64,000 nt of DNA from Bacteroidota bacterium. GTDB taxonomy: Bacteria; Bacteroidota; Bacteroidia; Chitinophagales; Saprospiraceae. The stretch spans positions 62,001-126,000 of the forward strand of contig JAKQHM010000052.1 in assembly GCA_029572935.1 (NCBI GenBank), read 5' to 3'. A program made the translations under genes and the position numbers. Of the stretch, positions 1-64,000 are shown piece by piece (positions within the stretch are counted from its first letter, which is position 1; the number at the start of each line of letters is the position of its first letter). The notes under the pieces are model-generated. The model worked only from the letters and a program-made list of their open reading frames with translations. It was not told where the DNA came from and did no database searches.

Positions 1-178
1 TTTGAAAATGCTGGAAGGACGATTTGCTTGCTCATTTATTTTTCCTCAAAATAGAATGAATCTTGATCCCGGCAACCCTGATACCATTAGATTTTTCAAT
101 GGATATTTTAAGGGTAAGTATTTGGAGAGATAGGAAATGTAGTTTTTTAGAAATGAACCTGTTGATGGAGTGATTAAA

Positions 179-221
179 GGCACAAGTCTTCCCGCCCAGG
201 CGGGACAGGAATACTTGAGAC
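179..221 (+). repeat. Family A imperfect-palindromic repeat, copy A1
   Basis: ggcacaagtcttcccgcccaggcgggacaggaatacttgagac; matches the family A consensus GGCACAAGTCGTCCCGCCAAGGCGGGACAGGAAGACTTGCGCC. Confidence 0.85.
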
Positions 222-316
222 GATATAGGAGCTGGAATATTAAGAGCAAGCTATTGATCGAAGTTAAAAAAATGTTAAAATTTAACTAAATATTAAAAAA
301 ATATTTAGGAATAATT

Positions 317-324
317 TATTTTTG
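317..324 (+). promoter_or_regulatory. Candidate Bacteroidota -7 box (TATTTTTG) upstream of the lipoprotein gene
   Basis: Matches TAnnTTTG; followed by AAC as in the 4433-4440 box; no clear -33 TTTG at the expected spacing. Confidence 0.35.
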
Positions 325-1683
325 AACAAAATTATATTTTATGTTACCACCAACCACCAACCACCAACCACCAACCACCAACCACCAACCAGTAGGTATT
401 TAATTAGGGTTAGGAATCTAATATGGGTAACAGTGTGTTTATTTTTAATTCAAGCCTGTACACATTGGGAGCAAGTCGAAACAGCATCATCAGGAAATTC
501 GATTGATTTAAAACCTCGGACAAGTTGTGAGCCTGATTATAGTGATGGTCGTTTAAATTTTACAGACTCAGCTGAATATATTTGTTTCTTAGATTATTTA
601 TATGATTTGACTTATGGAGATTCTACCCTTATCTCAGTAGATTCTATTTTAAACGAGATTGAATCCGATCTGGGTCATGTGTCCTTAAGGAGTCAGGCCT
701 TTGATCAGGATGGTGATTATGATCCTGATTTGTCACAAGATATTTTTTTAGGCGATGATATATTAAGATCTGTACTAAATGAATATTATGAAGTGAGAGT
801 GGGTACAAACATTGTGGTGCATCAATGCCCAACTGCATTGTATATCATAGATGGCAACTCATCGTCTGCCTCTTCATCAGTCACAAAGCTAAGAAATTCA
901 ATAAAAGGAGAATTACTCCCATTGTCTGACTTGGATACCAATATGACGGTTATTCATTTTGGAGATGATCAAACTGATTTAGGGCCCAGGAGTCCTTTGT
1001 GCGATTATAAGATTTTTATAGATCAAGACAGATGTCTGGATCCGCTCTCCGTTACCATTACTGTTGAATATAGAGGACAATTGACCACGGATGAATGTAG
1101 AGGTACAGTCAATTTGGGCGATGGTACCACTATCAATCTCTCCCCTCCGGCAAAAGCTTTTTTAATATCGCACACCTATACTTCTTATGCTGTTTTAACT
1201 GTTGCATTTGATTTTAAAGGTGAAATTTTAGGAGTCCCTGATCAATGTAATTATGCCACTTCCCGAAGTGTTGATACCCGGTCAAGGACTTGTGAACAAA
1301 AATTGATGACAGTTGAGGTATCAAAAGTTTCGACAGATGGCCAGTATAGACTCATCCAAAGGGTCAGCAGTGACTTTGATGGGTGGGGATATTATGTGGC
1401 CAACAAGACCATCGCGCAAAAGTTGATTTCCAGTAAATTCAAATCATACAAGGTGGATCGCATTGATTCTGATATAGAGGCTACTTTTAGGAATGTAAAT
1501 TGTATTTATCAGGACGATGAGGCTGATTTTGATTTTTGCAGAAATTGTAAGGATGAATTGGCTCGGAGGAGAGAAAGTTGGAGTAGTAGTTACCATGCCA
1601 ATGGCGATGTATTAGGAAGGGCAAAAATCAGAGAAGGTTCGTTGCAACTAAGTCAAACCCAAAGTCTGCCCCACTGTCAGTAA
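322..1683 (+). CDS. Cys-rich secreted lipoprotein of unknown function; 5' end contains a heptanucleotide repeat
   Basis: 453-aa ORF with lipobox-like LFLIQAC; frame opens only from TTG (322) in this assembly; the ATG at 341 is out of frame because of the heptamer tract. Confidence 0.6.
   Translation: MNKIIFYVTTNHQPPTTNHQPPTSRYLIRVRNLIWVTVCLFLIQACTHWEQVETASSGNSIDLKPRTSCEPDYSDGRLNFTDSAEYICFLDYLYDLTYGDSTLISVDSILNEIESDLGHVSLRSQAFDQDGDYDPDLSQDIFLGDDILRSVLNEYYEVRVGTNIVVHQCPTALYIIDGNSSSASSSVTKLRNSIKGELLPLSDLDTNMTVIHFGDDQTDLGPRSPLCDYKIFIDQDRCLDPLSVTITVEYRGQLTTDECRGTVNLGDGTTINLSPPAKAFLISHTYTSYAVLTVAFDFKGEILGVPDQCNYATSRSVDTRSRTCEQKLMTVEVSKVSTDGQYRLIQRVSSDFDGWGYYVANKTIAQKLISSKFKSYKVDRIDSDIEATFRNVNCIYQDDEADFDFCRNCKDELARRRESWSSSYHANGDVLGRAKIREGSLQLSQTQSLPHCQ
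344..388 (+). repeat. Heptanucleotide tandem repeat (ACCACCA)x6 + ACC
   Basis: Direct reading: accaccaaccaccaaccaccaaccaccaaccaccaaccaccaacc. Confidence 0.9.
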
Positions 1684-1713
1684 GATGTTTTATCAAACAT
1701 GTAAAGTGAAACC

Positions 1714-2577
1714 ATGGAGGGAATTGTAAGGAATTTAGTCATTATATTAATATCGGGTAGCCTAACCCCAGCTCTAATCTGCCAGGAATCCAACTGGAAA
1801 ATTGATCCGAAAGTGAACTTGTTTTATGGATACACCGGAAACAATGTAACGTACGAAGTAAAGAAGTTTAATTCCGTCAAATTTACATACCGGGCCAACC
1901 AGTGGCGAGGACCTGGCATAGATTCATCAAAATTTATCAAACGAGAAGAATATAATGGGATTGTCCAAACAAGAGATTACTTCACCTGGGAGCCGGAGAT
2001 CAGTCTGCGGCGCCAGTTTTGGAATAAAAGGATGGACGTAGGACTCAAGTTTTTCTACCGGATGAAAAAGGTGGATATCCAATATTACTTTCAGTATCCA
2101 TTTGATTATAAAAATCCGGATTTTAGTACATTTGAAAATAGCACTTCTGCAAATGTACATTATTTTGGTTTTGGACTCCAGTTTGGGTATCATTTTAAAA
2201 GGCCGGATATCTGGATCCGTGCCGGTATGGAATACGAAGCCAATAATAATAGTAATAACTCAAGTGGATACATTAGCACTTTGCTCAGTTCAGAAGGATT
2301 TGAATTTAAAAAGGTATTGGATAGAAGCGGCTACAAGTTTGGAATTGATTTAGGCAATGCATTTCGTAATTATAATTTTGAGATCAGCAAGTTTTTTGGT
2401 CCCAGGCTCTATGGAGGGCTGAGCGTTAGGTTTAACGCACCTGGTGATGAAGATATCAGTATTTCTGAACTATTTTCATTATTTGACACGAATAAACAGG
2501 AATTGTTACAAAAGGGATCTATTGTGATTAAAGACATATTGTTTGGTTTGCATTTTGGATATTTATTGGATTTATAG
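1714..2577 (+). CDS. Secreted/outer-membrane beta-barrel-like protein, paralog 1
   Basis: Signal peptide, aromatic/alternating strand pattern; shares FYGYTGNNVTYEVKKFNS..YNGIVQTRDY with the next ORF. Confidence 0.65.
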   Translation: MEGIVRNLVIILISGSLTPALICQESNWKIDPKVNLFYGYTGNNVTYEVKKFNSVKFTYRANQWRGPGIDSSKFIKREEYNGIVQTRDYFTWEPEISLRRQFWNKRMDVGLKFFYRMKKVDIQYYFQYPFDYKNPDFSTFENSTSANVHYFGFGLQFGYHFKRPDIWIRAGMEYEANNNSNNSSGYISTLLSSEGFEFKKVLDRSGYKFGIDLGNAFRNYNFEISKFFGPRLYGGLSVRFNAPGDEDISISELFSLFDTNKQELLQKGSIVIKDILFGLHFGYLLDL

Positions 2578-2601
2578 GTCTAGATTTTATAAGAACATAA
2601 A

Positions 2602-3465
2602 TTGAGCATGATTGAATATCGATTTTCATTGATCAATGGAAAATTATTTTCATTTTGTTTGTGGGTGATTCTTCACACAAGTACTCTGGCTCAATGGAAG
2701 GGGTTTGACCTATCCATCCAAGGTGGTCTGCTGTATGGATATACAGGGGATAATGTGAATTATTCAGTGAAGAAATTTAACAGCTACAATGCGCGCTCTA
2801 ATCCTGATTACTGGAAGGGGGCTGAAAGCTTACCAGATGAATTGTATAAATTGAAATATTACGAGGGGATTACAGAAGTTCGGGATTATGTTTCGGCCCG
2901 GATGGATTTCCAGTTACGGCGGATTTTGTTTTGGGATCGCATGGATCTCGGGCTGAGGATGGGATATTTTTTCAAAAGAAGAGATTACGATTATTATATT
3001 CTTGATCCAATATTTTTAACCTGGCCGGGCAGTTTACTTCATTTTCCTACCACATCGGAATATTTGCATTACCTGAATCTTGGAGTTCAGCTGGGTTTCA
3101 GACTGCCTCGATACAAGTCTTGGCTGAGATTCAGTCTGGAGCGCAGTATCAACTTCAATCGGAATGTGGATTTTGTCATGGCCTATGACCTGTATGGGCG
3201 AATGGACTTCAGAGTGCGTCACATACGCAAGTCTGGATGGGACAGAAGTCTGCCTTTGACTGTAGAACTGACCCGGACTGTCAGTCAGAATTGGTCGGTA
3301 GGAGTAAATGCGAGATTTTTGATGAGGCGAACATCTGATGAAAGTGTAACTGAGGAGTTTGAACTGATCGACACATTTGATCAGGAGGTATTGCAGAGAG
3401 GATTATACAGGATGAAGGATATTTTCGTGGGGATCCACGCAAGCTATCGGATATGGGGTAATTAG
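2602..3465 (+). CDS. Secreted/outer-membrane beta-barrel-like protein, paralog 2
   Basis: LLYGYTGDNVNYSVKKFNS..YEGITEVRDY, co-linear with the upstream ORF; same length (287 aa); TTG start in track. Confidence 0.65.
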   Translation: MSMIEYRFSLINGKLFSFCLWVILHTSTLAQWKGFDLSIQGGLLYGYTGDNVNYSVKKFNSYNARSNPDYWKGAESLPDELYKLKYYEGITEVRDYVSARMDFQLRRILFWDRMDLGLRMGYFFKRRDYDYYILDPIFLTWPGSLLHFPTTSEYLHYLNLGVQLGFRLPRYKSWLRFSLERSINFNRNVDFVMAYDLYGRMDFRVRHIRKSGWDRSLPLTVELTRTVSQNWSVGVNARFLMRRTSDESVTEEFELIDTFDQEVLQRGLYRMKDIFVGIHASYRIWGN

Positions 3466-3620
3466 GGTCAGTGTATGAGCATACCGAGACTGAAATTTTA
3501 TGTCTGATTTATGAAATTTCGAAAAAATAAAGGAGTCAATGGATATATGAACCTCTACTGGAGAAGTAATTCTGGATAATCAATATTTGGAAATATCGGG
3601 CCGTGATGGGGAAGTAGGCA

Positions 3621-3675
3621 GGAGGAGCAATCGGTGCATGAAAACAGGATCGCAGTTGCAAACTGCGACCATCGA
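3621..3675 (+). repeat. Family B palindromic repeat, copy B1
   Basis: AGCAATCGGTGCATgAAAACAGGATCGCAGTTGCAAACTGCGACCATCG; stem TCGCAGTT-GCA-AACTGCGA. Confidence 0.8.
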
Positions 3676-3693
3676 ATAGACGTGCGGCGACAG

Positions 3694-3743
3694 GGATCGG
3701 TGCATCAAAACAGGATCGCAATTGCAAACTGCGACCATCGTGT
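3694..3743 (+). repeat. Family B palindromic repeat, copy B2
   Basis: ATCGGTGCATcAAAACAGGATCGCAaTTGCAAACTGCGACCATCGTGT. Confidence 0.8.
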
Positions 3744-3895
3744 TTTAATAGAGACCAGGAAAATTGTAGTATTGGATTACAGGTAATATGTGCTTGGAGA
3801 TCGGTATTCAAATTTTAGCTCAATTAAGATACTTGCGTCTACATCAATTATAGTATAGGTACAAGACATCCCACCAGGGCGGGACAGGAATACTT
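3744..3895 (+). pseudogene. Duplicated 3' end of the FISUMP/T9SS gene plus its downstream sequence
   Basis: Near-identical to 9277-9428; 3745-3786 still encodes LIETRKIVVLDYR*, the terminal residues of the CDS ending at 9319. Confidence 0.85.
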
Positions 3896-3900
3896 GCGCC
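3858..3900 (+). repeat. Family A repeat, copy A2
   Basis: ggtacaagacatcccaccagggcgggacaggaatacttgcgcc. Confidence 0.85.
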
Positions 3901-3916
3901 AACAGGGAAAAGGAAA

Positions 3917-3959
3917 GGCACAAGTCTTCCCGCCAAGGCGGGACAGGAAGACTTGCGGC
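3917..3959 (+). repeat. Family A repeat, copy A3
   Basis: ggcacaagtcttcccgccaaggcgggacaggaagacttgcggc. Confidence 0.9.
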
Positions 3960-3982
3960 AATAAAAGGAATGGAAAAGGAAA

Positions 3983-4025
3983 GGCACAAGTCGTTCCGCC
4001 AAGGCGGGACAGGAAGACTAGCGGC
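3983..4025 (+). repeat. Family A repeat, copy A4
   Basis: ggcacaagtcgttccgccaaggcgggacaggaagactagcggc; 66 bp after A3. Confidence 0.9.
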
Positions 4026-4048
4026 AATAAAAGGAATGGAAAAGGATA

Positions 4049-4091
4049 GGCACAAGTCGTCCCGCCAAGGCGGGACAGGAAGACTTGCGCC
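4049..4091 (+). repeat. Family A repeat, copy A5
   Basis: ggcacaagtcgtcccgccaaggcgggacaggaagacttgcgcc; 66 bp after A4; matches consensus. Confidence 0.9.
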
Positions 4092-4118
4092 AACAGGGGC
4101 CAACAGGGGGTAGGCAGA

Positions 4119-4174
4119 GGGAGCAATCGGTGCATTAAAACAGGATCGCAGTTGCAAACTGCGATCATCGTGTA
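4119..4174 (+). repeat. Family B palindromic repeat, copy B3
   Basis: GGGAGCAATCGGTGCATtAAAACAGGATCGCAGTTGCAAACTGCGAtCATCGTGT. Confidence 0.8.
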
Positions 4175-4230
4175 GGAATGGAAAAGGAAAGCAGGAAGTA
4201 CTTGAGACAATGGATGATGGAATGATAAAA

Positions 4231-4273
4231 GGCACAAGTCGTCCCGCCCAGGCGGGACAGGAAGACTGGCGCC
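4231..4273 (+). repeat. Family A repeat, copy A6
   Basis: ggcacaagtcgtcccgcccaggcgggacaggaagactggcgcc; preceded by a truncated A right end near 4190-4208. Confidence 0.9.
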
Positions 4274-4340
4274 AACAATGGGTTTACTTCCTATTTCCAC
4301 CAACATCCGCTCTCACTCTGTTTCTCATTCTTTTAAAAGT

Positions 4341-4383
4341 GGCATAAGTCATCCCGCCCAGGCGGGACAGGAAGACTTGCGCC
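4341..4383 (+). repeat. Family A repeat, copy A7
   Basis: ggcataagtcatcccgcccaggcgggacaggaagacttgcgcc. Confidence 0.9.
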
Positions 4384-4409
4384 AAGAGGGTTATCATGGA
4401 GAATTTTTT

Positions 4410-4440
4410 TTTGAAAATTATTGACATTTCTTTATTTTTG
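4410..4440 (+). promoter_or_regulatory. Bacteroidota-type promoter TTTG-N19-TATTTTTG
   Basis: TTTG at 4410-4413 and TATTTTTG at 4433-4440, 19-nt spacing, upstream of the 4523 CDS. Confidence 0.6.
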
Positions 4441-4522
4441 AACCAGCTTCAACTGTCATGACCGTTTTTGGAAATCCCCAGAATTCGGGGAAATGCTTAT
4501 ATTTCAATTTAAATCGCTCCCT

Positions 4523-7500
4523 ATGAATTTGAAAATTCCATTGCTTCTATGCTCGATCAGCTTTTGTTCGTGGCATCATATCAGCTCACAGAGCCAGACG
4601 AAAGACAGAATGTCGGAAATCCCGGGTTCAACGGCTGGCAGATTCTACGAAGGGAAGGATAGAGTATTGTACAACTACACCAGCGATTGTACAAAGTCAT
4701 GGGTATACAAATCCACTGACGAAGGTGAATCCTGGGATCCTATTGTGAATATTTCATTTCCCAAGGAATCCGAGTTTAACTTGAGCTCGGATGGGACACT
4801 ATTCACCAAGAACCACAACGAGGCTTATTATTCAACGGACAATGGAGACAGCTGGACTCCCTTTCAGACCAGTAATTGGTCCTCGTATAAATATCTAAGT
4901 GGTTCCTCGGTGGATAATATTTTTGTCCTGGTTGGTTCAGCAGTCTACAGAAGTACCTCGCAGGGAGCCAATTGGACCAAAGTCATCAACAATGTGAATG
5001 GCACTAAAATGATTTTTTATCAGGATCCTTCCACTCAATTTTTATATATCTGTTCTGAAAATGAAATTTTTCAATCGAAGAATTTGGGAATGAACTGGAA
5101 CAGTTTGTTCAAGGATCGTTTTTCCGGAGTGGAAATGCCAAGGATGATCAGTGGTGCCAACAACCGGATCTATTTGGCAGGTCATGATTACATATGGGTG
5201 CTTTCCAATCAGGGGACCCTGCGTACCAAAACCAATCTGGTAAAAAGCAGTCAAAGAATGGTCCATCTTTGTCAGACAGATTCTGGACGATTGATAGCAT
5301 TTGAATTTTCGTCCAATTATTATTCAGACAATGAGGGAGGAAGCTGGAAAGAATATAATAATTCCAGTGGATTGGTCCTGAATCAACTGTTTCATTCGTC
5401 GTTTGGGGTTTTATTTGGGACAGCTGATCACAATTCAGCCATTTACAGATCAGAAGATAGAGGACAAAGCTGGCAAATATCGACCAAGGGGATACAGGGG
5501 TCTATGGTTATGGATATTTTGCATTTGACCAAAGACCGTTATTTTGTAATGAATGAAAATGGGTATTATCTCACTGAGGATGGAGGGAGGAATTACATAC
5601 TGATTCACCAGTTGAAGAGCAGATATTATTTAAATGCTTATTCCAAGTATAAGCTGATGTGTGTTCTTGGGGATCACTTCTTTTATGCTGATGGCAATGA
5701 AATATACCGGTATCATATAGTGAATGGGCAAAAGAAATTGATTTATACTATAACACAAAGTGGATTCAACGGAATGGCATGCAATGCTTCCAATCAAATG
5801 TTGTTTTTTTCTACGCGTTCGAACTTATATCGCTCTTCGGATTTGGGAGACCGATGGTTTAAGCTGAGGACGCCTGTGACCGTAGAATCCATGGGGCAAC
5901 CCATCATCACGAACGAAGCTCTGGTGATCAATATCGGTCCAAGCATCTATCGATCGATGGATTATGGTAATCAATGGACCAGGACAGGAGATTTTCCCGA
6001 TTTTGTTGATGTACTTCATAGTCCATATCCATCCATGATTTATTTTGTTCAGAGGGATAGTTTAGGGTATACCGATCTCTTTCAATCTTTTGATGCAGGA
6101 TTGAGCTGGCTCAAATCCGATATATCAAACCCGCTTCCCAATAGAGAGGAATTTGCTGTGTGGATCAATAATCAAGGCGATCTTTTTCTGAAAGGTTTTG
6201 GGGGTGAAGTATACCGATCTTTTGATATGGGTCAGAGTTTCGCGTTATATCACGATATTGGAGAGAATGAAACCGGAATATTTGTGGGTGATGATCAAAG
6301 GCTCTATGTGAAAGGTAATTGCTTTTTTTACAGATTGGCGGAGCCTACCTCTGATCGGAAGATTGCAAAAGGAATTTTATTTAAGGACGATGACCAGAAT
6401 TGCAACCAAGAACCTACTGAGTCAGCTCAATCAGGAGTTCAGATACGCGTCAGCGACGCCAACTTTACACGATTCCTGTATTCCAATCCTGTGGGGGAAT
6501 TTTATTTTGAACCTCCTGCTGGTGATTTCGAATTGGAGGCAAGTAATATCAGTAAATATCAGAATTCTTGCATTCTCAAGTTAAATGGTGCCAGTCTGGA
6601 TTTCACCAAGACCATTGAGCTGGGCTTACAGGAATTGAAAAAATGTTCTGAGCCCGAGGTGGACTTAAGTATTCCATTGCTGAGGAGGTGTTTTGAATCC
6701 ACCATTTACCTGAGGTATGGAAACAAGGGAACAGACATAGCCAAAAAAGCAGAGGTTGAACTGATTCTGGATCCCTATCTTGTATTTGTCAGATCCAGTC
6801 ACTCCAATATCCAGGTAAATGGAGACACAGTACGTTTTATCCTTGGAGATTTACCCAGGGACTTTTATGATAGACTGGAAATAACCGTCAAAGTCTCCTG
6901 CACAGCCCAATTGGGTCAGAAGCACTGTATAGAAGCAAGAATCGGATCGGACGAAGGATGTATTTCGGAATCTTCAGCTATTATAAAGACTTCCGCGAGT
7001 TGTATGGGAGATTCGGTTTTGTTGACCATTTCCAATTTAAGTTCTGTCGCGACGAGCAGTCTGAGATCCTGGAAACTGCTGGAGTTGGATCAAAACTCCA
7101 TTCAGACCATCGCATCCGGATTTTTTAAACTGAAGGGTTTTGAAAACAAGAGTTTTTCCATTCTGGCCTCCGAACGGGAACAGTTATTTTCTGCCGAACA
7201 GGAGGAGTCCTATCCTTATAACAAAGTCAGTCAGACCCCTGTCAGCAATTGTTTGAACCATCCGGGATTCAGGAATTCCATCGATGAGGATGAACCGTTT
7301 TATGATCTGGAATGCCGGACCAATGTAGGCAGTTATGATCCAAATGACATCACAGGACTGCCTCATGGTTTGGGACCGGACAAGAGGATTGAAGATCAGC
7401 AGGAGTTGGAATACACCATCAGGTTTCAGAATACCGGAACCGATACGGCATTCCATGTAGCCATCGTCAATGACCTGCGGACTACCAATCTGGATCCGGG

Positions 7501-8038
7501 AAGTATTGTTCTGGGCTCTTCATCGCATCCATACGTCATGAGTTTGGTCAATGGGAACAGCTTGATTTTTTCATTCAACAACATCATGCTTCCGGATTCA
7601 CACGTCAACCCGATCCAATCCAATGGTTTTTTTAAATATAAAATTAAACCCAGGAAGCAATTGCCCAGGAACATCCAATTGCAGAATAGGGCTTCTATCT
7701 ATTTTGACTACAATGATCCGGTGGAGACCAATACAGAATTGCATACCATCGGTCTTCCTTTGGTTTCATCTGACACTGATATCACACCCACCGAGGATAT
7801 TGCATTTTTTTTAAGTCCCAATCCTGTTTTTGATTTTGTCAGATTACACTTTACTGGAGTCGATAGAGGTATATCCAGGTTTGAGATCAGGGATTTATGG
7901 GGCCGTAGAGCAAAGTGGGTCTGGTATGATGCAAATAGCCATATAGTGGACATTCGGAATTGTCCGGTGGGAATCTATTTTGTTTACCTTGAAATGGAAG
8001 ATGGGCGTCGTTTATGTCAGAAACTTGTGAAACAATAA
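4523..8038 (+). CDS. T9SS-secreted protein with Asp-box/BNR (sortilin/sialidase-like) repeats, a DUF7619-like domain and a C-terminal sorting domain
   Basis: Repeated S.D.G.SW motifs (STDEGESWDP, STDNGDSWTPF, SEDRGQSWQIS); GSYDPNDITGLP..IRFQNTGTDTAFHVAIVNDL..ASIYFDYNDPVETN; C-terminal FLSPNPVFDFVRLHF..; ORF track start 4493, ATG at 4523 precedes the signal peptide. Confidence 0.85.
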   Translation: MNLKIPLLLCSISFCSWHHISSQSQTKDRMSEIPGSTAGRFYEGKDRVLYNYTSDCTKSWVYKSTDEGESWDPIVNISFPKESEFNLSSDGTLFTKNHNEAYYSTDNGDSWTPFQTSNWSSYKYLSGSSVDNIFVLVGSAVYRSTSQGANWTKVINNVNGTKMIFYQDPSTQFLYICSENEIFQSKNLGMNWNSLFKDRFSGVEMPRMISGANNRIYLAGHDYIWVLSNQGTLRTKTNLVKSSQRMVHLCQTDSGRLIAFEFSSNYYSDNEGGSWKEYNNSSGLVLNQLFHSSFGVLFGTADHNSAIYRSEDRGQSWQISTKGIQGSMVMDILHLTKDRYFVMNENGYYLTEDGGRNYILIHQLKSRYYLNAYSKYKLMCVLGDHFFYADGNEIYRYHIVNGQKKLIYTITQSGFNGMACNASNQMLFFSTRSNLYRSSDLGDRWFKLRTPVTVESMGQPIITNEALVINIGPSIYRSMDYGNQWTRTGDFPDFVDVLHSPYPSMIYFVQRDSLGYTDLFQSFDAGLSWLKSDISNPLPNREEFAVWINNQGDLFLKGFGGEVYRSFDMGQSFALYHDIGENETGIFVGDDQRLYVKGNCFFYRLAEPTSDRKIAKGILFKDDDQNCNQEPTESAQSGVQIRVSDANFTRFLYSNPVGEFYFEPPAGDFELEASNISKYQNSCILKLNGASLDFTKTIELGLQELKKCSEPEVDLSIPLLRRCFESTIYLRYGNKGTDIAKKAEVELILDPYLVFVRSSHSNIQVNGDTVRFILGDLPRDFYDRLEITVKVSCTAQLGQKHCIEARIGSDEGCISESSAIIKTSASCMGDSVLLTISNLSSVATSSLRSWKLLELDQNSIQTIASGFFKLKGFENKSFSILASEREQLFSAEQEESYPYNKVSQTPVSNCLNHPGFRNSIDEDEPFYDLECRTNVGSYDPNDITGLPHGLGPDKRIEDQQELEYTIRFQNTGTDTAFHVAIVNDLRTTNLDPGSIVLGSSSHPYVMSLVNGNSLIFSFNNIMLPDSHVNPIQSNGFFKYKIKPRKQLPRNIQLQNRASIYFDYNDPVETNTELHTIGLPLVSSDTDITPTEDIAFFLSPNPVFDFVRLHFTGVDRGISRFEIRDLWGRRAKWVWYDANSHIVDIRNCPVGIYFVYLEMEDGRRLCQKLVKQ

Positions 8039-8212
8039 AATCAACTCTTAAATGGAAAAGCTCTATTCATTGCACCATTATGAAAAATTTCAGGTTTTAC
8101 CTATTCGTTTGTTTTGAAATTGCTATTAGACGTCAATGTATTTTTTAGGTTCCGGGTTCTTATTTGAATTCATTTTCGATGTAGTGCTGAGAATATATAA
8201 GAGTGAAGGAAA

Positions 8213-8255
8213 GGCACAAGTCGTCCCGCCAAGGCAGGACAGGAAGGCTTGAGAC
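8213..8255 (+). repeat. Family A repeat, copy A8
   Basis: ggcacaagtcgtcccgccaaggcaggacaggaaggcttgagac. Confidence 0.88.
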
Positions 8256-8277
8256 AATGGATGATGGAATGATATAA

Positions 8278-8320
8278 GGCACAAGTCGTCCCGCCAAGGC
8301 GAGACAGGAAGACTTGCGCC
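8278..8320 (+). repeat. Family A repeat, copy A9
   Basis: ggcacaagtcgtcccgccaaggcgagacaggaagacttgcgcc; 65 bp after A8. Confidence 0.88.
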
Positions 8321-8374
8321 AACAGAGTATATTAGTTTTAATACATTCAATTGTGCGAATTAATAATTAAGAAT

Positions 8375-9319
8375 ATGCGAAGTGGATTACTTATAATTTT
8401 TGGGATATGTTTTTATTTTGAAAATTCATTTTGTCAGGTAAAAGATTATGAAGGCAATGTTTATGATACCGTACAAATTGGTAACCAAACCTGGTTAAAC
8501 CGTAATATCAGATCCAAGTTTTATTCAGACGGAAATCCGATTAAAAACTCAGATTATAAATGCGTAAACGGTGATTGTCTTAACAGTGATACCTTTGGAC
8601 TGCTGTACAATTTTTCAGGGCTCACAAAAAATGAAAATACAAAAAGAATACAAGGTATATGTCCAACGGGATATCTTATTCCGACACCTAGTGAATGGCA
8701 TCAACTTATGTTAACTCTAAATGCAGATACTACCTGGCTTTGGAAAGGAGCTTACAATTATGTTTCGAATAAAGTTATCTCCCGTTCATACGGGGGTTCA
8801 AATTCTTCGGGTTTGAATATTGTTCCTTCTGGAGTCTTTGCCCTTGGAAATTATTATAATTTTGGTAGAGGCGAGTTTTATAAATTAGTTGAATCAACAT
8901 TAATCAAAGGTATTACAATTTTTTTTGATGGATCTACTAATGGGACTATCAGAATTGATACTTTTCTGTCTCAAGAAATTGCTAGATCAAGTGAGCAATA
9001 TCTGCCTTGCAGATGTATTAAGTATTCAGGCTCAACCTCGGTAACAAATCCAAATAACAAATTACAATTTAACATTTTTCCCAACCCTTCTTTAGATGGT
9101 AGCATAACATTGGAAGCAGACAAAGAACTAATTGAAAGTAATTTTGAAATACAAATATTTTCCGATTTAGGAGTTATGATCTATCGAATACAAGTCCCAT
9201 TTTCAAAAAGTATTAAATTATTACTACCTGGAGGGGTATATTATCTGAAGGTCATGGATGGACACCATAATCCGAATTTAATAGAGACCAGGAAAATTGT
9301 AGTATTGGATTACAGGTAA
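8375..9319 (+). CDS. FISUMP (Fib_succ_major) domain protein with T9SS C-terminal sorting domain
   Basis: VKDYEGNVYDTVQIGNQTWLNRNIRSKFYSDGNPI..CPTGYLIPTPSEWHQLM; C-terminal FNIFPNPSLDGSITL.. Confidence 0.85.
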   Translation: MRSGLLIIFGICFYFENSFCQVKDYEGNVYDTVQIGNQTWLNRNIRSKFYSDGNPIKNSDYKCVNGDCLNSDTFGLLYNFSGLTKNENTKRIQGICPTGYLIPTPSEWHQLMLTLNADTTWLWKGAYNYVSNKVISRSYGGSNSSGLNIVPSGVFALGNYYNFGRGEFYKLVESTLIKGITIFFDGSTNGTIRIDTFLSQEIARSSEQYLPCRCIKYSGSTSVTNPNNKLQFNIFPNPSLDGSITLEADKELIESNFEIQIFSDLGVMIYRIQVPFSKSIKLLLPGGVYYLKVMDGHHNPNLIETRKIVVLDYR

Positions 9320-9390
9320 TATATGCTTGGAGATCGGTATTCAAATTTTAGCTCAATTAAGATACTTGCGTCTACATCAATTATAGTATA

Positions 9391-9433
9391 GGTACAAGAC
9401 ATCCCACCAAGGCGAGACAGGAAGACTTGCGTC
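9391..9433 (+). repeat. Family A repeat, copy A10
   Basis: ggtacaagacatcccaccaaggcgagacaggaagacttgcgtc; part of the 9277-9428 duplication. Confidence 0.85.
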
Positions 9434-9531
9434 GGCAAGTCAACAGAAGCTGATTGTTCAGTACCTTGCATTAACAAAGCAATAACATAACATTGACAAT
9501 TTATTGATTTTTATTTTTTTTTGCGTTGATG

Positions 9532-9539
9532 TAAATTTG
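9532..9539 (+). promoter_or_regulatory. Candidate Bacteroidota -7 box (TAAATTTG)
   Basis: TAnnTTTG match about 145 nt upstream of the 9684 CDS; no convincing -33 element. Confidence 0.3.
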
Positions 9540-9683
9540 TCTGACTGAAAAGTTGATCAAGGCCTGAACACCAAATCAGTGGGTGAATATTCAAATGCCT
9601 GCTTGAATCATTTAAGCGACAGCCATCGAACACACCCCGAAATACAAGGTAGGTGGTTACACTTAACTTTTTAAATCTTTATT

Positions 9684-10214
9684 ATGAAATCCATCTATTT
9701 TTTTATAGGCGTTTTAATTACTTATTTTATTTTATCTTGTCAGCCAGAAAATTCTGACGTTTTAACAGTTGGGAAATTTTCAAATGAATTGAATCCGCGA
9801 AGCAGCCTAAATGTAATATGGGATATTTGCAAGCCTTGTAGCGAATCAGATGCATCGTTTAGGGTTACACAATCAGGATCAAGTAATTCTTTAGAATTTA
9901 CTCCTTCTTGCGGAACACCTTCTTGTGTAGATGATGGTAGTGGTACTCTTTGTGCTCAGGCCAGGGTGGTTATTACTATTAGTGGCAGCACATTGGATTG
10001 GAATCCTTCCACCTGCACATTGAATTTACCAAGTGGTATCAAATATTTTATCAGGCAATACTCTGGCGGCACGTGCCAAACACATGGATTTGATTGGAGC
10101 GACTCAACTTGCACATCATCTCCGATGGGCAATATTTACATAAAATCACAGGTGTATCCCTCATGTACTCCATATGTGTCCAACAATACTTGTATTGATG
10201 TTGTTCCAAAATAG
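9684..10214 (+). CDS. Cys-rich secreted lipoprotein, unknown function
   Basis: Lipobox-like YFILSC after the signal sequence; 10 further Cys in the mature region. Confidence 0.7.
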   Translation: MKSIYFFIGVLITYFILSCQPENSDVLTVGKFSNELNPRSSLNVIWDICKPCSESDASFRVTQSGSSNSLEFTPSCGTPSCVDDGSGTLCAQARVVITISGSTLDWNPSTCTLNLPSGIKYFIRQYSGGTCQTHGFDWSDSTCTSSPMGNIYIKSQVYPSCTPYVSNNTCIDVVPK

Positions 10215-10285
10215 CAGAATTTTCATGTTTGGATTCATTCATGGATTCAGGTATATTTGTCATTCTTAGTAAAATATCTATACAT

Positions 10286-11809
10286 ATGTCTATTGCAAGG
10301 AATTGGTCTGCAGTTATCATCTTGTGGCTGAATATTTTTTATTGGGCAAGTGCTCAAAGAACGGTGATCGATTCAAGTTTTGCCGATTTTGGATGGTTAC
10401 ATACGACGCTCAGGCAAACTTATGAAGTGAATACCATCCTGAATTCCAAACAAGACATAGTGGTGGTAACAGGTGACAAACTTCAATTTTTCGACCCTAC
10501 AGGGAATTCTTTAAATCTAGGATCTTATCCTAATCCTTTGAATTGGACCGGATCAGAGGGGATTTATTTAATGTACGGCGCAAGTTTATCGGAGGATAGT
10601 TTTCTATTGCTTAAATATTCATCGTCAATTCCCAGATCTGTCTATGAAAAAGTATCTGTAAGAAGGATTCATACATCCAGTTTATCGGATTCCAGTTTCT
10701 TTGACAAAGGAAAACTTGTTATTGGTGATGAATATATATATTCATACACAGGAAATATTTGCAATAATACAAAGGATGGTGATAGTTTCATTGTTCCTAA
10801 ACTTTTAAAGGGAAGTCAAAAAGAAATTTTGGAATTTGTCAGGGTAAATAATCTAAATGATATTATCAGGCACGAATTGGATGTGACTGAATGGTGCCCG
10901 AATGGCGATGATTTAACATATTTTCATGTTTCCAATATTCACTATCATCCCGATGATCATTTTTATGCCGTGGTGAGTTATGAATGTTTTGATTCTCTGG
11001 GAAGTTATTTATTGAGATTTAATAATGATATGTCCTTGGACAGTAGTTTTGGAATGCTTGGATATTATAATTTGGGTAGGACTGCTAGATTAAATAATGA
11101 AGCTATTTTGATAGAACAGATTGTTTCTGATAAAGATGGCTATTTGTATATGATATATAACGACAATTTAAATAAGCGGATTTTAATTGAAAAAAGAGAT
11201 CAGAAAGGTTTATTGGTCGATGAATTCGGAGATCGTGGAGTGTTAGTCATTTCCGGATATTTATTTAAAATGTATCATAATTGGATGAACACTGCATATA
11301 ATGGAAGTTCTAACCAGTTATACTTCTTTGCTTATGATTTCATTAAAAACACTTCGAGACTTTTCGTGATCAACACGGATGGAACGATGGATAAGGAGTA
11401 TGATAAATCAGGTGGATTTTCAATTGAGGGGATAGTTAAAAATTTAAGCTTAATGTCTGGTGATTGTTATCTTGTCACAGGATCTAAGCACAGTCAATCT
11501 CCAAATACTTTTTATTTAGTAAAATATTGCAATAGACTTGTTTCAGATGTAGATGAGACCAAGAATGATATGGTAGATCCCTATATTTTACATAAGAATG
11601 GTGAACTCATCATAAAAGACTTTGGTGATGACTTGCAAACCATTGAATTGTACAATTTAATCGGACAGAAATTAAGTAGTTTTCCAATAACAGCTAATCA
11701 ATCTGAAATTATTTTAAGTTATCATGAAATGACAGCAGGAGCTTATATTTTGTCATTTAAGTATAAAGATGGTAAAATTATTTGTAAAAAAGTCATGGAC
11801 CCTAGGTAG
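10286..11809 (+). CDS. T9SS-secreted delta-60-repeat-like protein
   Basis: NNDMSLDSSFGMLGYYNLG and TVIDSSFADFGW delta-60-like motifs; C-terminal sorting domain-like tail; ORF track start 10229 (TTG), signal peptide begins at ATG 10286. Confidence 0.65.
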   Translation: MSIARNWSAVIILWLNIFYWASAQRTVIDSSFADFGWLHTTLRQTYEVNTILNSKQDIVVVTGDKLQFFDPTGNSLNLGSYPNPLNWTGSEGIYLMYGASLSEDSFLLLKYSSSIPRSVYEKVSVRRIHTSSLSDSSFFDKGKLVIGDEYIYSYTGNICNNTKDGDSFIVPKLLKGSQKEILEFVRVNNLNDIIRHELDVTEWCPNGDDLTYFHVSNIHYHPDDHFYAVVSYECFDSLGSYLLRFNNDMSLDSSFGMLGYYNLGRTARLNNEAILIEQIVSDKDGYLYMIYNDNLNKRILIEKRDQKGLLVDEFGDRGVLVISGYLFKMYHNWMNTAYNGSSNQLYFFAYDFIKNTSRLFVINTDGTMDKEYDKSGGFSIEGIVKNLSLMSGDCYLVTGSKHSQSPNTFYLVKYCNRLVSDVDETKNDMVDPYILHKNGELIIKDFGDDLQTIELYNLIGQKLSSFPITANQSEIILSYHEMTAGAYILSFKYKDGKIICKKVMDPR

Positions 11810-11872
11810 ACTTTTTTGCAAGAATTTGTCAGGATAATTTTACTTGAATGTAGGTTTAAATAACAAAATAAA

Positions 11873-11915
11873 GTAACAAATCATCCCGTCAAGGCGGGAC
11901 AGGAAGACTTGCGGC
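11873..11915 (+). repeat. Family A repeat, copy A11 (divergent left end)
   Basis: gtaacaaatcatcccgtcaaggcgggacaggaagacttgcggc. Confidence 0.8.
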
Positions 11916-11938
11916 AATAAAAGGAATGGAAAAGGAAA

Positions 11939-11981
11939 GGCACAAGTCGTCCCGCCTCGGCGGGACAGGAAGACTTGCGCC
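11939..11981 (+). repeat. Family A repeat, copy A12
   Basis: ggcacaagtcgtcccgcctcggcgggacaggaagacttgcgcc; 66 bp after A11 with the same spacer as A3-A5. Confidence 0.9.
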
Positions 11982-12007
11982 AACAGGGGGGAAATATTCC
12001 TATGTAG

Positions 12008-12700
12008 TTATTCCAATTCCTCCATCAGCCGATGCACTCCTTCGGATGCACTTGCTGACCAGACTTTCAGGTTTTTCATTTGGCTCAGTTCAAAGTTGAC
12101 CTGAGGGTTCTTGTCTATGTAATACACCGGGATCCCTGCCGGGGCGTAAGCCATCAGACCGGCTGCCGGGTAAACCTGAAGGGAAGTGCCCACGATCACC
12201 AGGATATCCGCCTGTGAGCAGATGAGAGCGGCCTGTGGGAGGAGGGGTACTTCCTCGCCAAACCAGACGATGTGGGGACGCAGCTGACTGCCCAGTGGAC
12301 AGAGGTCTCCCTGATTCAGGTCCTGCCTCCAGTCCATGACCAGTGAAGGATCCCGGGTGCTCCTCACCTTGAGCAGCTCACCATGCAGGTGGAGTACCTG
12401 CGTGCTTCCTCCTCTTTCGTGCAGGTCATCCACATTTTGGGTGACCACCGAGACCTCAAAATTTTCCTCTAATTGAGCAATCCCGGTATGCGCGGGATTG
12501 GGCTTTACTTCCAGGAGTTGCCTGCGCCGCTGGTTGTAAAAATCCAATACCAGGGCAGGATTTTTCTTCCACCCCTGCGGGGATGCCACCTCCATCACGT
12601 CGTGTCCTTCCCAAAGTCCGTCCGCATCCCGGAAGGTCCTGATGCCGCTCTCTGCGCTGATGCCTGCTCCGCTGAGTATGACTATTTTCTTCCGTTTCAT
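12008..12700 (-). CDS. cobB: NAD-dependent protein deacylase, Sir2 family (CobB/SIRT5-like)
   Basis: GAGISAESGIRTFRDADGLW, TQNVDDLHERGG, LHGEL; FYNQRRR motif of class III deacylases. Confidence 0.92.
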   Translation of the reverse strand: MKRKKIVILSGAGISAESGIRTFRDADGLWEGHDVMEVASPQGWKKNPALVLDFYNQRRRQLLEVKPNPAHTGIAQLEENFEVSVVTQNVDDLHERGGSTQVLHLHGELLKVRSTRDPSLVMDWRQDLNQGDLCPLGSQLRPHIVWFGEEVPLLPQAALICSQADILVIVGTSLQVYPAAGLMAYAPAGIPVYYIDKNPQVNFELSQMKNLKVWSASASEGVHRLMEELE

Positions 12701-13464
12701 GGGATCATTATTTTCGAAAGCTGTTCTTCATAGACTTTAATTCCCTCGATCCAGATGAGTTCGCTGAGGTCAGCCTGGATCTGCAGCATCCGGAGTCCGT
12801 TGTGGATCCGGGCACCTCTCTCTTCTGCTTTCCTTAAAAATCCGGTTTTTTCCGGATTGTAGATCAAATCGTAGGCCAAGCATCCTTCATTCAGCCGCCC
12901 GTAGGGAATATCCGGCCAAATGCCAATTTCCGGATACTGGCCCAGGGGACTGGTGTTGATGACGAGTCTGGTCCGGTCCGGCCAGCTTCGGTCTAAATTC
13001 CGATAGTTCAAAGGCCCACCTCTGGAAACGGTCCTGTATGGGATGGCCAGTCTTTGCAAGGCCCAGCGAACGGCCGCCGCCGCACCTCCGGACCCCAGAA
13101 CGAGGGCCTCAAAGTCCCGTTCGGCGGGCAAAAAGTCGAGGAGGGTCATCAGAAAAGCAGGCGCGTCCGTGTTAAATCCCAACCATCCCCTTTCTGAACG
13201 CAGGATGCAGTTGACCGCTTTGATTTCCTGGGCAATGGGATCCAGCCTGTCCACCAGGGCAGCCACATCCTGCTTGTACGGGATCGTGACGTTGAATCCA
13301 CGGTGGTCCCCGTGGTCATCCAGAAATTTCTTCAGTTCTCCCGCCAATGCAATCTCGTACAATTCGTATTGCCTGTCCTGAATACCTGCTGCTTTCCATT
13401 TATTTTCAAAATATCTCTTTGAAAATGAATGATTTAGTGTTTTTCCAAGCAAACCAAATTTCAT
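12697..13464 (-). CDS. aroE: Shikimate dehydrogenase
   Basis: FGLLGKTLNHSFSKRYFENKW, GFNVTIPYKQDV, VLGSGGAAAAV, NTSPLG. Confidence 0.92.
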   Translation of the reverse strand: MKFGLLGKTLNHSFSKRYFENKWKAAGIQDRQYELYEIALAGELKKFLDDHGDHRGFNVTIPYKQDVAALVDRLDPIAQEIKAVNCILRSERGWLGFNTDAPAFLMTLLDFLPAERDFEALVLGSGGAAAAVRWALQRLAIPYRTVSRGGPLNYRNLDRSWPDRTRLVINTSPLGQYPEIGIWPDIPYGRLNEGCLAYDLIYNPEKTGFLRKAEERGARIHNGLRMLQIQADLSELIWIEGIKVYEEQLSKIMIP

Positions 13465-13739
13465 TATTTGTTCCATGATTGATCGGTATGGGCGGCTGCG
13501 GGGTTGATAAAATTAGGTTGGGGAAACAATGGGCTTTGTCGATGGGTCAGTGCCGCATGTCGAAAATAAAAGCAATTTCATTACGAAATTCTTCGTAGAT
13601 AAATTCTTCCTTGTAATTTTGTGTCATCTACTCAACATTTGGCGCTTCTGTTCCATTAATAGTTAAACTTATCAAAAAGCCCTTGTTTCTGATAATGACC
13701 GGAACGCGCCGGGTGTTCAAGAGAAGACCGAATTAAAAA

Positions 13740-15842
13740 ATGAAAAAAGAGATGAATTCCAAAAAAGCATGGTTTGTAGTGGTACCGCTCCTGATGGGCC
13801 TTTTTTACATCACGAGCCAGTGCAGGCCGTCCCATCCTCCGGGATCCAAAGAGCAATTGCTGCTGCAGCTGATTTACAAACAAAGTCAGAGCTACCACTA
13901 TCAGCCGCCGGTGATCGACGATGCCTTTTCTGCCAAGGCTTTTGAACAGTATCTCAAAAACCTCGATTCCGGAAAGCGTTTTCTGACCCGCGAAGACATC
14001 AAGAAGCTGGAATCCTACCGGCTCAAAATGGATGACCATTTCCGCGAAGGCAATCTGGAGCTCTTTGAAAAGTCCGTTGAGTTGCTGACCGCAGGCATTC
14101 GCAAGACCGAAACATATTACAAGGAGTTTCTCGCCCAGAAACCCGACCTGGAGGGCAAGGGTGAAATCGAACTGGATTCCGACAAGCGGGAATGGGCATC
14201 CAATGACCGCGAACTGAAGGAATTTTGGCAAAAGTCCATGCGATACGATTTTTTGTCCCGGTATTACGATGCGATGGACACCGACGAGGAAGAAAAGGAA
14301 AAGAAACCTATGGATTCCACGATCGCATCCATCCGGACAGACATCCAGGAGAGCATGGAAAACTGGTATAAGAGAATGGATCGCATGACGCGCGGCGATC
14401 ATTTTGAGGTCTTTGTGAATACCCTGATCCATATTTACGATCCGCATACCGATTTTCTCAATCCCAAGGACAAGGAAGACTTCAACATCAACATGTCCGG
14501 CAAGCTGGAGGGCATCGGAGCGAGGCTGCAGACAGAAAAGGAATACACCAAAGTTTCCTCCATTGTTCCTGGTGGTCCTGCCTGGAAGCAGAAAGAACTG
14601 GAGGCAAACGACATCATTCAGGGCGTTCAGCAGGAAGGCCAGGAAATGGTAGACATCAAAGGAATGTACATCGACGAGGTGGTCAAGATGATCCGGGGTA
14701 AAAAGGGTACCCGTGTGACCTTGAAGGTGAAAAAAACGGATGGCGTGGTCAAGGATATCACCATCGAGCGCGATGAAGTGATCATGGACGAAGGATTTGC
14801 CCGTTCCGCCATTTTGTCGCTCGACAGTCTGGACCGTTCCGTGGGCTATATTCGCCTCCCCAGATTTTATGCGGACTTTGAAAATCCCAACGGGGCAAGC
14901 TGCGCCAGGGACGTTCAGAAGGAACTGCGCAAACTCACGGCGGAGGGAGCCAAAAGCCTCATTTTTGATTTGAGAAACAATGGCGGAGGATCGCTTCAGG
15001 AAGTTGTGGAAATGGCGGGTTTGTTTTTTGAGAAGGGCCCTGTGGTGCAGGTCAGGGACCGCGACCGCGTGAGTCCTTATCAGGATACGGACCCGGGCGT
15101 GGAATTTACCGGTCCGGTCGTGATGCTGGTCAACAAAAATTCAGCTTCGGCTTCTGAGATCCTGGCAGCCTGCCTGCAGGATTACAAGAGGGCCGTGATC
15201 ATTGGCGATGGATCCACCTTTGGCAAGGGCACGGTACAGCGCTTTGTCAATCTGGATCGTATTCCGGGTAACGATCAGTTCAAGCCTTTGGGTGAGATGA
15301 AGGTGACCATCCAAAAATACTACCGCGTCAATGGGGGTTCCGTACAGTTGAAAGGAGTAGAACCCGATATCGTTCTCCCCGATCTGTATTCCTATATCGA
15401 GACAGGAGAAAAGGAATACGACAATCCCATGCCTTTTGACGAGATCAAAAGCCTGGATCTGAACCAGGATGTATACAAGATCGGCAATCTGGAAGAGGTC
15501 AAACGCAAGAGCCTGGAGCGCATCCGGGCGCAGAAGGAATTCAGTCTGGCTGATCAGCAGGCAAAGAAAATGAAGGAACTGCGCGACAAATCCAAGTACC
15601 CCTTGAATTACAATGCTTTCAAGGCGGAAATGGACTACCGCAAGAAGGAGGCCAAAAAGTCGGACGAAGATTCCATGAAACCCATCGATGCCATGATGGT
15701 AGGCAATCTCAGTGCAGACCTGAACTACATTCAGTCTGATTCATCCAGAATAGGAAGGAATGAGGATTTTCTGAAGAGCATCAAAAAAGACATTTATATT
15801 GCAGAGTCTATCCGGGTCCTCCAGGATTGCAGGAAGCAATAA
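13740..15842 (+). CDS. prc: Carboxy-terminal processing (tail-specific) protease, S41 family
   Basis: PDZ and S41 motifs; LIFDLRNNGGGSLQEVVEMAGLF, NSASASEILAACLQDYKRAVIIGDGSTFGKGTVQ. Confidence 0.93.
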   Translation: MKKEMNSKKAWFVVVPLLMGLFYITSQCRPSHPPGSKEQLLLQLIYKQSQSYHYQPPVIDDAFSAKAFEQYLKNLDSGKRFLTREDIKKLESYRLKMDDHFREGNLELFEKSVELLTAGIRKTETYYKEFLAQKPDLEGKGEIELDSDKREWASNDRELKEFWQKSMRYDFLSRYYDAMDTDEEEKEKKPMDSTIASIRTDIQESMENWYKRMDRMTRGDHFEVFVNTLIHIYDPHTDFLNPKDKEDFNINMSGKLEGIGARLQTEKEYTKVSSIVPGGPAWKQKELEANDIIQGVQQEGQEMVDIKGMYIDEVVKMIRGKKGTRVTLKVKKTDGVVKDITIERDEVIMDEGFARSAILSLDSLDRSVGYIRLPRFYADFENPNGASCARDVQKELRKLTAEGAKSLIFDLRNNGGGSLQEVVEMAGLFFEKGPVVQVRDRDRVSPYQDTDPGVEFTGPVVMLVNKNSASASEILAACLQDYKRAVIIGDGSTFGKGTVQRFVNLDRIPGNDQFKPLGEMKVTIQKYYRVNGGSVQLKGVEPDIVLPDLYSYIETGEKEYDNPMPFDEIKSLDLNQDVYKIGNLEEVKRKSLERIRAQKEFSLADQQAKKMKELRDKSKYPLNYNAFKAEMDYRKKEAKKSDEDSMKPIDAMMVGNLSADLNYIQSDSSRIGRNEDFLKSIKKDIYIAESIRVLQDCRKQ

Positions 15843-15870
15843 AGAGACAATTCCAAAATCAGTAAATGAG

Positions 15871-15908
15871 AAGGTCGTACAAACTCATGATGTACGGCCT
15901 TTTTTTTT
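15871..15908 (+). terminator. Rho-independent terminator after prc
   Basis: AAGGTCGTACA-aactcatga-TGTACGGCCTT followed by an 8-nt T run. Confidence 0.85.
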
Positions 15909-16140
15909 CGGCCTATTTGACCATTGGAATGGCAGCCTGTTCAGTTTTCAGGACTTTTTGTCAGGCTGATTCTTTGATCAAAATATTTTCTAAAGTACTG
16001 TTATATATACATTTATAATTTGTTTTGCCAAAGCGGTACCATCCGGACCTGACAGATCAATCAGGTGGCACGATGCTTGACCTGATAAACAGAATGCTCC
16101 ATCCGGAGTTAATTAATTACGATCAAATTAAAATCCAGAA

Positions 16141-18558
16141 ATGAATTCGAGAACAGGATTATTTTCCACGGCCATCATGGAGGATGCCGAAATGCTTCCT
16201 TTCGTGGCTGTCTCTGATGAAGAAGAATCCGGCAAGGACGAGACCTTTGGTGAGGTCATGCCCGTGATGCCGCTCAAGAATACCATACTTTTCCCCGGGG
16301 TGATCATTCCCATCACGGTGGGAAGGGATAAGTCGATGAAGGCGATCACCCGGTCCAATGAGCAGGATAAGTTCATTGCTGTGTTGACACAAAAAGACAG
16401 CAGGACAGAAAATCCGGGATTTGCGGACCTCTATCAGACCGGCACGGTGGCCCGGATCGTGAAAATGCTGAAGATGCCCGATGGCAGCCAGACCGTCATT
16501 TTGCAGGGTCGCAAGCGCTTTACCGTGGATCAGGCCCTGCGCGAAGAACCCTATCTGGAAGCGAAGATCTCACTGAGGGCCTATCAGGCCTCCGAACGCA
16601 AGCTAGAATACGATGCCATGATCAAGGCGATCCAGGAGCAATCCAGACGCATCGTAGAACTTTCTCCCCAGATCCCCAACGAGGCACAGTTGCTCTTGCG
16701 CAACATAGACAATGACCGCTTCCTTCTGAATTTCATTTCATCCAATATCAACATCAGCATAGAGCAAAAGCAAGCCTTGCTGGAAAACGACGACCTTTTC
16801 AAGAAAGCTGAAAGTCTGCTGGTACACCTGAGTCACGAGCTGAAGCTCCTTGAGGTCAAGGATCAGATCGAATCCAAAGTAAGGGGTGATCTGGAGAAAC
16901 AGCAGAGGGATTATTACCTCAACCAACAGCTCAAGACCATTCAGGAGGAACTGGGCCAGGATCCCCACGAGCAGGATTTATTGGATCTGCAGGAAAAAGC
17001 TTCCAAAAAGAAATGGAATAAAAATGTCCAGGAGCACTTTGACAGAGAACTGGGCAAGCTGCAAAGGATGAATCCACAGGTAGCCGAGTATTCTGTGCAG
17101 ATGAATTATCTGGAAATGCTCATCGACCTGCCCTGGAATGAATACACCAAAGATCAGTACGATATACACAAGATCCGCAAGGTGCTCGACAAGGATCACT
17201 ACGGTTTGGAAAAAGTTAAAGAGCGGATCATCGAACATCTGGCGGTTCTCAAACTCAAAGGAGACATGAAGGCTCCGATCCTTTGTCTAGTGGGTCCTCC
17301 GGGAGTAGGTAAAACCTCATTGGGAAAATCAATCGCCAAGGCGCTCAACAGAAAGTTTGTCAGGATGTCCCTGGGCGGTCTCCACGATGAGTCCGAGATC
17401 CGCGGTCACCGCAAAACCTATATAGGTGCCATGCCGGGCAGGATCATCCAGTCCATAAGGAAGTCGAAGTCTTCCAATCCGGTTTTCATTCTGGATGAAA
17501 TCGATAAGATAGGCAAGGATTTCCGTGGTGATCCTTCTTCAGCCTTGCTGGAAGTCCTGGATCCTGAGCAGAATTCAACTTTTCACGACAATTACCTGGA
17601 ACTGGAATACGACCTTTCCAAGGTATTGTTTATTGCCACTTCCAACTCCCTGAGCGGTATTCAGCCGGCCCTGCTGGATCGCATGGAGATCATCGAAATA
17701 CAAGGATACTCTCTGGAAGAAAAGCTCGAAATAGCCCAAAAGCACCTGATTCCTGCCCTCCTGGAGGAACATGGGTTGAAAGCCCGCCAGATCAAGTTGA
17801 CGCGTGAAGTGGTCACCAAGGTGATCGAGGATTATACGCGGGAATCCGGAGTGAGGTCTCTGGGCAGACAACTGGCCTCTCTGATGAGGCGCGCCGCACT
17901 CGAAGTGGCCATGAACAAAGTCAAACAGGTGAGCTTCCACACCGATCAGGTGAAGGAGATCCTGGGCGTTCCCCGCTTCAGCAGCGATCAGTATCAGGAA
18001 AACCTACCGGCAGGGGTGGCCATTGGCCTGGCCTGGACCCGTGTGGGAGGAGACATCCTATACATTGAAACCTCAATTTCCAAGGGCAAAGGGAAGATGA
18101 CCCTGACCGGAAACCTCGGAGATGTCATGAAAGAATCAGCGAGTACTGCAATCAGTTTCATCCGTTCCCACGCCGCGGAACTGAACATCGAAGAAGACTT
18201 TTTTGAAAACCACGACATACATATTCACGTTCCCGAGGGAGCCATTCCCAAGGACGGACCCTCTGCGGGGATCACCATGTTGTCAGCCGTCACCTCCAGC
18301 ATCATCGGAAAACCCATGAAACCCTTTATGGCCATGACAGGGGAGATCACCCTGAGAGGAAGGGTGCTGCCGGTTGGGGGTATCAAGGAAAAAGTGCTCG
18401 CAGCCAAAAGGGCTGGACTGAAAACCATCATGCTTTGTGTGGAAAACAAACCGCATGTGGAGGAGATACCTGCCGAACACTTGAAAGGACTTGAATTTAT
18501 CTACGTGAGGGATATGCACGAAGTGCTTTCTCATGCTTTGGGCGTGTCCAAGTTCTGA
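16141..18558 (+). CDS. lon: ATP-dependent endopeptidase La (Lon)
   Basis: [40 protein letters not shown] catalytic Ser. Confidence 0.97.
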
Positions 18559-18655
18559 AAAGCGACAAGAGCCTAATTATTATTTCAGTTTACAACTGAA
18601 AAAGGGTCCGTTTGTTAATCACACAGTTATTTTTGCAGACCAAAAAAATTAATCA

Positions 18656-21538
18656 ATGAATCCATTTGCCCGTACAGATAAATTTGAAAGCAGGCACATC
18701 GGCACACTGGGGCCGGACCTGAGTGCCATGCTGAGGACCATGGGACTCGGCAGCGTCGATCAGCTGATCCAGGAGACCATTCCGGATCACATACGCCGTA
18801 AGGACGAAATGAAAATTCCTGCCGCACAGGCTGAGTTTGACTATCTCCAGGAGCTCAAGCAGCTGGCCGCTCAAAACCGTCCTTTCAAATCATTTATCGG
18901 ACAGGGTTATTATGGTACCGTGACACCCAGTGTGATCAGCCGCAACGTCTTTCAGAATCCGGGCTGGTACACTCAGTACACCCCTTATCAGGCAGAAATC
19001 GCGCAGGGCAGACTGGAAGCGCTGTTGAATTTTCAAACCATGGTATCGGATCTCACCGGACTGCCAATCGCCAATGCCTCTCTTCTGGATGAAGGCACGG
19101 CAGCTGCAGAAGCCATGCTGATGTTTTACCATGCCAAGGCAGGGAAAAACAAGGAAACCTCTCCCCGCGTATTTTTCGTGGACAGGGGCGTATATGGTCA
19201 AACCTTATCCGTTTTGAAATCCCGGTCCTGGCCCAATCACATAGAGATCGTGACCGGTGATGTTCTCAAAGATCCGATTCCTGATTCCTGTTTCGGTGTT
19301 TTGCTGCAATATCCGGATGCCAGAGGTTCGGTTGAAGATTACACAGCCTTCATTGAAACAGCTCATCAAAAATCCTGTTATGTGGCCATGGCTACAGATC
19401 TGATGGCTCTGTGCATGATCAAATCTCCGGGTGAATTGGGAGCCGACGTGGCCTTGGGCAACAGCCAGCGATTTGGAGTGCCCATGGGATTCGGAGGTCC
19501 ACATGCAGCGTTTTTTGCCGTAAAGGATGAATTTAAAAGGGATATCCCGGGCAGGATCATCGGTGTTTCAATCGACGAGCACGGCAACCGCGCATTGCGC
19601 ATGGCGTTACAGACCCGTGAACAGCACATTCGCCGCGAAAAAGCCACTTCCAATATTTGCACAGCACAGGCGCTTCTATCCATCATGGCTTCCATGTATG
19701 CGGTTTATCACGGCCCGGAAGGCCTGTACCGCATCAGCCGAAGGATCCACGATATGACCGCCAGTCTGGCAGATGCGCTGTTATCTCTGGGATACAAGCT
19801 GGGCAGCAATCAGTATTATGATACGATCAGCATTCTCGCCGATTCGGATGTGCGTGCCCGAATCCGCAAGGAATCAGAAGCTGCCATGATCAATTTCTGG
19901 TACACGGATGAAGCAGTGCAGATCTCTCTGGACGAAACAGCTCAGGAGGAGACTCTTAAGACCATCGCCTCTGTTTTTGCCAAGGCAGCGGGCAAGTCCA
20001 ATGCTGTTTTGCTCATGCCTTCCAGCGGACCCAGGATTCAGTCACATCTGATCAGAACCTCTGAATACCTTACTCATCCTATCTTCAATACCAAGCATAC
20101 GGAATCCGCCATGATGCGGTACATCAAGAGTCTGGAAAACAAGGATCTCTCATTGGTGCATTCCATGATCTCACTGGGTTCCTGTACCATGAAGCTCAAT
20201 GCCGCTACCGAGTTGATACCGGTCAGCTGGCCTGAATTCAGCGATGTGCATCCTTTTGTTCCTCAGGATCAGGTAGCAGGTTACCTGGCCATGGTCCGCG
20301 ATCTGGAGGAATACCTCTGCCAGGCAACCGGATTTACAGCTTGTTCGCTGCAGCCCAACTCAGGAGCTCAGGGTGAATTTGCAGGGTTGCTCACGATCAA
20401 GGCCTATCACGAATCCCGCGGAGACAAGCAAAGGAATGTAGCCCTCATCCCGGCCTCTGCGCATGGTACCAATCCGGCTTCCGCCGTGGTGGCAGGCATG
20501 GATGTCGTGGTCACTTCCTGCGACGAAAACGGAAACATAATCGTAGAAGATATTCGGGCAAAAGCAGAACAATACAAAGATCGTCTGGCCTGTCTGATGG
20601 TCACTTATCCTTCTACCCATGGTGTTTTTGAAACAGCCATCCAGGAGATTTGTAAAATCGTGCATGATTTTGGCGGACTGGTCTATATGGACGGAGCCAA
20701 TATGAATGCCCAGGTGGGCCTCACGAGTCCTGCAACCATTGGCGCGGATGTATGTCACCTAAATCTGCACAAGACTTTCGCCATTCCACATGGAGGTGGA
20801 GGTCCTGGTATGGGTCCCATTTGTGTCAACGATAAGCTGAAACCTTTTTTACCTGGTCATCCCTACATGGATTCCCTCAACAAGGGCCAGGCCGTGCCGG
20901 CAGTGTCTGCCACGCCCTATGGATCAGCCAGCATTTTGCTGATTTCATATGCTTACATCCGCATGCTGGGACCGGATGGAATGACCCGCTCTACGGTTCA
21001 CGCTATTCTCAATGCCAACTACATCGCCTATCGTCTGGGCAAACGCTATAAAGTGCTCTACAAGGGAGAAAAGGGCCGCGTGGCACATGAACTTATCCTG
21101 GATCTGCGCCCTTATAAGGACGTTGGAGTTTCTGCAGAGGACGTTGCCAAAAGGCTAATGGATTATGGCTTTCACGCGCCCACGCTTTCATTCCCGGTCG
21201 CAGGTACCATCATGATCGAGCCTACTGAATCTGAAAATCTCGAAGAGCTGGACCGCTTTTGCGATGCCCTTTTGAGTATCCACGAAGAGATCGATGAAAT
21301 CGCCAGAGGGGAATATCCTGCTGACAATAATGTGCTGCACAATGCGCCCCATACCGCTGCGGTGATTACGGCCGATGAATGGAACCGGCCTTACAGCCGC
21401 CAGAAGGCAGCTTACCCCTTGCCTTACCTATCTCATTCCAATAAATTCTGGCCTATGGTCAGCAGGGTCAATAATGCCTATGGCGACCGCAATCTCATCT
21501 GCACTTGTCCGCCATTGGAAGATTATATGAACGGCTGA
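18656..21538 (+). CDS. gcvP: Glycine dehydrogenase (aminomethyl-transferring), P protein
   Basis: FESRHIG start, SLGSCTMKLNA, HLNLHKTFAIPHGGGGPGMGP PLP motif. Confidence 0.97.
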   Translation: MNPFARTDKFESRHIGTLGPDLSAMLRTMGLGSVDQLIQETIPDHIRRKDEMKIPAAQAEFDYLQELKQLAAQNRPFKSFIGQGYYGTVTPSVISRNVFQNPGWYTQYTPYQAEIAQGRLEALLNFQTMVSDLTGLPIANASLLDEGTAAAEAMLMFYHAKAGKNKETSPRVFFVDRGVYGQTLSVLKSRSWPNHIEIVTGDVLKDPIPDSCFGVLLQYPDARGSVEDYTAFIETAHQKSCYVAMATDLMALCMIKSPGELGADVALGNSQRFGVPMGFGGPHAAFFAVKDEFKRDIPGRIIGVSIDEHGNRALRMALQTREQHIRREKATSNICTAQALLSIMASMYAVYHGPEGLYRISRRIHDMTASLADALLSLGYKLGSNQYYDTISILADSDVRARIRKESEAAMINFWYTDEAVQISLDETAQEETLKTIASVFAKAAGKSNAVLLMPSSGPRIQSHLIRTSEYLTHPIFNTKHTESAMMRYIKSLENKDLSLVHSMISLGSCTMKLNAATELIPVSWPEFSDVHPFVPQDQVAGYLAMVRDLEEYLCQATGFTACSLQPNSGAQGEFAGLLTIKAYHESRGDKQRNVALIPASAHGTNPASAVVAGMDVVVTSCDENGNIIVEDIRAKAEQYKDRLACLMVTYPSTHGVFETAIQEICKIVHDFGGLVYMDGANMNAQVGLTSPATIGADVCHLNLHKTFAIPHGGGGPGMGPICVNDKLKPFLPGHPYMDSLNKGQAVPAVSATPYGSASILLISYAYIRMLGPDGMTRSTVHAILNANYIAYRLGKRYKVLYKGEKGRVAHELILDLRPYKDVGVSAEDVAKRLMDYGFHAPTLSFPVAGTIMIEPTESENLEELDRFCDALLSIHEEIDEIARGEYPADNNVLHNAPHTAAVITADEWNRPYSRQKAAYPLPYLSHSNKFWPMVSRVNNAYGDRNLICTCPPLEDYMNG

Positions 21539-21558
21539 TCCATAGTCAAACCGGACCG

Positions 21559-22170
21559 ATGCAGATCAGCGCAGAATATTGCAGCAGTGTATTTCACGAG
21601 GTCATCAAGACTTATCATCTGACGGATGATGTCGATACACTCTATCCATTTGAAGGCGGGCAATCCGATATTCACCATATGTTGATGAGGAAATGCTGGA
21701 TAGACTGTGTGCAATGGCATCTGGAGGACATCATACGGAGACCTGATTTGCCTGCGCCCAGATTCATCGAAATCAAAAGAAGAATAGACCGGTCCAATCA
21801 GGAGCGGACAGACCTCGTCGAAAAAATCGACGACTGGTTTTTGAATGAACTGAAATCGGTTTCTGTAAACAAGGATGCCCGGATCAATACCGAAACACCT
21901 GCCTGGGCTCTGGACAGGCTTTCTATTCTGATGCTCAAATTGTGGCACATGGACGAACAGGCCAGGAGGGCGGATGCAGAAGAGCACCACAGGGCGATGT
22001 GCAGTCAGAAGTATTCCGTTTTACTCGATCAGAAAAATGACCTCTGTGCCAGTATCAACAGCCTGATGGAAGAACTGGAGCAGGGAAGGGCGTTGATGAA
22101 AGTGTACAGACAAATGAAAATGTACAATGATCCCTCTACGAATCCGGAATTGTACAAAAGCAAGAGCTGA
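21559..22170 (+). CDS. DUF4254 family protein
   Basis: YPFEGGQSDIHHMLMRKCWIDCVQWHLEDIIRRPDL; adjacent GT9 gene as in other Bacteroidota. Confidence 0.8.
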   Translation: MQISAEYCSSVFHEVIKTYHLTDDVDTLYPFEGGQSDIHHMLMRKCWIDCVQWHLEDIIRRPDLPAPRFIEIKRRIDRSNQERTDLVEKIDDWFLNELKSVSVNKDARINTETPAWALDRLSILMLKLWHMDEQARRADAEEHHRAMCSQKYSVLLDQKNDLCASINSLMEELEQGRALMKVYRQMKMYNDPSTNPELYKSKS

Positions 22171-22173
22171 AGG

Positions 22174-23259
22174 ATGAAGCTCCTGGTCATCCGGTTTTCT
22201 GCACTGGGCGATGTGACCATGACCCATCCGGTCATCAGAAGGGCAATCGAGTTGAATCCAAAAGTTGAAATTCACTTTCTCACCCGAAAGAATTTTTCAT
22301 TTATCATGGACTCCATCCCGGGCGTAAAGGTCCTGGGCCATGAGTTCGATCCTGGAATCAGGGGGTTTGTACAATTGGTACGCATTTGTTTTTCTCTGCG
22401 GATGGAATCATATGATGCAGTGGTCGATTTACACGGAAACCTCCGTTCTGCCTGTATTGGGTGGTTTCTCAGAATGTCGGGCATTCCGGTTTTCAAAATT
22501 GACAAAGGACGCAAGGAAAAGAAAAAATACATCGGCACACAGCCTCAAAGCAGGATGAGTTTGCGTCACCATTACCTTCGCTATGCAGATGTTTTCAGAG
22601 CGGCAGGAATGAATCTGCCAGAAGAAATAGAAAGTTACGAAACTGTCAGATGGCCCGAAGATCCGGTTCAGGAAAAAGAATTGGATCGGTTGATGGATGA
22701 ACATGGCTGGCGGGGAAGGCCTCTGATCGGACTCGCTGCTTTTGCACGCCATATCTGGAAGGAATATCCGACAGAAAAATCAGAAAATCTGCTGAAGAAA
22801 ATTCTGGATGAGGCAGATTCAGAATCTTTGATTTTTCTCATCGGAGGTGGTGATCGCGAAAACCAGATCATGGAGCAATGGCAGAGCCTCTATCCGGATC
22901 GCATCAAACTGCTGCATGCCTATATGCCCCTGCGGCTTCAGGTACGTTTTTTTTCCAGATTATCAGTTCTGATGACCATGGATTCGGCCAATCTGCATTT
23001 AGCATCTCTTTCGGGTGTACCCAGGATCATTTCCGTGTGGGGTCCTACTCATGCGGATCTGGGCTTTGGTCCGTCTGCAGGTCCCAGACATACACTCGTC
23101 CAAATAGATCCCGTGCAGCTTTCCTGCAGACCCTGTTCTGTTTTCGGTAATAAAGAATGCAGCAGGGGAGATCATGCCTGCATGCACATGATTGATGAAC
23201 AGATCATCGCAGATGAAATTTTGAACTCTGTCAAAGGTCTTTCTTCCGGTAGATCCTGA
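22174..23259 (+). CDS. Glycosyltransferase family 9 (heptosyltransferase-like)
   Basis: MKLLVIRFSALGDVTMTHPVIR, DLHGNLRS, SVWGPTHADLGFGP. Confidence 0.9.
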   Translation: MKLLVIRFSALGDVTMTHPVIRRAIELNPKVEIHFLTRKNFSFIMDSIPGVKVLGHEFDPGIRGFVQLVRICFSLRMESYDAVVDLHGNLRSACIGWFLRMSGIPVFKIDKGRKEKKKYIGTQPQSRMSLRHHYLRYADVFRAAGMNLPEEIESYETVRWPEDPVQEKELDRLMDEHGWRGRPLIGLAAFARHIWKEYPTEKSENLLKKILDEADSESLIFLIGGGDRENQIMEQWQSLYPDRIKLLHAYMPLRLQVRFFSRLSVLMTMDSANLHLASLSGVPRIISVWGPTHADLGFGPSAGPRHTLVQIDPVQLSCRPCSVFGNKECSRGDHACMHMIDEQIIADEILNSVKGLSSGRS

Positions 23260-23998
23260 TCGAAATCAGAGTAGGAATCAGGATCCACAACAACATAGTC
23301 CCCAATGTAAATGCAGACCCGATCAAACTACTGAAGAATTCTTTATACAGCGCCCCCGTATAACCCATCAGAGCACTGATGTCCAGTTTGAGCATCATCG
23401 ATATGCGGCACAGATCGATGGGATTGAGGGCGGCCAGAAAAACCACAAATTTTTCCAAGGGGTAATCGCTGAAGTTCATCAGCAGGGTCATGATGATGAC
23501 GTCATAGAGAAGTGAAAAGTAAAACCAGGCTAAGAGGACCAGACCCAGGCCCCTGGATTTTTCTCTGGACAGGATGACCACCAGCAAGGCGATCGCCGCG
23601 CAGGCCACCGAGAGGACCATTGTGATCAGAATGAGGTAGAGTATGGTGCTGCCCGCTCCAAAAATCAGTGCAGGAATCCCAAGACCCAAACCCAGACTCA
23701 GTGCCAGACTGATCGATACAGCGATCATTTCGCTCAGGATGATCCGGGTGCGTGCAACCGGAAGGCTTAGCAGGACTTCCTTAAACTCGTATGCATTGAA
23801 ATAGTAGTTACCTGCGAAAATCATGGAGATAAGGGGCACCACGATGATGACAATGTTCATCAGGCTGAGTACTGCCTTTGTCTGGTTTTCGTCCAGGTAC
23901 AAAAGAGAGAAGGAGGTCACCAGAAAAAAGAGCGTCAGACCCAGGATCACCTTGTTTTTTATAATATCGATCAGAAAGTACTTGATTATTTTGATCAT
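23231..23998 (-). CDS. nosY: ABC transporter permease of the nos cluster (NosY-like)
   Basis: Multi-TM protein directly downstream of the NosF-like ATPase and NosD. Confidence 0.8.
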   Translation of the reverse strand: MIKIIKYFLIDIIKNKVILGLTLFFLVTSFSLLYLDENQTKAVLSLMNIVIIVVPLISMIFAGNYYFNAYEFKEVLLSLPVARTRIILSEMIAVSISLALSLGLGLGIPALIFGAGSTILYLILITMVLSVACAAIALLVVILSREKSRGLGLVLLAWFYFSLLYDVIIMTLLMNFSDYPLEKFVVFLAALNPIDLCRISMMLKLDISALMGYTGALYKEFFSSLIGSAFTLGTMLLWILIPTLISIRIYRKKDL

Positions 23999-24008
23999 GC
24001 CGGGTGCT

Positions 24009-24716
24009 TCAGGATGGGTTGAGTATATGGGCTATGGCTTTGCTCAGGCGCGATTCTCCGGACTTTTCGCGCAGTTCTGCAAAACTGTAATCAATTCTTA
24101 CCTTTCCGTCCTGAAGGTAGTTGATACGTGATGCAAAATCCTCCAGATCACTCAAAATGTGGGATGTGATAATCATTAGCCGTACTGATTTATCAGTGCG
24201 GTGAATTTTTCCTTTCAGGATCTCCACAGCGACCGGATCCAATCCTGCTGTGGGTTCATCCATGATGAGTACTTTGGGGCTGAACATAAAAGCGAGTGCG
24301 GAATTTACCTTTTGCCGGGTACCTCCGGACAAACTCTTCATCGTTTTATCGCGTATCTGTTCGATTTTAAATTCTTCGTACAGCTCCATGTCCCGATCGG
24401 AATCCTTGACATTGCGCACATCGGTGAGAATATCCAGCATTTCACCGACGCGCAGCTGATCGGGAAATCTGCTGATCTGCGACATGTATCCAATATCTTT
24501 CCGGTATTCGTATGAATTCAGGATTGACCGGCCCATAAAATGAATGTCGCCCGCACTGGGAAACACAAGTCCCAAAATACATTTGATCAGCGTCGTCTTG
24601 CCCGAACCGTTGGGCCCAATCAAGGCAATTACATCTCCCTGGTTCCAGGTAAGATCCACAGAATCCAACGCTCGTACGTTTCCATATTTTTTGTGTAGTG
24701 TTTGAATCTGGATCAT
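24009..24716 (-). CDS. nosF: ABC transporter ATP-binding protein (NosF-like)
   Basis: GPNGSGKTTLIKCILG, LSGGTRQKVNSALAFM, LIMDEPTAGLDP. Confidence 0.88.
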   Translation of the reverse strand: MIQIQTLHKKYGNVRALDSVDLTWNQGDVIALIGPNGSGKTTLIKCILGLVFPSAGDIHFMGRSILNSYEYRKDIGYMSQISRFPDQLRVGEMLDILTDVRNVKDSDRDMELYEEFKIEQIRDKTMKSLSGGTRQKVNSALAFMFSPKVLIMDEPTAGLDPVAVEILKGKIHRTDKSVRLMIITSHILSDLEDFASRINYLQDGKVRIDYSFAELREKSGESRLSKAIAHILNPS

Positions 24717-25978
24717 AAAGGGTAGGGTGTTAGGACCGGAGATAAATCCTGAAGGTCAATGGGGGTGAGAACCGGAATGGCTTTTTCCACTTCATCCAGA
24801 ATGACGGTCAGGGCACTCCGGAGCAATATCAGAAAGGCAGAATTTTGCTCCACCAGAACGGAATAAAGACTGACAGGATTGTAAGGGATATCGCCAAACT
24901 GGTCCTTGTTGAGATCATACCCTTTGTACCGGTCCCAATAATTTGAGTTAAATTTGCTGAGTACCAAAGTACCGTTGCAGGCTACATCGAAGGTGTTGCC
25001 CATAAAGTTGTTGTAGGCGATTTGATTGTCCGTACAACTGGCTTGCACTCTGAGGGCCCAGCCGTTTTCCTGAAAAAGATTGGAATCAATAACACAACGG
25101 TTGGATCCCTCCATAAAAACCCCGGCAGAATTTCTGATGAACTTGTTGTGGATGATCCGGCTGTCGGTGATGTCTTTTAATAAAATCCCAAAGGAAGAAG
25201 GACCCCAGTTGTCCTGAAACTCATTTTGAATCATATCCACCTGGTGTGAATACATCACAGCCACTCCCGCTCCGTTCTTCAGGAAACGATTGTGCTGATA
25301 GCTGTTCTGATGGCTGAACATAAAGTGGAGTCCATATCGTATGTTTTTTGTACTGGTATTTTTCTGGATACGTGAATCGGTTACAAATTCGAGATATATT
25401 CCGTCCCGGTGTCCGCTGCTCAGGTTGTTGAACACCTCCATGTGGTCGCATTTCCAGAAGTGAATGGCATTTCCCGTGTTTTGTTCCTGGTCCGGAGTAC
25501 CTTCCACGCTGCAGTTCCAGATCTTTCCATAGGAACAATTTGAAACATGGATTCCAAAGTATGAATTGCGAATGGTGCAGGATTCAATTTTAAAATACCG
25601 CGAACCGACGATCTTGATGGAAGCAAAGTCATTCATGGCAGAATAACCGCTGTTGATAAAGGTCAAGCCTACAATGCTGACATCATCTGCACCCACGGTC
25701 AGAATCTCATATTTCTTTTCTCCGTCCAGGACCGGATTTCCCATGCCCATCAGGGTTAGACTTTTGTCGAGCACGATGTTGCCTTCCTTGTACAATCCCG
25801 ATTCGATCCAGATAGTATCCCCACATAATGCTTTCTGAGTGGCTCCTGAAATACTGGTGATACCTTGCTCAGGGCCTACTCTGATACTGCCTGCATGAAG
25901 AAAATGGGCTGTACACCAAAGCATCAGACCCATTACGAGCCTGAGTTTAATTGTTTCCAACCAGATCATAAATTTCAT
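24713..25978 (-). CDS. nosD: Nitrous oxide reductase maturation protein NosD (parallel beta-helix)
   Basis: Beta-helix repeats; SNYWDRYKGYDLNKDQFGDIPYNPVSLYS signature. Confidence 0.92.
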   Translation of the reverse strand: MKFMIWLETIKLRLVMGLMLWCTAHFLHAGSIRVGPEQGITSISGATQKALCGDTIWIESGLYKEGNIVLDKSLTLMGMGNPVLDGEKKYEILTVGADDVSIVGLTFINSGYSAMNDFASIKIVGSRYFKIESCTIRNSYFGIHVSNCSYGKIWNCSVEGTPDQEQNTGNAIHFWKCDHMEVFNNLSSGHRDGIYLEFVTDSRIQKNTSTKNIRYGLHFMFSHQNSYQHNRFLKNGAGVAVMYSHQVDMIQNEFQDNWGPSSFGILLKDITDSRIIHNKFIRNSAGVFMEGSNRCVIDSNLFQENGWALRVQASCTDNQIAYNNFMGNTFDVACNGTLVLSKFNSNYWDRYKGYDLNKDQFGDIPYNPVSLYSVLVEQNSAFLILLRSALTVILDEVEKAIPVLTPIDLQDLSPVLTPYPL

Positions 25979-26381
25979 TCCAGGAATAAATGCGCAGGCT
26001 GCTGTCTTGCAAGACGGATGGGATTTCCTCCTTTTTTGCGAAAGTAGCGATGTTGAAATTCATAGGGCTTTTGATCTTATCGCCCGTGGCATAAACAGCC
26101 TGTCCGACTTCCATTAAATCCTGGTCAGTCCCGTATTTTATCGTCAATATATGCGCAAGTTCGGAACGATCGAGAGCTCCGGATTTCATCATCTGAATCA
26201 TACAACCCAGATCATCGAATTTATACACTCTCCCTTTTTTACTGACGATTTGGGATGCATAACCCTTTTCCATTATTGTCATCTTACAGGTATAGCACAA
26301 ATCCGTGCCATACCGCATGGGCTCGGGAGTGACGTTGCAGGAGAGAAGAAAAACCAGGAGGAAGAGTGGAAACCATTTCAT
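25947..26381 (-). CDS. nosL: NosL-type copper lipoprotein
   Basis: LLSCNVTPEPMRYGTDLCYTCKMTIMEKGYASQIVSKKGRVYKFDDLGCMIQMM; ATG 26381 used rather than ORF-track start 26459. Confidence 0.9.
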   Translation of the reverse strand: MKWFPLFLLVFLLSCNVTPEPMRYGTDLCYTCKMTIMEKGYASQIVSKKGRVYKFDDLGCMIQMMKSGALDRSELAHILTIKYGTDQDLMEVGQAVYATGDKIKSPMNFNIATFAKKEEIPSVLQDSSLRIYSWNEIYDLVGNN

Positions 26382-26962
26382 ACTGATGATTTTTTCATTT
26401 TCCAAAGATGATAAAAATAAATGCCAAAAAAGACGGTGACCACGACGATCAGAATCCAAGCTCCTACATCCGGCATGGAATACGAGTCAAAATTAAGTAA
26501 TCTTTTGTGTCCGATGACCGGAGGCTGATAGGACATGCCTGGTACCTTGATGGCTGCATCTTCGGCCAGGTTGTGCCCGTATTCGTATCCCCACCTGTAG
26601 AAGTCGTAGAGCGTAAATATGCCGCCGAAAATAGTCATAACTATGTACCAGAAAAGTCCCCTGAGGTAACCAAAATAGGCCACTGCCAGACCGAGGAGTA
26701 TGTATCCGAATAAAACGAATTTAATGATCACGAACTCCGGGAACATCTCCACGCTGATGTGTCGCATACCGATGTAGTGATTGAGTCCGTTGATGATCTC
26801 GATATCACCTTTGAGGTCGTTGTGCCAGATCTTCATCACCAGACCTTCGGGGTATTGCGGTGCGAAGAGGTCGATGCGCCAAATGGGCACAAACAAGATG
26901 GCGATAAGGCAAAGAGAAAGGGCTGCGATGAGCCATCTGAAACGATTTTCCATGACCGTCAT
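26378..26962 (-). CDS. Nos-cluster integral membrane protein, unknown function
   Basis: About 4 predicted TM segments; loop EGLVMKIWHNDLKGDIEIINGLNHYIGMRHISVEMFPE; between the fasciclin gene and nosL. Confidence 0.7.
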   Translation of the reverse strand: MTVMENRFRWLIAALSLCLIAILFVPIWRIDLFAPQYPEGLVMKIWHNDLKGDIEIINGLNHYIGMRHISVEMFPEFVIIKFVLFGYILLGLAVAYFGYLRGLFWYIVMTIFGGIFTLYDFYRWGYEYGHNLAEDAAIKVPGMSYQPPVIGHKRLLNFDSYSMPDVGAWILIVVVTVFFGIYFYHLWKMKKSSV

Positions 26963-27039
26963 AACTGTATAAATTTAAATTCAAAAAGAAATAAACCGGG
27001 CCAGTTTGGATGCTTCAGGCAGCCCTTGATGAAAATGAT

Positions 27040-27594
27040 TTATTTAGCCGGTGGCAGGAGTACTCCGTCAATGATATAAATCAAGCCATTGGATGCAGGT
27101 ACTGTGGCGATGACGTTGATGTTGTCGTTGACCATCATCTTGTCGCCCTGCATTTTGATGGTTACATTGTCTCCGTTTGCCATACCGATATTTTGTCCGT
27201 CAGATAAGTACTCCTGCTTGTAAACGCCCACAGCCACGTGGTATTCCAATATATTGCGCAGGTCATTCTTTTTTTCAGGTTTTACCAAACCTTCAACGGT
27301 ACCTGCAGGCAATTTCGCAAAAGCATCGTTGGTGGGTGCAAATACAGTAAAAGGTCCTGCATTGGAAATGTCATCCACGTACTCAGCCGCTTTCAGTGCG
27401 GTGACCAGGGTCGTGTGGTCAGGAGATCCCACAGCGATTTTGACTATGTCTTTTTGGGAAACATCGTCCTGCACCGCTTCCTGTCCTCCTGCTTGTGGAG
27501 TTTCTGCGGTTTCGGCTGCAGCTTGCTGTGTACCGGGATTGTTGCAGGCCCATGAGAATAGGACCATGGCGAAAAGTATCCATATATGTTTCAT
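27040..27594 (-). CDS. Fasciclin-domain lipoprotein
   Basis: TLVTALKAAEYVDDISNAGPFTVFAPTNDAFAKLPAGTVEGL..LEYHV, lipobox-like FSWAC; ATG 27594 chosen. Confidence 0.92.
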   Translation of the reverse strand: MKHIWILFAMVLFSWACNNPGTQQAAAETAETPQAGGQEAVQDDVSQKDIVKIAVGSPDHTTLVTALKAAEYVDDISNAGPFTVFAPTNDAFAKLPAGTVEGLVKPEKKNDLRNILEYHVAVGVYKQEYLSDGQNIGMANGDNVTIKMQGDKMMVNDNINVIATVPASNGLIYIIDGVLLPPAK

Positions 27595-27697
27595 AATTCT
27601 GATGTTTTTGTTTGAAGCAATTGAAAAATCCGGGAGCGGGCGGCACGGGAATATGGAACCGGCATACCCGCCCCGGAGAAACTTAGTTATGTTGTAA

Positions 27698-29677
27698 TTA
27701 TTGGGCCGGATTGGCCTTTTTGGCACCAGTTGAGAAGGTCAGGGGCACATTGGATCCCGCAGGACTTACCCGCACATATCCCTGCATTTCCTGATGCAAT
27801 GCAGAACAAAAGTCTGTGCAATACATAGGGAATACACCCACTCTTTCAGGTTTCCACATCAGGGTCTGAGTTTCACCCGGCATGATCAGCAGCTCTGCAT
27901 TGTTGGCGCCTTTGACTGCAAATCCGTGGGGTACATCCCAGTCCTGCTCGAGGTTGGTCACATGAAAATAGACGACATCTCCTACTTTAACACCTTCGAT
28001 ATTGTCGGGGACAAAATGGGATCTGATGGAAGTCATATACACATGGACCTCGTTTCCTTTGCGTTCTACCCTTGCATTTTTTTCTCCCAGGGCAGCGTAT
28101 GGATTTTTGTTTTCCTCCAGCTTGTAAATTTTGGTGCTGTTTGGTTTGATCAGTTCAGCCGGAATGGCTTCGGCGTAGTGAGGTTCGCCGATGGTGGGAA
28201 AGTCAAGAAGAAGCTTCATCTTGTCTCCATCTATGGAATAAAGCTGGGCACTTTGCGTCAACTCAGGACCTGTGGGAAGATACCTGTCTTTGGTAATTTT
28301 ATTGTAGGCAATCACGTATTTTCCCCAAGGTTTTTTGGTAGGTCCGCCGGGTACGCAAAGGTGACCGATGGAATAATAGGTAGGCACGCGATCCAAAACA
28401 GTCAGGTCACTCACCCTCCATTTTACGATTTCAGAAGATACGAAGAAGGATGTATAGGCATTTCCCTTGTCGTCAAATTCTGTGTGCAAGGGACCCAATC
28501 CGGGCTTTTGCACCTCACCATGCAAAACGGCATCGTATTTCAAAACAGGTATGCCTTCAAATTCGCCGTCAAAATTTTTCTGCTCAATGGCTGCCTGGAT
28601 CTTTGTGAAAGAAAAGACAGGGATCACCGCTGCCAGTTTACCACTGCCTACGATATACTCACCGGTGGGATCGGTGTCACAACCATGTGGAGATTTGGGA
28701 CAAGGCATGAAGTAAACCATATCGGGAAGTTCCTTGGGGTCCAGCACGAGCACTTCGGTTTTGATTTCGCTGGTGGCCATGTGCGTTTCTTCATTATACA
28801 CGTTATGGGCATAACGGACTGTTTTCTTCGTGCCTTTGCCGGATTTTACATATTCCTCTGCTTTTTTCCAGTTGACCGCCATAATAAAGTCCTTGTCCTT
28901 CTGTGAAGCATTTACTTCCAGCAATGTATTGGCCTGCTCTGAGTTGTAGCAGGAGAAGAAAAACCATCCGTGGGATTTTCCTTTTCCGGCCCTGGCCAGG
29001 TCAAAGTTCACACCCGGCAACATCAGCTGGAAAGCGATGTTCATGTTTCCATTGTTGGGATCCACAGAGATAAAGCTGACAGTACCCCGGAAATTTTCTT
29101 TGTAAGACTCAATCGGGACATCCACTTTGTCCCCCATGGGCACGCTGAATCTCGTTCCGGCCACCACGTATTCTGTATTTTCTGTGATGAAAGGGGACGA
29201 GTGGTTGCCACCACTGTTGGGGATCTCAATGATCTCAACCGTGCGGAAGGTTTTCAGATCAAGGCGTGCGATCCTCGGCGTGTTGTTGGCATTGCCAAAA
29301 GCCCATCTGCCATCATGGATGCCATCCTTTGTAGACAAAGCAGGATGGTGTAAATCATCCCAAGGGACAAAACCATGAGAGGTATTCAGCATGGGTTTTG
29401 TTTCTTCGGAATAACCATATCCTTTTTCGGGATCCACGGAAAATACCGGTATCACGCGGAACAATCTTCCGGAAGGGAGTCCGTATACGGACATCTGACC
29501 TGAAAATCCCCCGGAAACGAAGTTGTAGAATTCATCGTATTTTCCAGGAGCAACGTAGGCCTTCACAGCTGCGTCTCCCTGGACTGCTGTCTGCATGCCT
29601 TTTGGCTTGCAACCCACTGCTGCAAAGAATCCAATCAGGATTATAGCAACAGGTAGTTTTAATGTAATTTGTTTCAT
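27698..29677 (-). CDS. nosZ: Nitrous oxide reductase, Sec-dependent clade II type
   Basis: WDDLHHPALS, GGNHSSPF, CPKSPHGCDTDPTGEYIVGSGKL, GPLHTEFDDKGNAYTS, GHLCVPGG, GEPHYAEAIP; CuA YCTDFCSALHQEMQGY; N-terminus FFAAVGC (no twin-arginine motif). Confidence 0.97.
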   Translation of the reverse strand: MKQITLKLPVAIILIGFFAAVGCKPKGMQTAVQGDAAVKAYVAPGKYDEFYNFVSGGFSGQMSVYGLPSGRLFRVIPVFSVDPEKGYGYSEETKPMLNTSHGFVPWDDLHHPALSTKDGIHDGRWAFGNANNTPRIARLDLKTFRTVEIIEIPNSGGNHSSPFITENTEYVVAGTRFSVPMGDKVDVPIESYKENFRGTVSFISVDPNNGNMNIAFQLMLPGVNFDLARAGKGKSHGWFFFSCYNSEQANTLLEVNASQKDKDFIMAVNWKKAEEYVKSGKGTKKTVRYAHNVYNEETHMATSEIKTEVLVLDPKELPDMVYFMPCPKSPHGCDTDPTGEYIVGSGKLAAVIPVFSFTKIQAAIEQKNFDGEFEGIPVLKYDAVLHGEVQKPGLGPLHTEFDDKGNAYTSFFVSSEIVKWRVSDLTVLDRVPTYYSIGHLCVPGGPTKKPWGKYVIAYNKITKDRYLPTGPELTQSAQLYSIDGDKMKLLLDFPTIGEPHYAEAIPAELIKPNSTKIYKLEENKNPYAALGEKNARVERKGNEVHVYMTSIRSHFVPDNIEGVKVGDVVYFHVTNLEQDWDVPHGFAVKGANNAELLIMPGETQTLMWKPERVGVFPMYCTDFCSALHQEMQGYVRVSPAGSNVPLTFSTGAKKANPAQ

Positions 29678-29718
29678 ATGGACTTGATTAATGGATTAAT
29701 TTCTATAAGTTGGATATA

Positions 29719-30186
29719 TTATTGTTCGCCGTCATTTTTGCGCATAAATTCCAAAACCTGACGAGCTTCTTCAGAACTGATGTTTTGGTTGGGCATACGT
29801 ACGAGACATTGTTCCAGAAGTTTTTGTGCTTCTTCATCTTTTTCCAGCATCATGTCCACATTGGTGATCATGTTGATGATCCAGGCAGGTTGTCTTTTTT
29901 TAGTGATACCTGCCCAACCAGGACCTACCAGTCTTTCATCTGTCAGTTTGTGGCAGGCCAGACACTTAAGGTCATAAACATTTTGGCCCCCCTTGACCCA
30001 ATCCTGGTTCAGTGGATTGGCAAGGGTAATGTCCTTGTCTTCCACCAGGGTGCCATGTACCTCCGGCTGGTTTTCAGAGAGTTTTGAAATATCTACCGGG
30101 GGAAGTTCTTTTTTTACTCCGCCACTGCATGCGATGAGAAAGAGGGTAACTAGAGATCCGAGAATTGCAAAAATTTGATTTTTCAT
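29719..30186 (-). CDS. c-type cytochrome lipoprotein of the nos cluster
   Basis: LKCLACHK heme motif, VGPGW, RMPNQNISSEEARQVLEFM. Confidence 0.9.
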   Translation of the reverse strand: MKNQIFAILGSLVTLFLIACSGGVKKELPPVDISKLSENQPEVHGTLVEDKDITLANPLNQDWVKGGQNVYDLKCLACHKLTDERLVGPGWAGITKKRQPAWIINMITNVDMMLEKDEEAQKLLEQCLVRMPNQNISSEEARQVLEFMRKNDGEQ

Positions 30187-30203
30187 AACTAAGTTTTTAT
30201 TAA

Positions 30204-30225
30204 TAATGGATAAACAGGTCTATTA
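30204..30225. promoter_or_regulatory. Imperfect operator candidate O2
   Basis: TAATGGATA-AACA-GGTCTATTA; one exact half-site identical to O1, other arm 6/9, same 4-bp spacing. Confidence 0.45.
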
Positions 30226-30272
30226 TATGAGCCTGGTTCAATAGAAAGCTTGTTTTCGATTTCATTTACTAA

Positions 30273-30294
30273 TAATGGATAACGATATCCATTA
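30273..30294. promoter_or_regulatory. Perfect inverted-repeat operator candidate O1
   Basis: TAATGGATA-ACGA-TATCCATTA, 9-bp arms, in the divergent nos/Rrf2 intergenic region. Confidence 0.65.
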
Positions 30295-30332
30295 ATTATG
30301 GGCAAAGGTAGCCTGGACTATATATGTAACAA

Positions 30333-30344
30333 TGACAGCTGTCA
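30333..30344. promoter_or_regulatory. 12-bp perfect palindrome TGACAGCTGTCA
   Basis: Direct reading; between O1 and the Rrf2 start codon. Confidence 0.45.
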
Positions 30345-30414
30345 GTATAAACGATGATATTGATCAGGTATGGTTTCTTATTAAATATTCATTTTTGCGC
30401 ATTAATGAGACACA

Positions 30415-30864
30415 GTGGTATTCACGAAAGGATTCAGCTATAGTATCAAAGTACTGATCTATCTGGCTATTCACAAATCGGAGGAAAGGTCCATCGGATC
30501 AAAAGAAATTTCGAAGAAGCTCGATATTCCGGTCGCCTTTGTTTCCAAGATTTTAAGAAATCTGGTTGAGGCCGAAATGATCATTTCCCACAAGGGACCA
30601 CAGGGCGGATTTCGGTTTTTGGATTCCACGCTGGATCTTCCGCTCGCAGATGTCATATTGATCACGGATCAGAGAGATTATTTTACTAAAATCTGTGTAC
30701 TGCATTTTAACGCCTGCAATGCAAAGAAACCCTGTCCGCTGCACCATCTACTGGTACCGGTAAACGAAGAATTGAAGAAATTTTTTGAAAAAACCCGATT
30801 TCGTCAATTGTTGGAGGAGAACAACCAGGAGATACTGGAAAGGATATACAAAAGAACAGAGTAA
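30415..30864 (+). CDS. Rrf2-family transcriptional regulator (possible Fe-S sensor)
   Basis: FSYSIKVLIYLAIHKSEERSIGSKEISKKLDIPVAFVSKILRNLVEAEMIISHKGPQGGF; Cys cluster ICVLHFNACNAKKPCPLHH; GTG start. Confidence 0.9.
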   Translation: MVFTKGFSYSIKVLIYLAIHKSEERSIGSKEISKKLDIPVAFVSKILRNLVEAEMIISHKGPQGGFRFLDSTLDLPLADVILITDQRDYFTKICVLHFNACNAKKPCPLHHLLVPVNEELKKFFEKTRFRQLLEENNQEILERIYKRTE

Positions 30865-30867
30865 TGT

Positions 30868-31197
30868 TCAACTGTGATGGACACGGGGAAATAATTCTTC
30901 ATCCACTTCCAGGGTGGTTCGAAAGGCCACAAAGTGGCCGGCAAACCTATCTATATGTTTTTTCTGAAGAGCGGGAGCACTGAGGCTCATGTATTTGCTC
31001 AATTTTTCCCGTGAAGGGCAGTCATACAAGACTGAGTAGGTATCTCCGTCGCTGTCATCTGAGTCCAGTTTTGACAGTCTGCATTTAATAAAATAACCTG
31101 TATCCAGCACTTCCGGGATGTGTACCGATTTCATCCACTGAAGCCATTCACTGCACTTTTCCGGAGCTATTTTGACTGTGACGTGGTACATGATCAT
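30868..31197 (-). CDS. DUF4286 family protein
   Basis: MYHVTVKIAPEKCSEWLQWMKSVHIPEVLDTGYFIKCRLSKL. Confidence 0.75.
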   Translation of the reverse strand: MIMYHVTVKIAPEKCSEWLQWMKSVHIPEVLDTGYFIKCRLSKLDSDDSDGDTYSVLYDCPSREKLSKYMSLSAPALQKKHIDRFAGHFVAFRTTLEVDEELFPRVHHS

Positions 31198-31304
31198 AAG
31201 ACAATGTTTAAATGGGTACAAAGTTAAGGATATCCCGGCCAGTCGTGAGGATAATCCCCGATATATGATTATGTTCCTTAATTTTGCGTTTCCAATCCCC
31301 CGAC

Positions 31305-32792
31305 ATGGACTCCAGACGCATACAATCCGCATTGATTTCTGTTTTCAACAAAGAGGGCCTTGAGCCCATCATTCGCCTGATGCACGATATGGGCATTGTG
31401 ATGTATTCCACCGGCGGTACCCAGGAATATATCGAATCCCTGGAAGTTCCCGTGGTCAGTGTAGAAACCATTACAGGGTACCCATCTATTCTGGGCGGCC
31501 GGGTCAAAACCCTGCACCCTAAGGTCTTCGGTGGTATTCTGGCCATGCGCAATGAAGATCACCTCAGCCAGCTGGCCCATTTTCAAATCCCTTCCATCGA
31601 CCTCGTCGTTGTGGATCTGTATCCCTTTGAAGAAACCCTGGCCTCCACCGACGACGAATCTGCCATCATTGAGAAAATTGATATCGGAGGTGTTTCCCTC
31701 ATCCGGGCCGCCGCTAAAAATTTCAAAGACGTCGTCGTGATTGGTTCAAGGCAAGGGTATGCTGCATTAAAGGATATTTTGGGCAACAATGGCATCACCC
31801 GAATGGAAACGCGCAAAAAACTGGCGTATGAGGCATTTTCCGTAACGGCCAGGTACGATACCCTTATCCGCGATTACTTTGCAGGCGGTATGGGAAGAAT
31901 CTCTTTGAGGTATGGAGAAAATCCCCACCAGAAAGCATGGTTTGAGGGGGATCTGGGACTCGAGTACCTACATGGCAAGGAGTTGTCCTATAACAATATA
32001 CTGGATGTCGATGCTGCCATGAACCTTATGTCGGATTTTAAATCAGAAAATCCGTGTTTTGCCATTTTGAAGCACAACAATGTCTGTGGTATTGCAGTGC
32101 GCGATACCCTGGCCGCTGCCTGGAAGGATGCACTAGCTGGAGATCCTGTTTCTGCATTTGGCGGGATCCTGATCTGCAACCGTCCGGTGGATCTTCAGAC
32201 CGCGACTGAAATTGACAAACTGTTTTACGAGGTCCTGATTGCTCCTGATTTTGATATGGATGCTTTTGGGCTGCTCAGTTCCCGAAAAGCCAGAATTCTG
32301 ATGAAAGTGATCAGCTGGCCTCAAGGTCGGGTCCAGGTGCGGACGGCACTCTCTGGGCAATTGATCCAGCAAAAGGACAGCGCACTCCCCCGGGAGTCTG
32401 ACCTAAAACCGGTAACCGTACTTCATCCCGATGAACGCGAGATCCGGGATCTCTTGTTTGCTGCTAAATGCACCAAGCATTTGAAATCCAATGCCATTGC
32501 CCTTGTACGAGACAGCCAGCTCATCGGAATGGGTTGTGGCCAGACATCCAGAGTGGATGCCTGCCGACAGGCCATTGCCAAGGCCCTTGCTATGGGATTT
32601 GAGACGACAGGCTCAGTTCTTAGCTCTGAGGCGTTTTTTCCTTTTCCGGATTGTGTGGAGCTGGCTGCAGAAGCCGGGGTGACAGCCATCATCCAGCCAG
32701 GCGGTTCGGTCAATGACGAAAAAAGTATCAACCGGGCAAATGAACTGGGAGTCAAGATGGTACTCTCTGGAATCAGACAATTTAAACACTAG
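31305..32792 (+). CDS. purH: Bifunctional AICAR formyltransferase/IMP cyclohydrolase
   Basis: ALISVFNKEGLEPIIR, STGGTQEYIES, GRVKTLHPKVFGGIL, RYGENPHQKAWF. Confidence 0.96.
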   Translation: MDSRRIQSALISVFNKEGLEPIIRLMHDMGIVMYSTGGTQEYIESLEVPVVSVETITGYPSILGGRVKTLHPKVFGGILAMRNEDHLSQLAHFQIPSIDLVVVDLYPFEETLASTDDESAIIEKIDIGGVSLIRAAAKNFKDVVVIGSRQGYAALKDILGNNGITRMETRKKLAYEAFSVTARYDTLIRDYFAGGMGRISLRYGENPHQKAWFEGDLGLEYLHGKELSYNNILDVDAAMNLMSDFKSENPCFAILKHNNVCGIAVRDTLAAAWKDALAGDPVSAFGGILICNRPVDLQTATEIDKLFYEVLIAPDFDMDAFGLLSSRKARILMKVISWPQGRVQVRTALSGQLIQQKDSALPRESDLKPVTVLHPDEREIRDLLFAAKCTKHLKSNAIALVRDSQLIGMGCGQTSRVDACRQAIAKALAMGFETTGSVLSSEAFFPFPDCVELAAEAGVTAIIQPGGSVNDEKSINRANELGVKMVLSGIRQFKH

Positions 32793-32803
32793 CATATCCC
32801 CAA

Positions 32804-33532
32804 TTGGCGAATCTGACCATCGATATGGGCAATACCCGAATCAAATTGGGTATGTTTGAGCGCAACATCCTGACTGGATGGGCATCTTTTCATTATGATC
32901 AGGAAGGCGAATTGATGGCATGGATGGAGGATCATCCCGTGGATTCATCCATTTTATCTTCTGTAAAAAGTGCGGATCATCCTTTGGTAAGAGAAATTCA
33001 GACCAGATTCAATCCAAACCGATTTAACGGAAGATCTCCATTGCCTGTTTTACTGCAATACCAAACCCCCGATACTCTGGGGCAGGATCGAATAGCTGCC
33101 TTGTGCGGAGGTCAGGCTCTTTACCCGGAAAGGGATTTGTTCATTGTGAATGCGGGCAGTTGCATCACCTATGATCTGCTCACGAGATCAGGTATTTTTG
33201 AAGGAGGAAACATAGCACCCGGTATGAAAATGCGATGGCAGGCCATGCACGAGTTTACCGGCAGGTTGCCGCTGGTGGATCCCGATCAACGCGTAGAAAA
33301 TGACCAAATTTTGGGAAGAAACACTATAGAAGCACTGCTCTTGGGTGTAACTCAGGGAATCCAGGCTGAGATCGATCATTATTTTTCCATATTAAAATTA
33401 AAATACCCCGGTCTGGAGCTCGTTATGTCTGGTGGCGACGCGGTCTACCTCTCCGCACTGGAGGGTCGGGCTATGATCCTTGAACCCAATCTGGTCCTGT
33501 ATGGACTGAACCAAATACTTCAACATTCATGA
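32804..33532 (+). CDS. coaX: Type III pantothenate kinase
   Basis: LTIDMGNTRIKLGMF, GQDRIAAL, NAGSCITYDLL, GGNIAPGMKMR. Confidence 0.93.
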   Translation: MANLTIDMGNTRIKLGMFERNILTGWASFHYDQEGELMAWMEDHPVDSSILSSVKSADHPLVREIQTRFNPNRFNGRSPLPVLLQYQTPDTLGQDRIAALCGGQALYPERDLFIVNAGSCITYDLLTRSGIFEGGNIAPGMKMRWQAMHEFTGRLPLVDPDQRVENDQILGRNTIEALLLGVTQGIQAEIDHYFSILKLKYPGLELVMSGGDAVYLSALEGRAMILEPNLVLYGLNQILQHS

Positions 33533-34857
33533 AAAGAAATTTCCTGTTCCTGGCTATGTTATTCTGCGCGGCGGGAGCCGGCGCCCAGAACTACGAATTT
33601 TCACCCTTATCCCGTTTTGGTCTGGGTGACTTGCAAAGATTGAGATCCCCCTTTTCACTGCACATGGGTGGAGCCGGGGTAGCCTATACCCATGCAGATG
33701 AATTTAATTTCAGCAATCCCGCTTCTCTCGGTTTCTTGAAGATCACGGATGCGGAACTGGGATTCTATGCCCGCTATAACGAGCTCAGCGATCCCGGAGA
33801 CAATACTGCAACGGACTGGTCCGGTAATATGAATTACATTCAGCTTGGTATCCCCCTGTTTAATTCAATCAATCAGGCACTGGAGCGAAAAGAGGTGAAA
33901 CATCCCATGGGAATCAGTCTCGGCCTCAGTCCTTACTCCAATACCGGATACCGCTATGTTGTACAGGACAGTTCGGATCTGGGTGGAAGGACCATCCGCG
34001 AGCAGGAAGGCCAGGGTGGATTAAGTAAGTTCATTCTGGGATATGGGTATCGCCACGGAAATTTCGGAATGGGAATTTCCGCATCCTACATTTTTGGATC
34101 GGTACAATACAGCCAATCCTACCGCTTTCCAGACCTTCCCGGATCCGCTGGAGATTATTCGCAGGATAGATTTCATGGGGACGGATTTGAGCTGGGCCTG
34201 GGATTTATTTATAGTCACCGGGTCAATAAAAAATCCATGGCTAAGGATAAATCCATCAAGGCACAAACCCTCAATTTTGGATTCAATCTGATCCTGCCCT
34301 CACAGTTGAATTTTTCACGGGATTTCCTGCAATATTCCAGATTAAATGTGGCAGGAGGTGTCGTAGATACGATCCGCTACGAACAGGATTCCCGCAGTAC
34401 GGCCAGCACCCCTTTAAAGATCACCATGGGTGTGTCTTACAACCATAAAGATAAAAGGATCTTGATGGCCGATCTGAGTTACGAATCCTGGGGTTCTGCC
34501 AGTCTGCACGATTCCGGAAAAGGAACGCTCGCTGATTTTATCCGCATTCAGGCAGGAGGCATGTGGAAACCCTCACCTTCCGGATATGCCAGACTTTTCA
34601 ACAGGAGTCAATACCGATATGGCATTTTCTATGAAAATGGATACATCCAGTCCGGAGGCAAGGCCCTCATGGGCTATGGTTTGACTGCGGGGATTGCGCT
34701 GCCTTTTACTTTTCAGAGACAACTGGCTGTCATCAACCTGGGTATAGAAGCCGGCATGACCGGGATCAGCGAACTCGTTAGTTCCCGTTACATCCGGATC
34801 AACGCAGGTGTACGACTCAACGACAATGAGTGGTTTTTGAAAAGAAGGTACAACTAA
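33529..34857 (+). CDS. Outer-membrane beta-barrel protein (FadL/PorV-like topology, unassigned)
   Basis: Signal peptide; NYEFSPLSRFGLGDLQRLRSPFSLHMGGAGVAY; 4-bp overlap with coaX. Confidence 0.7.
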   Translation: MKRNFLFLAMLFCAAGAGAQNYEFSPLSRFGLGDLQRLRSPFSLHMGGAGVAYTHADEFNFSNPASLGFLKITDAELGFYARYNELSDPGDNTATDWSGNMNYIQLGIPLFNSINQALERKEVKHPMGISLGLSPYSNTGYRYVVQDSSDLGGRTIREQEGQGGLSKFILGYGYRHGNFGMGISASYIFGSVQYSQSYRFPDLPGSAGDYSQDRFHGDGFELGLGFIYSHRVNKKSMAKDKSIKAQTLNFGFNLILPSQLNFSRDFLQYSRLNVAGGVVDTIRYEQDSRSTASTPLKITMGVSYNHKDKRILMADLSYESWGSASLHDSGKGTLADFIRIQAGGMWKPSPSGYARLFNRSQYRYGIFYENGYIQSGGKALMGYGLTAGIALPFTFQRQLAVINLGIEAGMTGISELVSSRYIRINAGVRLNDNEWFLKRRYN

Positions 34858-35357
34858 ACAATTTATATCAAACGATCCGGTTTTAGCATCATTCACCCGC
34901 GCAACGATCCTGCAGGCTTGCATTTTGAGTAGACCAAAGGGATTATTTCAATCCCAGGCTGCGGATCCTGAAGAACTTGATGATCAGGTACAGCAAAGTG
35001 CCCCACACCCCTGCAATGATGCCTATGGCAGCCCCAACAGCTAATCATGTATTTTATCTCCTGATGCCCACAGACTTTTTTTGCCGAAATCTGAATGATA
35101 GGCGGAAGGAAACTCTCAATGCAATACCGAGTCGGATTCAAAATTACCTATAATCTTATAGCTCTTTCCCCTTTGAAAGAAGTTGAAATGAATGAAGCCT
35201 GATTTTCCGGATGGAAAACAATTCTACAAACTTGATAAAAAAAGTTTACCTGTCAACTTATTGGATGGGCCCATATCACAGAAAAGCTAAATGAGAAAGA
35301 GAAACGAACAATCCAAAATTTTTGGATCGTCAAATCTTAATTATTGACAAAGCATCA

Positions 35358-35759
35358 TTATAAACAGGGATATATAATAACATTCCATCTGGCGCCTTCT
35401 TTCTTAACGGAATATAAGTGACAATTCCGGTTTTGAACGGCTACATACCCTAAAACAGTTTTCACTGCTGCCATTTCTTCGTCTACCCATTCTTCAGTCA
35501 GGGCTTGGCCTGTTTTTGCAGATCCTTGTGTAGATTGGGTTAAAACCCATTGACCTTGGGTATTATGCTCGATCTTTCCCCGGATTTCACCGGTAGAATT
35601 TAATTCAGTCTGCAGATCCTTCATCAGCTTATCGGCAAAAAGATCTGTGTGGACCGTCTGGCTAAAAGAAAAACTAAGAAAGGATATCCAAAAACTGAGA
35701 ACGATCAAGTATTTCATGGCAAATAAATTGTTGTACAAAGTTAAGGAACTTACCCCCAT
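35358..35759 (-). CDS. Small secreted protein, unknown function
   Basis: 133-aa ORF with signal peptide MKYLIVLSFWISFLSFSFS. Confidence 0.5.
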   Translation of the reverse strand: MGVSSLTLYNNLFAMKYLIVLSFWISFLSFSFSQTVHTDLFADKLMKDLQTELNSTGEIRGKIEHNTQGQWVLTQSTQGSAKTGQALTEEWVDEEMAAVKTVLGYVAVQNRNCHLYSVKKEGARWNVIIYPCL

Positions 35760-35795
35760 CCGGAGAATTATTTTTAAACGTTACCGGCTAGCGGA

Positions 35796-36182
35796 TCAAA
35801 GGATTTTAGGAGATACTGAAATACCCGCCCAAAGTGCCAGCAGGCAGCCTAATATGCTGATGGACGTGTAAATAAGGGCCGTTTGCCATTGTCCCGATCC
35901 TATTAACTCAAGGTTTTCAAGACTGAAGGTACTGAAGGTACTTAGCCCTCCACAAAAACCTGCTGCAAAAAGATACCAGGACCAGTCCCGGTTGGGAGAC
36001 AGAGTATAGCGATGTGCAATAAGGCCCAAAATGAAACAGGCGATCAGGTTGGCGGTCAGGGTGGCGATATAGAAGGACTTTCCCTGAAGGAAATCTTGTC
36101 TGCTGATCAGCAATCTGAGCATGCTTCCTGAGCCGCCGCCCGCAAACACCAGCAAGTAATACTGCCACTGCATATTATCCAT
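35796..36182 (-). CDS. crcB: Fluoride efflux transporter CrcB
   Basis: GGGSGSMLRLLIS..GFCGGLSTFSTFSLE. Confidence 0.92.
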   Translation of the reverse strand: MDNMQWQYYLLVFAGGGSGSMLRLLISRQDFLQGKSFYIATLTANLIACFILGLIAHRYTLSPNRDWSWYLFAAGFCGGLSTFSTFSLENLELIGSGQWQTALIYTSISILGCLLALWAGISVSPKIL

Positions 36183-37233
36183 TTGTACTTTGCAGCTCCC
36201 GGTTCCGGTTCAGAAGGTGGATCAGAAAGGAAAACAATATTCCAAAAAGCAAGATCAGTAGCATGAGCATCATATTGCCCCACTCAGTCAGAAGCGCTAC
36301 CATGACGATCATCAAGGTATTGACAGTTATTAAAATGGAAGTCGCCTGCAGATGGTTATAGCCCATGGATACCAAGACGTGGTGGATATGCTGTTTATCT
36401 GCACGGAAGGGAGATTTGCCCTCCCAGATCCGGATGATGGTCACACGCAGGGTATCGTAAAGGGGAATAAACAACAGGGCCATGGCCAACGCAGGTGCAG
36501 ATGACACCTGCATTTCCGGGGCTGGAAGTGAAGGATTGATCTCGATGAACCGGATGGCCAGGATGGCACAGGTGGTGCCCACAAGCATGGAGCCGGTATC
36601 CCCCATAAATATCTGAGCCGGGCTGATATTGTATTTCATGAATGCCATCAGCGATCCCACCAGAGAAAAAGCAATGATGCTGAGTACCACCTGATCAGTT
36701 TCCTTAAACCAGTAGCCAAAGGAAGTACATATCAGGATGCCTGTGCTGGCACAGAGGGTATTGATCCCATCGATGAGGTTGAATGCGTTGATCACCAGCA
36801 GGATGGTGAATATGGAAAAAATAACGGATGCCCATTCCGGCAATTCTCCTATGCCCATGATTCCGTAAAAACTGGTGATCCGGATATTGGCTTTGAAGAC
36901 AAGAATCACTGCCGCGAACAATTGGCCCAGCATTTTCTTGTAGGGTGTCAAGGGCATGATGTCATCCTTGGCCCCGATCAGAAAAATAATAACAAATGCA
37001 GACAGAATGTACTGCAGATTCCCAAAGACCTCAAATGGGGTCCACAATATGATGCTGAAAATTACTCCGGCGAAAATCCCAATACCTCCCAGGGTGGGTA
37101 TGCTTTTATGATGGGAAGCACGTTCCCCCGGATCATCCATTAATTTCTTGTACCTCGAAATTTTGATGATCGAGGGAATCGCCATGTATGTAAGCAGGAA
37201 GGCCGTAAGAAAGCAAATGATGATCTGATACAT
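36175..37233 (-). CDS. Undecaprenyl-phosphate sugar-1-phosphate transferase (WecA/MraY family)
   Basis: LIGAKDDIMPLTPYKKMLGQ, NAFNLIDGINTLCAS, FMGDTGSMLVG, KQHIHHVLVSMGY. Confidence 0.9.
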   Translation of the reverse strand: MYQIIICFLTAFLLTYMAIPSIIKISRYKKLMDDPGERASHHKSIPTLGGIGIFAGVIFSIILWTPFEVFGNLQYILSAFVIIFLIGAKDDIMPLTPYKKMLGQLFAAVILVFKANIRITSFYGIMGIGELPEWASVIFSIFTILLVINAFNLIDGINTLCASTGILICTSFGYWFKETDQVVLSIIAFSLVGSLMAFMKYNISPAQIFMGDTGSMLVGTTCAILAIRFIEINPSLPAPEMQVSSAPALAMALLFIPLYDTLRVTIIRIWEGKSPFRADKQHIHHVLVSMGYNHLQATSILITVNTLMIVMVALLTEWGNMMLMLLILLFGILFSFLIHLLNRNRELQSTNG

Positions 37234-37295
37234 GGTTTGGGTCTGTCACAAAGATAATAAACTATCGGCAGTAGAAACAGCAAAGGCAGTCCGTC

Positions 37296-37523
37296 TCAGC
37301 TCGAAAGGAAATGCCACAATCTCCAAAGCAGATTGAACAAAATAGAAAACAGGATCATCGTGGTGAAGGGAAAATAAAAACGAAAATTTTCCCTTTCGAT
37401 CCGGATGTCTCCGGGCAATCTGCCCAACCAGTGCAACCAGGGACTGAAAAAGTAAAGCAATACACCCCCGGTCAGCAGAATGATACCGGCCAGGATCAGC
37501 CATTTTCCGGATTCGGGGTTCAT
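37296..37523 (-). CDS. DUF2905 family small membrane protein
   Basis: MNPESGKWLILAGIILLTGGVLLYFFSPWLHWLGRLPGDIRIERENFRFYFPFTTMI. Confidence 0.85.
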   Translation of the reverse strand: MNPESGKWLILAGIILLTGGVLLYFFSPWLHWLGRLPGDIRIERENFRFYFPFTTMILFSILFNLLWRLWHFLSS

Positions 37524-38098
37524 GGTTTAACAATTTTGACTCCATTGAATTTATTCATGGAAGCAGAAATTCCCTCCAGAGCCCAGCATAGGGCTGCATT
37601 CTTGCAGACTTCCAGTAATTCTGATAGATAGGCCTGTTCATTTTCACTCCATTTGCCCAGAACATAATCCACCTGCCTTCCTCTTTGAAAATTGGAACCA
37701 ATGCCTACCCTCATACGCGGATATTGAGAGGAGCCAAGTTGTGCCTGAATGTCCTTTAGTCCATTGTGTCCACCATCTGATCCGTTGCCCCGAATACGCA
37801 AACTGCCAAATTCCAGATTGAGATCGTCCGTGATCACCAGAATCTGATTGGCTTCTACGCGTTCTTTGAGCAACCAGTATCGTACGCACTTGCCGCTCAG
37901 GTTCATATAGGTGGTTGGTTTGAAGAGGATCAGGGAGCGACCTTTGAGTCTGGCTTCGGCGCGATGGCAATGTGTATCGTTCTGCCAGGAGGCTCCCAGT
38001 GCCGAGGCAAGAGCATCTGCTACTTCAAAGCCGATGTTGTGACGGGTGCCCATATAATCCACATGCATGTTCCCAAGACCAAAAATCAGGTACTTCAT
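37520..38098 (-). CDS. pth: Aminoacyl-tRNA (peptidyl-tRNA) hydrolase
   Basis: GLGNMHVDYMGTRHNIGFEVAD, KPTTYMNLSG, GSDGGHNGLKDI. Confidence 0.95.
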   Translation of the reverse strand: MKYLIFGLGNMHVDYMGTRHNIGFEVADALASALGASWQNDTHCHRAEARLKGRSLILFKPTTYMNLSGKCVRYWLLKERVEANQILVITDDLNLEFGSLRIRGNGSDGGHNGLKDIQAQLGSSQYPRMRVGIGSNFQRGRQVDYVLGKWSENEQAYLSELLEVCKNAALCWALEGISASMNKFNGVKIVKP

Positions 38099-38168
38099 AG
38101 CCTAAATTTCGGGCAAATATAGTCTGTGCCCAAGCTTTCAATGATCCCTTATTTGCATCTTTGCCCAT

Positions 38169-39185
38169 GTGAATGCAAATCAATGGAAGGACCGACTGGC
38201 TTTTGCCAGTAAACTCAACCCAGGCAAACTAATCAACGCTGCTCTGGTTTTCGGATCTTATTTGTATTCCAGGTGGACCGGCGTGCCCGTGTCCAAAGGC
38301 CTGCCACTCAGTCTTTCCCTTGAACCCACTACGGCTTGCAATCTGAGATGTCCTGAATGTCCTTCTGGTCTCAGGTCTTTTACCCGACCTACCGGCAACC
38401 TGAAGGACACATTATTTGATAAGGTCCTGGACGAGGTGGCTCCTCATGTCATAGCTTTCACTTTTTATTTTCAGGGTGAACCTTTTATTCATTCAGGGCT
38501 GTGCAGCATGATCGAAAAGGCCCATAAAAAGGGATTGTACACGATAGTGTCCACCAATGGTCATTTTTTAGATCAGGAACAATGTGAGGAGATCGTGCGG
38601 AGTGGACTGGACAGATTGATCGTTTCGGTGGATGGAGCAAGTCAGGAAATCTATGAAACCTATCGCAAGGGTGGCCAGCTGACCCAGGTCACTTCCGGTA
38701 TTGAAAGACTGATCCAAACCCGTGCGAGATTGAAATCCCGCAAACCATATCTGATCCTTCAGCATATTGTTTTTAAACATAATGAAGATCAATTGGCGGA
38801 AATCAAGGCTCTGGCCAGCAAACTAAAAGTTGACAAACTGGAACTTAAAACAGCTCAGGTTTACGATTACGAGGAGGGTTCCGAGCTTATCCCCGAAACG
38901 GAGGTCTATGCGCGATATCAGAAGAAGGAATCCGGAGGGTTTGTCATCAAGAACCGACTCCTGAACCATTGTTGGAAAATGTGGCAGGGATGCGTAATCT
39001 GCTGGGACGGAAGGGTAGTCCCCTGCTGCTTTGACAAGGATGCTCGACACCAGATGGGAAATGTCAGTGAGGAGCGTCTCGCTGTAATATGGAGATCGCC
39101 CGATTATCTAAAATTCCGTCAGAGGATACTCGAAAACAGGAAGGGCATTGATATCTGTACCAATTGTACAGAAGGAGGTTTTTAG
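38169..39185 (+). CDS. Radical SAM/SPASM domain protein
   Basis: EPTTACNLRCPECPSG; C-terminal CWKMWQGCVICWDGRVVPCCFDKDA..CTNC. Confidence 0.88.
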   Translation: MNANQWKDRLAFASKLNPGKLINAALVFGSYLYSRWTGVPVSKGLPLSLSLEPTTACNLRCPECPSGLRSFTRPTGNLKDTLFDKVLDEVAPHVIAFTFYFQGEPFIHSGLCSMIEKAHKKGLYTIVSTNGHFLDQEQCEEIVRSGLDRLIVSVDGASQEIYETYRKGGQLTQVTSGIERLIQTRARLKSRKPYLILQHIVFKHNEDQLAEIKALASKLKVDKLELKTAQVYDYEEGSELIPETEVYARYQKKESGGFVIKNRLLNHCWKMWQGCVICWDGRVVPCCFDKDARHQMGNVSEERLAVIWRSPDYLKFRQRILENRKGIDICTNCTEGGF

Positions 39186-39215
39186 CCTCGAATATTTTAA
39201 ATGATACAAATAAAT

Positions 39216-39260
39216 AGGCCGGTCCCTTATGCTATATTATTTAGGCTGAGGAACCGGCCT
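39216..39260. terminator. Convergent intergenic hairpin, possible bidirectional terminator
   Basis: AGGCCGGTccc..gAACCGGCCT arms between two convergent genes; no long T run. Confidence 0.45.
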
Positions 39261-39304
39261 TAAACTTTCAATCAGAGGAAATCCCTCTTAATTTAACTGA
39301 CAGA

Positions 39305-42300
39305 TTATCTCCTGATCATGATTTTCTTGCTGATCCGGATATCGCCGGCCCGGTACTCCAAAAGATAGAGTCCGGAAGGCAGATCTTCTACTTCCAGCTG
39401 AATGGTTCTTTCACCTCTCAGGAACCTTTTATGGCATTCTTTTCCCGTAAGGTTGCGCAAGGACAAAATGGCTTCTCCACCCAAAGGAGCATCCAGTTGA
39501 ACAAGTAATAAATCTGAAGCAGGATTGGGGAATACCCTTAAGGCTTCTCCTAGTTCAGTATCCCGGGTAGATACAGGTCCTACCAGAATACTGAAATTCT
39601 CAATGCCAACCCATCCGCCCTTGCCATCGCTGACTGTGTAGCTGAAGCCATCGTAATAATTAGAAGAACCGTTATGAGTATAACTCAACAATCCATCGTT
39701 GATGTCTTTCTGGGTAAAGGTGCTGCCATAGGTCAGTTGGTTTCCATTGATTTCAAGGTTACCTTGAGATGGAATGGTGACCAGAGTATACAAAAGATTT
39801 GCAGGACCATCATCGGTATCGGTGGTTAGCAAGAGGTCTTGTAGGATGGATTTTTTCTGGCCTGGATCCAGTTTCAGGGGACCATTCAATATAATCTGAG
39901 GAGGAGAAACAGTAAGTTCAGCGCAATACTGTAGTGTGAAGTTGCGGATCTCGCCATCGCGGAGGGTATTCCTGGTGACTACTTCAAGTACCCAGTCACC
40001 TTTCAGGTCCTCTCCTCGCAATTTACTGAGTGGTTCGAAAGGCATCATGCGGACGTTTCTGTTTGGAGGACAGGTCAATGGAATAGGAGAATCATCGTCA
40101 AAACTGCATTTGAAATCCAGCGTCACTGCGCAATTGTAATTGAACAAATTCACTTTGGTCCCCTTAGGACTGACCAGATTGATGTTTACATCGCGGACCA
40201 CATTGGCATTTATTTCCAGGTTGTTGACGTTCATATCGGCCAGCGGTCCTGAGAATGGGATGGGTACGATTACCGATTTGGTGCGTCCGGGAAACAGGCC
40301 CTCCGGGTTTCCGGTAAAAGGTTGGTCCACACAGGTTTTGTTGGTCGTCTGGAATGCATAGGTCTGGGATGCCCTTCCCTCTCCGCAGGCGTTGACAGGT
40401 AGCAAGCGCCAGTAATAAATCGTATTGGCTTTGAGCAAAATGGGCAACCTCAGGCTGTCCACCGAAATAAAGGTCTGACTGTACACATTCGTGCTTCCAA
40501 AGCGCGGGGTAGTGGCTAGCTCAAAATTGTAAAATTCTGCATTCCGGCTTTTTTGCCAGGTGAACAATGGAGTCTCATTAGCTCCACTCGAGCCGGAAAC
40601 CGGTGTCAACAGGCCCTCATCCTGAAAATCATTGCTGATCACCTGAATATTCAGTTCGTCGCGGAGTGTATCTCCTGCAGGAGTCACGGCAGCCACTGTC
40701 ACCTTCAGGTCTGTTTTGTCACTCAGGTTTCTGAGGTCCATGATCAGATTGGTTTGATCGCTTGAGCCTATCGTCGATTTTTCAAACCTGTAAGTAGAAC
40801 CGGCCGGTAGCCCGCTTTCCACAAACAGATTCAGATCTCCTGTGAAGCCACCAAATGCACAGGTTCTCACATTTACCTTCAGCTCGTCCGGGAGGCAAAG
40901 TGTAGTAAGATTAGGCGTTACGCCCATATTCACAGACGGAGTAGTTCCTTCTACGATGACGATGTCAGCATCTGAAATATCAAAGAAAATATGATCGCGT
41001 GCTTTGACCACGATCCGTACCCGGATGTTGTTGCCCAGGTCCGGGATATCGATTAGTTCACTGCCATCGTTTTCTGTATTTTCCTTCAGCACAATGGGAT
41101 TGCTGAAATCCCTGTTTCTGAACATAAGGATGTCCACCTTCTGGCAATTCACAGGCAGTTCATTGGTTTTTGCCACATTCCATGTGATCCGGTTACAGGT
41201 ATTCTTGATCAGTCTGTGGGTATTGATATTGGGGAAGGTCACAGTGAACGGTCCAGCCTTGTCGGTAACTTTGAGTTTTAAGGTTTCCCAGCTGGCACCT
41301 CCTGCAGAGGGGTGGTTATCCCGTACGGTTAGCCGGAAGGTCAGATCTCTGGAATTGGAGGGGAGGACTTCTCTGACATCCACATTTTTGAGGCTTAGAA
41401 TGGAATTCCAGTTTGGAAATACCCTATTGGGACTGGATCCGGGGAAAAGAACCCTGAAAAGGGGTCCGGTAGCGGTTACTTCACCGACCCTGCTGCCGTA
41501 ATCGCCATTGTCGTATTGCTCCCAGGAATAGGTAAGGGTCGTATCTTCCATGTCCGTGCCAGCACCTTTTAGTTCAAAAGGTGTTTGAATGGGCAGAAAC
41601 AGGCCGGAGGGAGTCAAAATTTGTGCAGTAGGATAGGTATTGCTTGTGGTGACCTTTTCTCCGCAGGTCAAAAAGTCGCGAGTGAACAACAATACTTCCT
41701 GAAGGGAATGTGTGTGAAAAAAGTTGGGGTGGGGAGGACCACCGGATTCTACGTTGAGCGCTCCGCACAAACCACTGTAGGACATAATGGTAGTACCTCC
41801 ACCCGGCTCGTAGCGGGAGCCACTTTCATTCCCGTTGCAGTTTGAAAAAGTATGGCCAGCGGAAAACTGGTGTCCCATTTCGTGACAAAAGATCCTTTGG
41901 GAAACATAGGCCACATCAGTAGTATACCAGCAGGTGACACCTGCCGCTTTTCCGGAAGGGGAGCATACTGAGCCCAGTGAAGCGATACCTCCCACATCGG
42001 AGCAGGTATTGGTGAAAACGTGTCCAAATTCATAAAATCCGGGCGTGATGATCGGGTTTACCACGGAGGTGTTCTGACCCAGAAGACTGCCTCCGACATC
42101 AGCGTTTTGGTATGGATCAGTATTGGGATTGAGCCAGATGATCAGATCGTTTCGACCGGTCAGATCCATATGGATTGCAAAATCCTTTTCATAAACAGCG
42201 TTGGCATAAGTCAGGGCATCTGCCATTTTTGCCAATGCAGATGAAACGGTGCCCCCTCCTCTTTGGGGATCAGCCCCCCATTCTCCGGTACAGGCCAGGG

Positions 42301-42955
42301 CAATGCGGTACTTGTGCAAGACCACGGGTTTTACGCCCATGATCTGTTCTACGACGGGCTCTGTCTCAGGATTTTCTTTTGCTTTCAATCTTTCTTCGGG
42401 TCGCAGAAAATAACGACCGTTCTCCCCACATTTGAGAGAGTTGCTTTCAGGATTGAGTGAGATGTCGTAGGAGTGGTATACCCCATAATGATTTTTGTCC
42501 TTTATGCTCAGGGGTTCAACGATGATGTCACCTTCTTCTGTCAAGATATAGGCTTTCATCCAGCGATCTGTCAGAATCATCCTCATATAGTTCTTTCCGT
42601 CTGTACCCTTGTAGGTTTTGATTTCAGGGTATTTGGCCGCCAACTCTGCCTCCATCACAGGAGATTCCATGATGTGGAACAGCCGGGTGCTTCCATCCGG
42701 CAATGGGAGAGTTATGGAAAGGGTCTGTCCCTTTTCGTTTTCTGCAGGAGCCTCGGAAGCCAGTTTTCCTCTGAATTGGTCCAAATCCGTTTCAAAAGTG
42801 GCATAGTGAGCGATCTGGGACCAGGAGGGGTCTTTTTGTAGGTTACTCAGGGTTTCCTGGGCATCACCCATTAGTTTCCAGACAGCAACCTGGGCATTCA
42901 GGCTTAATGAAAGAAAAAGGAGTAGAAAAACAACTAACGGTTTTGTTTTAAACAT
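39305..42955 (-). CDS. T9SS-secreted reprolysin-like (M12B) metalloprotease with P-domain and cadherin/CSPG-like domain
   Basis: HEMGHQFSAGHTFSNC zinc site; VIVPIPFSGPLADMNVNNLEINANVVRDVNINLVSPKGTKVNLF P-domain; C-terminal VFPNPASDLLLVQL. Confidence 0.9.
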   Translation of the reverse strand: MFKTKPLVVFLLLFLSLSLNAQVAVWKLMGDAQETLSNLQKDPSWSQIAHYATFETDLDQFRGKLASEAPAENEKGQTLSITLPLPDGSTRLFHIMESPVMEAELAAKYPEIKTYKGTDGKNYMRMILTDRWMKAYILTEEGDIIVEPLSIKDKNHYGVYHSYDISLNPESNSLKCGENGRYFLRPEERLKAKENPETEPVVEQIMGVKPVVLHKYRIALACTGEWGADPQRGGGTVSSALAKMADALTYANAVYEKDFAIHMDLTGRNDLIIWLNPNTDPYQNADVGGSLLGQNTSVVNPIITPGFYEFGHVFTNTCSDVGGIASLGSVCSPSGKAAGVTCWYTTDVAYVSQRIFCHEMGHQFSAGHTFSNCNGNESGSRYEPGGGTTIMSYSGLCGALNVESGGPPHPNFFHTHSLQEVLLFTRDFLTCGEKVTTSNTYPTAQILTPSGLFLPIQTPFELKGAGTDMEDTTLTYSWEQYDNGDYGSRVGEVTATGPLFRVLFPGSSPNRVFPNWNSILSLKNVDVREVLPSNSRDLTFRLTVRDNHPSAGGASWETLKLKVTDKAGPFTVTFPNINTHRLIKNTCNRITWNVAKTNELPVNCQKVDILMFRNRDFSNPIVLKENTENDGSELIDIPDLGNNIRVRIVVKARDHIFFDISDADIVIVEGTTPSVNMGVTPNLTTLCLPDELKVNVRTCAFGGFTGDLNLFVESGLPAGSTYRFEKSTIGSSDQTNLIMDLRNLSDKTDLKVTVAAVTPAGDTLRDELNIQVISNDFQDEGLLTPVSGSSGANETPLFTWQKSRNAEFYNFELATTPRFGSTNVYSQTFISVDSLRLPILLKANTIYYWRLLPVNACGEGRASQTYAFQTTNKTCVDQPFTGNPEGLFPGRTKSVIVPIPFSGPLADMNVNNLEINANVVRDVNINLVSPKGTKVNLFNYNCAVTLDFKCSFDDDSPIPLTCPPNRNVRMMPFEPLSKLRGEDLKGDWVLEVVTRNTLRDGEIRNFTLQYCAELTVSPPQIILNGPLKLDPGQKKSILQDLLLTTDTDDGPANLLYTLVTIPSQGNLEINGNQLTYGSTFTQKDINDGLLSYTHNGSSNYYDGFSYTVSDGKGGWVGIENFSILVGPVSTRDTELGEALRVFPNPASDLLLVQLDAPLGGEAILSLRNLTGKECHKRFLRGERTIQLEVEDLPSGLYLLEYRAGDIRISKKIMIRR

Positions 42956-43240
42956 ATTATGGTTGAATTTTAATCATCACAAAGGTATAAAAATTGCACG
43001 GCAGCCCAAGTTTCGATGAACTTTGGCATTGTGACATACTTATCATTAAGCTATAACGTTTTTAAGATCTTTTTGTACTCCCAATTGCCATAATTTTTAT
43101 TGAAATTAGGGGAAAATGGGCGAAAATGGAAGTTTGCTGCCATCTTGTCAGGAAACTTGGGGATGGTACGGTTTATGAAGCAAAACATGAACCGAAGCCG
43201 TATATTCCATTAATTTTGCAACCTTATCAGATACAATACA

Positions 43241-46200
43241 ATGTTCAACTTTCTTAAAAAAGTATTTGGCACCAAACAGGACAAGGACATCCGCGAATAC
43301 AGCCAGGTACTACCTAAAATTCATTCCTTTCAGGAGGAATTCTCCAAACTTTCACACGACGAACTGAGGAATAAGACCCTGGAATTCAGAAGCCGGATCA
43401 AGGATTACCTGTCCGGGATCGATTCTGAAATTGACGAACTGCGCAGACGGGCCGATGAAGAGCGCGATATTCACCATAAGGAATCCATTTTCAACGAGGT
43501 AGACCTGAAAATCAAGGAACGCGATAGTCTGCAGGAAGAGATACTGAGAGATATATTGCCAGAGGCATTTGCAGTCGTCAAGGAAGCTGCGACCCGATTC
43601 ACCAGGCTGGAGTCCATCGTGGTGACAGCCACCGACCGGGACAGGGATCTTTCTGTTTCCCGTGGATTTGTGGATCTCGACGGCGACAAGGCCATTTACC
43701 GGAACAGCTGGACTGCTGCCGGAGGTGAAATCACCTGGAATATGATCCATTATGATGTTCAGCTCATTGGGGGAATGGTTCTTCATGACGGTAAAATTGC
43801 CGAAATGGGCACGGGTGAAGGCAAAACCCTGGTGGCTACCCTGCCTGCCTACCTTAACGGGCTGACAGGAAATGGCGTCCATGTGGTGACTGTAAACGAT
43901 TATCTGGCTCGCAGGGACTCCGAGTGGGTAGGCCCCTTATTTGAGTTCCTCTTGCTAACCGTTGATTGTATAGATAAATACAAACCCCACTCCTCTCAGC
44001 GGAAAAAGGCCTATGAGTGCGACATCACTTATGGCACCAACAACGAATTTGGCTTTGATTATCTGAGAGATAACATGGTGAGGTCCATGGATGAAAAGGT
44101 ACAGGGTAAGCATCACTACGCCATGGTCGACGAGGTCGACAGCGTTTTGATCGACGATGCAAGAACCCCATTAATCATCTCGGGCCCCATTGATGTGGAT
44201 GAAGAAAGTGAGGAGTACAATAAGCTAAAGCCAAAGGTCGAAAGACTCTACAGCGAGCAGAAAAGGATTTCCAATCAGTTTCTGACCGATGCCCGCAAAC
44301 TGATCCAGTCGGGGAATACCGGCTATGCAGAGGGGGAAGGTGGACTGGCCCTGTTCAGAGCTTACCGTGCACTGCCCAAATCCAGGCCACTCATTAAGTT
44401 TCTCAGCGAAGACGGAATCCGAAATATTCTTCAGAAAACCGAGAACTACTACATGCAGGAGCAATCCCGCAACATGAAAATTGCGGATGAACCCCTTCTT
44501 TTTACCATAGATGAAAAAAACAGACAGGTGGAGCTGACTCCCCGCGGTGAAGATTTCCTTGCCACCGGTGAATCAGACCCCAATTTCTTTTTGATCCCCG
44601 ATCTGGCCGAGTCCCTCCTCCGTATTGAAGAAGAACAAAACATTGGCCGCGAGGACAAAATTGCCAGGAAGGAAAAGATTCTCGATGACTATGCCATTAA
44701 GTCACAGAGATTGCATTGTGTAAGCCAGCTTCTGAAGGCTTATACCCTTTTTGAGATAGATGAAGAATACGTAGTGCTTGAAGGCGAAGTCAAGATCGTA
44801 GATGAAGGCACCGGCAGGATCCTCGAAGGCAGAAGGTATTCGGACGGCCTGCATCAGGCCATTGAAGCCAAGGAGAATGTAAAGGTAGGAGAACTTACCC
44901 AGACCTACGCCACGGTTACACTCCAGAATTACTTCCGCATGTACCACAAGCTGGCTGGTATGACCGGTACGGCAGAAACAGAGGCAGGCGAATTCTGGCA
45001 AATTTATAAATTGGACGTCGTGGTGGTTCCCACCAACAAACCCGTAATACGCGATGACCGGGATGATCTGGTTTATAAGACTGCAAGAGAAAAATTCAAT
45101 GCAGTCATCGAGGAAATTGAAACCTGCACCAGCGCAGGAAGACCCGTGCTGGTGGGTACCACTTCCGTCGATATCTCGGAAAAACTTTCCCGTATGCTGC
45201 AGATGAAGGGAATCGCTCATAACGTACTCAACGCCAAGCAGCACCAGCGCGAAGCTGAAATTGTAGCCGAAGCCGGGAAACCGGGACGCGTGACCATCGC
45301 CACCAACATGGCAGGCCGGGGTACGGACATCAAGATCACGGATGAAGTTAAAAAGGCAGGAGGATTGGCGATCATTGGTACGGAGAGGCATGAATCGAGG
45401 AGGGTGGATAGACAGCTTCGGGGTCGTGCCGGAAGACAGGGAGATCCCGGATCTTCGCAGTTTTTTGTATCCTTTGAAGACAATCTGATGAGATTGTTCA
45501 ATTCCGACAGGATCACGTCCATCATGGACAAATTAGGTCATAAGGAAGGTGAGGTCATGCAACATTCCATGGTCACCAAATCCATTGAAAGAGCCCAAAA
45601 GAAGGTAGAAGAGAATAACTTCGGTATGCGTAAACGCCTTCTGGAATACGATGATGTGATGAACATCCAGCGGGAGGCGATCTACAAAAAGAGGGACCAT
45701 GCGCTGCAGGGAGACCGTCTGGCAGTTGATCTCAACTATATGTTCCTTTCCACACTTGACAACATTGTCTCACAGTATAAATCCGGTGACGACGTTCAGG
45801 GCTTTATGAATGATTCGATAGCCTTGCTTGGATTTGAGCCGGTAATTGATGAGGCTTTCTTCAGGGAATCCAGTCTGCACGACTTACAGGATGAATACCG
45901 CAGGCAATTTTTTGAGTTTTATGAAAAAAAGGAAAGCCAGATCAAGGAAATGTTGTTGCCCTACATCACGGAAGTACACAAGACAGAAGGGCATCGCTAT
46001 CAGCGCATCATGATCCCCTATGTGGAAGAATTAAGGGAACCTCTGCCCGTAGCTGCTGAATTGGAAAAGGCCGTCAAAAGCCAGGGTTATTCCATCATGC
46101 GGGATATTGAGCGGTCCGTAGCTTTGAGTATTTTGGACACCCAGTGGAAGGAACACCTCCGCAACATGGACGAACTCAAGGAATCTGTGCAGGGGGCTAC

Positions 46201-46558
46201 TTTCGAACAGAAAGATCCGCTGGTCATTTACAAAATGGAGGCTTATAAACTCTTTGAAAGCCTCGTTTACAAAATGAACCGGGAGATCAGTTCTTATCTC
46301 GCCAAAGGCAAACTCGCCGTCAATACCAATCAGGAAGCCCGTGAAGCAAAACAGGAAAAGACTGACCTGAGTCGCACCCAGACAAACCGATCCGCAGAAG
46401 AAGAAAGGATGCGTCGGGCTGCCGAACAGGCTGGCAGGGAAAGAGTACCACAGGTGCAAACAATCCGCAACACAAATCCAAAAATAGGAAGAAATGATCC
46501 CTGCCCTTGTGGCAGCGGTAAGAAATTTAAAAATTGCCATGGCGCCGAGACTTTCTGA
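43241..46558 (+). CDS. secA: Preprotein translocase ATPase SecA
   Basis: [41 protein letters not shown]-terminal [14 protein letters not shown]. Confidence 0.97.
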
Positions 46559-46619
46559 TGTGATTGGCTCAGCTTATTTTTCTTAGGGATGACTGATAAA
46601 TTATACGCATTGATTACTG

Positions 46620-47030
46620 ATGAAAAATGAAAATAGGATGATGAAATTTTATTCCTCCCTTGTGGTCATTTGTTTCTTTTTTGTGTTGGGTCGTGTGAAT
46701 GCTCAGTACACTGCCCGCATGGAAGCAGATGCGACGATCAGCTCCCTGATGAACCAATATCTCAGGATCAACAAAAGCGTCAATTTTGTTTCGGGTTGGA
46801 GAATTACGGTCATATCTACGGTGGACAGAAGGGTTATGGAGGATACCCGTGTTCAATTTCAGAAAAACTTCAGCTACAAGACAAAATGGGAATACAAGGA
46901 ACCTTATTATCATTTGAGGGCAGGTGCCTTTCTGAACCGGAGTGAGGCTATGGCTGCACTGGATCAGGTGAAAAAGAAATTTGGTACCGCCTTTATCAGT
47001 GTCGATAAAATAGAATACACGGAATTTTAA
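46620..47030 (+). CDS. SPOR-domain-like secreted protein
   Basis: GWRITVISTVDRRVMEDTRVQFQKNF..YYHLRAGAFLNRSEAMAALDQVKKKF. Confidence 0.75.
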   Translation: MKNENRMMKFYSSLVVICFFFVLGRVNAQYTARMEADATISSLMNQYLRINKSVNFVSGWRITVISTVDRRVMEDTRVQFQKNFSYKTKWEYKEPYYHLRAGAFLNRSEAMAALDQVKKKFGTAFISVDKIEYTEF

Positions 47031-47067
47031 TTTGGGCTGATGAACGGGTCTTCCTGAGTGGTAAGCG

Positions 47068-48459
47068 ATGAGTAAGAACAGATTGGGATTTTCCATGGAT
47101 TGGCTGTTGCTGGGAGTCTATTTTAGCCTGCTGGTCATCGGATGGCTCGCTATTTATTCATCCACACATTCTCATAATCCGGATCAGAATTTTCTGGACT
47201 TGGACCTGCCCATTGTCAAACAAACCATTTACATAGCTGTGGCTTTGCTTGCTTTTGGCATCGGGCTTGCAGTGGACAGCAGATTCTGGTATACTTTCGC
47301 CTATATGCTTTATGGTATAGGACTTCTCCTGCTTGTCCTGGTTCTCATTGTGGGGACCGAGGTCAATGGAGCCCGGGCCTGGTTTTCCTTGGGAGGCTTT
47401 TCATTTCAGCCTTCAGAGCTGGTCAAATTCTCTACTATTCTTGCAGTGGCTTCATACCTGAATTACTATAAAGTCAGACTGGATGATCTGAGATACCAGG
47501 GTTATATTCTATTGCTGATTGCTGTGCCCATAATGCTGATCCTGCTCCAACCGGATGCTGGTTCTGCCATCACTTTTTTTTCCATGTTTATTCTGCTTTT
47601 TGTGGAAGGACTGAATCCATTTTATTTCGTAATGGTCGTACTGATGGTTCTGGTCTTTGTATTTTCCATACTTGTGCCTTTCAGTTGGGTTTATTTTTCT
47701 TTGATCCTGCTTGCTGTTTGCGGTGCCTGGTATTACCTGAGGCCATTTCGATACCAGTATCTCCTGCTGGCTTTTCTGACGGCAGTATCAATTTACCTTT
47801 TTGTTTGGATGGGTGAAGCCTCAGGTTTAGGTTTTTCTTCTGGTTTGTTTATTCTGTCACTCTTCTTGCTTTGGAGGAGCAAGCAGCAAAAGCTGGCCTT
47901 TCTGATGCCTTGGGTGGTCGGTTTTTTTTGCCTTTTTGCGGTGGGAGGTCAGCAAATGTTTGAGGGTCTGAAACCGCATCAACAGGAACGAATCAAAGTA
48001 TGGCTGAAACCTTCTGAATGCGATCCCAGAGGTTCTTTGTACAATTTATTGCAGTCCAAGGTTGCCATTGGTTCCGGAGGGATATTTGGAAAGGGATTTA
48101 TGAATGGAAATATGACCAAGCTAAAATATGTACCCGCACAGTCAACTGACTTTATTTTCAGTACGATCGGAGAGGAACATGGCTTTATCGGCAGCGTGGT
48201 TGTGTTGTTGTTGTTCTTTGCATTGATCTGGAGGATCTTTACATTGAGTATACAGTCTGACTATAAGTTTGGATCTTATTTTGGTATGGCCTTTGCGGGT
48301 TTACTGGGTTTTCACGTGCTCATCAACATTGGGATGACCATGGGACTGGTTCCCGTGGTGGGCATTCCCCTGCCTTTTATCAGTAAGGGAGGATCTTCTC
48401 TTATTATTTTTTCCCTGATGCTGGGGGTTTTTCTCAGGTTTCAAAATAAAAGCAAATGA
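47068..48459 (+). CDS. rodA: Rod shape-determining protein RodA (SEDS)
   Basis: GARAWFSLGGFSFQPSELVKFSTILA, STDFIFSTIGEEHGFIGS, LPFISKGGSSL. Confidence 0.94.
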   Translation: MSKNRLGFSMDWLLLGVYFSLLVIGWLAIYSSTHSHNPDQNFLDLDLPIVKQTIYIAVALLAFGIGLAVDSRFWYTFAYMLYGIGLLLLVLVLIVGTEVNGARAWFSLGGFSFQPSELVKFSTILAVASYLNYYKVRLDDLRYQGYILLLIAVPIMLILLQPDAGSAITFFSMFILLFVEGLNPFYFVMVVLMVLVFVFSILVPFSWVYFSLILLAVCGAWYYLRPFRYQYLLLAFLTAVSIYLFVWMGEASGLGFSSGLFILSLFLLWRSKQQKLAFLMPWVVGFFCLFAVGGQQMFEGLKPHQQERIKVWLKPSECDPRGSLYNLLQSKVAIGSGGIFGKGFMNGNMTKLKYVPAQSTDFIFSTIGEEHGFIGSVVVLLLFFALIWRIFTLSIQSDYKFGSYFGMAFAGLLGFHVLINIGMTMGLVPVVGIPLPFISKGGSSLIIFSLMLGVFLRFQNKSK

Positions 48460-49589
48460 GCAGGTTCAGTTTGCAACACAGGGATGCGGGCAGTCAGGCC
48501 AGAGCCGGGTTTTTGCAAACTGACCGTGGTACACTCGAGACCCCTGTTTTTATGCCAGTGGGTACCGCGGCTACCGTAAAAGCGGTTCACCAGGAAGAAC
48601 TGAAAAAGGAGATCAGAGCTCAGGTTATTCTGGGAAATACCTATCACCTCTATCTGCGTCCGGGTATGGAAGTGATCCGTGCTGCCGGAGGGCTCCATAA
48701 ATTTATGACCTGGGATCGACCGATTCTGACTGACAGTGGAGGATACCAGGTGTATTCCCTGAGTGCCCGAAGGAAACTTACAGCTGAAGGAGTTTCTTTT
48801 CAGTCCCATATCGATGGCAGCAGGCATTTGTTCACACCTGAAAATGTAGTGGACATCCAAAGAGGCCTTGGCTCAGATATCATGATGGCCCTGGATGAAT
48901 GTACACCCTATCCCTGCTCCCGGAAGTATGCCGAAGACTCTTTGAAACTGACCAATCAATGGCTTGAAAGAGGGATCAAGAGATATTTGGAGACAGAGCC
49001 ATTGTATGGGTGTCATCAGATTTTTGTGCCTATCTCACAAGGTTCACTGTACGAAGATCTGAGAAGAGCCTCCACGGAATTCAATATCAGATTTCCATCA
49101 CCTGTTTATGCGATCGGCGGACTTTCCGTGGGAGAACCTGAAGACGAATTGTACCGGATGGTGGATGTAGCGACAGGTTCCATGCCCGAAGACAGCGCAC
49201 GATATCTGATGGGCGTGGGGACTCCGGGTAATCTGTTGGAATGCATCGGTCTGGGCATCGATATGTTTGATTGTGTGCTGCCCACACGCAATGCCCGGCA
49301 TGGCATCCTGTATACCTCGGAAGGCATCATCCACATCCGAAATCAAAAATGGAAGGATGATTTCTCTCCTATTGATCCGAACTCCCCAGCGAGTACCAGT
49401 AAAAATCACAGCAAAGCCTACCTTAGACATCTATTTATGGTGTCCGAGATCCTGGCAGCCCAGATAGCCAGTATTCAGAACCTGAGTTTTTATACTGCCC
49501 TGATGCGGGAGGCCCGTGAGCAGATTCTATTAAATAATTTTGGTCCGTGGAAGGAACGCATCCTCAAGATCATCAATAACAGGCTGTGA
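48456..49589 (+). CDS. tgt: Queuine tRNA-ribosyltransferase
   Basis: TPVFMPVGTAATVKAV, ILGNTYHLYLRPGMEVI, TDSGGYQVYSL, YLMGVGTPGNLLE. Confidence 0.96.
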   Translation: MSRFSLQHRDAGSQARAGFLQTDRGTLETPVFMPVGTAATVKAVHQEELKKEIRAQVILGNTYHLYLRPGMEVIRAAGGLHKFMTWDRPILTDSGGYQVYSLSARRKLTAEGVSFQSHIDGSRHLFTPENVVDIQRGLGSDIMMALDECTPYPCSRKYAEDSLKLTNQWLERGIKRYLETEPLYGCHQIFVPISQGSLYEDLRRASTEFNIRFPSPVYAIGGLSVGEPEDELYRMVDVATGSMPEDSARYLMGVGTPGNLLECIGLGIDMFDCVLPTRNARHGILYTSEGIIHIRNQKWKDDFSPIDPNSPASTSKNHSKAYLRHLFMVSEILAAQIASIQNLSFYTALMREAREQILLNNFGPWKERILKIINNRL

Positions 49590-50698
49590 TAAAATTTCTC
49601 AGATATTTGAGGCTCACCATACTGGACAGATATATTCTGAAGAAATACTTCTTCACCTTCTTCTTTACCATGGTGACGCTTTCTGCCGTGGCGGTGGTTT
49701 TTGATATTTCTGAACGGATTGAGAAATTCCTGTCCAAAGACCTTGGATTCTGGGAGGTCACCCGCGACTACTATCTGAATTTTATACCCTGGATTAACTC
49801 CCTACTTTTTCCAATGTACAGCCTTATCACGGTCATCTTTTTTACATCCAGGATGGCCGATCAGACCGAGATCATTCCCATGCTGGGGTCGGGGATGTCC
49901 TTTCGCCGGCTTTTGCGTCCTTTTCTGATTGCTTCCGGATTGGTCACCCTGATCCACCTGGGAGGCAACCACCTGATTGTACCCAGAGGGAACAAAACCC
50001 TCAGGGAGTTTGAAAACAAATACATCAAACAGAGCAATGTACTGAGCAAAGACCGCAACGTGCATTTATTTGTGGAACCCGGTGTGGAAGCTTTTGTCGT
50101 CAGTTTCAGTGTTTCAGATTCTTCCGGTCAGCAATTCCAATTGAGAAAATACGATTCTTCCCGGATCGTTCAGGTACTGACTGCAAAATCCATCCGCTGG
50201 AAAGCCGAACCCGATGTCTGGACCTTAAGAGATTACGAAATAAGGACCTTGCGGGATACCACAGAGGATTTTGAGATCCATCATGGGGAGGCCCTGGATA
50301 CCTCCCTGAATCTCCTGGTTTCGGATTTTGTGATCACCCGGAATCAAAAGGATATGATGACCACCCCCGAACTCAGTCAGTTCATCGACCGAGAATTTGT
50401 CAAAGGATCTGGTATTACCAAGGGATATGAAGTGGAGATGCACCGACGTACTGCGGATCCATTTACTTCTATGATTCTGAGCTTTATAGGGGCGTGCATA
50501 GCCTCTCGGAAAGTCAGGGGTGGCATGGGTCTTCACCTGGCGGTTGGAGTGATCCTGGGCGTGGTGTTTATCTTTCTGTCCAAGCTGTCGATCACCATAG
50601 CCAACAACGATGTGTTCAGTCCTCTTGCTGCAGTCTGGCTTCCCAACCTGGCCTTTTCGTTGGTGGGTTGGTACACATATCGGATAGCCCAAAAGTAG
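49586..50698 (+). CDS. LptF/LptG family permease
   Basis: LTILDRYILKKYFFTFFFTMVTLSAVAVVFDISERIEKF; YjgP/YjgQ topology. Confidence 0.88.
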   Translation: MIKFLRYLRLTILDRYILKKYFFTFFFTMVTLSAVAVVFDISERIEKFLSKDLGFWEVTRDYYLNFIPWINSLLFPMYSLITVIFFTSRMADQTEIIPMLGSGMSFRRLLRPFLIASGLVTLIHLGGNHLIVPRGNKTLREFENKYIKQSNVLSKDRNVHLFVEPGVEAFVVSFSVSDSSGQQFQLRKYDSSRIVQVLTAKSIRWKAEPDVWTLRDYEIRTLRDTTEDFEIHHGEALDTSLNLLVSDFVITRNQKDMMTTPELSQFIDREFVKGSGITKGYEVEMHRRTADPFTSMILSFIGACIASRKVRGGMGLHLAVGVILGVVFIFLSKLSITIANNDVFSPLAAVWLPNLAFSLVGWYTYRIAQK

Positions 50699-50899
50699 GC
50701 AACTGCGATGAAGCAAATTTTGTAAATATTTAACGGAAGTCACAGGAGCTTCTTGATTATCTTTGCGTTATAGAATAAAATGTTGATTATCAGCAAAATG
50801 GGTTGTTCTATCTTATTTTAAAGATTTTTTAACATTTTTTTGTTTAACCTTACTAGGTCAAAAATTAAACAAAGGTTACCTTTGGAAAAAAATTCAGAT

Positions 50900-51436
50900 A
50901 TGTCAACGATGGAGTTTTATGCATCATTAAATCAGCAGTCTCAAACGCTGCATAATTTTGCTTTCAGTCTGACGAGGGATATGGAGGATGCCAAGGACCT
51001 TTATCAGGAAACTGCATTTCGTGCGCTTTCAAACCGCGATAAATTCCAGCCGGGGACAAATTTTAAGGCATGGTTGATCACCATCATGAAGAATATCTTC
51101 ATCAACAACTATCGCCGTAAAGTCAAAGGGGGGATTGTCAGCGACAACAGCGAGAATCAGTACTACCTCAATTCTATCAACAATTCCATTCTCAACAGCG
51201 CGGAGTCCGACATCATGATGGATGAGCTCAATGGAATGGTAGAAAGTCTGGATGATTCCTTAAAAATTCCTTTCCTCCGCTATTTCCATGGTTACAAATA
51301 CCAGGAGATCGCCGATGAGCTGCACCTACCTTTGGGTACCGTCAAGAGTCGTATCTTTTTTGCCCGGAAGGCTTTGAAGCATATGATCGGCCAGCATTAC
51401 AAAATGTACGACGAGGCGGCCATTCTGGAAAATTGA
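50900..51436 (+). CDS. ECF-type RNA polymerase sigma factor
   Basis: LTRDMEDAKDLYQETAFRALSNRDKFQPGTNFKAWLITIMKNIFINNYRR; region 4 YQEIADELHLPLGTVKSRIFFARKALK. Confidence 0.92.
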   Translation: MSTMEFYASLNQQSQTLHNFAFSLTRDMEDAKDLYQETAFRALSNRDKFQPGTNFKAWLITIMKNIFINNYRRKVKGGIVSDNSENQYYLNSINNSILNSAESDIMMDELNGMVESLDDSLKIPFLRYFHGYKYQEIADELHLPLGTVKSRIFFARKALKHMIGQHYKMYDEAAILEN

Positions 51437-51722
51437 TTACTAGCTCAGAATTTTTGATGTACAGGTTTTGTGTGTCTAACGAAGCCGAATCAACCGTCTT
51501 ATTGTCCGTTTGTTACGGTCGGTGTAGCGAATGTATTTAAACTTCTTACAAGCCATTTGACACGAGAACGAAAGTTCAGGTTATGAATGCCTGGCTTGAC
51601 AAATGACTTGGATTTTAGCTCTATTTAATGAGTTTGGTGGGGAAGAATCCATATACCTCTTTCCTGATTCAAAAAAAGGAGATGTGAGTCCGGAAAGAGT
51701 TTTGGCTGTTCGCAGGAACAAA

Positions 51723-52703
51723 TCAGCGGTACATCACTGCCTTTACCGCTTTGATCACTTTTTCCGGATTGGGCAGGTACTCCTGTACCATGGTTGGAGC
51801 ATAACCCAGAGATACGTCCGCTGCATTGACGCGGGTGACGGGGGCATCCAGATAATCAAAAGCATATTTTTGGACCTGGTAGGTGATCTCAGAAGAAATT
51901 CCCGCAAAGGGCCAGGATTCATCCACCACAACAAGGCGGTTGGTCTTTTTGACTGATTCCACTATGGTTCTGATGTCAAGTGGACGGATGGTTCTGAGGT
52001 CGATTACCTCGGCATCAATCCCTTCTTTTTCCAGTTCGACCGCAGCAGACTTCACCACTTCCATCATTTTGTTGAAGGAAACGATGGTGACATCCTTGCC
52101 CGTGCGACGGACAGCAGCGACGCCGATAGGTACATAATATTCTTCCTCTGGTACTTCACCCTGAAGGCCATAAAGGATCTCGGATTCCATCATACAGACC
52201 GGATCGTCGTCCTGAATGGCAGATTTGATGAGTCCTTTGGCATCATATGGGTCAATACAGGAAATGACCTTTAAACCCGGGCAATTTGCAAGCCAGGATT
52301 CAAAGGTTTGAGAGTGTTGCTGGGCTAATTGACCTGCTGCTCCGGAGGGACCGCGAAAGAGAATGGGGCAGCGGAATTCTCCCGCTGATTGGGATAAGGT
52401 TTTGGCTGCATTGTTGACAATCTGATCAAAGGCCAGGACTGCAAAATTCCAGGTCATGAATTCTACGATAGGACGCAGACCATTCATGGCAGCACCCACG
52501 CCGATTCCGGCAAATCCCAATTCCGCGATCGGGGTATCGATCACTCTTTTGGGCCCAAATTCATCCAGCATCCCTTTGCTGACCTTATAAGCGCCGTTGT
52601 ATTCAGCAACCTCTTCCCCCATCAGAAAGACGTTGGGGTCCTTCCTCATTTCTTCGGACATTCCTTCTCTGAGGGCATCCCTCAACGTAATCACTCTTGC
52701 CAT
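51723..52703 (-). CDS. pdhB: Pyruvate dehydrogenase E1 component beta subunit
   Basis: VFLMGEEVAEYNGAYKVSKGMLDEFGPKRVIDTPIAELGFAGIGVGAAMNGLRPIVEFMTWNF. Confidence 0.92.
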   Translation of the reverse strand: MARVITLRDALREGMSEEMRKDPNVFLMGEEVAEYNGAYKVSKGMLDEFGPKRVIDTPIAELGFAGIGVGAAMNGLRPIVEFMTWNFAVLAFDQIVNNAAKTLSQSAGEFRCPILFRGPSGAAGQLAQQHSQTFESWLANCPGLKVISCIDPYDAKGLIKSAIQDDDPVCMMESEILYGLQGEVPEEEYYVPIGVAAVRRTGKDVTIVSFNKMMEVVKSAAVELEKEGIDAEVIDLRTIRPLDIRTIVESVKKTNRLVVVDESWPFAGISSEITYQVQKYAFDYLDAPVTRVNAADVSLGYAPTMVQEYLPNPEKVIKAVKAVMYR

Positions 52704-52788
52704 GTTATCTTGCAGTTTCGAAGCGCAAAAATAAGCCTATTCCGGTTTTTCCCGGTGGTTTTCTTTGAATGGGGAATGGGGTTTCAAA

Positions 52789-54228
52789 TCAATCCTCTTT
52801 TCCCATGTCCCGGTTGATTACGATCTGCAGTTGTTCCGTCTTGAGGTTTTTGCCAATGATCTTTCGGTCCGGATTGAGCACATACATCTCGGGAGTGATG
52901 TCCACCCAGTATTTGGCATAAATAGACTTGTTGGTTGGATCAAACACGTGTGTCCAATCCCTGACCTGGTATTTGTCAATGAATTCGGTCCAGTCCTTTT
53001 GATTGGTATTTAGGGCAATGGCAAAGATGTCGACCTTGTCTTTCCATTCTTGGAAAAATTTGTGAAGCTTGGGAGTTTCTTCTCTGCAATGGTCGCATTT
53101 GGGGTCAAACATAAATACGATCACATAAGGCTTTTTACTGCCGTAAATGGATTTGGTTTGGCCATATGGATCGGTGGAGATCACATCAGGTCCCTTTTTA
53201 TTGAGCAGGCTGGCCTGCATTTCCCAGGCTTTTTTCCTGAGTTTTCCCAACTCAGCAGAGTCAAGCCAATAGGCATTTTCTTTGGTAAAATACTTATCTA
53301 TGATGTGAACATACACAGCCTCTCCATCCATCACTTTGGTTTTGGTGGGCTGATATTTCAAGGCAATGTAATTGCTGACAAACTGGAACATTTCCGGATT
53401 CACCATGGACTTGCGGATGATGATGTCTGCCCAGTGGATGATCGAATCCGGTTGTTGCATGGTGAAGTCCACGATGTATTTGTTGAGCTTGTTGACGATC
53501 ACGGGAGTGTAAATGAGTCGTGCATCGCTCAGATCCACATTGTCCCAAAACTGTGCTTTGAAATATTGAAGCTGCGCGGCCCGGTCGGGTTCGCCTTTTG
53601 CATCCCGGACATCCACCAGGTCGGGATTTTGTCCAGCCACCTTGAATTTGGTAAAGAATGCATTCGGATATTTGCTTACAAAGGATTGTACCTGGCTTTT
53701 TCTTTCGTCATTGATTTTCTGGAATCCGGCTTCGACTTGTTTTTGTATTTCAGCGTTTCCTTCATTTGCTTTTTTGATGTTGTTGAGTGAGTCAATTCTC
53801 GCATCGTGAATTTTCTGCAGTTTCAGTGATTCATAAAGTAATTCATTGTCTACAGATCCTTTCACCTGCATGGCTCCGATGAGATCTGCCTTTTCTGTAA
53901 TCATACTTATGTGTTGCTCCCGGTCGAGCATCATATGGAAGTTGGTGTAGTCGGGCAGGATCACATAGAAGTATCCGGGCTTCATCATGCTCTTGCTTCG
54001 GATCTCAAACCTGCCTTCTGCATCCATCATGGCCGAGTCGGCGATGTAATTCTGATCTGCGTACACTCCGATCAGTTTGACCTTACCTCCGGTATACCCC
54101 TTTACCTGGAATCTGAGCAGACAGCTATCCTGGAAAGCTCTGGCCGGAGTGACAAAACCCATGATGGTCATCAGGACGATTAGAAGCAGGAAAGGAATTT
54201 TGTGCATCAAGGATGGCGTTGTTGTCAT
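52789..54228 (-). CDS. TlpA-like thioredoxin-domain protein with DUF4369/DUF5106-like N-terminal region
   Basis: KPYVIVFMFDPKCDHCREETPKLHKFF; N-terminal KGYTGGKVKLIGVYADQNYIADSAMMDAEGRFEI. Confidence 0.82.
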   Translation of the reverse strand: MTTTPSLMHKIPFLLLIVLMTIMGFVTPARAFQDSCLLRFQVKGYTGGKVKLIGVYADQNYIADSAMMDAEGRFEIRSKSMMKPGYFYVILPDYTNFHMMLDREQHISMITEKADLIGAMQVKGSVDNELLYESLKLQKIHDARIDSLNNIKKANEGNAEIQKQVEAGFQKINDERKSQVQSFVSKYPNAFFTKFKVAGQNPDLVDVRDAKGEPDRAAQLQYFKAQFWDNVDLSDARLIYTPVIVNKLNKYIVDFTMQQPDSIIHWADIIIRKSMVNPEMFQFVSNYIALKYQPTKTKVMDGEAVYVHIIDKYFTKENAYWLDSAELGKLRKKAWEMQASLLNKKGPDVISTDPYGQTKSIYGSKKPYVIVFMFDPKCDHCREETPKLHKFFQEWKDKVDIFAIALNTNQKDWTEFIDKYQVRDWTHVFDPTNKSIYAKYWVDITPEMYVLNPDRKIIGKNLKTEQLQIVINRDMGKED

Positions 54229-54373
54229 TTTTTAAAAATTTTATAACCCGGAAACCTCCGTTTGATCAAAGTCTAGGGTCGCGCATGAGGCTTTCGGAGT
54301 TTGCATGCAAATTTAAAGCCGCAACGGGTAAATTGAGGACCTGAAGCGATATTTAAGATATTTTTTGCATCCT

Positions 54374-55357
54374 TCAACGGAGCCATCTGGCATGAACCCT
54401 GCCCTGACTGGTAAATTCAAGAGCGGGAGCTGGCATTTTTACGATGTTCAGCACGCGAAAAAGGCTTCGCAAGAATTGATTTTTCACAGGTATTTTAGTC
54501 AGATCGAGATCAGCAGAAAGGTAATACTGACTGATCCGTGGATAGAGCAGGGGATCCGGGCGAACTAACACTCCCATATCAGTTTTCCATTCATTAGCAA
54601 AGCCTCCATAAAGACCCTGAGCTCCTACTCCAAGGCTCAACAGCAACCACCGGGGTTTCCAGATTCCTGGATGGAAAGACAACCAATAGGTTTGGTGGTT
54701 GTAATCTTTCAGGAGTTTCTGCGCCGGATTGTTTCCAAACAAGGAAAGGATCCGCTCCCGGATCACCGGATCGTTCGGATCGGGATCTGAGATCGCTGAG
54801 AACTTCAGGAATACCTTTTGCTGTCCGAACCACCATTCCTGGCCAAAATACAGGCCGGTGCCCAGAAAATTGGCAGCCATATCTGCCCAGGAAAATCCCC
54901 AACCTTGACTGAATCCATCCCATACCTCGATACTGCTCTGGGTGATCAGGGATCCTGCGACTCCTGCCCACAAAGCCTGATTTTTACTCATTCCGGTCCA
55001 TCGGGCCGTATGGTGGATCAATCCGCATTGTATGTATCCGGAATAAATGTGTCCAAACTTATCCATGTGCCGCCATTCACCCCAATCATTAAAAGAACGT
55101 GGTTTAGAAACCAGAAAAGGTTTGTACCAGGCATGATATAAACCCCAGGATACCGAGGCGTAGGCTGCCAGTCCTGTGCCGGCAACCCAAAAGAGACGAT
55201 CTTTTCTCAGACTGTCTGCAGGATCAAAAAATCCACCCTGTGCAGACAGTTTTATTCCGGTTGGAAATAGGAGCATTACGGATACAAATAAAAAAAAAGC
55301 AGCGGTTTGGGCCGCTGCTGAAATATGATTGAATACTGATAGCAGATGACGGATCAA
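54374..55357 (-). CDS. DUF2279 (YfiM-like) protein
   Basis: [55 protein letters not shown]. Confidence 0.85.
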
Positions 55358-56667
55358 TACCTGTAGTATTCTGGTTTGTAAGGACCTTCAGTAGGCACTC
55401 CGATATAGGATGCCTGATGGTCTTCCAGAACTTCCAGTTCGACGCCTATTTTTTCAAGGTGGAGTCTGGCCACTTGCTCGTCCAGATGTTTAGGCAGTGT
55501 GTACACCTTGTTTTCGTATTTGTAGTGATGCTGCCAAAGCTCCATCTGTGCAATCACCTGGTTGGTGAAAGAGTTGGACATGACGAAGGAAGGGTGGCCT
55601 GTGGCACAGCCCAGGTTCACCAGTCTGCCTTCTGCCAGAAGGATGATGTCTTTTCCTTCGACATTGTATTTATCCACCTGAGGTTTGATCTCCACTTTTG
55701 TATTTCCGTAATGGTTGTTAAGCCAGGCTACATCGATTTCATTATCAAAATGGCCAATATTACAAACCACCGTTTTGTCCTTCATGAGACGGAAATGCTT
55801 TTCGGTGATGATATCGCGATTGCCGGTAGCGGTCACTACGATGTTGGCCAGTTTAACGGCATTTTCCATTTTCAATACCTGGAAGCCATCCATGGCGGCC
55901 TGTAGTGCGCATATTGGGTCGATTTCCGTCACGATTACGCGACAACCTGCTCCACGCAATGAGGCAGCAGATCCTTTGCCCACATCGCCATATCCTGCCA
56001 CAACAGCTACTTTGCCGGCCATCATCAGGTCTGTGGCGCGGCGAATCGCATCCACGCAGGATTCCTTACAACCGTATTTATTGTCAAATTTACTTTTGGT
56101 CACCGAGTCGTTGATGTTGATAGCGGGCATGGGGAGTTTACCATTTTTGGCCCGGTCGTGCAGTCTGAGTACGCCTGTGGTAGTTTCCTCAGAAATCCCT
56201 TTTATGCCGGCTACAAGTTCCGGATATTTATCGAGGACCATATTGGTGAGGTCTCCTCCGTCGTCGAGGATCATATTGAGAGGCTGGCCATCTTTGAACG
56301 CATGAAGCGTTTGTTCAATACACCAGTCGAATTCATCGTTGTTCATTCCCTTCCAGGCAAAAACCGGGATGCCTTTGGCCGCAATGGCCGCAGCTGCATG
56401 GTCCTGTGTGGAGAAAATATTGCAGGAAGACCAGCTCACCTCCGCACCTAATTCGATCAGGGTTTCGATCAAAACCGCAGTCTGTATGGTCATGTGCAGA
56501 CAACCTGCGATCCTGGCACCGGACAGGGGTTTGGTCTTGCCATACTGCTCCCTAAGTGCCATGAGGCCGGGCATCTCTGCTTCAGCCAACTCTATTTCCT
56601 TCCGGCCCCAATCAGCCAGGCTTATGTCCTTCACTTTATACTGAAGGCTGTTCATAACTTCTTGCAT
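55354..56667 (-). CDS. ahcY: Adenosylhomocysteinase
   Basis: [51 protein letters not shown]. Confidence 0.97.
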
Positions 56668-56807
56668 ATCTGTTAAAATTTGGACAAAATTAGTTCTTTG
56701 CGTATTTCTATAGACCACATTAACATTTATTAAATCTGAAGGTTTATTTTGCCCAGAATCTTTGCATAATTTGGCGATCTGAGAAGGATCCTGATTTACA
56801 GGAAAGA

Positions 56808-57386
56808 CTAATTTCTGTGCGGCTGTATCATCTTTGGATATCGGATCCAGAGGGTTTCTGTGGAGAGAAAGCCAGGCCAGTGGCTTAGATCCATGATCTT
56901 CGAACTGAAGGGTATTTTCAGAAGCTTTATTTCGAGCTCAGGTTTCCTCATGTAATTAGGCATAAGAACGGTCCTTTCTGCCGAATGAAATAGCCCGATG
57001 ATAGGGTTCTGTGAGCTTGCCATACTGATGACCCAACCGGAGGAGCTTCTTTTGCTGATTTCGGTCAATAATTCCCGGTAAGAAGAATCTTCCAGGTGGT
57101 CCACCAGGCCCAGACACAGGATCAGATCATAGCTGGCTTTATCGGTTTTTAGAAAATCTACCACATTTTCCCTGATGTAAGGAATTCGCGTGTTGTATTC
57201 AAGTTCATCGACTGCAGTGTAGGACTTTATCTTTTTAAATTCGGAGCACTCCGAAAAGAGACATTCGCCGCATCCCAGATCGAGCACCCTGAGGTCCTCC
57301 AGATTTATATGTTGGAGCACAAAATTCAATCGTTTCCGATAATATTCCCTGTTCCTGATGTATTTGAATTGATCCGGTTTTCTCAT
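56808..57386 (-). CDS. Class I SAM-dependent methyltransferase
   Basis: [30 protein letters not shown]. Confidence 0.8.
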
Positions 57387-58498
57387 TTTTCGGATTGTTG
57401 AAAGAGAATCTCTTCATACATCTGTTTCACTTTCACAGACGAATATTTTAATTCCACCACCCTGCGATTCACCATGCCCATCCGCCTCAATTCTTCTGTT
57501 CCTTTAAGCATCATTTGCTCCATGGCATGTTGCAGGCTGGAAACCTGGCCGGGAGGCACAAGCAGTCCCTGCGCGCCCTCTCTGAAAAGATCTCTGCATC
57601 CCGGTACATCCGTACTGATCACCGGCAGGCACATGGCCATGGCCTCCAGTAAGGATTTGGATTTACCTTCCCGGTAGCTGGGCAAAACAAAAACATGAGC
57701 CTGATTCAACCACTCCCTTGGATCCTCCTGATGTCCAAACCAATTCACAATTCCCTCCCTGCAATAGAAGCGAAACTTTTCCAGCCATTTTCTTTCCAGA
57801 AGTTTTTCGTCTGCGCTTCCGATCATTACTATTTTTATATCAGGGTATTTTAATTTTAACCCCGATGCAGCTTCGCATAATTCCAATATCCCTTTTTCGG
57901 GCAGTATTCTTCCGGAATATACAAAAACAAATGGTTTTTCATGGATTTTAAGATGAGGGCGATAATGGTCTATATCGATTCCCGACCCGGGCACTATAAA
58001 AGTCTGTATAGAACGGACCACTCCATTGGAAATAAAATAGTCTCTGTCTTCCTCATTGTGAAAAATGACCTCTTTTGCCTTTTTCAATCCAAGCCGGTAT
58101 AATTGTAACATTAATCGGGAATTGAATCCTTTTTTAAGAAAGGCCTTGCCCAATCCTGTCAGGTGAGCAACATATGAAATACCTGAGATGCGGGCGGCGA
58201 GTCCTCCATAAATATTGGGCTTAACGGTGAAGTGAAAAACAAGATCGGGCTTGGACTTTTTGTAAAGTTTATACAGCTCAAAGAATAGCAGAAGATCCTG
58301 TACAGGATTATTCCCTCGGGGCGCCAGATGTTGAAGGGAGTGATGCGTACAATTGCATTTTTGTTTAAAAGTCTCAGTCCATTGGTCTTCAGGAGCTGCC
58401 GTTTGGATCTCTATCGAATGTTCCTGCAAAACTTGTATCAAAGGCATCCGGAAGTTGAGTAGATTCCAGCTGGAATTGCTTACCAAAAGCGCTTTCAT
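57383..58498 (-). CDS. Glycosyltransferase family 4
   Basis: KALLVSNSSWNLLNFRMPLIQ; VFVYSGRILPEKGI..VFVLPSYREGKSKSLLEAMAMCLPVISTDVPGCRDL. Confidence 0.88.
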   Translation of the reverse strand: MKALLVSNSSWNLLNFRMPLIQVLQEHSIEIQTAAPEDQWTETFKQKCNCTHHSLQHLAPRGNNPVQDLLLFFELYKLYKKSKPDLVFHFTVKPNIYGGLAARISGISYVAHLTGLGKAFLKKGFNSRLMLQLYRLGLKKAKEVIFHNEEDRDYFISNGVVRSIQTFIVPGSGIDIDHYRPHLKIHEKPFVFVYSGRILPEKGILELCEAASGLKLKYPDIKIVMIGSADEKLLERKWLEKFRFYCREGIVNWFGHQEDPREWLNQAHVFVLPSYREGKSKSLLEAMAMCLPVISTDVPGCRDLFREGAQGLLVPPGQVSSLQHAMEQMMLKGTEELRRMGMVNRRVVELKYSSVKVKQMYEEILFQQSEK

Positions 58499-59685
58499 GA
58501 TGGTTTGGTTTGCAAAAGGCACATGATGGAATCGGACATTTCATCTGATATTTTTTTCCGGCTGAATCTGTTGATGAAATCCGGTCTTTGGAATTTTTCC
58601 GGAGGAAAGGATTGTAATATCCTGTAAGCAGCCTGGGCATCGCAGGGATCAAAGAGATATACTCCTTCCGGTATGTATTTTTGTATGAATTCGCGCGCAT
58701 ATCCGGATACGCCAGCCAGGATGGGCAGATCCGTGCAGCCGTATTCAAACAGTTTGGAGGGAATTACTTTTTTAAAAGATTCGTAGTCGTTGAGATGCAC
58801 CAGTAAATAGTGCGCTTCGGAATAATATTTTAAAAGTTCTTTTCTCCTGACGGGCGGGATGATCTCCGTATTTTCAATTCCCTCTTTTGTCAATAGTTCC
58901 TCCAGTTTTGATTTGTTGGAACCGTCGCCTATGATTCTGATCCGCCAGTCCGAACCCAGCATCTTGGCGAGGGGTGGAATGATTTTTTCCAGTCCCTGCC
59001 CTTCGCCGATATTTCCTGCATAGCATATTATTTTGGGAGATTCTGGAAGCTGATCGCTTTGTTTGCATCCTATGAAAAAATCGTCAATGCCATTTGGATA
59101 GAAACTGGTTTTTGAAATGTTCTCTTTTCCCAGGGAGCTCAGGAATCCTTCTGAATTCACATTGATATGGGATGCATATCGAAGACAGGGTTTTTCAAAA
59201 AGACTTTGGATGATGCGTGCCGTGAGATCTGCTACCCAACGGATCCTGATGAACTCTTTCAAATTTTCGGTGAACAGATCCCTCAGATCAATGTACAGTT
59301 TGGCATTTTGTTTTTTTGCCAATATAAATCCTAACCATGCCGTAAAAAATTTCGAGCTGGAGGCAAATACCAGATCGTAGGTTGACTTCTCTGATATTTT
59401 GCGTGCGGCATAGAAAAACTGGGCGAATGAATAGACCTGATCAAGGATCGAGCCGGAGGATCCTCTCACCGGGATCCGGTGGATCTCCATGTTATTCCTT
59501 TTTTCATAGACAGGCGCTGCTTCTCGTAAACTCTCATACCGATTGGGCTGAGTGGTGATCAGGGTTATTTCTGCCTGACCGTCGGATCGGGCACTCAGAC
59601 TTTCAGCCAGAGCTGAATTTCGAAAAGAGCCAGCCCCCAGATCGGGTTCGAAGAAATAAGTCAGGTATAGGATTTTTTTAGTCAT
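58495..59685 (-). CDS. Glycosyltransferase family 4 (WcaI-like)
   Basis: KKILYLTYFFEPDLGAGSFRNSALAESL..ICYAGNIGEGQGLEKIIPPLAKML. Confidence 0.88.
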   Translation of the reverse strand: MTKKILYLTYFFEPDLGAGSFRNSALAESLSARSDGQAEITLITTQPNRYESLREAAPVYEKRNNMEIHRIPVRGSSGSILDQVYSFAQFFYAARKISEKSTYDLVFASSSKFFTAWLGFILAKKQNAKLYIDLRDLFTENLKEFIRIRWVADLTARIIQSLFEKPCLRYASHINVNSEGFLSSLGKENISKTSFYPNGIDDFFIGCKQSDQLPESPKIICYAGNIGEGQGLEKIIPPLAKMLGSDWRIRIIGDGSNKSKLEELLTKEGIENTEIIPPVRRKELLKYYSEAHYLLVHLNDYESFKKVIPSKLFEYGCTDLPILAGVSGYAREFIQKYIPEGVYLFDPCDAQAAYRILQSFPPEKFQRPDFINRFSRKKISDEMSDSIMCLLQTKPS

Positions 59686-61258
59686 TCCACCGGAGGGTCG
59701 TGTTGAGTTGATGACGAAATTGCACAACGATCCGAATCGATTCGATACTCAGATTGTAGTCAAGAGCCTGGATGTAGGATTCAGTGTACACAGAGTTTGC
59801 ATATTCAAATTCAAGACGAAAACTTGCAAAACTGCAGGAGTTCTGCTCGATCTTGATCGCATTTCGGGACCAGCGATGATCCAGATGGAAGTAGGCTTTA
59901 TGCAGGCAATCCTCTAAACAGGAGCTTACATGGTCCAGGATCATCATTTTGCCGGGAAGCATTTGGAAAGATCTTTCGTGGTTACACGTATGAAATAGTG
60001 GACTTGTTACCCATCCTTTCAGATAGTTTTCCTGCTCTTCCAATATCCTCAGCTTTGCTCTGCGTCCGACCCGGAAGGAGGACCACATTTCAGATTGTTC
60101 TTTTCCACACACACTTACTGTGTTGTGTGCATGAGTTGATTTTTCCTTCAGTCTGATGGGAGATTCTTCATACGTGGATATGGATCGATCCTGTATGACT
60201 GGCAGATTTCGCGAATACCAGATGAAGTGCATCATATCGGCGTGTGCATGTCCTGGTTGATGAGTGGGACTGATGTTTCCGGCATTGATCCAAAAACACT
60301 CATTGTCCTGAGTCCATTTTCTGTATCCTGAACTATTCAGTATGATTTGCTGGATCGGAATATTCCAACTTTGAATGGCCTCTTTTATACTAATCCATTT
60401 TGTTCTGAGATCTCCGGTACTGTCCTGAAAAGGAGGGATCACGTCCCCTTCATTACTCATCGCCTGCATCCAGGCCGCCATTTTGCAGATGTAATTTTTA
60501 TAAGTTTCAGACCATCTGTTTTGTTTTGCCAGGCAGGCTGAGTAGAGGGTGAGCAGAAGTCCCAGAATATCCAGTTGATACATGGGTGATCGCTCATAAT
60601 GGGCTCCGTCAGATAATATTTGTTTGTTCAGTTCTTTTGAAAGAGCAATCTGAAATTGCTCTTGATCTTTCCAGTTGCAACATATACTGCACAAGGCCAG
60701 AGAAATTCTGTTGACGAGCAGATGGTTGGCTCCAATATGTATCTCTAAATTATCTTTGAGCCATACTGATTGCATTCTGACCGCCCTGAGTATGGTTTCA
60801 TCCATTTCTTTCAGCGCATTTAAAAAACTCAGAGTTTGAATCAAACGGATAGAAACGGGAAAGGGTTCCAATTTCACAATGCCATCGATAATATTTTGGG
60901 AAATATCCAAAAGCCAGGTTTTCTTTTTTAACAGGTCAGCCTTGGCATCGTGCAGAAAATAGGCGTACTGCAGATGATAATTCCAGAGTTTTCCATGGGA
61001 CAGATCATTCCAGTTAATACGTTCTTGAAAAGAGGAAGTTTGATTCAGGAAAGTGAATAAGTTATGATCCTGATTCAAAACACAATCTCTTTGAAAGGCA
61101 AATAGTGATATAGCTTCCGGATTGAATGCCTCCCCGGGATCCCATAATTTTTTTTGATTGGGAAATTTAGACCTGAACCTATGGTAAATCTGTCCAATTA
61201 TTTGTTCGCCTTTAAGATGGCGTATGGTATGGATGTACAAAATGATTTTTCGGATCAT
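59678..61258 (-). CDS. Heparinase II/III-like (alginate lyase) family protein
   Basis: IHIGANHLLVNRISLAL, DGAHYERSPMYQLDIL, HQPGHAHADMMHFIWYSRNLPVIQDRSISTYEES. Confidence 0.85.
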   Translation of the reverse strand: MIRKIILYIHTIRHLKGEQIIGQIYHRFRSKFPNQKKLWDPGEAFNPEAISLFAFQRDCVLNQDHNLFTFLNQTSSFQERINWNDLSHGKLWNYHLQYAYFLHDAKADLLKKKTWLLDISQNIIDGIVKLEPFPVSIRLIQTLSFLNALKEMDETILRAVRMQSVWLKDNLEIHIGANHLLVNRISLALCSICCNWKDQEQFQIALSKELNKQILSDGAHYERSPMYQLDILGLLLTLYSACLAKQNRWSETYKNYICKMAAWMQAMSNEGDVIPPFQDSTGDLRTKWISIKEAIQSWNIPIQQIILNSSGYRKWTQDNECFWINAGNISPTHQPGHAHADMMHFIWYSRNLPVIQDRSISTYEESPIRLKEKSTHAHNTVSVCGKEQSEMWSSFRVGRRAKLRILEEQENYLKGWVTSPLFHTCNHERSFQMLPGKMMILDHVSSCLEDCLHKAYFHLDHRWSRNAIKIEQNSCSFASFRLEFEYANSVYTESYIQALDYNLSIESIRIVVQFRHQLNTTLRWND

Positions 61259-61266
61259 GAAAGACC

Positions 61267-62367
61267 TTATTGCTTGCTGAGCAATACATCGCAAATTCTT
61301 TCAGCTGCTTTCCCATCCCACAATTCGGGAATCTCAGCTTTTTTATACCGCCCGATAATGATATTTCTCATAATTTCGAGGGTCATGTCGGGATCCAGAT
61401 CAGGTATCAGGGTATTGCTGCCAGTTTCTACCGTCACTGGCCTTTCTGTAGATTTCCTAAAGGTGATGCAGGGTTTTTTCAAAAAAGTACTTTCCTCCTG
61501 TATGCCACCTGAGTCCGTAATGATGAGTTTGCAGTACCGCATCAGATTGATAAAATCCAGGTATCCCAAAGGCTCTGTCAGAATGAGCCTGTTGCAAGAG
61601 CGGAAATCGGACTCCATCCCGAATTCCTTAATTCTGTTATGTGTTCTGGGATGAACCGGAAACAATATTTTTAAATCGCAGTCGGATATTCCTCTTATAA
61701 TATTCAAAATTTTTTGAAGTCCTTCTGCAGAATCTACATTGGAGGGCCTGTGCATGGTCATGAGAATGTAGGCCTCTTTTTCCAATCCCCATTTTTGAGG
61801 CAGAAGAGGATCAGAGGTCAGCACTTCATATTGAACCAATGAATCGATCATGCAGTTACCTGTGAAGAAAATTTTTTCTCCGGCAATATTTTCCTTCTCC
61901 AGATTCTCGCGCGCAGAAGGTTCTGTGGTGAAGAGATAATCCGAAAGCTGATCTGTCAATATCCTGTTTATTTCTTCCGGCATACTGCGGTCAAAAGATC
62001 TCAGCCCGGCTTCGACATGTGCCAAAGGAATACCCATTCTCTGGGCTGTAAGCGCACAGGCCAGGGTGGAGGTGACATCTCCGACTACGATGACGAAATC
62101 CGGTTTTTCTCGCAGCAGGATTGGTTCAAAGGCGAGCATGATCCGGGCTGTAAGTTCCGTGTGGCTACCTTGGCCCACGCCCAAAAAATAATCGGGTACG
62201 GGTAGACTGAGCTGTCTAAAAAAAACATCGCTCATTTTCTCATCAAAATGCTGACCCGTGTGGACAATCATAGAGTGCAGTTCAGGTCGTTTTTTTTGAA
62301 ACGCCTTGTGGAGTGGAGCCACTTTCATAAAATTGGGCCTTGCTCCTACTACACTGATTACTTTCAT
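61267..62367 (-). CDS. Non-hydrolysing UDP-GlcNAc 2-epimerase family (WecB/WbpI-like)
   Basis: VVGARPNFMKVAPLHKAF, HVEAGLRSFDRSMPEEINR, TDSGGIQEES. Confidence 0.9.
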   Translation of the reverse strand: MKVISVVGARPNFMKVAPLHKAFQKKRPELHSMIVHTGQHFDEKMSDVFFRQLSLPVPDYFLGVGQGSHTELTARIMLAFEPILLREKPDFVIVVGDVTSTLACALTAQRMGIPLAHVEAGLRSFDRSMPEEINRILTDQLSDYLFTTEPSARENLEKENIAGEKIFFTGNCMIDSLVQYEVLTSDPLLPQKWGLEKEAYILMTMHRPSNVDSAEGLQKILNIIRGISDCDLKILFPVHPRTHNRIKEFGMESDFRSCNRLILTEPLGYLDFINLMRYCKLIITDSGGIQEESTFLKKPCITFRKSTERPVTVETGSNTLIPDLDPDMTLEIMRNIIIGRYKKAEIPELWDGKAAERICDVLLSKQ

Positions 62368-62400
62368 GTTTCTATGGAAAGAATTTGACTGAATGGATTT

Positions 62401-63384
62401 TTATTTTCCTGAAGCAGTATGCTGAGGATGTCTGCTCAGAGGTTTTCCGGCAAATGGATGGTAAGATCCAACCAAGCCGACAGGTTCGGCGTGGCGAATG
62501 GAATATACGGTCTCAATGGATGCTCTGGATTCCTCCAGATCAAATCCTTCTCCGCGTAAAATATGTTCGTAGGAGCTGGTATGGAGATCTCCAAATCCCT
62601 CGCTGAACTCGAACTCCTCACCGTCTATCATAAGGGATCGATATGTTCGTCCTTTGTTGTAGAGCACTTCGGCAGGCAGGGTATTGACATCAATGCTTAA
62701 AAAATAGCGCACACGGGCGTGTTGGTACTCAATATATCCAGCAACCCTGTCGTGAGATTTTACGTGAACCTTTTGTTCTTGAACAGGTCCAAAAAGCCAG
62801 CCCAGCAAATCGTAAAAGTGAACTCCGATGTTGGTGGCGATACCGCCTGATTTAGAGTCGTCACCTTTCCAGGAACTGTAATACCACTTGCCCCTTGATG
62901 TGATATAAGTTAAATCCACATCGTATTTTCCAGCCTGTTTTTGGCTATCGATCTTATTTTTAAGTTCAATCACTCGGGGATGAAGGCGCAGTTGAAGGAT
63001 GGTATTCACTTTTTTGCCGGTCTCCATTGAAATTTCTTTAAGAGCATCAATATTCCAAGGATTGAGCACCAGTGGTTTTTCGCAAATCACATCGGCCCCC
63101 AGTCTCAGACCAAAACGGATGTGTGCATCGTGCAGGTAGTTGGGTGAACAAACCGAAAGGTATTCAATGCCCGTGTAACTTCTGCGCATTTTTTCCAGAT
63201 GCCGGTCAAACCTTTCGAATTCTGTAAAGAAATCGGCATTTGGGAAATAACTGTCAATGATACCAACTGAATCATTTTTGTCATAGGCTGCAACAAGGTC
63301 CTGACCTGTTTCCCGTATGGCTTTCATATGTCTGGGAGCAATATATCCGGCCGCACCCACCAGGGCGAATTTTTTTTGATTCAT
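62401..63384 (-). CDS. Gfo/Idh/MocA family oxidoreductase (WbpB/WlbA-like)
   Basis: FALVGAAGYIAPRHMKAIRETGQDLVAAYDKND, CEKPLVLNPWNIDAL. Confidence 0.88.
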   Translation of the reverse strand: MNQKKFALVGAAGYIAPRHMKAIRETGQDLVAAYDKNDSVGIIDSYFPNADFFTEFERFDRHLEKMRRSYTGIEYLSVCSPNYLHDAHIRFGLRLGADVICEKPLVLNPWNIDALKEISMETGKKVNTILQLRLHPRVIELKNKIDSQKQAGKYDVDLTYITSRGKWYYSSWKGDDSKSGGIATNIGVHFYDLLGWLFGPVQEQKVHVKSHDRVAGYIEYQHARVRYFLSIDVNTLPAEVLYNKGRTYRSLMIDGEEFEFSEGFGDLHTSSYEHILRGEGFDLEESRASIETVYSIRHAEPVGLVGSYHPFAGKPLSRHPQHTASGK

Positions 63385-63965
63385 GAGATCCTTTTTACGG
63401 TTTTATCAATCAGCTGATATTTTTGTCCGGACTCTGGACAGACGGCGATTCCCTGTTCATCAAACTTCAGTTTATGGCCATATTCACTCATCCAGCCGGT
63501 TTGTCTGGCAGGATTTCCGATGACAAGGGCATAATCCGGCACTTCTTTGGTGACCACAGCACCCGCACCTATGAAGGCAAATTTACCGATGTTGTGCCCA
63601 CATACGATGGTGGCATTGGCACCAATGGATGCCCCAAATTTTACCAGGGTAGTCTGATATTGACCCCGTCTGTTGACGCCACTGCGGGGATTGATCACAT
63701 TGGTAAACACCATGGAAGGTCCAAGAAAAACCTCGTCTTCACAGATGACGCCTGTGTAGATGGATACATTGTTTTGCACTTTGACACGGTCACCCAGGAC
63801 CACATCAGGACTGATGACCACATTCTGTCCAAGGTTGCAATCCTGGCCAATTTTGCACCCGCTCATGATGTGAGAAAAATGCCAGATTCTGGTGCCCATA
63901 CCAATTTGACAGCCTGCGTCGATCACCGCCGTCTCGTGTGCATAATATCCCTCTGCCTGATCCAT
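63381..63965 (-). CDS. Left-handed beta-helix N-acetyltransferase (WbpD/WlbB-like)
   Basis: IGMGTRIWHFSHIMSGCKIGQDCNLGQNVVISPDVVLGDRVKVQNNVSIYTGVICEDEVFLGPSMVFTNVINPRS. Confidence 0.9.
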   Translation of the reverse strand: MDQAEGYYAHETAVIDAGCQIGMGTRIWHFSHIMSGCKIGQDCNLGQNVVISPDVVLGDRVKVQNNVSIYTGVICEDEVFLGPSMVFTNVINPRSGVNRRGQYQTTLVKFGASIGANATIVCGHNIGKFAFIGAGAVVTKEVPDYALVIGNPARQTGWMSEYGHKLKFDEQGIAVCPESGQKYQLIDKTVKRIS

Positions 63966-64000
63966 ATCAGTTTAAAAATTCCAATACTTTATCAATCACC

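Follow-up and report, generated by a model that had tools for sequence, protein, structure and literature searches.

Canonical REP elements carry a one-sided foot, GT[AG]G (PMC3733652, PMC6006769, PMC8266576), are usually located 3' of genes between co-directional or convergent neighbours, and are rarely found as head-to-tail dimers in the families described (PMC3733652). Among their partner transposases, the TnpA_REP proteins of subclass 2.6, from Bacteroidetes, share NH[LIV]H, WQ and YIH[QN]NP motifs, a HuH-Y spacing of about 82 and an SS extension, and have been reported with partners that lack the GT[AG]G foot; this subclass is equivalent to group 5 of Bertels, as cited in PMC6006769.

Here we describe family A, a hairpin family from a Bacteroidota bacterium, which is very probably the REP element family of a single clade of RAYTs (TnpA_REP, HUH/Y1 single-strand transposases) in this Bacteroidota family. 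Like the subclass 2.6 partners (PMC6006769), it occurs in Bacteroidota, goes with a RAYT of approximately 180-195 aa with a wide HuH-Y spacing, and comprises flanking hairpins that lack a GT[AG]G foot and have copies elsewhere in the genome. Unlike the subclass 2.6 entries, whose folds are weaker and which have been described only as 'atypical secondary structures', the family A hairpin is strong, combines a defined outer stem with an inner hairpin that varies, and is arranged in head-to-tail arrays. With the REP/BIME of Escherichia coli and the REPIN of Pseudomonas (PMC2817692, PMC3116915, PMC8266576) it shares a bulged imperfect palindrome, a one-sided 5' foot, a RAYT between inverted copies and a location mostly 3' of genes, but its foot is TG[TC]T rather than GTAG, its own genome has no inverted doublets, and its copies number tens rather than hundreds. 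A palindrome within a palindrome is also found in A. variabilis GTAG-15, T. roseum GTAG-23 and H. neapolitanus CGTC-1 (PMC3733652); family A differs from these in that its inner palindrome occupies the loop of a hairpin linked to RAYTs, which are flanked by this hairpin in empty as well as filled form.

Copies of family A and their duplication

The window, the whole 64-kb stretch analysed, corresponds to C6:62001-126000 of a MAG of 2.26 Mb in 61 contigs that is 67% complete. T9SS sorting tails and the overall gene content point to a Saprospiraceae-like member of the Bacteroidota as host. A search with the 18-nt core GTCCCGCCNNGGCGGGAC, allowing up to three mismatches, yielded 12 matches in the window, all on the + strand between positions 189 and 11966, where dinucleotide shuffles averaged 0.14 and never exceeded 1; the whole 43-mer, at the same tolerance, was matched seven times against none expected. 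These counts bear out the sequence-only reading, which had reported at least 12 copies of one orientation in the first 12 kb. All 12 window copies lie within 179-11981, and the claimed confinement to the first 12 kb is right for the window but not for the cluster, which starts at C6:60577, 1.4 kb before the window begins.

All window copies are given here on the + strand. The first (179..221; probable working strand -) was found as a core match. A copy at 3858..3900 precedes a tandem triplet of 66-bp units at 3917..3959, 3983..4025 and 4049..4091, all 43-mer matches, the last of which has the exact consensus. The copies at 4231..4273, whose flanks are common to C6:60577 upstream of the window, and at 4341..4383 come next, followed by a tandem pair at 8213..8255 (core match) and 8278..8320 (43-mer match), a degenerate copy at 9391..9433, and a tandem-pair copy at 11873..11915 (core match). 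The last copy, 11939..11981, has exact consensus stems, and a convergent Sir2-family gene ends 27 bp beyond it. A different palindrome, family B (GATCGCAGTTGCAAACTGCGA), is located on the + strand at 3648..3668, 3714-3734 and 4144-4164 and is the hairpin of a different RAYT (contig C40).

Units of family A are repeated in tandem with lengths of 57-66 bp, and the window copies are not independent, as several have common flanks on one or both sides. The segment at approximately 3746..3890 (+ strand), which contains a gene 3' end and the element, is a copy of ~9279-9433 with its right breakpoint at the element. In the pairs C6:60687/66341 (the latter being copy 4341..4383) and C6:65858/71391 (copies 3858 and 9391), the 40 nt upstream are identical and the downstream sequences are unrelated. 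Because these flanks are common on one side only, the breakpoints fall at the element, which suggests that the hairpins are sites of recombination or template switching. Part of the spread of family A in its own genome is thus due to duplication, both tandem and segmental, whose breakpoints coincide with the elements. Its copies lie on at least seven contigs, most with unrelated flanks.

In the whole MAG, about 28 full-length copies were found on contigs C6, C31, C45, C20, C26, C4 and C34, to which a covariance model added one diverged copy (C59) and, on C1, C20 and C34, short forms of 23 nt. Family A is thus a multi-copy intergenic hairpin in the 20-65 nt size range, with no copy within a credible gene. 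A pattern search of 248 genomes of the family with up to two mismatches gave family A matches only in its own genome, although this search missed diverged forms that the covariance model later picked up. Counts of the outer-stem pattern were 14 in the own genome, 8 in G250 and 1 in G145, both of the same genus, and 0 in six other congeners and in reversed controls. An exact 19-mer had two matches in the GTDB r220 contigs, both in unrelated phyla, and none in IMG/VR.

Fold, probable working strand and inner palindrome

The fold proposed from the sequence, an outer stem, a one-sided 5-nt bulge and an inner stem, proved correct, with refinements. The A.C mismatch at columns 4/41, represented by 41 alignment cells against 16 with G.T, becomes a G.T wobble on the complementary strand, where the outer stem is unbroken at that point, and DNA folding gave -15.9 kcal/mol for the complementary strand versus -13.6 kcal/mol for the strand on which the consensus had been read. 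On the complementary strand, the stem is preceded by a one-sided foot that reads (C)TG[TC]T or nearly so; on this 5' side, 27 of the 28 copies have T at -2 and 25 have T at -4. The opposite hairpin end is far less conserved except at position +6. The hairpins beside RAYT genes are likewise preceded by TGCT, CGCT or TGTT. Since the mismatch becomes a wobble there and a one-sided TGTT/TGCT foot precedes the stem, the consensus as first read probably represents the complement of the working strand. The tetranucleotide GT[AG]G is absent from the foot both in the copies and in the RAYT flanks, and a CGTC tag is absent from either end of family A.

The stability of the hairpin is far above that of shuffled sequences (z about -5). 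The alignment has A, G or T at position 11 and no change that compensates for this variation; when the position is T, an alternative fold pairing TTCC with GGAA is possible, and this fold was set aside, its alignment support being no better than that of the first. Covariation analysis found a single pair with a two-sided change, and 329 of 500 shuffles reached the same score. The claim that kept stems and a varied apex indicate selection on structure is therefore not upheld, since conservation alone is insufficient for it where covariation does not go beyond shuffles. An Rfam search with family A gave no match.

The outer stem occurs both as a minimal, empty hairpin of 23-24 nt (C1, C20 and C34 of the own genome; C41 and C70 of G250) and in filled forms that include family A and hairpins on G250 C121, G147 C32 and G145 C64. 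The filling differs: on G147 C32 the same outer stem encloses another inner palindrome, CTGCCC..GGGCAG, and on G145 C64 the inner palindrome is in the opposite orientation. RAYT genes are flanked by hairpins of either kind. As a stand-alone sequence, the family A inner palindrome occurs in G145 and G251, in some cases as the apparent T-loop of tRNA-derived fragments; G211 has a related stand-alone palindrome, TGTCCCGACATAAAGTCGGGA. The empty hairpins, the differing fillings in the same stem and the stand-alone inner palindromes make it conceivable, as a tentative reading, that family A is a composite in which a second, independent small palindromic element with a preference for hairpin loops, 5'-CCTGTCCCGCC..GGCGGGA, or one of its relatives was inserted into a RAYT-linked minimal hairpin, the nested unit then being amplified; gradual divergence of the loop is a possible alternative to such an insertion.

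RAYT genes that share the outer stem

The covariance model, R1, was run on eight congeners of the same genus. In G250, R1 matches occur as inverted pairs about 700 bp apart, and each pair encloses a 195-aa ORF with the Pfam domain Y1_Tnp, three in all. These ORFs scored 89.8-95.5 bits against NF047646, 'REP-associated tyrosine transposase' (NCBIfam cut-off 80), and fell below the cut-off of the IS200 model NF033573; by these profile scores, the protein associated with the hairpins is classed as a RAYT and not as an IS200 transposase. The outer stem GGCGCAAGT...ACTTGTGCC is common to family A and to the hairpins flanking the G250 RAYTs, which read GTTGGCGCAAGTTTTCAAACTTGTGCC on C70 and GCTGGCGCAAGTCTCTCTGACTTGTGCC on C41; on C121, one flank is the complete bulged hairpin of family A, enclosing CCTGTCCCGCCATGGCGGGA. 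RAYTs of G251, G145 and G147, the last from another genus, with 62-71% identity, also have GGCGCAAGTT-type hairpins. The seven RAYTs with this outer stem form one clade (support 99/99) that spans two genera, and RAYTs outside it have unrelated palindromes.

The G250-type RAYT contains NHVH, WQ (WQQ/WRQ), Y[IV]HNNP and SS motifs with a HuH-Y spacing of 83, and by motif comparison it would belong to subclass 2.6. A PDB sequence search with the RAYT gave no match, and an AlphaFold model built from 5 sequences had a mean pLDDT of 36 and was left out of use.

A decayed member of this clade is present in the genome that carries the window. At C31:21570-21674, a 34-codon RAYT C-terminus, YFYSSAWDNTGHKGLIDVHIFNLPGSLIGYVYVG followed by a stop, is closest to the seven clade members, with scores of 80-109 versus at most 65 for all other RAYTs. 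Three tandem family A copies start about 22 bp past its stop, a minimal hairpin, TGCGCAAGTTTTTTAACTTGTGCC, lies upstream in the opposite orientation, and the spacing between relic and hairpin is that of the intact G250 genes. The 67%-complete own genome yielded no intact RAYT of the clade; one may lie within the missing third. The statement that the window contains no RAYT holds as far as seen. Elsewhere in the own genome there are three Y1_Tnp genes and RAYT fragments; the fragment at the contig end of C32 proved to belong to the other (C19) RAYT type.

Competing explanations and significance

The association of family A with a RAYT and its anatomy are observed directly: the same outer stem and one-sided 5' foot lie on both sides of clade RAYT genes in sister species, and also beside a decayed clade RAYT in the own genome. 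Of the two branches of the sequence-only reading, the non-autonomous REP-like family is the right one. It can now be assigned to a particular clade of RAYTs, a relic of which lies beside an array in the same genome. The other branch, a 3'-UTR RNA element with a link to genes for surface proteins, is not sustained. Such an element, acting as a terminator, processing site or mRNA-stability hairpin under selection, is very unlikely. The sites do lie between genes, mostly 3' of one, the stability of the hairpin greatly exceeds that of shuffled sequences, and several upstream genes encode T9SS-type secreted proteins; but REPs in general are typically found downstream of genes (PMC3733652), covariation does not exceed shuffles, and the neighbours are of diverse function, including K+ transporter, Sua5, TP_methylase, glycosyltransferase, Sir2 and S9 peptidase genes elsewhere in the genome. 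Sites resembling intrinsic terminators (GC stem plus T run on the gene strand) were found at no copy on the + strand and at only a few on the - strand. In ORF-based gene calls, family A sites lie between co-directional or convergent genes, and none of the sites with a gene on both sides is divergent. The earlier statement that every copy is co-directional with its flanking genes fails at the 11873/11939 site, between convergent genes, and also elsewhere, where the C45/C20 site opposes its left neighbour and many others are convergent. The strand of the element coincides with positive GC skew at most sites, a bias that is not significant because only about six of nine contigs agree, two of which probably adjoin.

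A passive local satellite, in which an ordinary hairpin multiplied by tandem and segmental duplication only and was never mobilised by a RAYT, would account for the 57-66 bp tandem units, the common flanks and the single orientation within each cluster. It is nevertheless improbable, given copies on at least seven contigs with mostly unrelated flanks and the same hairpin flanking RAYT genes of three further congeneric species and of a second genus. A canonical REPIN/BIME-type or CGTC-type REP family would fit the bulged, intergenic, RAYT-tied palindrome, but we regard this type as extremely unlikely; it is contradicted for the own genome because inverted pairs of full copies are absent, inverted copies occurring only around RAYT genes or the relic, and because neither end carries a GT[AG]G or CGTC tag. 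Several points also weigh against the REP assignment itself: the foot is not GT[AG]G, the copies of the own genome are only single or head-to-tail, their number, in the tens, is low for a REP family and derives in part from duplication rather than transposition, and no intact RAYT of the clade was found in the portion of the genome at hand.

For the REP family that we favour, mobilisation by the RAYT, the working strand and present inactivity are inferred. By analogy with known REP/RAYT biochemistry, the complement of the first-read consensus, when single-stranded, would fold as 5'-(C)TG[TC]T-GGCGCAAGTC...GACTTGTGCC, and the RAYT would recognise the foot and the outer stem, cut beside the hairpin and copy or move the unit into intergenic single-stranded DNA. 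In the loop of the minimal 23-24 nt hairpin, the inner GC hairpin with its 5-nt one-sided bulge would be optional and variable. The present copies probably multiply mainly via tandem and segmental duplication, with hairpins as recombination junctions, and they are probably relics, since the RAYT of the family is known in the own genome only as a relic.

Family A is a known kind of bacterial genome parasite in a new, slightly unusual sequence form: the same hairpins flank apparently intact RAYT copies in a sister species, and the unusual features are the foot, the head-to-tail arrangement and the variable inner hairpin. For wider readers, it is a modest addition to selfish elements already known in kind. 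A strong, well-defined hairpin family is now linked to a Bacteroidota RAYT lineage with 'atypical' partners, and the TG[TC]T foot with the GGCGCAAGT stem offers a testable recognition unit. Setting the empty, filled and differently filled hairpins next to related RAYT genes side by side could reveal the part of a REP that the transposase reads and the way in which new REP types originate.

Further Y1 transposase genes and their palindromes

In the Saprospiraceae genome under study, two further Y1 transposase genes were located on contigs C19 (piece L013, 1-1400) and C12 (piece L012, 2900-3800), each adjoining its own head-to-tail palindromic repeats, AGACGTAGGCGCAGCCTACGCCT and CCGCCCTGAAGGGCGG, respectively. 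A second REP-associated tyrosine transposase (RAYT) of the C19 type is represented only by its N-terminus (C32:42486-42629, piece L100), which is truncated by the contig end and carries an in-frame TAG.

Other repeats in the window and in related genomes

Tandem repeats comprising tRNA-like 3' fragments together with palindromes were found in the related genomes G145 and G251 (L083 2820-3680, L114 230-420, L120 and L116). In these fragments, for which ARAGORN made no call, the palindrome CCTGTCCCGCC..GGCGGGA occupies the expected T-loop position, and the palindromic TGGCGCC..GGCGCCA that of the anticodon arm. A dispersed repeat of G211, AATTGAAAAT-TGTCCCGACATAAAGTCGGGA-TGAAAATTG, is present in about 11 copies (L142-L149). 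Within the window, an ORF encoding a putative secreted protein carries a short tandem repeat of CCAACCA units (343-391) at its 5' end.

Families A and B in the window

Besides family A, the genome contains a second REP-like family, family B, whose palindrome GATCGCAGTTGCAAACTGCGA is found at window positions 3648-3668, 3714-3734 and 4144-4164, with another family B palindrome at C6:60504, and close variants of GATCGCAGTTGCAAACTGCGA flank the RAYT on contig C40 (C40:44048-44901). A segment comprising the 3' end of a gene and a family A element is duplicated (approximately 3746-3890 and 9279-9433); a family B palindrome adjoins the left end of the segmental copy, and the family A element lies at its right end. 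At one intergenic site, copies of family B are interleaved with those of family A, and this site therefore collects two different REP families.

Follow-up and report, generated by a model that had tools for sequence, protein, structure and literature searches.

Most known cases of phase variation through short repeats come from pathogens. In the opa genes of Neisseria, for example, switching is driven by (CTCTT)n within the leader-peptide coding sequence (PMC3745409). Haemophilus influenzae possesses a set of SSR loci, which include the tetranucleotide lic genes and rarer candidate tracts with 5-, 7- or 8-nt units (PMC2651432). Tandem arrays of the heptamer TAACTGA have been described from the Beggiatoaceae, Cyanobacteria and some Bacteroidetes, and were proposed to serve as regulator-binding sites (PMC4679880). 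Finally, in Bacteroides, phase variation proceeds through invertible promoters driven by recombinases (reviewed in 2025; PMC11868660). Literature searches found no paper that treats Saprospiraceae together with phase variation, and none that links tandem repeats and phase variation to type IX secretion, which is weak evidence given that subscription journals lie mostly outside the search.

The tract described here lies near the start of a 64,000-nt stretch of DNA (the window; G000:C6:62001-126000) from a Saprospiraceae MAG of 2.26 Mb in 61 contigs, estimated to be 66.8% complete (G000). It is probably a slipped-strand translational phase-variation switch, one of at least nine in this genome; judging from sequence, we give this reading a probability of about 0.78. 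The closest known mechanism would appear to be that of the opa genes, where a non-triplet tract likewise occupies the 5' coding region ahead of a mature surface protein, unit changes restore or break the frame, and several loci are scattered over the genome. In contrast to opa, a single gene family with a single pentamer, G000 carries units of 5, 7 and 8 nt in front of lipoproteins and T9SS cargo that mostly bear no relation to one another. Phase variation of surface functions would be a point in common with Bacteroides, a member of the same phylum, but there it depends on site-specific recombinase inversion rather than repeat slippage. The principle is thus known; what is new is the host group, the mixture of units and the unrelated cargo.

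An earlier, sequence-only reading had proposed a heptanucleotide tract behind ATG341 as a candidate switch, possibly OFF in this assembly. The tract is real: (ACCACCA)6.57 spans 346-391 on the plus strand with a 100% match (TRF score 92), by far the strongest of the short-unit tandem repeats in the window. Its formula had been given correctly as to the six perfect ACCACCA units, and incorrectly as to the remainder, which is ACCA and not ACC. The tract is a perfect tandem whose unit length is not a multiple of three, it encodes TNHQPPT repeats, and it contains no stop in any frame, just as had been noted. The likely start codon, ATG341 (341-343, plus strand), sits 5 nt 5' of the tract. With the assembled six units it is out of frame and reads MLPPTTNHQPPTTNHQPVGI followed by a stop (20 aa), in agreement with the earlier frame reading. 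The accompanying claim that one unit more or two fewer would bring ATG341 into frame also holds, with seven units giving a frame of 449 aa and four units one of 442 aa, both including the lipobox LIQAC (ten units are equivalent). An alternative start, TTG322 (322-324, plus strand), is in frame at six units (also at three and nine), where it opens a continuous frame of 453 aa, and at five or eight units neither codon is in frame. Whichever of the two starts is used, the tract falls within the 5' coding region and its unit number sets the frame.

According to the proposed mechanism, replication slippage would add or remove 7 bp at a time, each step shifting the signal peptide relative to the frame set by ATG341. 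With seven (or four) units, translation from ATG341 would cross a hydrophilic spacer of TNHQPPT repeats, enter the signal peptide and yield the lipoprotein; with five or eight, translation would end after a short peptide; and with six, only TTG322 would be in frame, inside a likely promoter element, such that expression would probably be nil or weak. Six units, the number in the assembly, correspond to an OFF state only if translation starts at ATG341. We infer that the process is slippage, that unit number varies within the population, that ATG341 is used and that the product has a surface role, all as candidate parts of this mechanism.

A survey of perfect tracts with non-triplet units (5, 7 or 8 nt) and at least 3.5 copies covered 1.67 of the 2.26 Mb. 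In nine of the ten cases counted, an ATG precedes the tract and the signal region of a long open frame follows it; this placement is found at 1.4% of random positions and at 3.0% of noncoding ones. The corresponding P values are about 1e-16 against random and 2e-13 against noncoding positions, or 5e-9 against the noncoding null when the four loci with a shared leader are counted once, and they are descriptive, having been obtained with a placement criterion coded after the loci were known. A cleaner test is provided by the second batch of tracts. In the first 721 kb, the longest non-triplet tracts were located between ATG and signal peptide, and the hypothesis was recorded at that point; the following 948 kb yielded five further tracts at equal stringency, and four of the five fit. 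TRF rows with a triplet period never occupied such positions (0/36), as against 14 of 49 other rows (P = 2e-4).

Besides the window tract, the nine loci comprise CAGTCAA tracts at L043:4455 (minus strand) and L125:13132, TCAGCAA tracts at L107:9393 and L136:3631, ACCCAGT at L044:13102, AACCCTC at L091:36, the pentamer CTCAA at L037:2626 (minus strand) and the octamer ACAGAGCA at L071:19003 (minus strand). None of the seven units contains a stop in any of its three sense frames, and four of them have stops on the opposite strand. The TAACTGA arrays resemble these tracts as tandem heptamers that adjoin start codons and also occur in Bacteroidota, but they use one unit genome-wide, lie mostly just upstream of starts, and contain TAA and TGA, so that they are not stop-free. 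In a second species of the genus (G002), a (CAGTCAA)13.7 tract follows MEKIINFRSFN and continues in frame into a secreted-type protein of 542 aa.

Might the window tract instead be a neutral, dispersed heptamer repeat (STRR) that came to lie in the leader by chance and has no switching role? Arrays of at least three ACCACCA units occur in 5 of 299 genomes of the order, and those in other genera (G084, G023, G306, G316) are mostly intergenic, in both orientations, and often contain variant units as well (e.g., AATCACC or AACCACT). For this reason the ACCACCA unit alone is not diagnostic, and it was rejected as a marker of switches. Closer to home, 351 kb of G004 and G005 were examined, and G004, from the same genus, has heptamer arrays that are intergenic and contain stops. 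A neutral origin is nevertheless unlikely, for the placement of nine of ten perfect tracts between ATG and signal peptide argues against it, as does the finding that unrelated units share only their stop-free, non-triplet character; moreover, the window tract is the sole place in G000 with three or more ACCACCA units. As a separate observation, the reversed control pattern GACAACTGACAACTGACAACTGAC is frequent in G031 (82), G234 and G398, representing another type of heptamer array within the family.

The start codons of the sister loci bear on a second alternative, in which the tract belongs to an untranslated leader or a promoter-start spacer, its length tunes expression in the manner of hmwA or the TAACTGA arrays, and translation begins after the tract or is independent of frame. 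Precedents exist in the published arrays that lie immediately 5' of start codons (PMC4679880) and in the hmw tracts (PMC2651432). At L091 an ATG does lie between tract and signal peptide, so that this tract could be untranslated leader, and other codons are available in that interval at L107 (GTG) and at L136, L044 and L037 (TTG). Against this stand the other eight of the nine loci, which have no post-tract ATG. In L043, L071 and L125 the pre-tract ATG is the only usual start, since no in-frame ATG, GTG or TTG precedes the signal region. At the window locus, GTG433, which falls within the hydrophobic core, is the only start candidate after the tract. Stop-free units with non-triplet periods would also be unexpected in an untranslated sequence, and we consider this explanation quite improbable.

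The frames themselves are as expected of a random three-state switch: two of the nine loci, L044 and L037, are in frame from an ATG and the other seven are out of frame. The downstream frames are intact, at about 387-1253 codons (L037 and L125 being cut by the stretch end). The pre-tract ATGs mostly begin MKN or MKT, and the context of ATG341, MLPP, is less typical than these MKN starts. At L044 there are two ATGs, alternative starts in different frames, which together with TTG322 and ATG341 of the window recall the lic loci, where alternative starts also lie in different frames. This likeness to H. influenzae extends to a genome-wide set of tracts near start codons; the difference is that its tracts are mainly tetranucleotides and that its hmw heptamers affect transcription from within the promoter.

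Upstream of the window tract, TATTTTTG at 317-324 (plus strand), 24 nt before ATG341, matches the Bacteroidota -7 promoter element TAnnTTTG, and the TTG at 322-324 overlaps this box as the sequence-only reading had pointed out. It is the sole plus-strand match in window positions 1-420 (chance expectation about 2% per 60 nt), and similar elements are found at -24 in L091 and at -35 in L071; no convincing -33 TTG element accompanies the promoter candidate at 317-324. This arrangement makes it very unlikely that TTG322 is the true start and that the gene is on at six units with the tract mainly a variable N-terminal extension. The continuous 453-aa frame in the assembly is consistent with such a start, yet the codon lies inside the TAnnTTTG element, so the transcript would begin downstream of it, and seven units would break the frame anyway, meaning that a 7-bp tract would still switch the gene. 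Finally, a decaying gene or an assembly error, with the frameshift due to a pseudogene mutation or to miscounting of the repeat, might be suspected in a MAG that is 66.8% complete, with long tracts open to miscounting (e.g., 102 bp at L107) and the L091 tract 36 bp from a contig end, but is highly improbable considering that ordinary reads can span the 46-bp window tract and that the seven out-of-frame genes keep long intact frames, which is unlikely if they are permanently silent.

Further backing for a phase-variation switch comes from a noncoding leader of 400-577 bp that is common to L043, L107, L125 and L136, where it precedes unrelated secreted proteins (77-95% identity over 440-577 bp by blastn among the four loci). 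Its conserved end is ATGAAAAACTC(A/G)GTAATTTTT, and homology stops at the repeat tract, past which the sequences are unrelated. The leaders of L107 and L136 are 97.8% identical over their last 400 bp, ungapped, and the tracts number 14.57 vs. 5.57 units. These near-identical leaders, nine units apart, indicate that the tract changes much faster than its flank. The L043 leader is 96.8% identical to that of L136, yet it is followed by a different unit. The window locus has another leader, and a search of the eight other genomes of the genus did not recover the shared one; no Rfam match was obtained on the shared-leader loci. It is tempting to suggest, if only tentatively and against the odds, that the repeat tracts double as the joints of a modular switch cassette, with a common promoter-start-repeat module moved in front of unrelated secreted-protein genes and the array as the recombination boundary, the window locus having a different leader. 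Were this true, the genome could bring new genes under random on/off control.

Taken together, the comparison upholds the hedged proposal of a switch, possibly OFF here: the layout of ATG, non-triplet tract and signal peptide recurs at eight other loci of the genome and at one in the second species, with mixed frames and intact downstream genes; near-identical paralogous leaders differ by nine units; and three loci lack any other usual start before the signal region. If correct, the presence of such switches across the genome, on the secreted proteins of an uncultured Saprospiraceae bacterium, would point to a use of random surface variation by free-living members of communities as well, for example in relation to phage, predators or attachment.

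The nine tract-linked proteins are mostly unrelated, with weak similarity only among L044, L037 and L107. T9SS-type C-terminal domains were matched in L071, L044, L107 and L136 (several just under the curated cut-off), parallel-beta-helix-like (NosD) domains in L107 and L125, and a PKD domain in L125. The window lipoprotein carries a signal peptide and lipobox by its sequence and has no family match. Its signal peptide (RYLIRVRNLIWVTVCLFLIQA-C) spans 394-459 on the plus strand, with the lipobox LIQAC at 445-459 and no ATG between tract and lipobox, and the remainder of the lipoprotein frame, an orphan, occupies 460-1683 on the same strand. No relatives were found among eight genomes of the same genus, and elsewhere in the order there was one weak match (25% identity, E 2e-4). 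A 287-aa orphan protein, probably encoded by the second gene of the operon, begins 30 bp past the lipoprotein stop (1714-2577, plus strand) and is followed by a paralogue with 31% identity (2608-3465, plus strand); relatives of this pair were not found in 60 genomes. Predicted structures for the lipoprotein and the 287-aa pair had mean pLDDT values of 32 and 37, too poor for use.

Several other features of the neighborhood may be mentioned. Directly upstream of the window lipoprotein lie two paralogous putative lipoproteins of 208 and 210 aa with an SCRD lipobox (L005:4822-5448 and 5501-6133). The octamer switch-like tract of L071 (L071:19003-19033; G000:C6:59003-59033) is located about 3.3 kb upstream of the window tract, and a DNA polymerase IV gene (L005:3274-4473), whose product is nearest to Saprospiraceae MAG proteins (up to 75% identity), stands between the two. 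A REP-like element with an inverted-repeat core, ACAAGTCNTCCCGCCNNGGCGGGAC, has 25 matches in G000 with up to 3 mismatches, including window positions 182-206 and 3861-4258, and is partly arranged as a tandem array with a 66-bp period (window 3906-4093). Finally, copies of the palindrome GGATCGCARTTGCAAACTGCGACC occupy the intergenic region after the third gene, at window 3620-3745.
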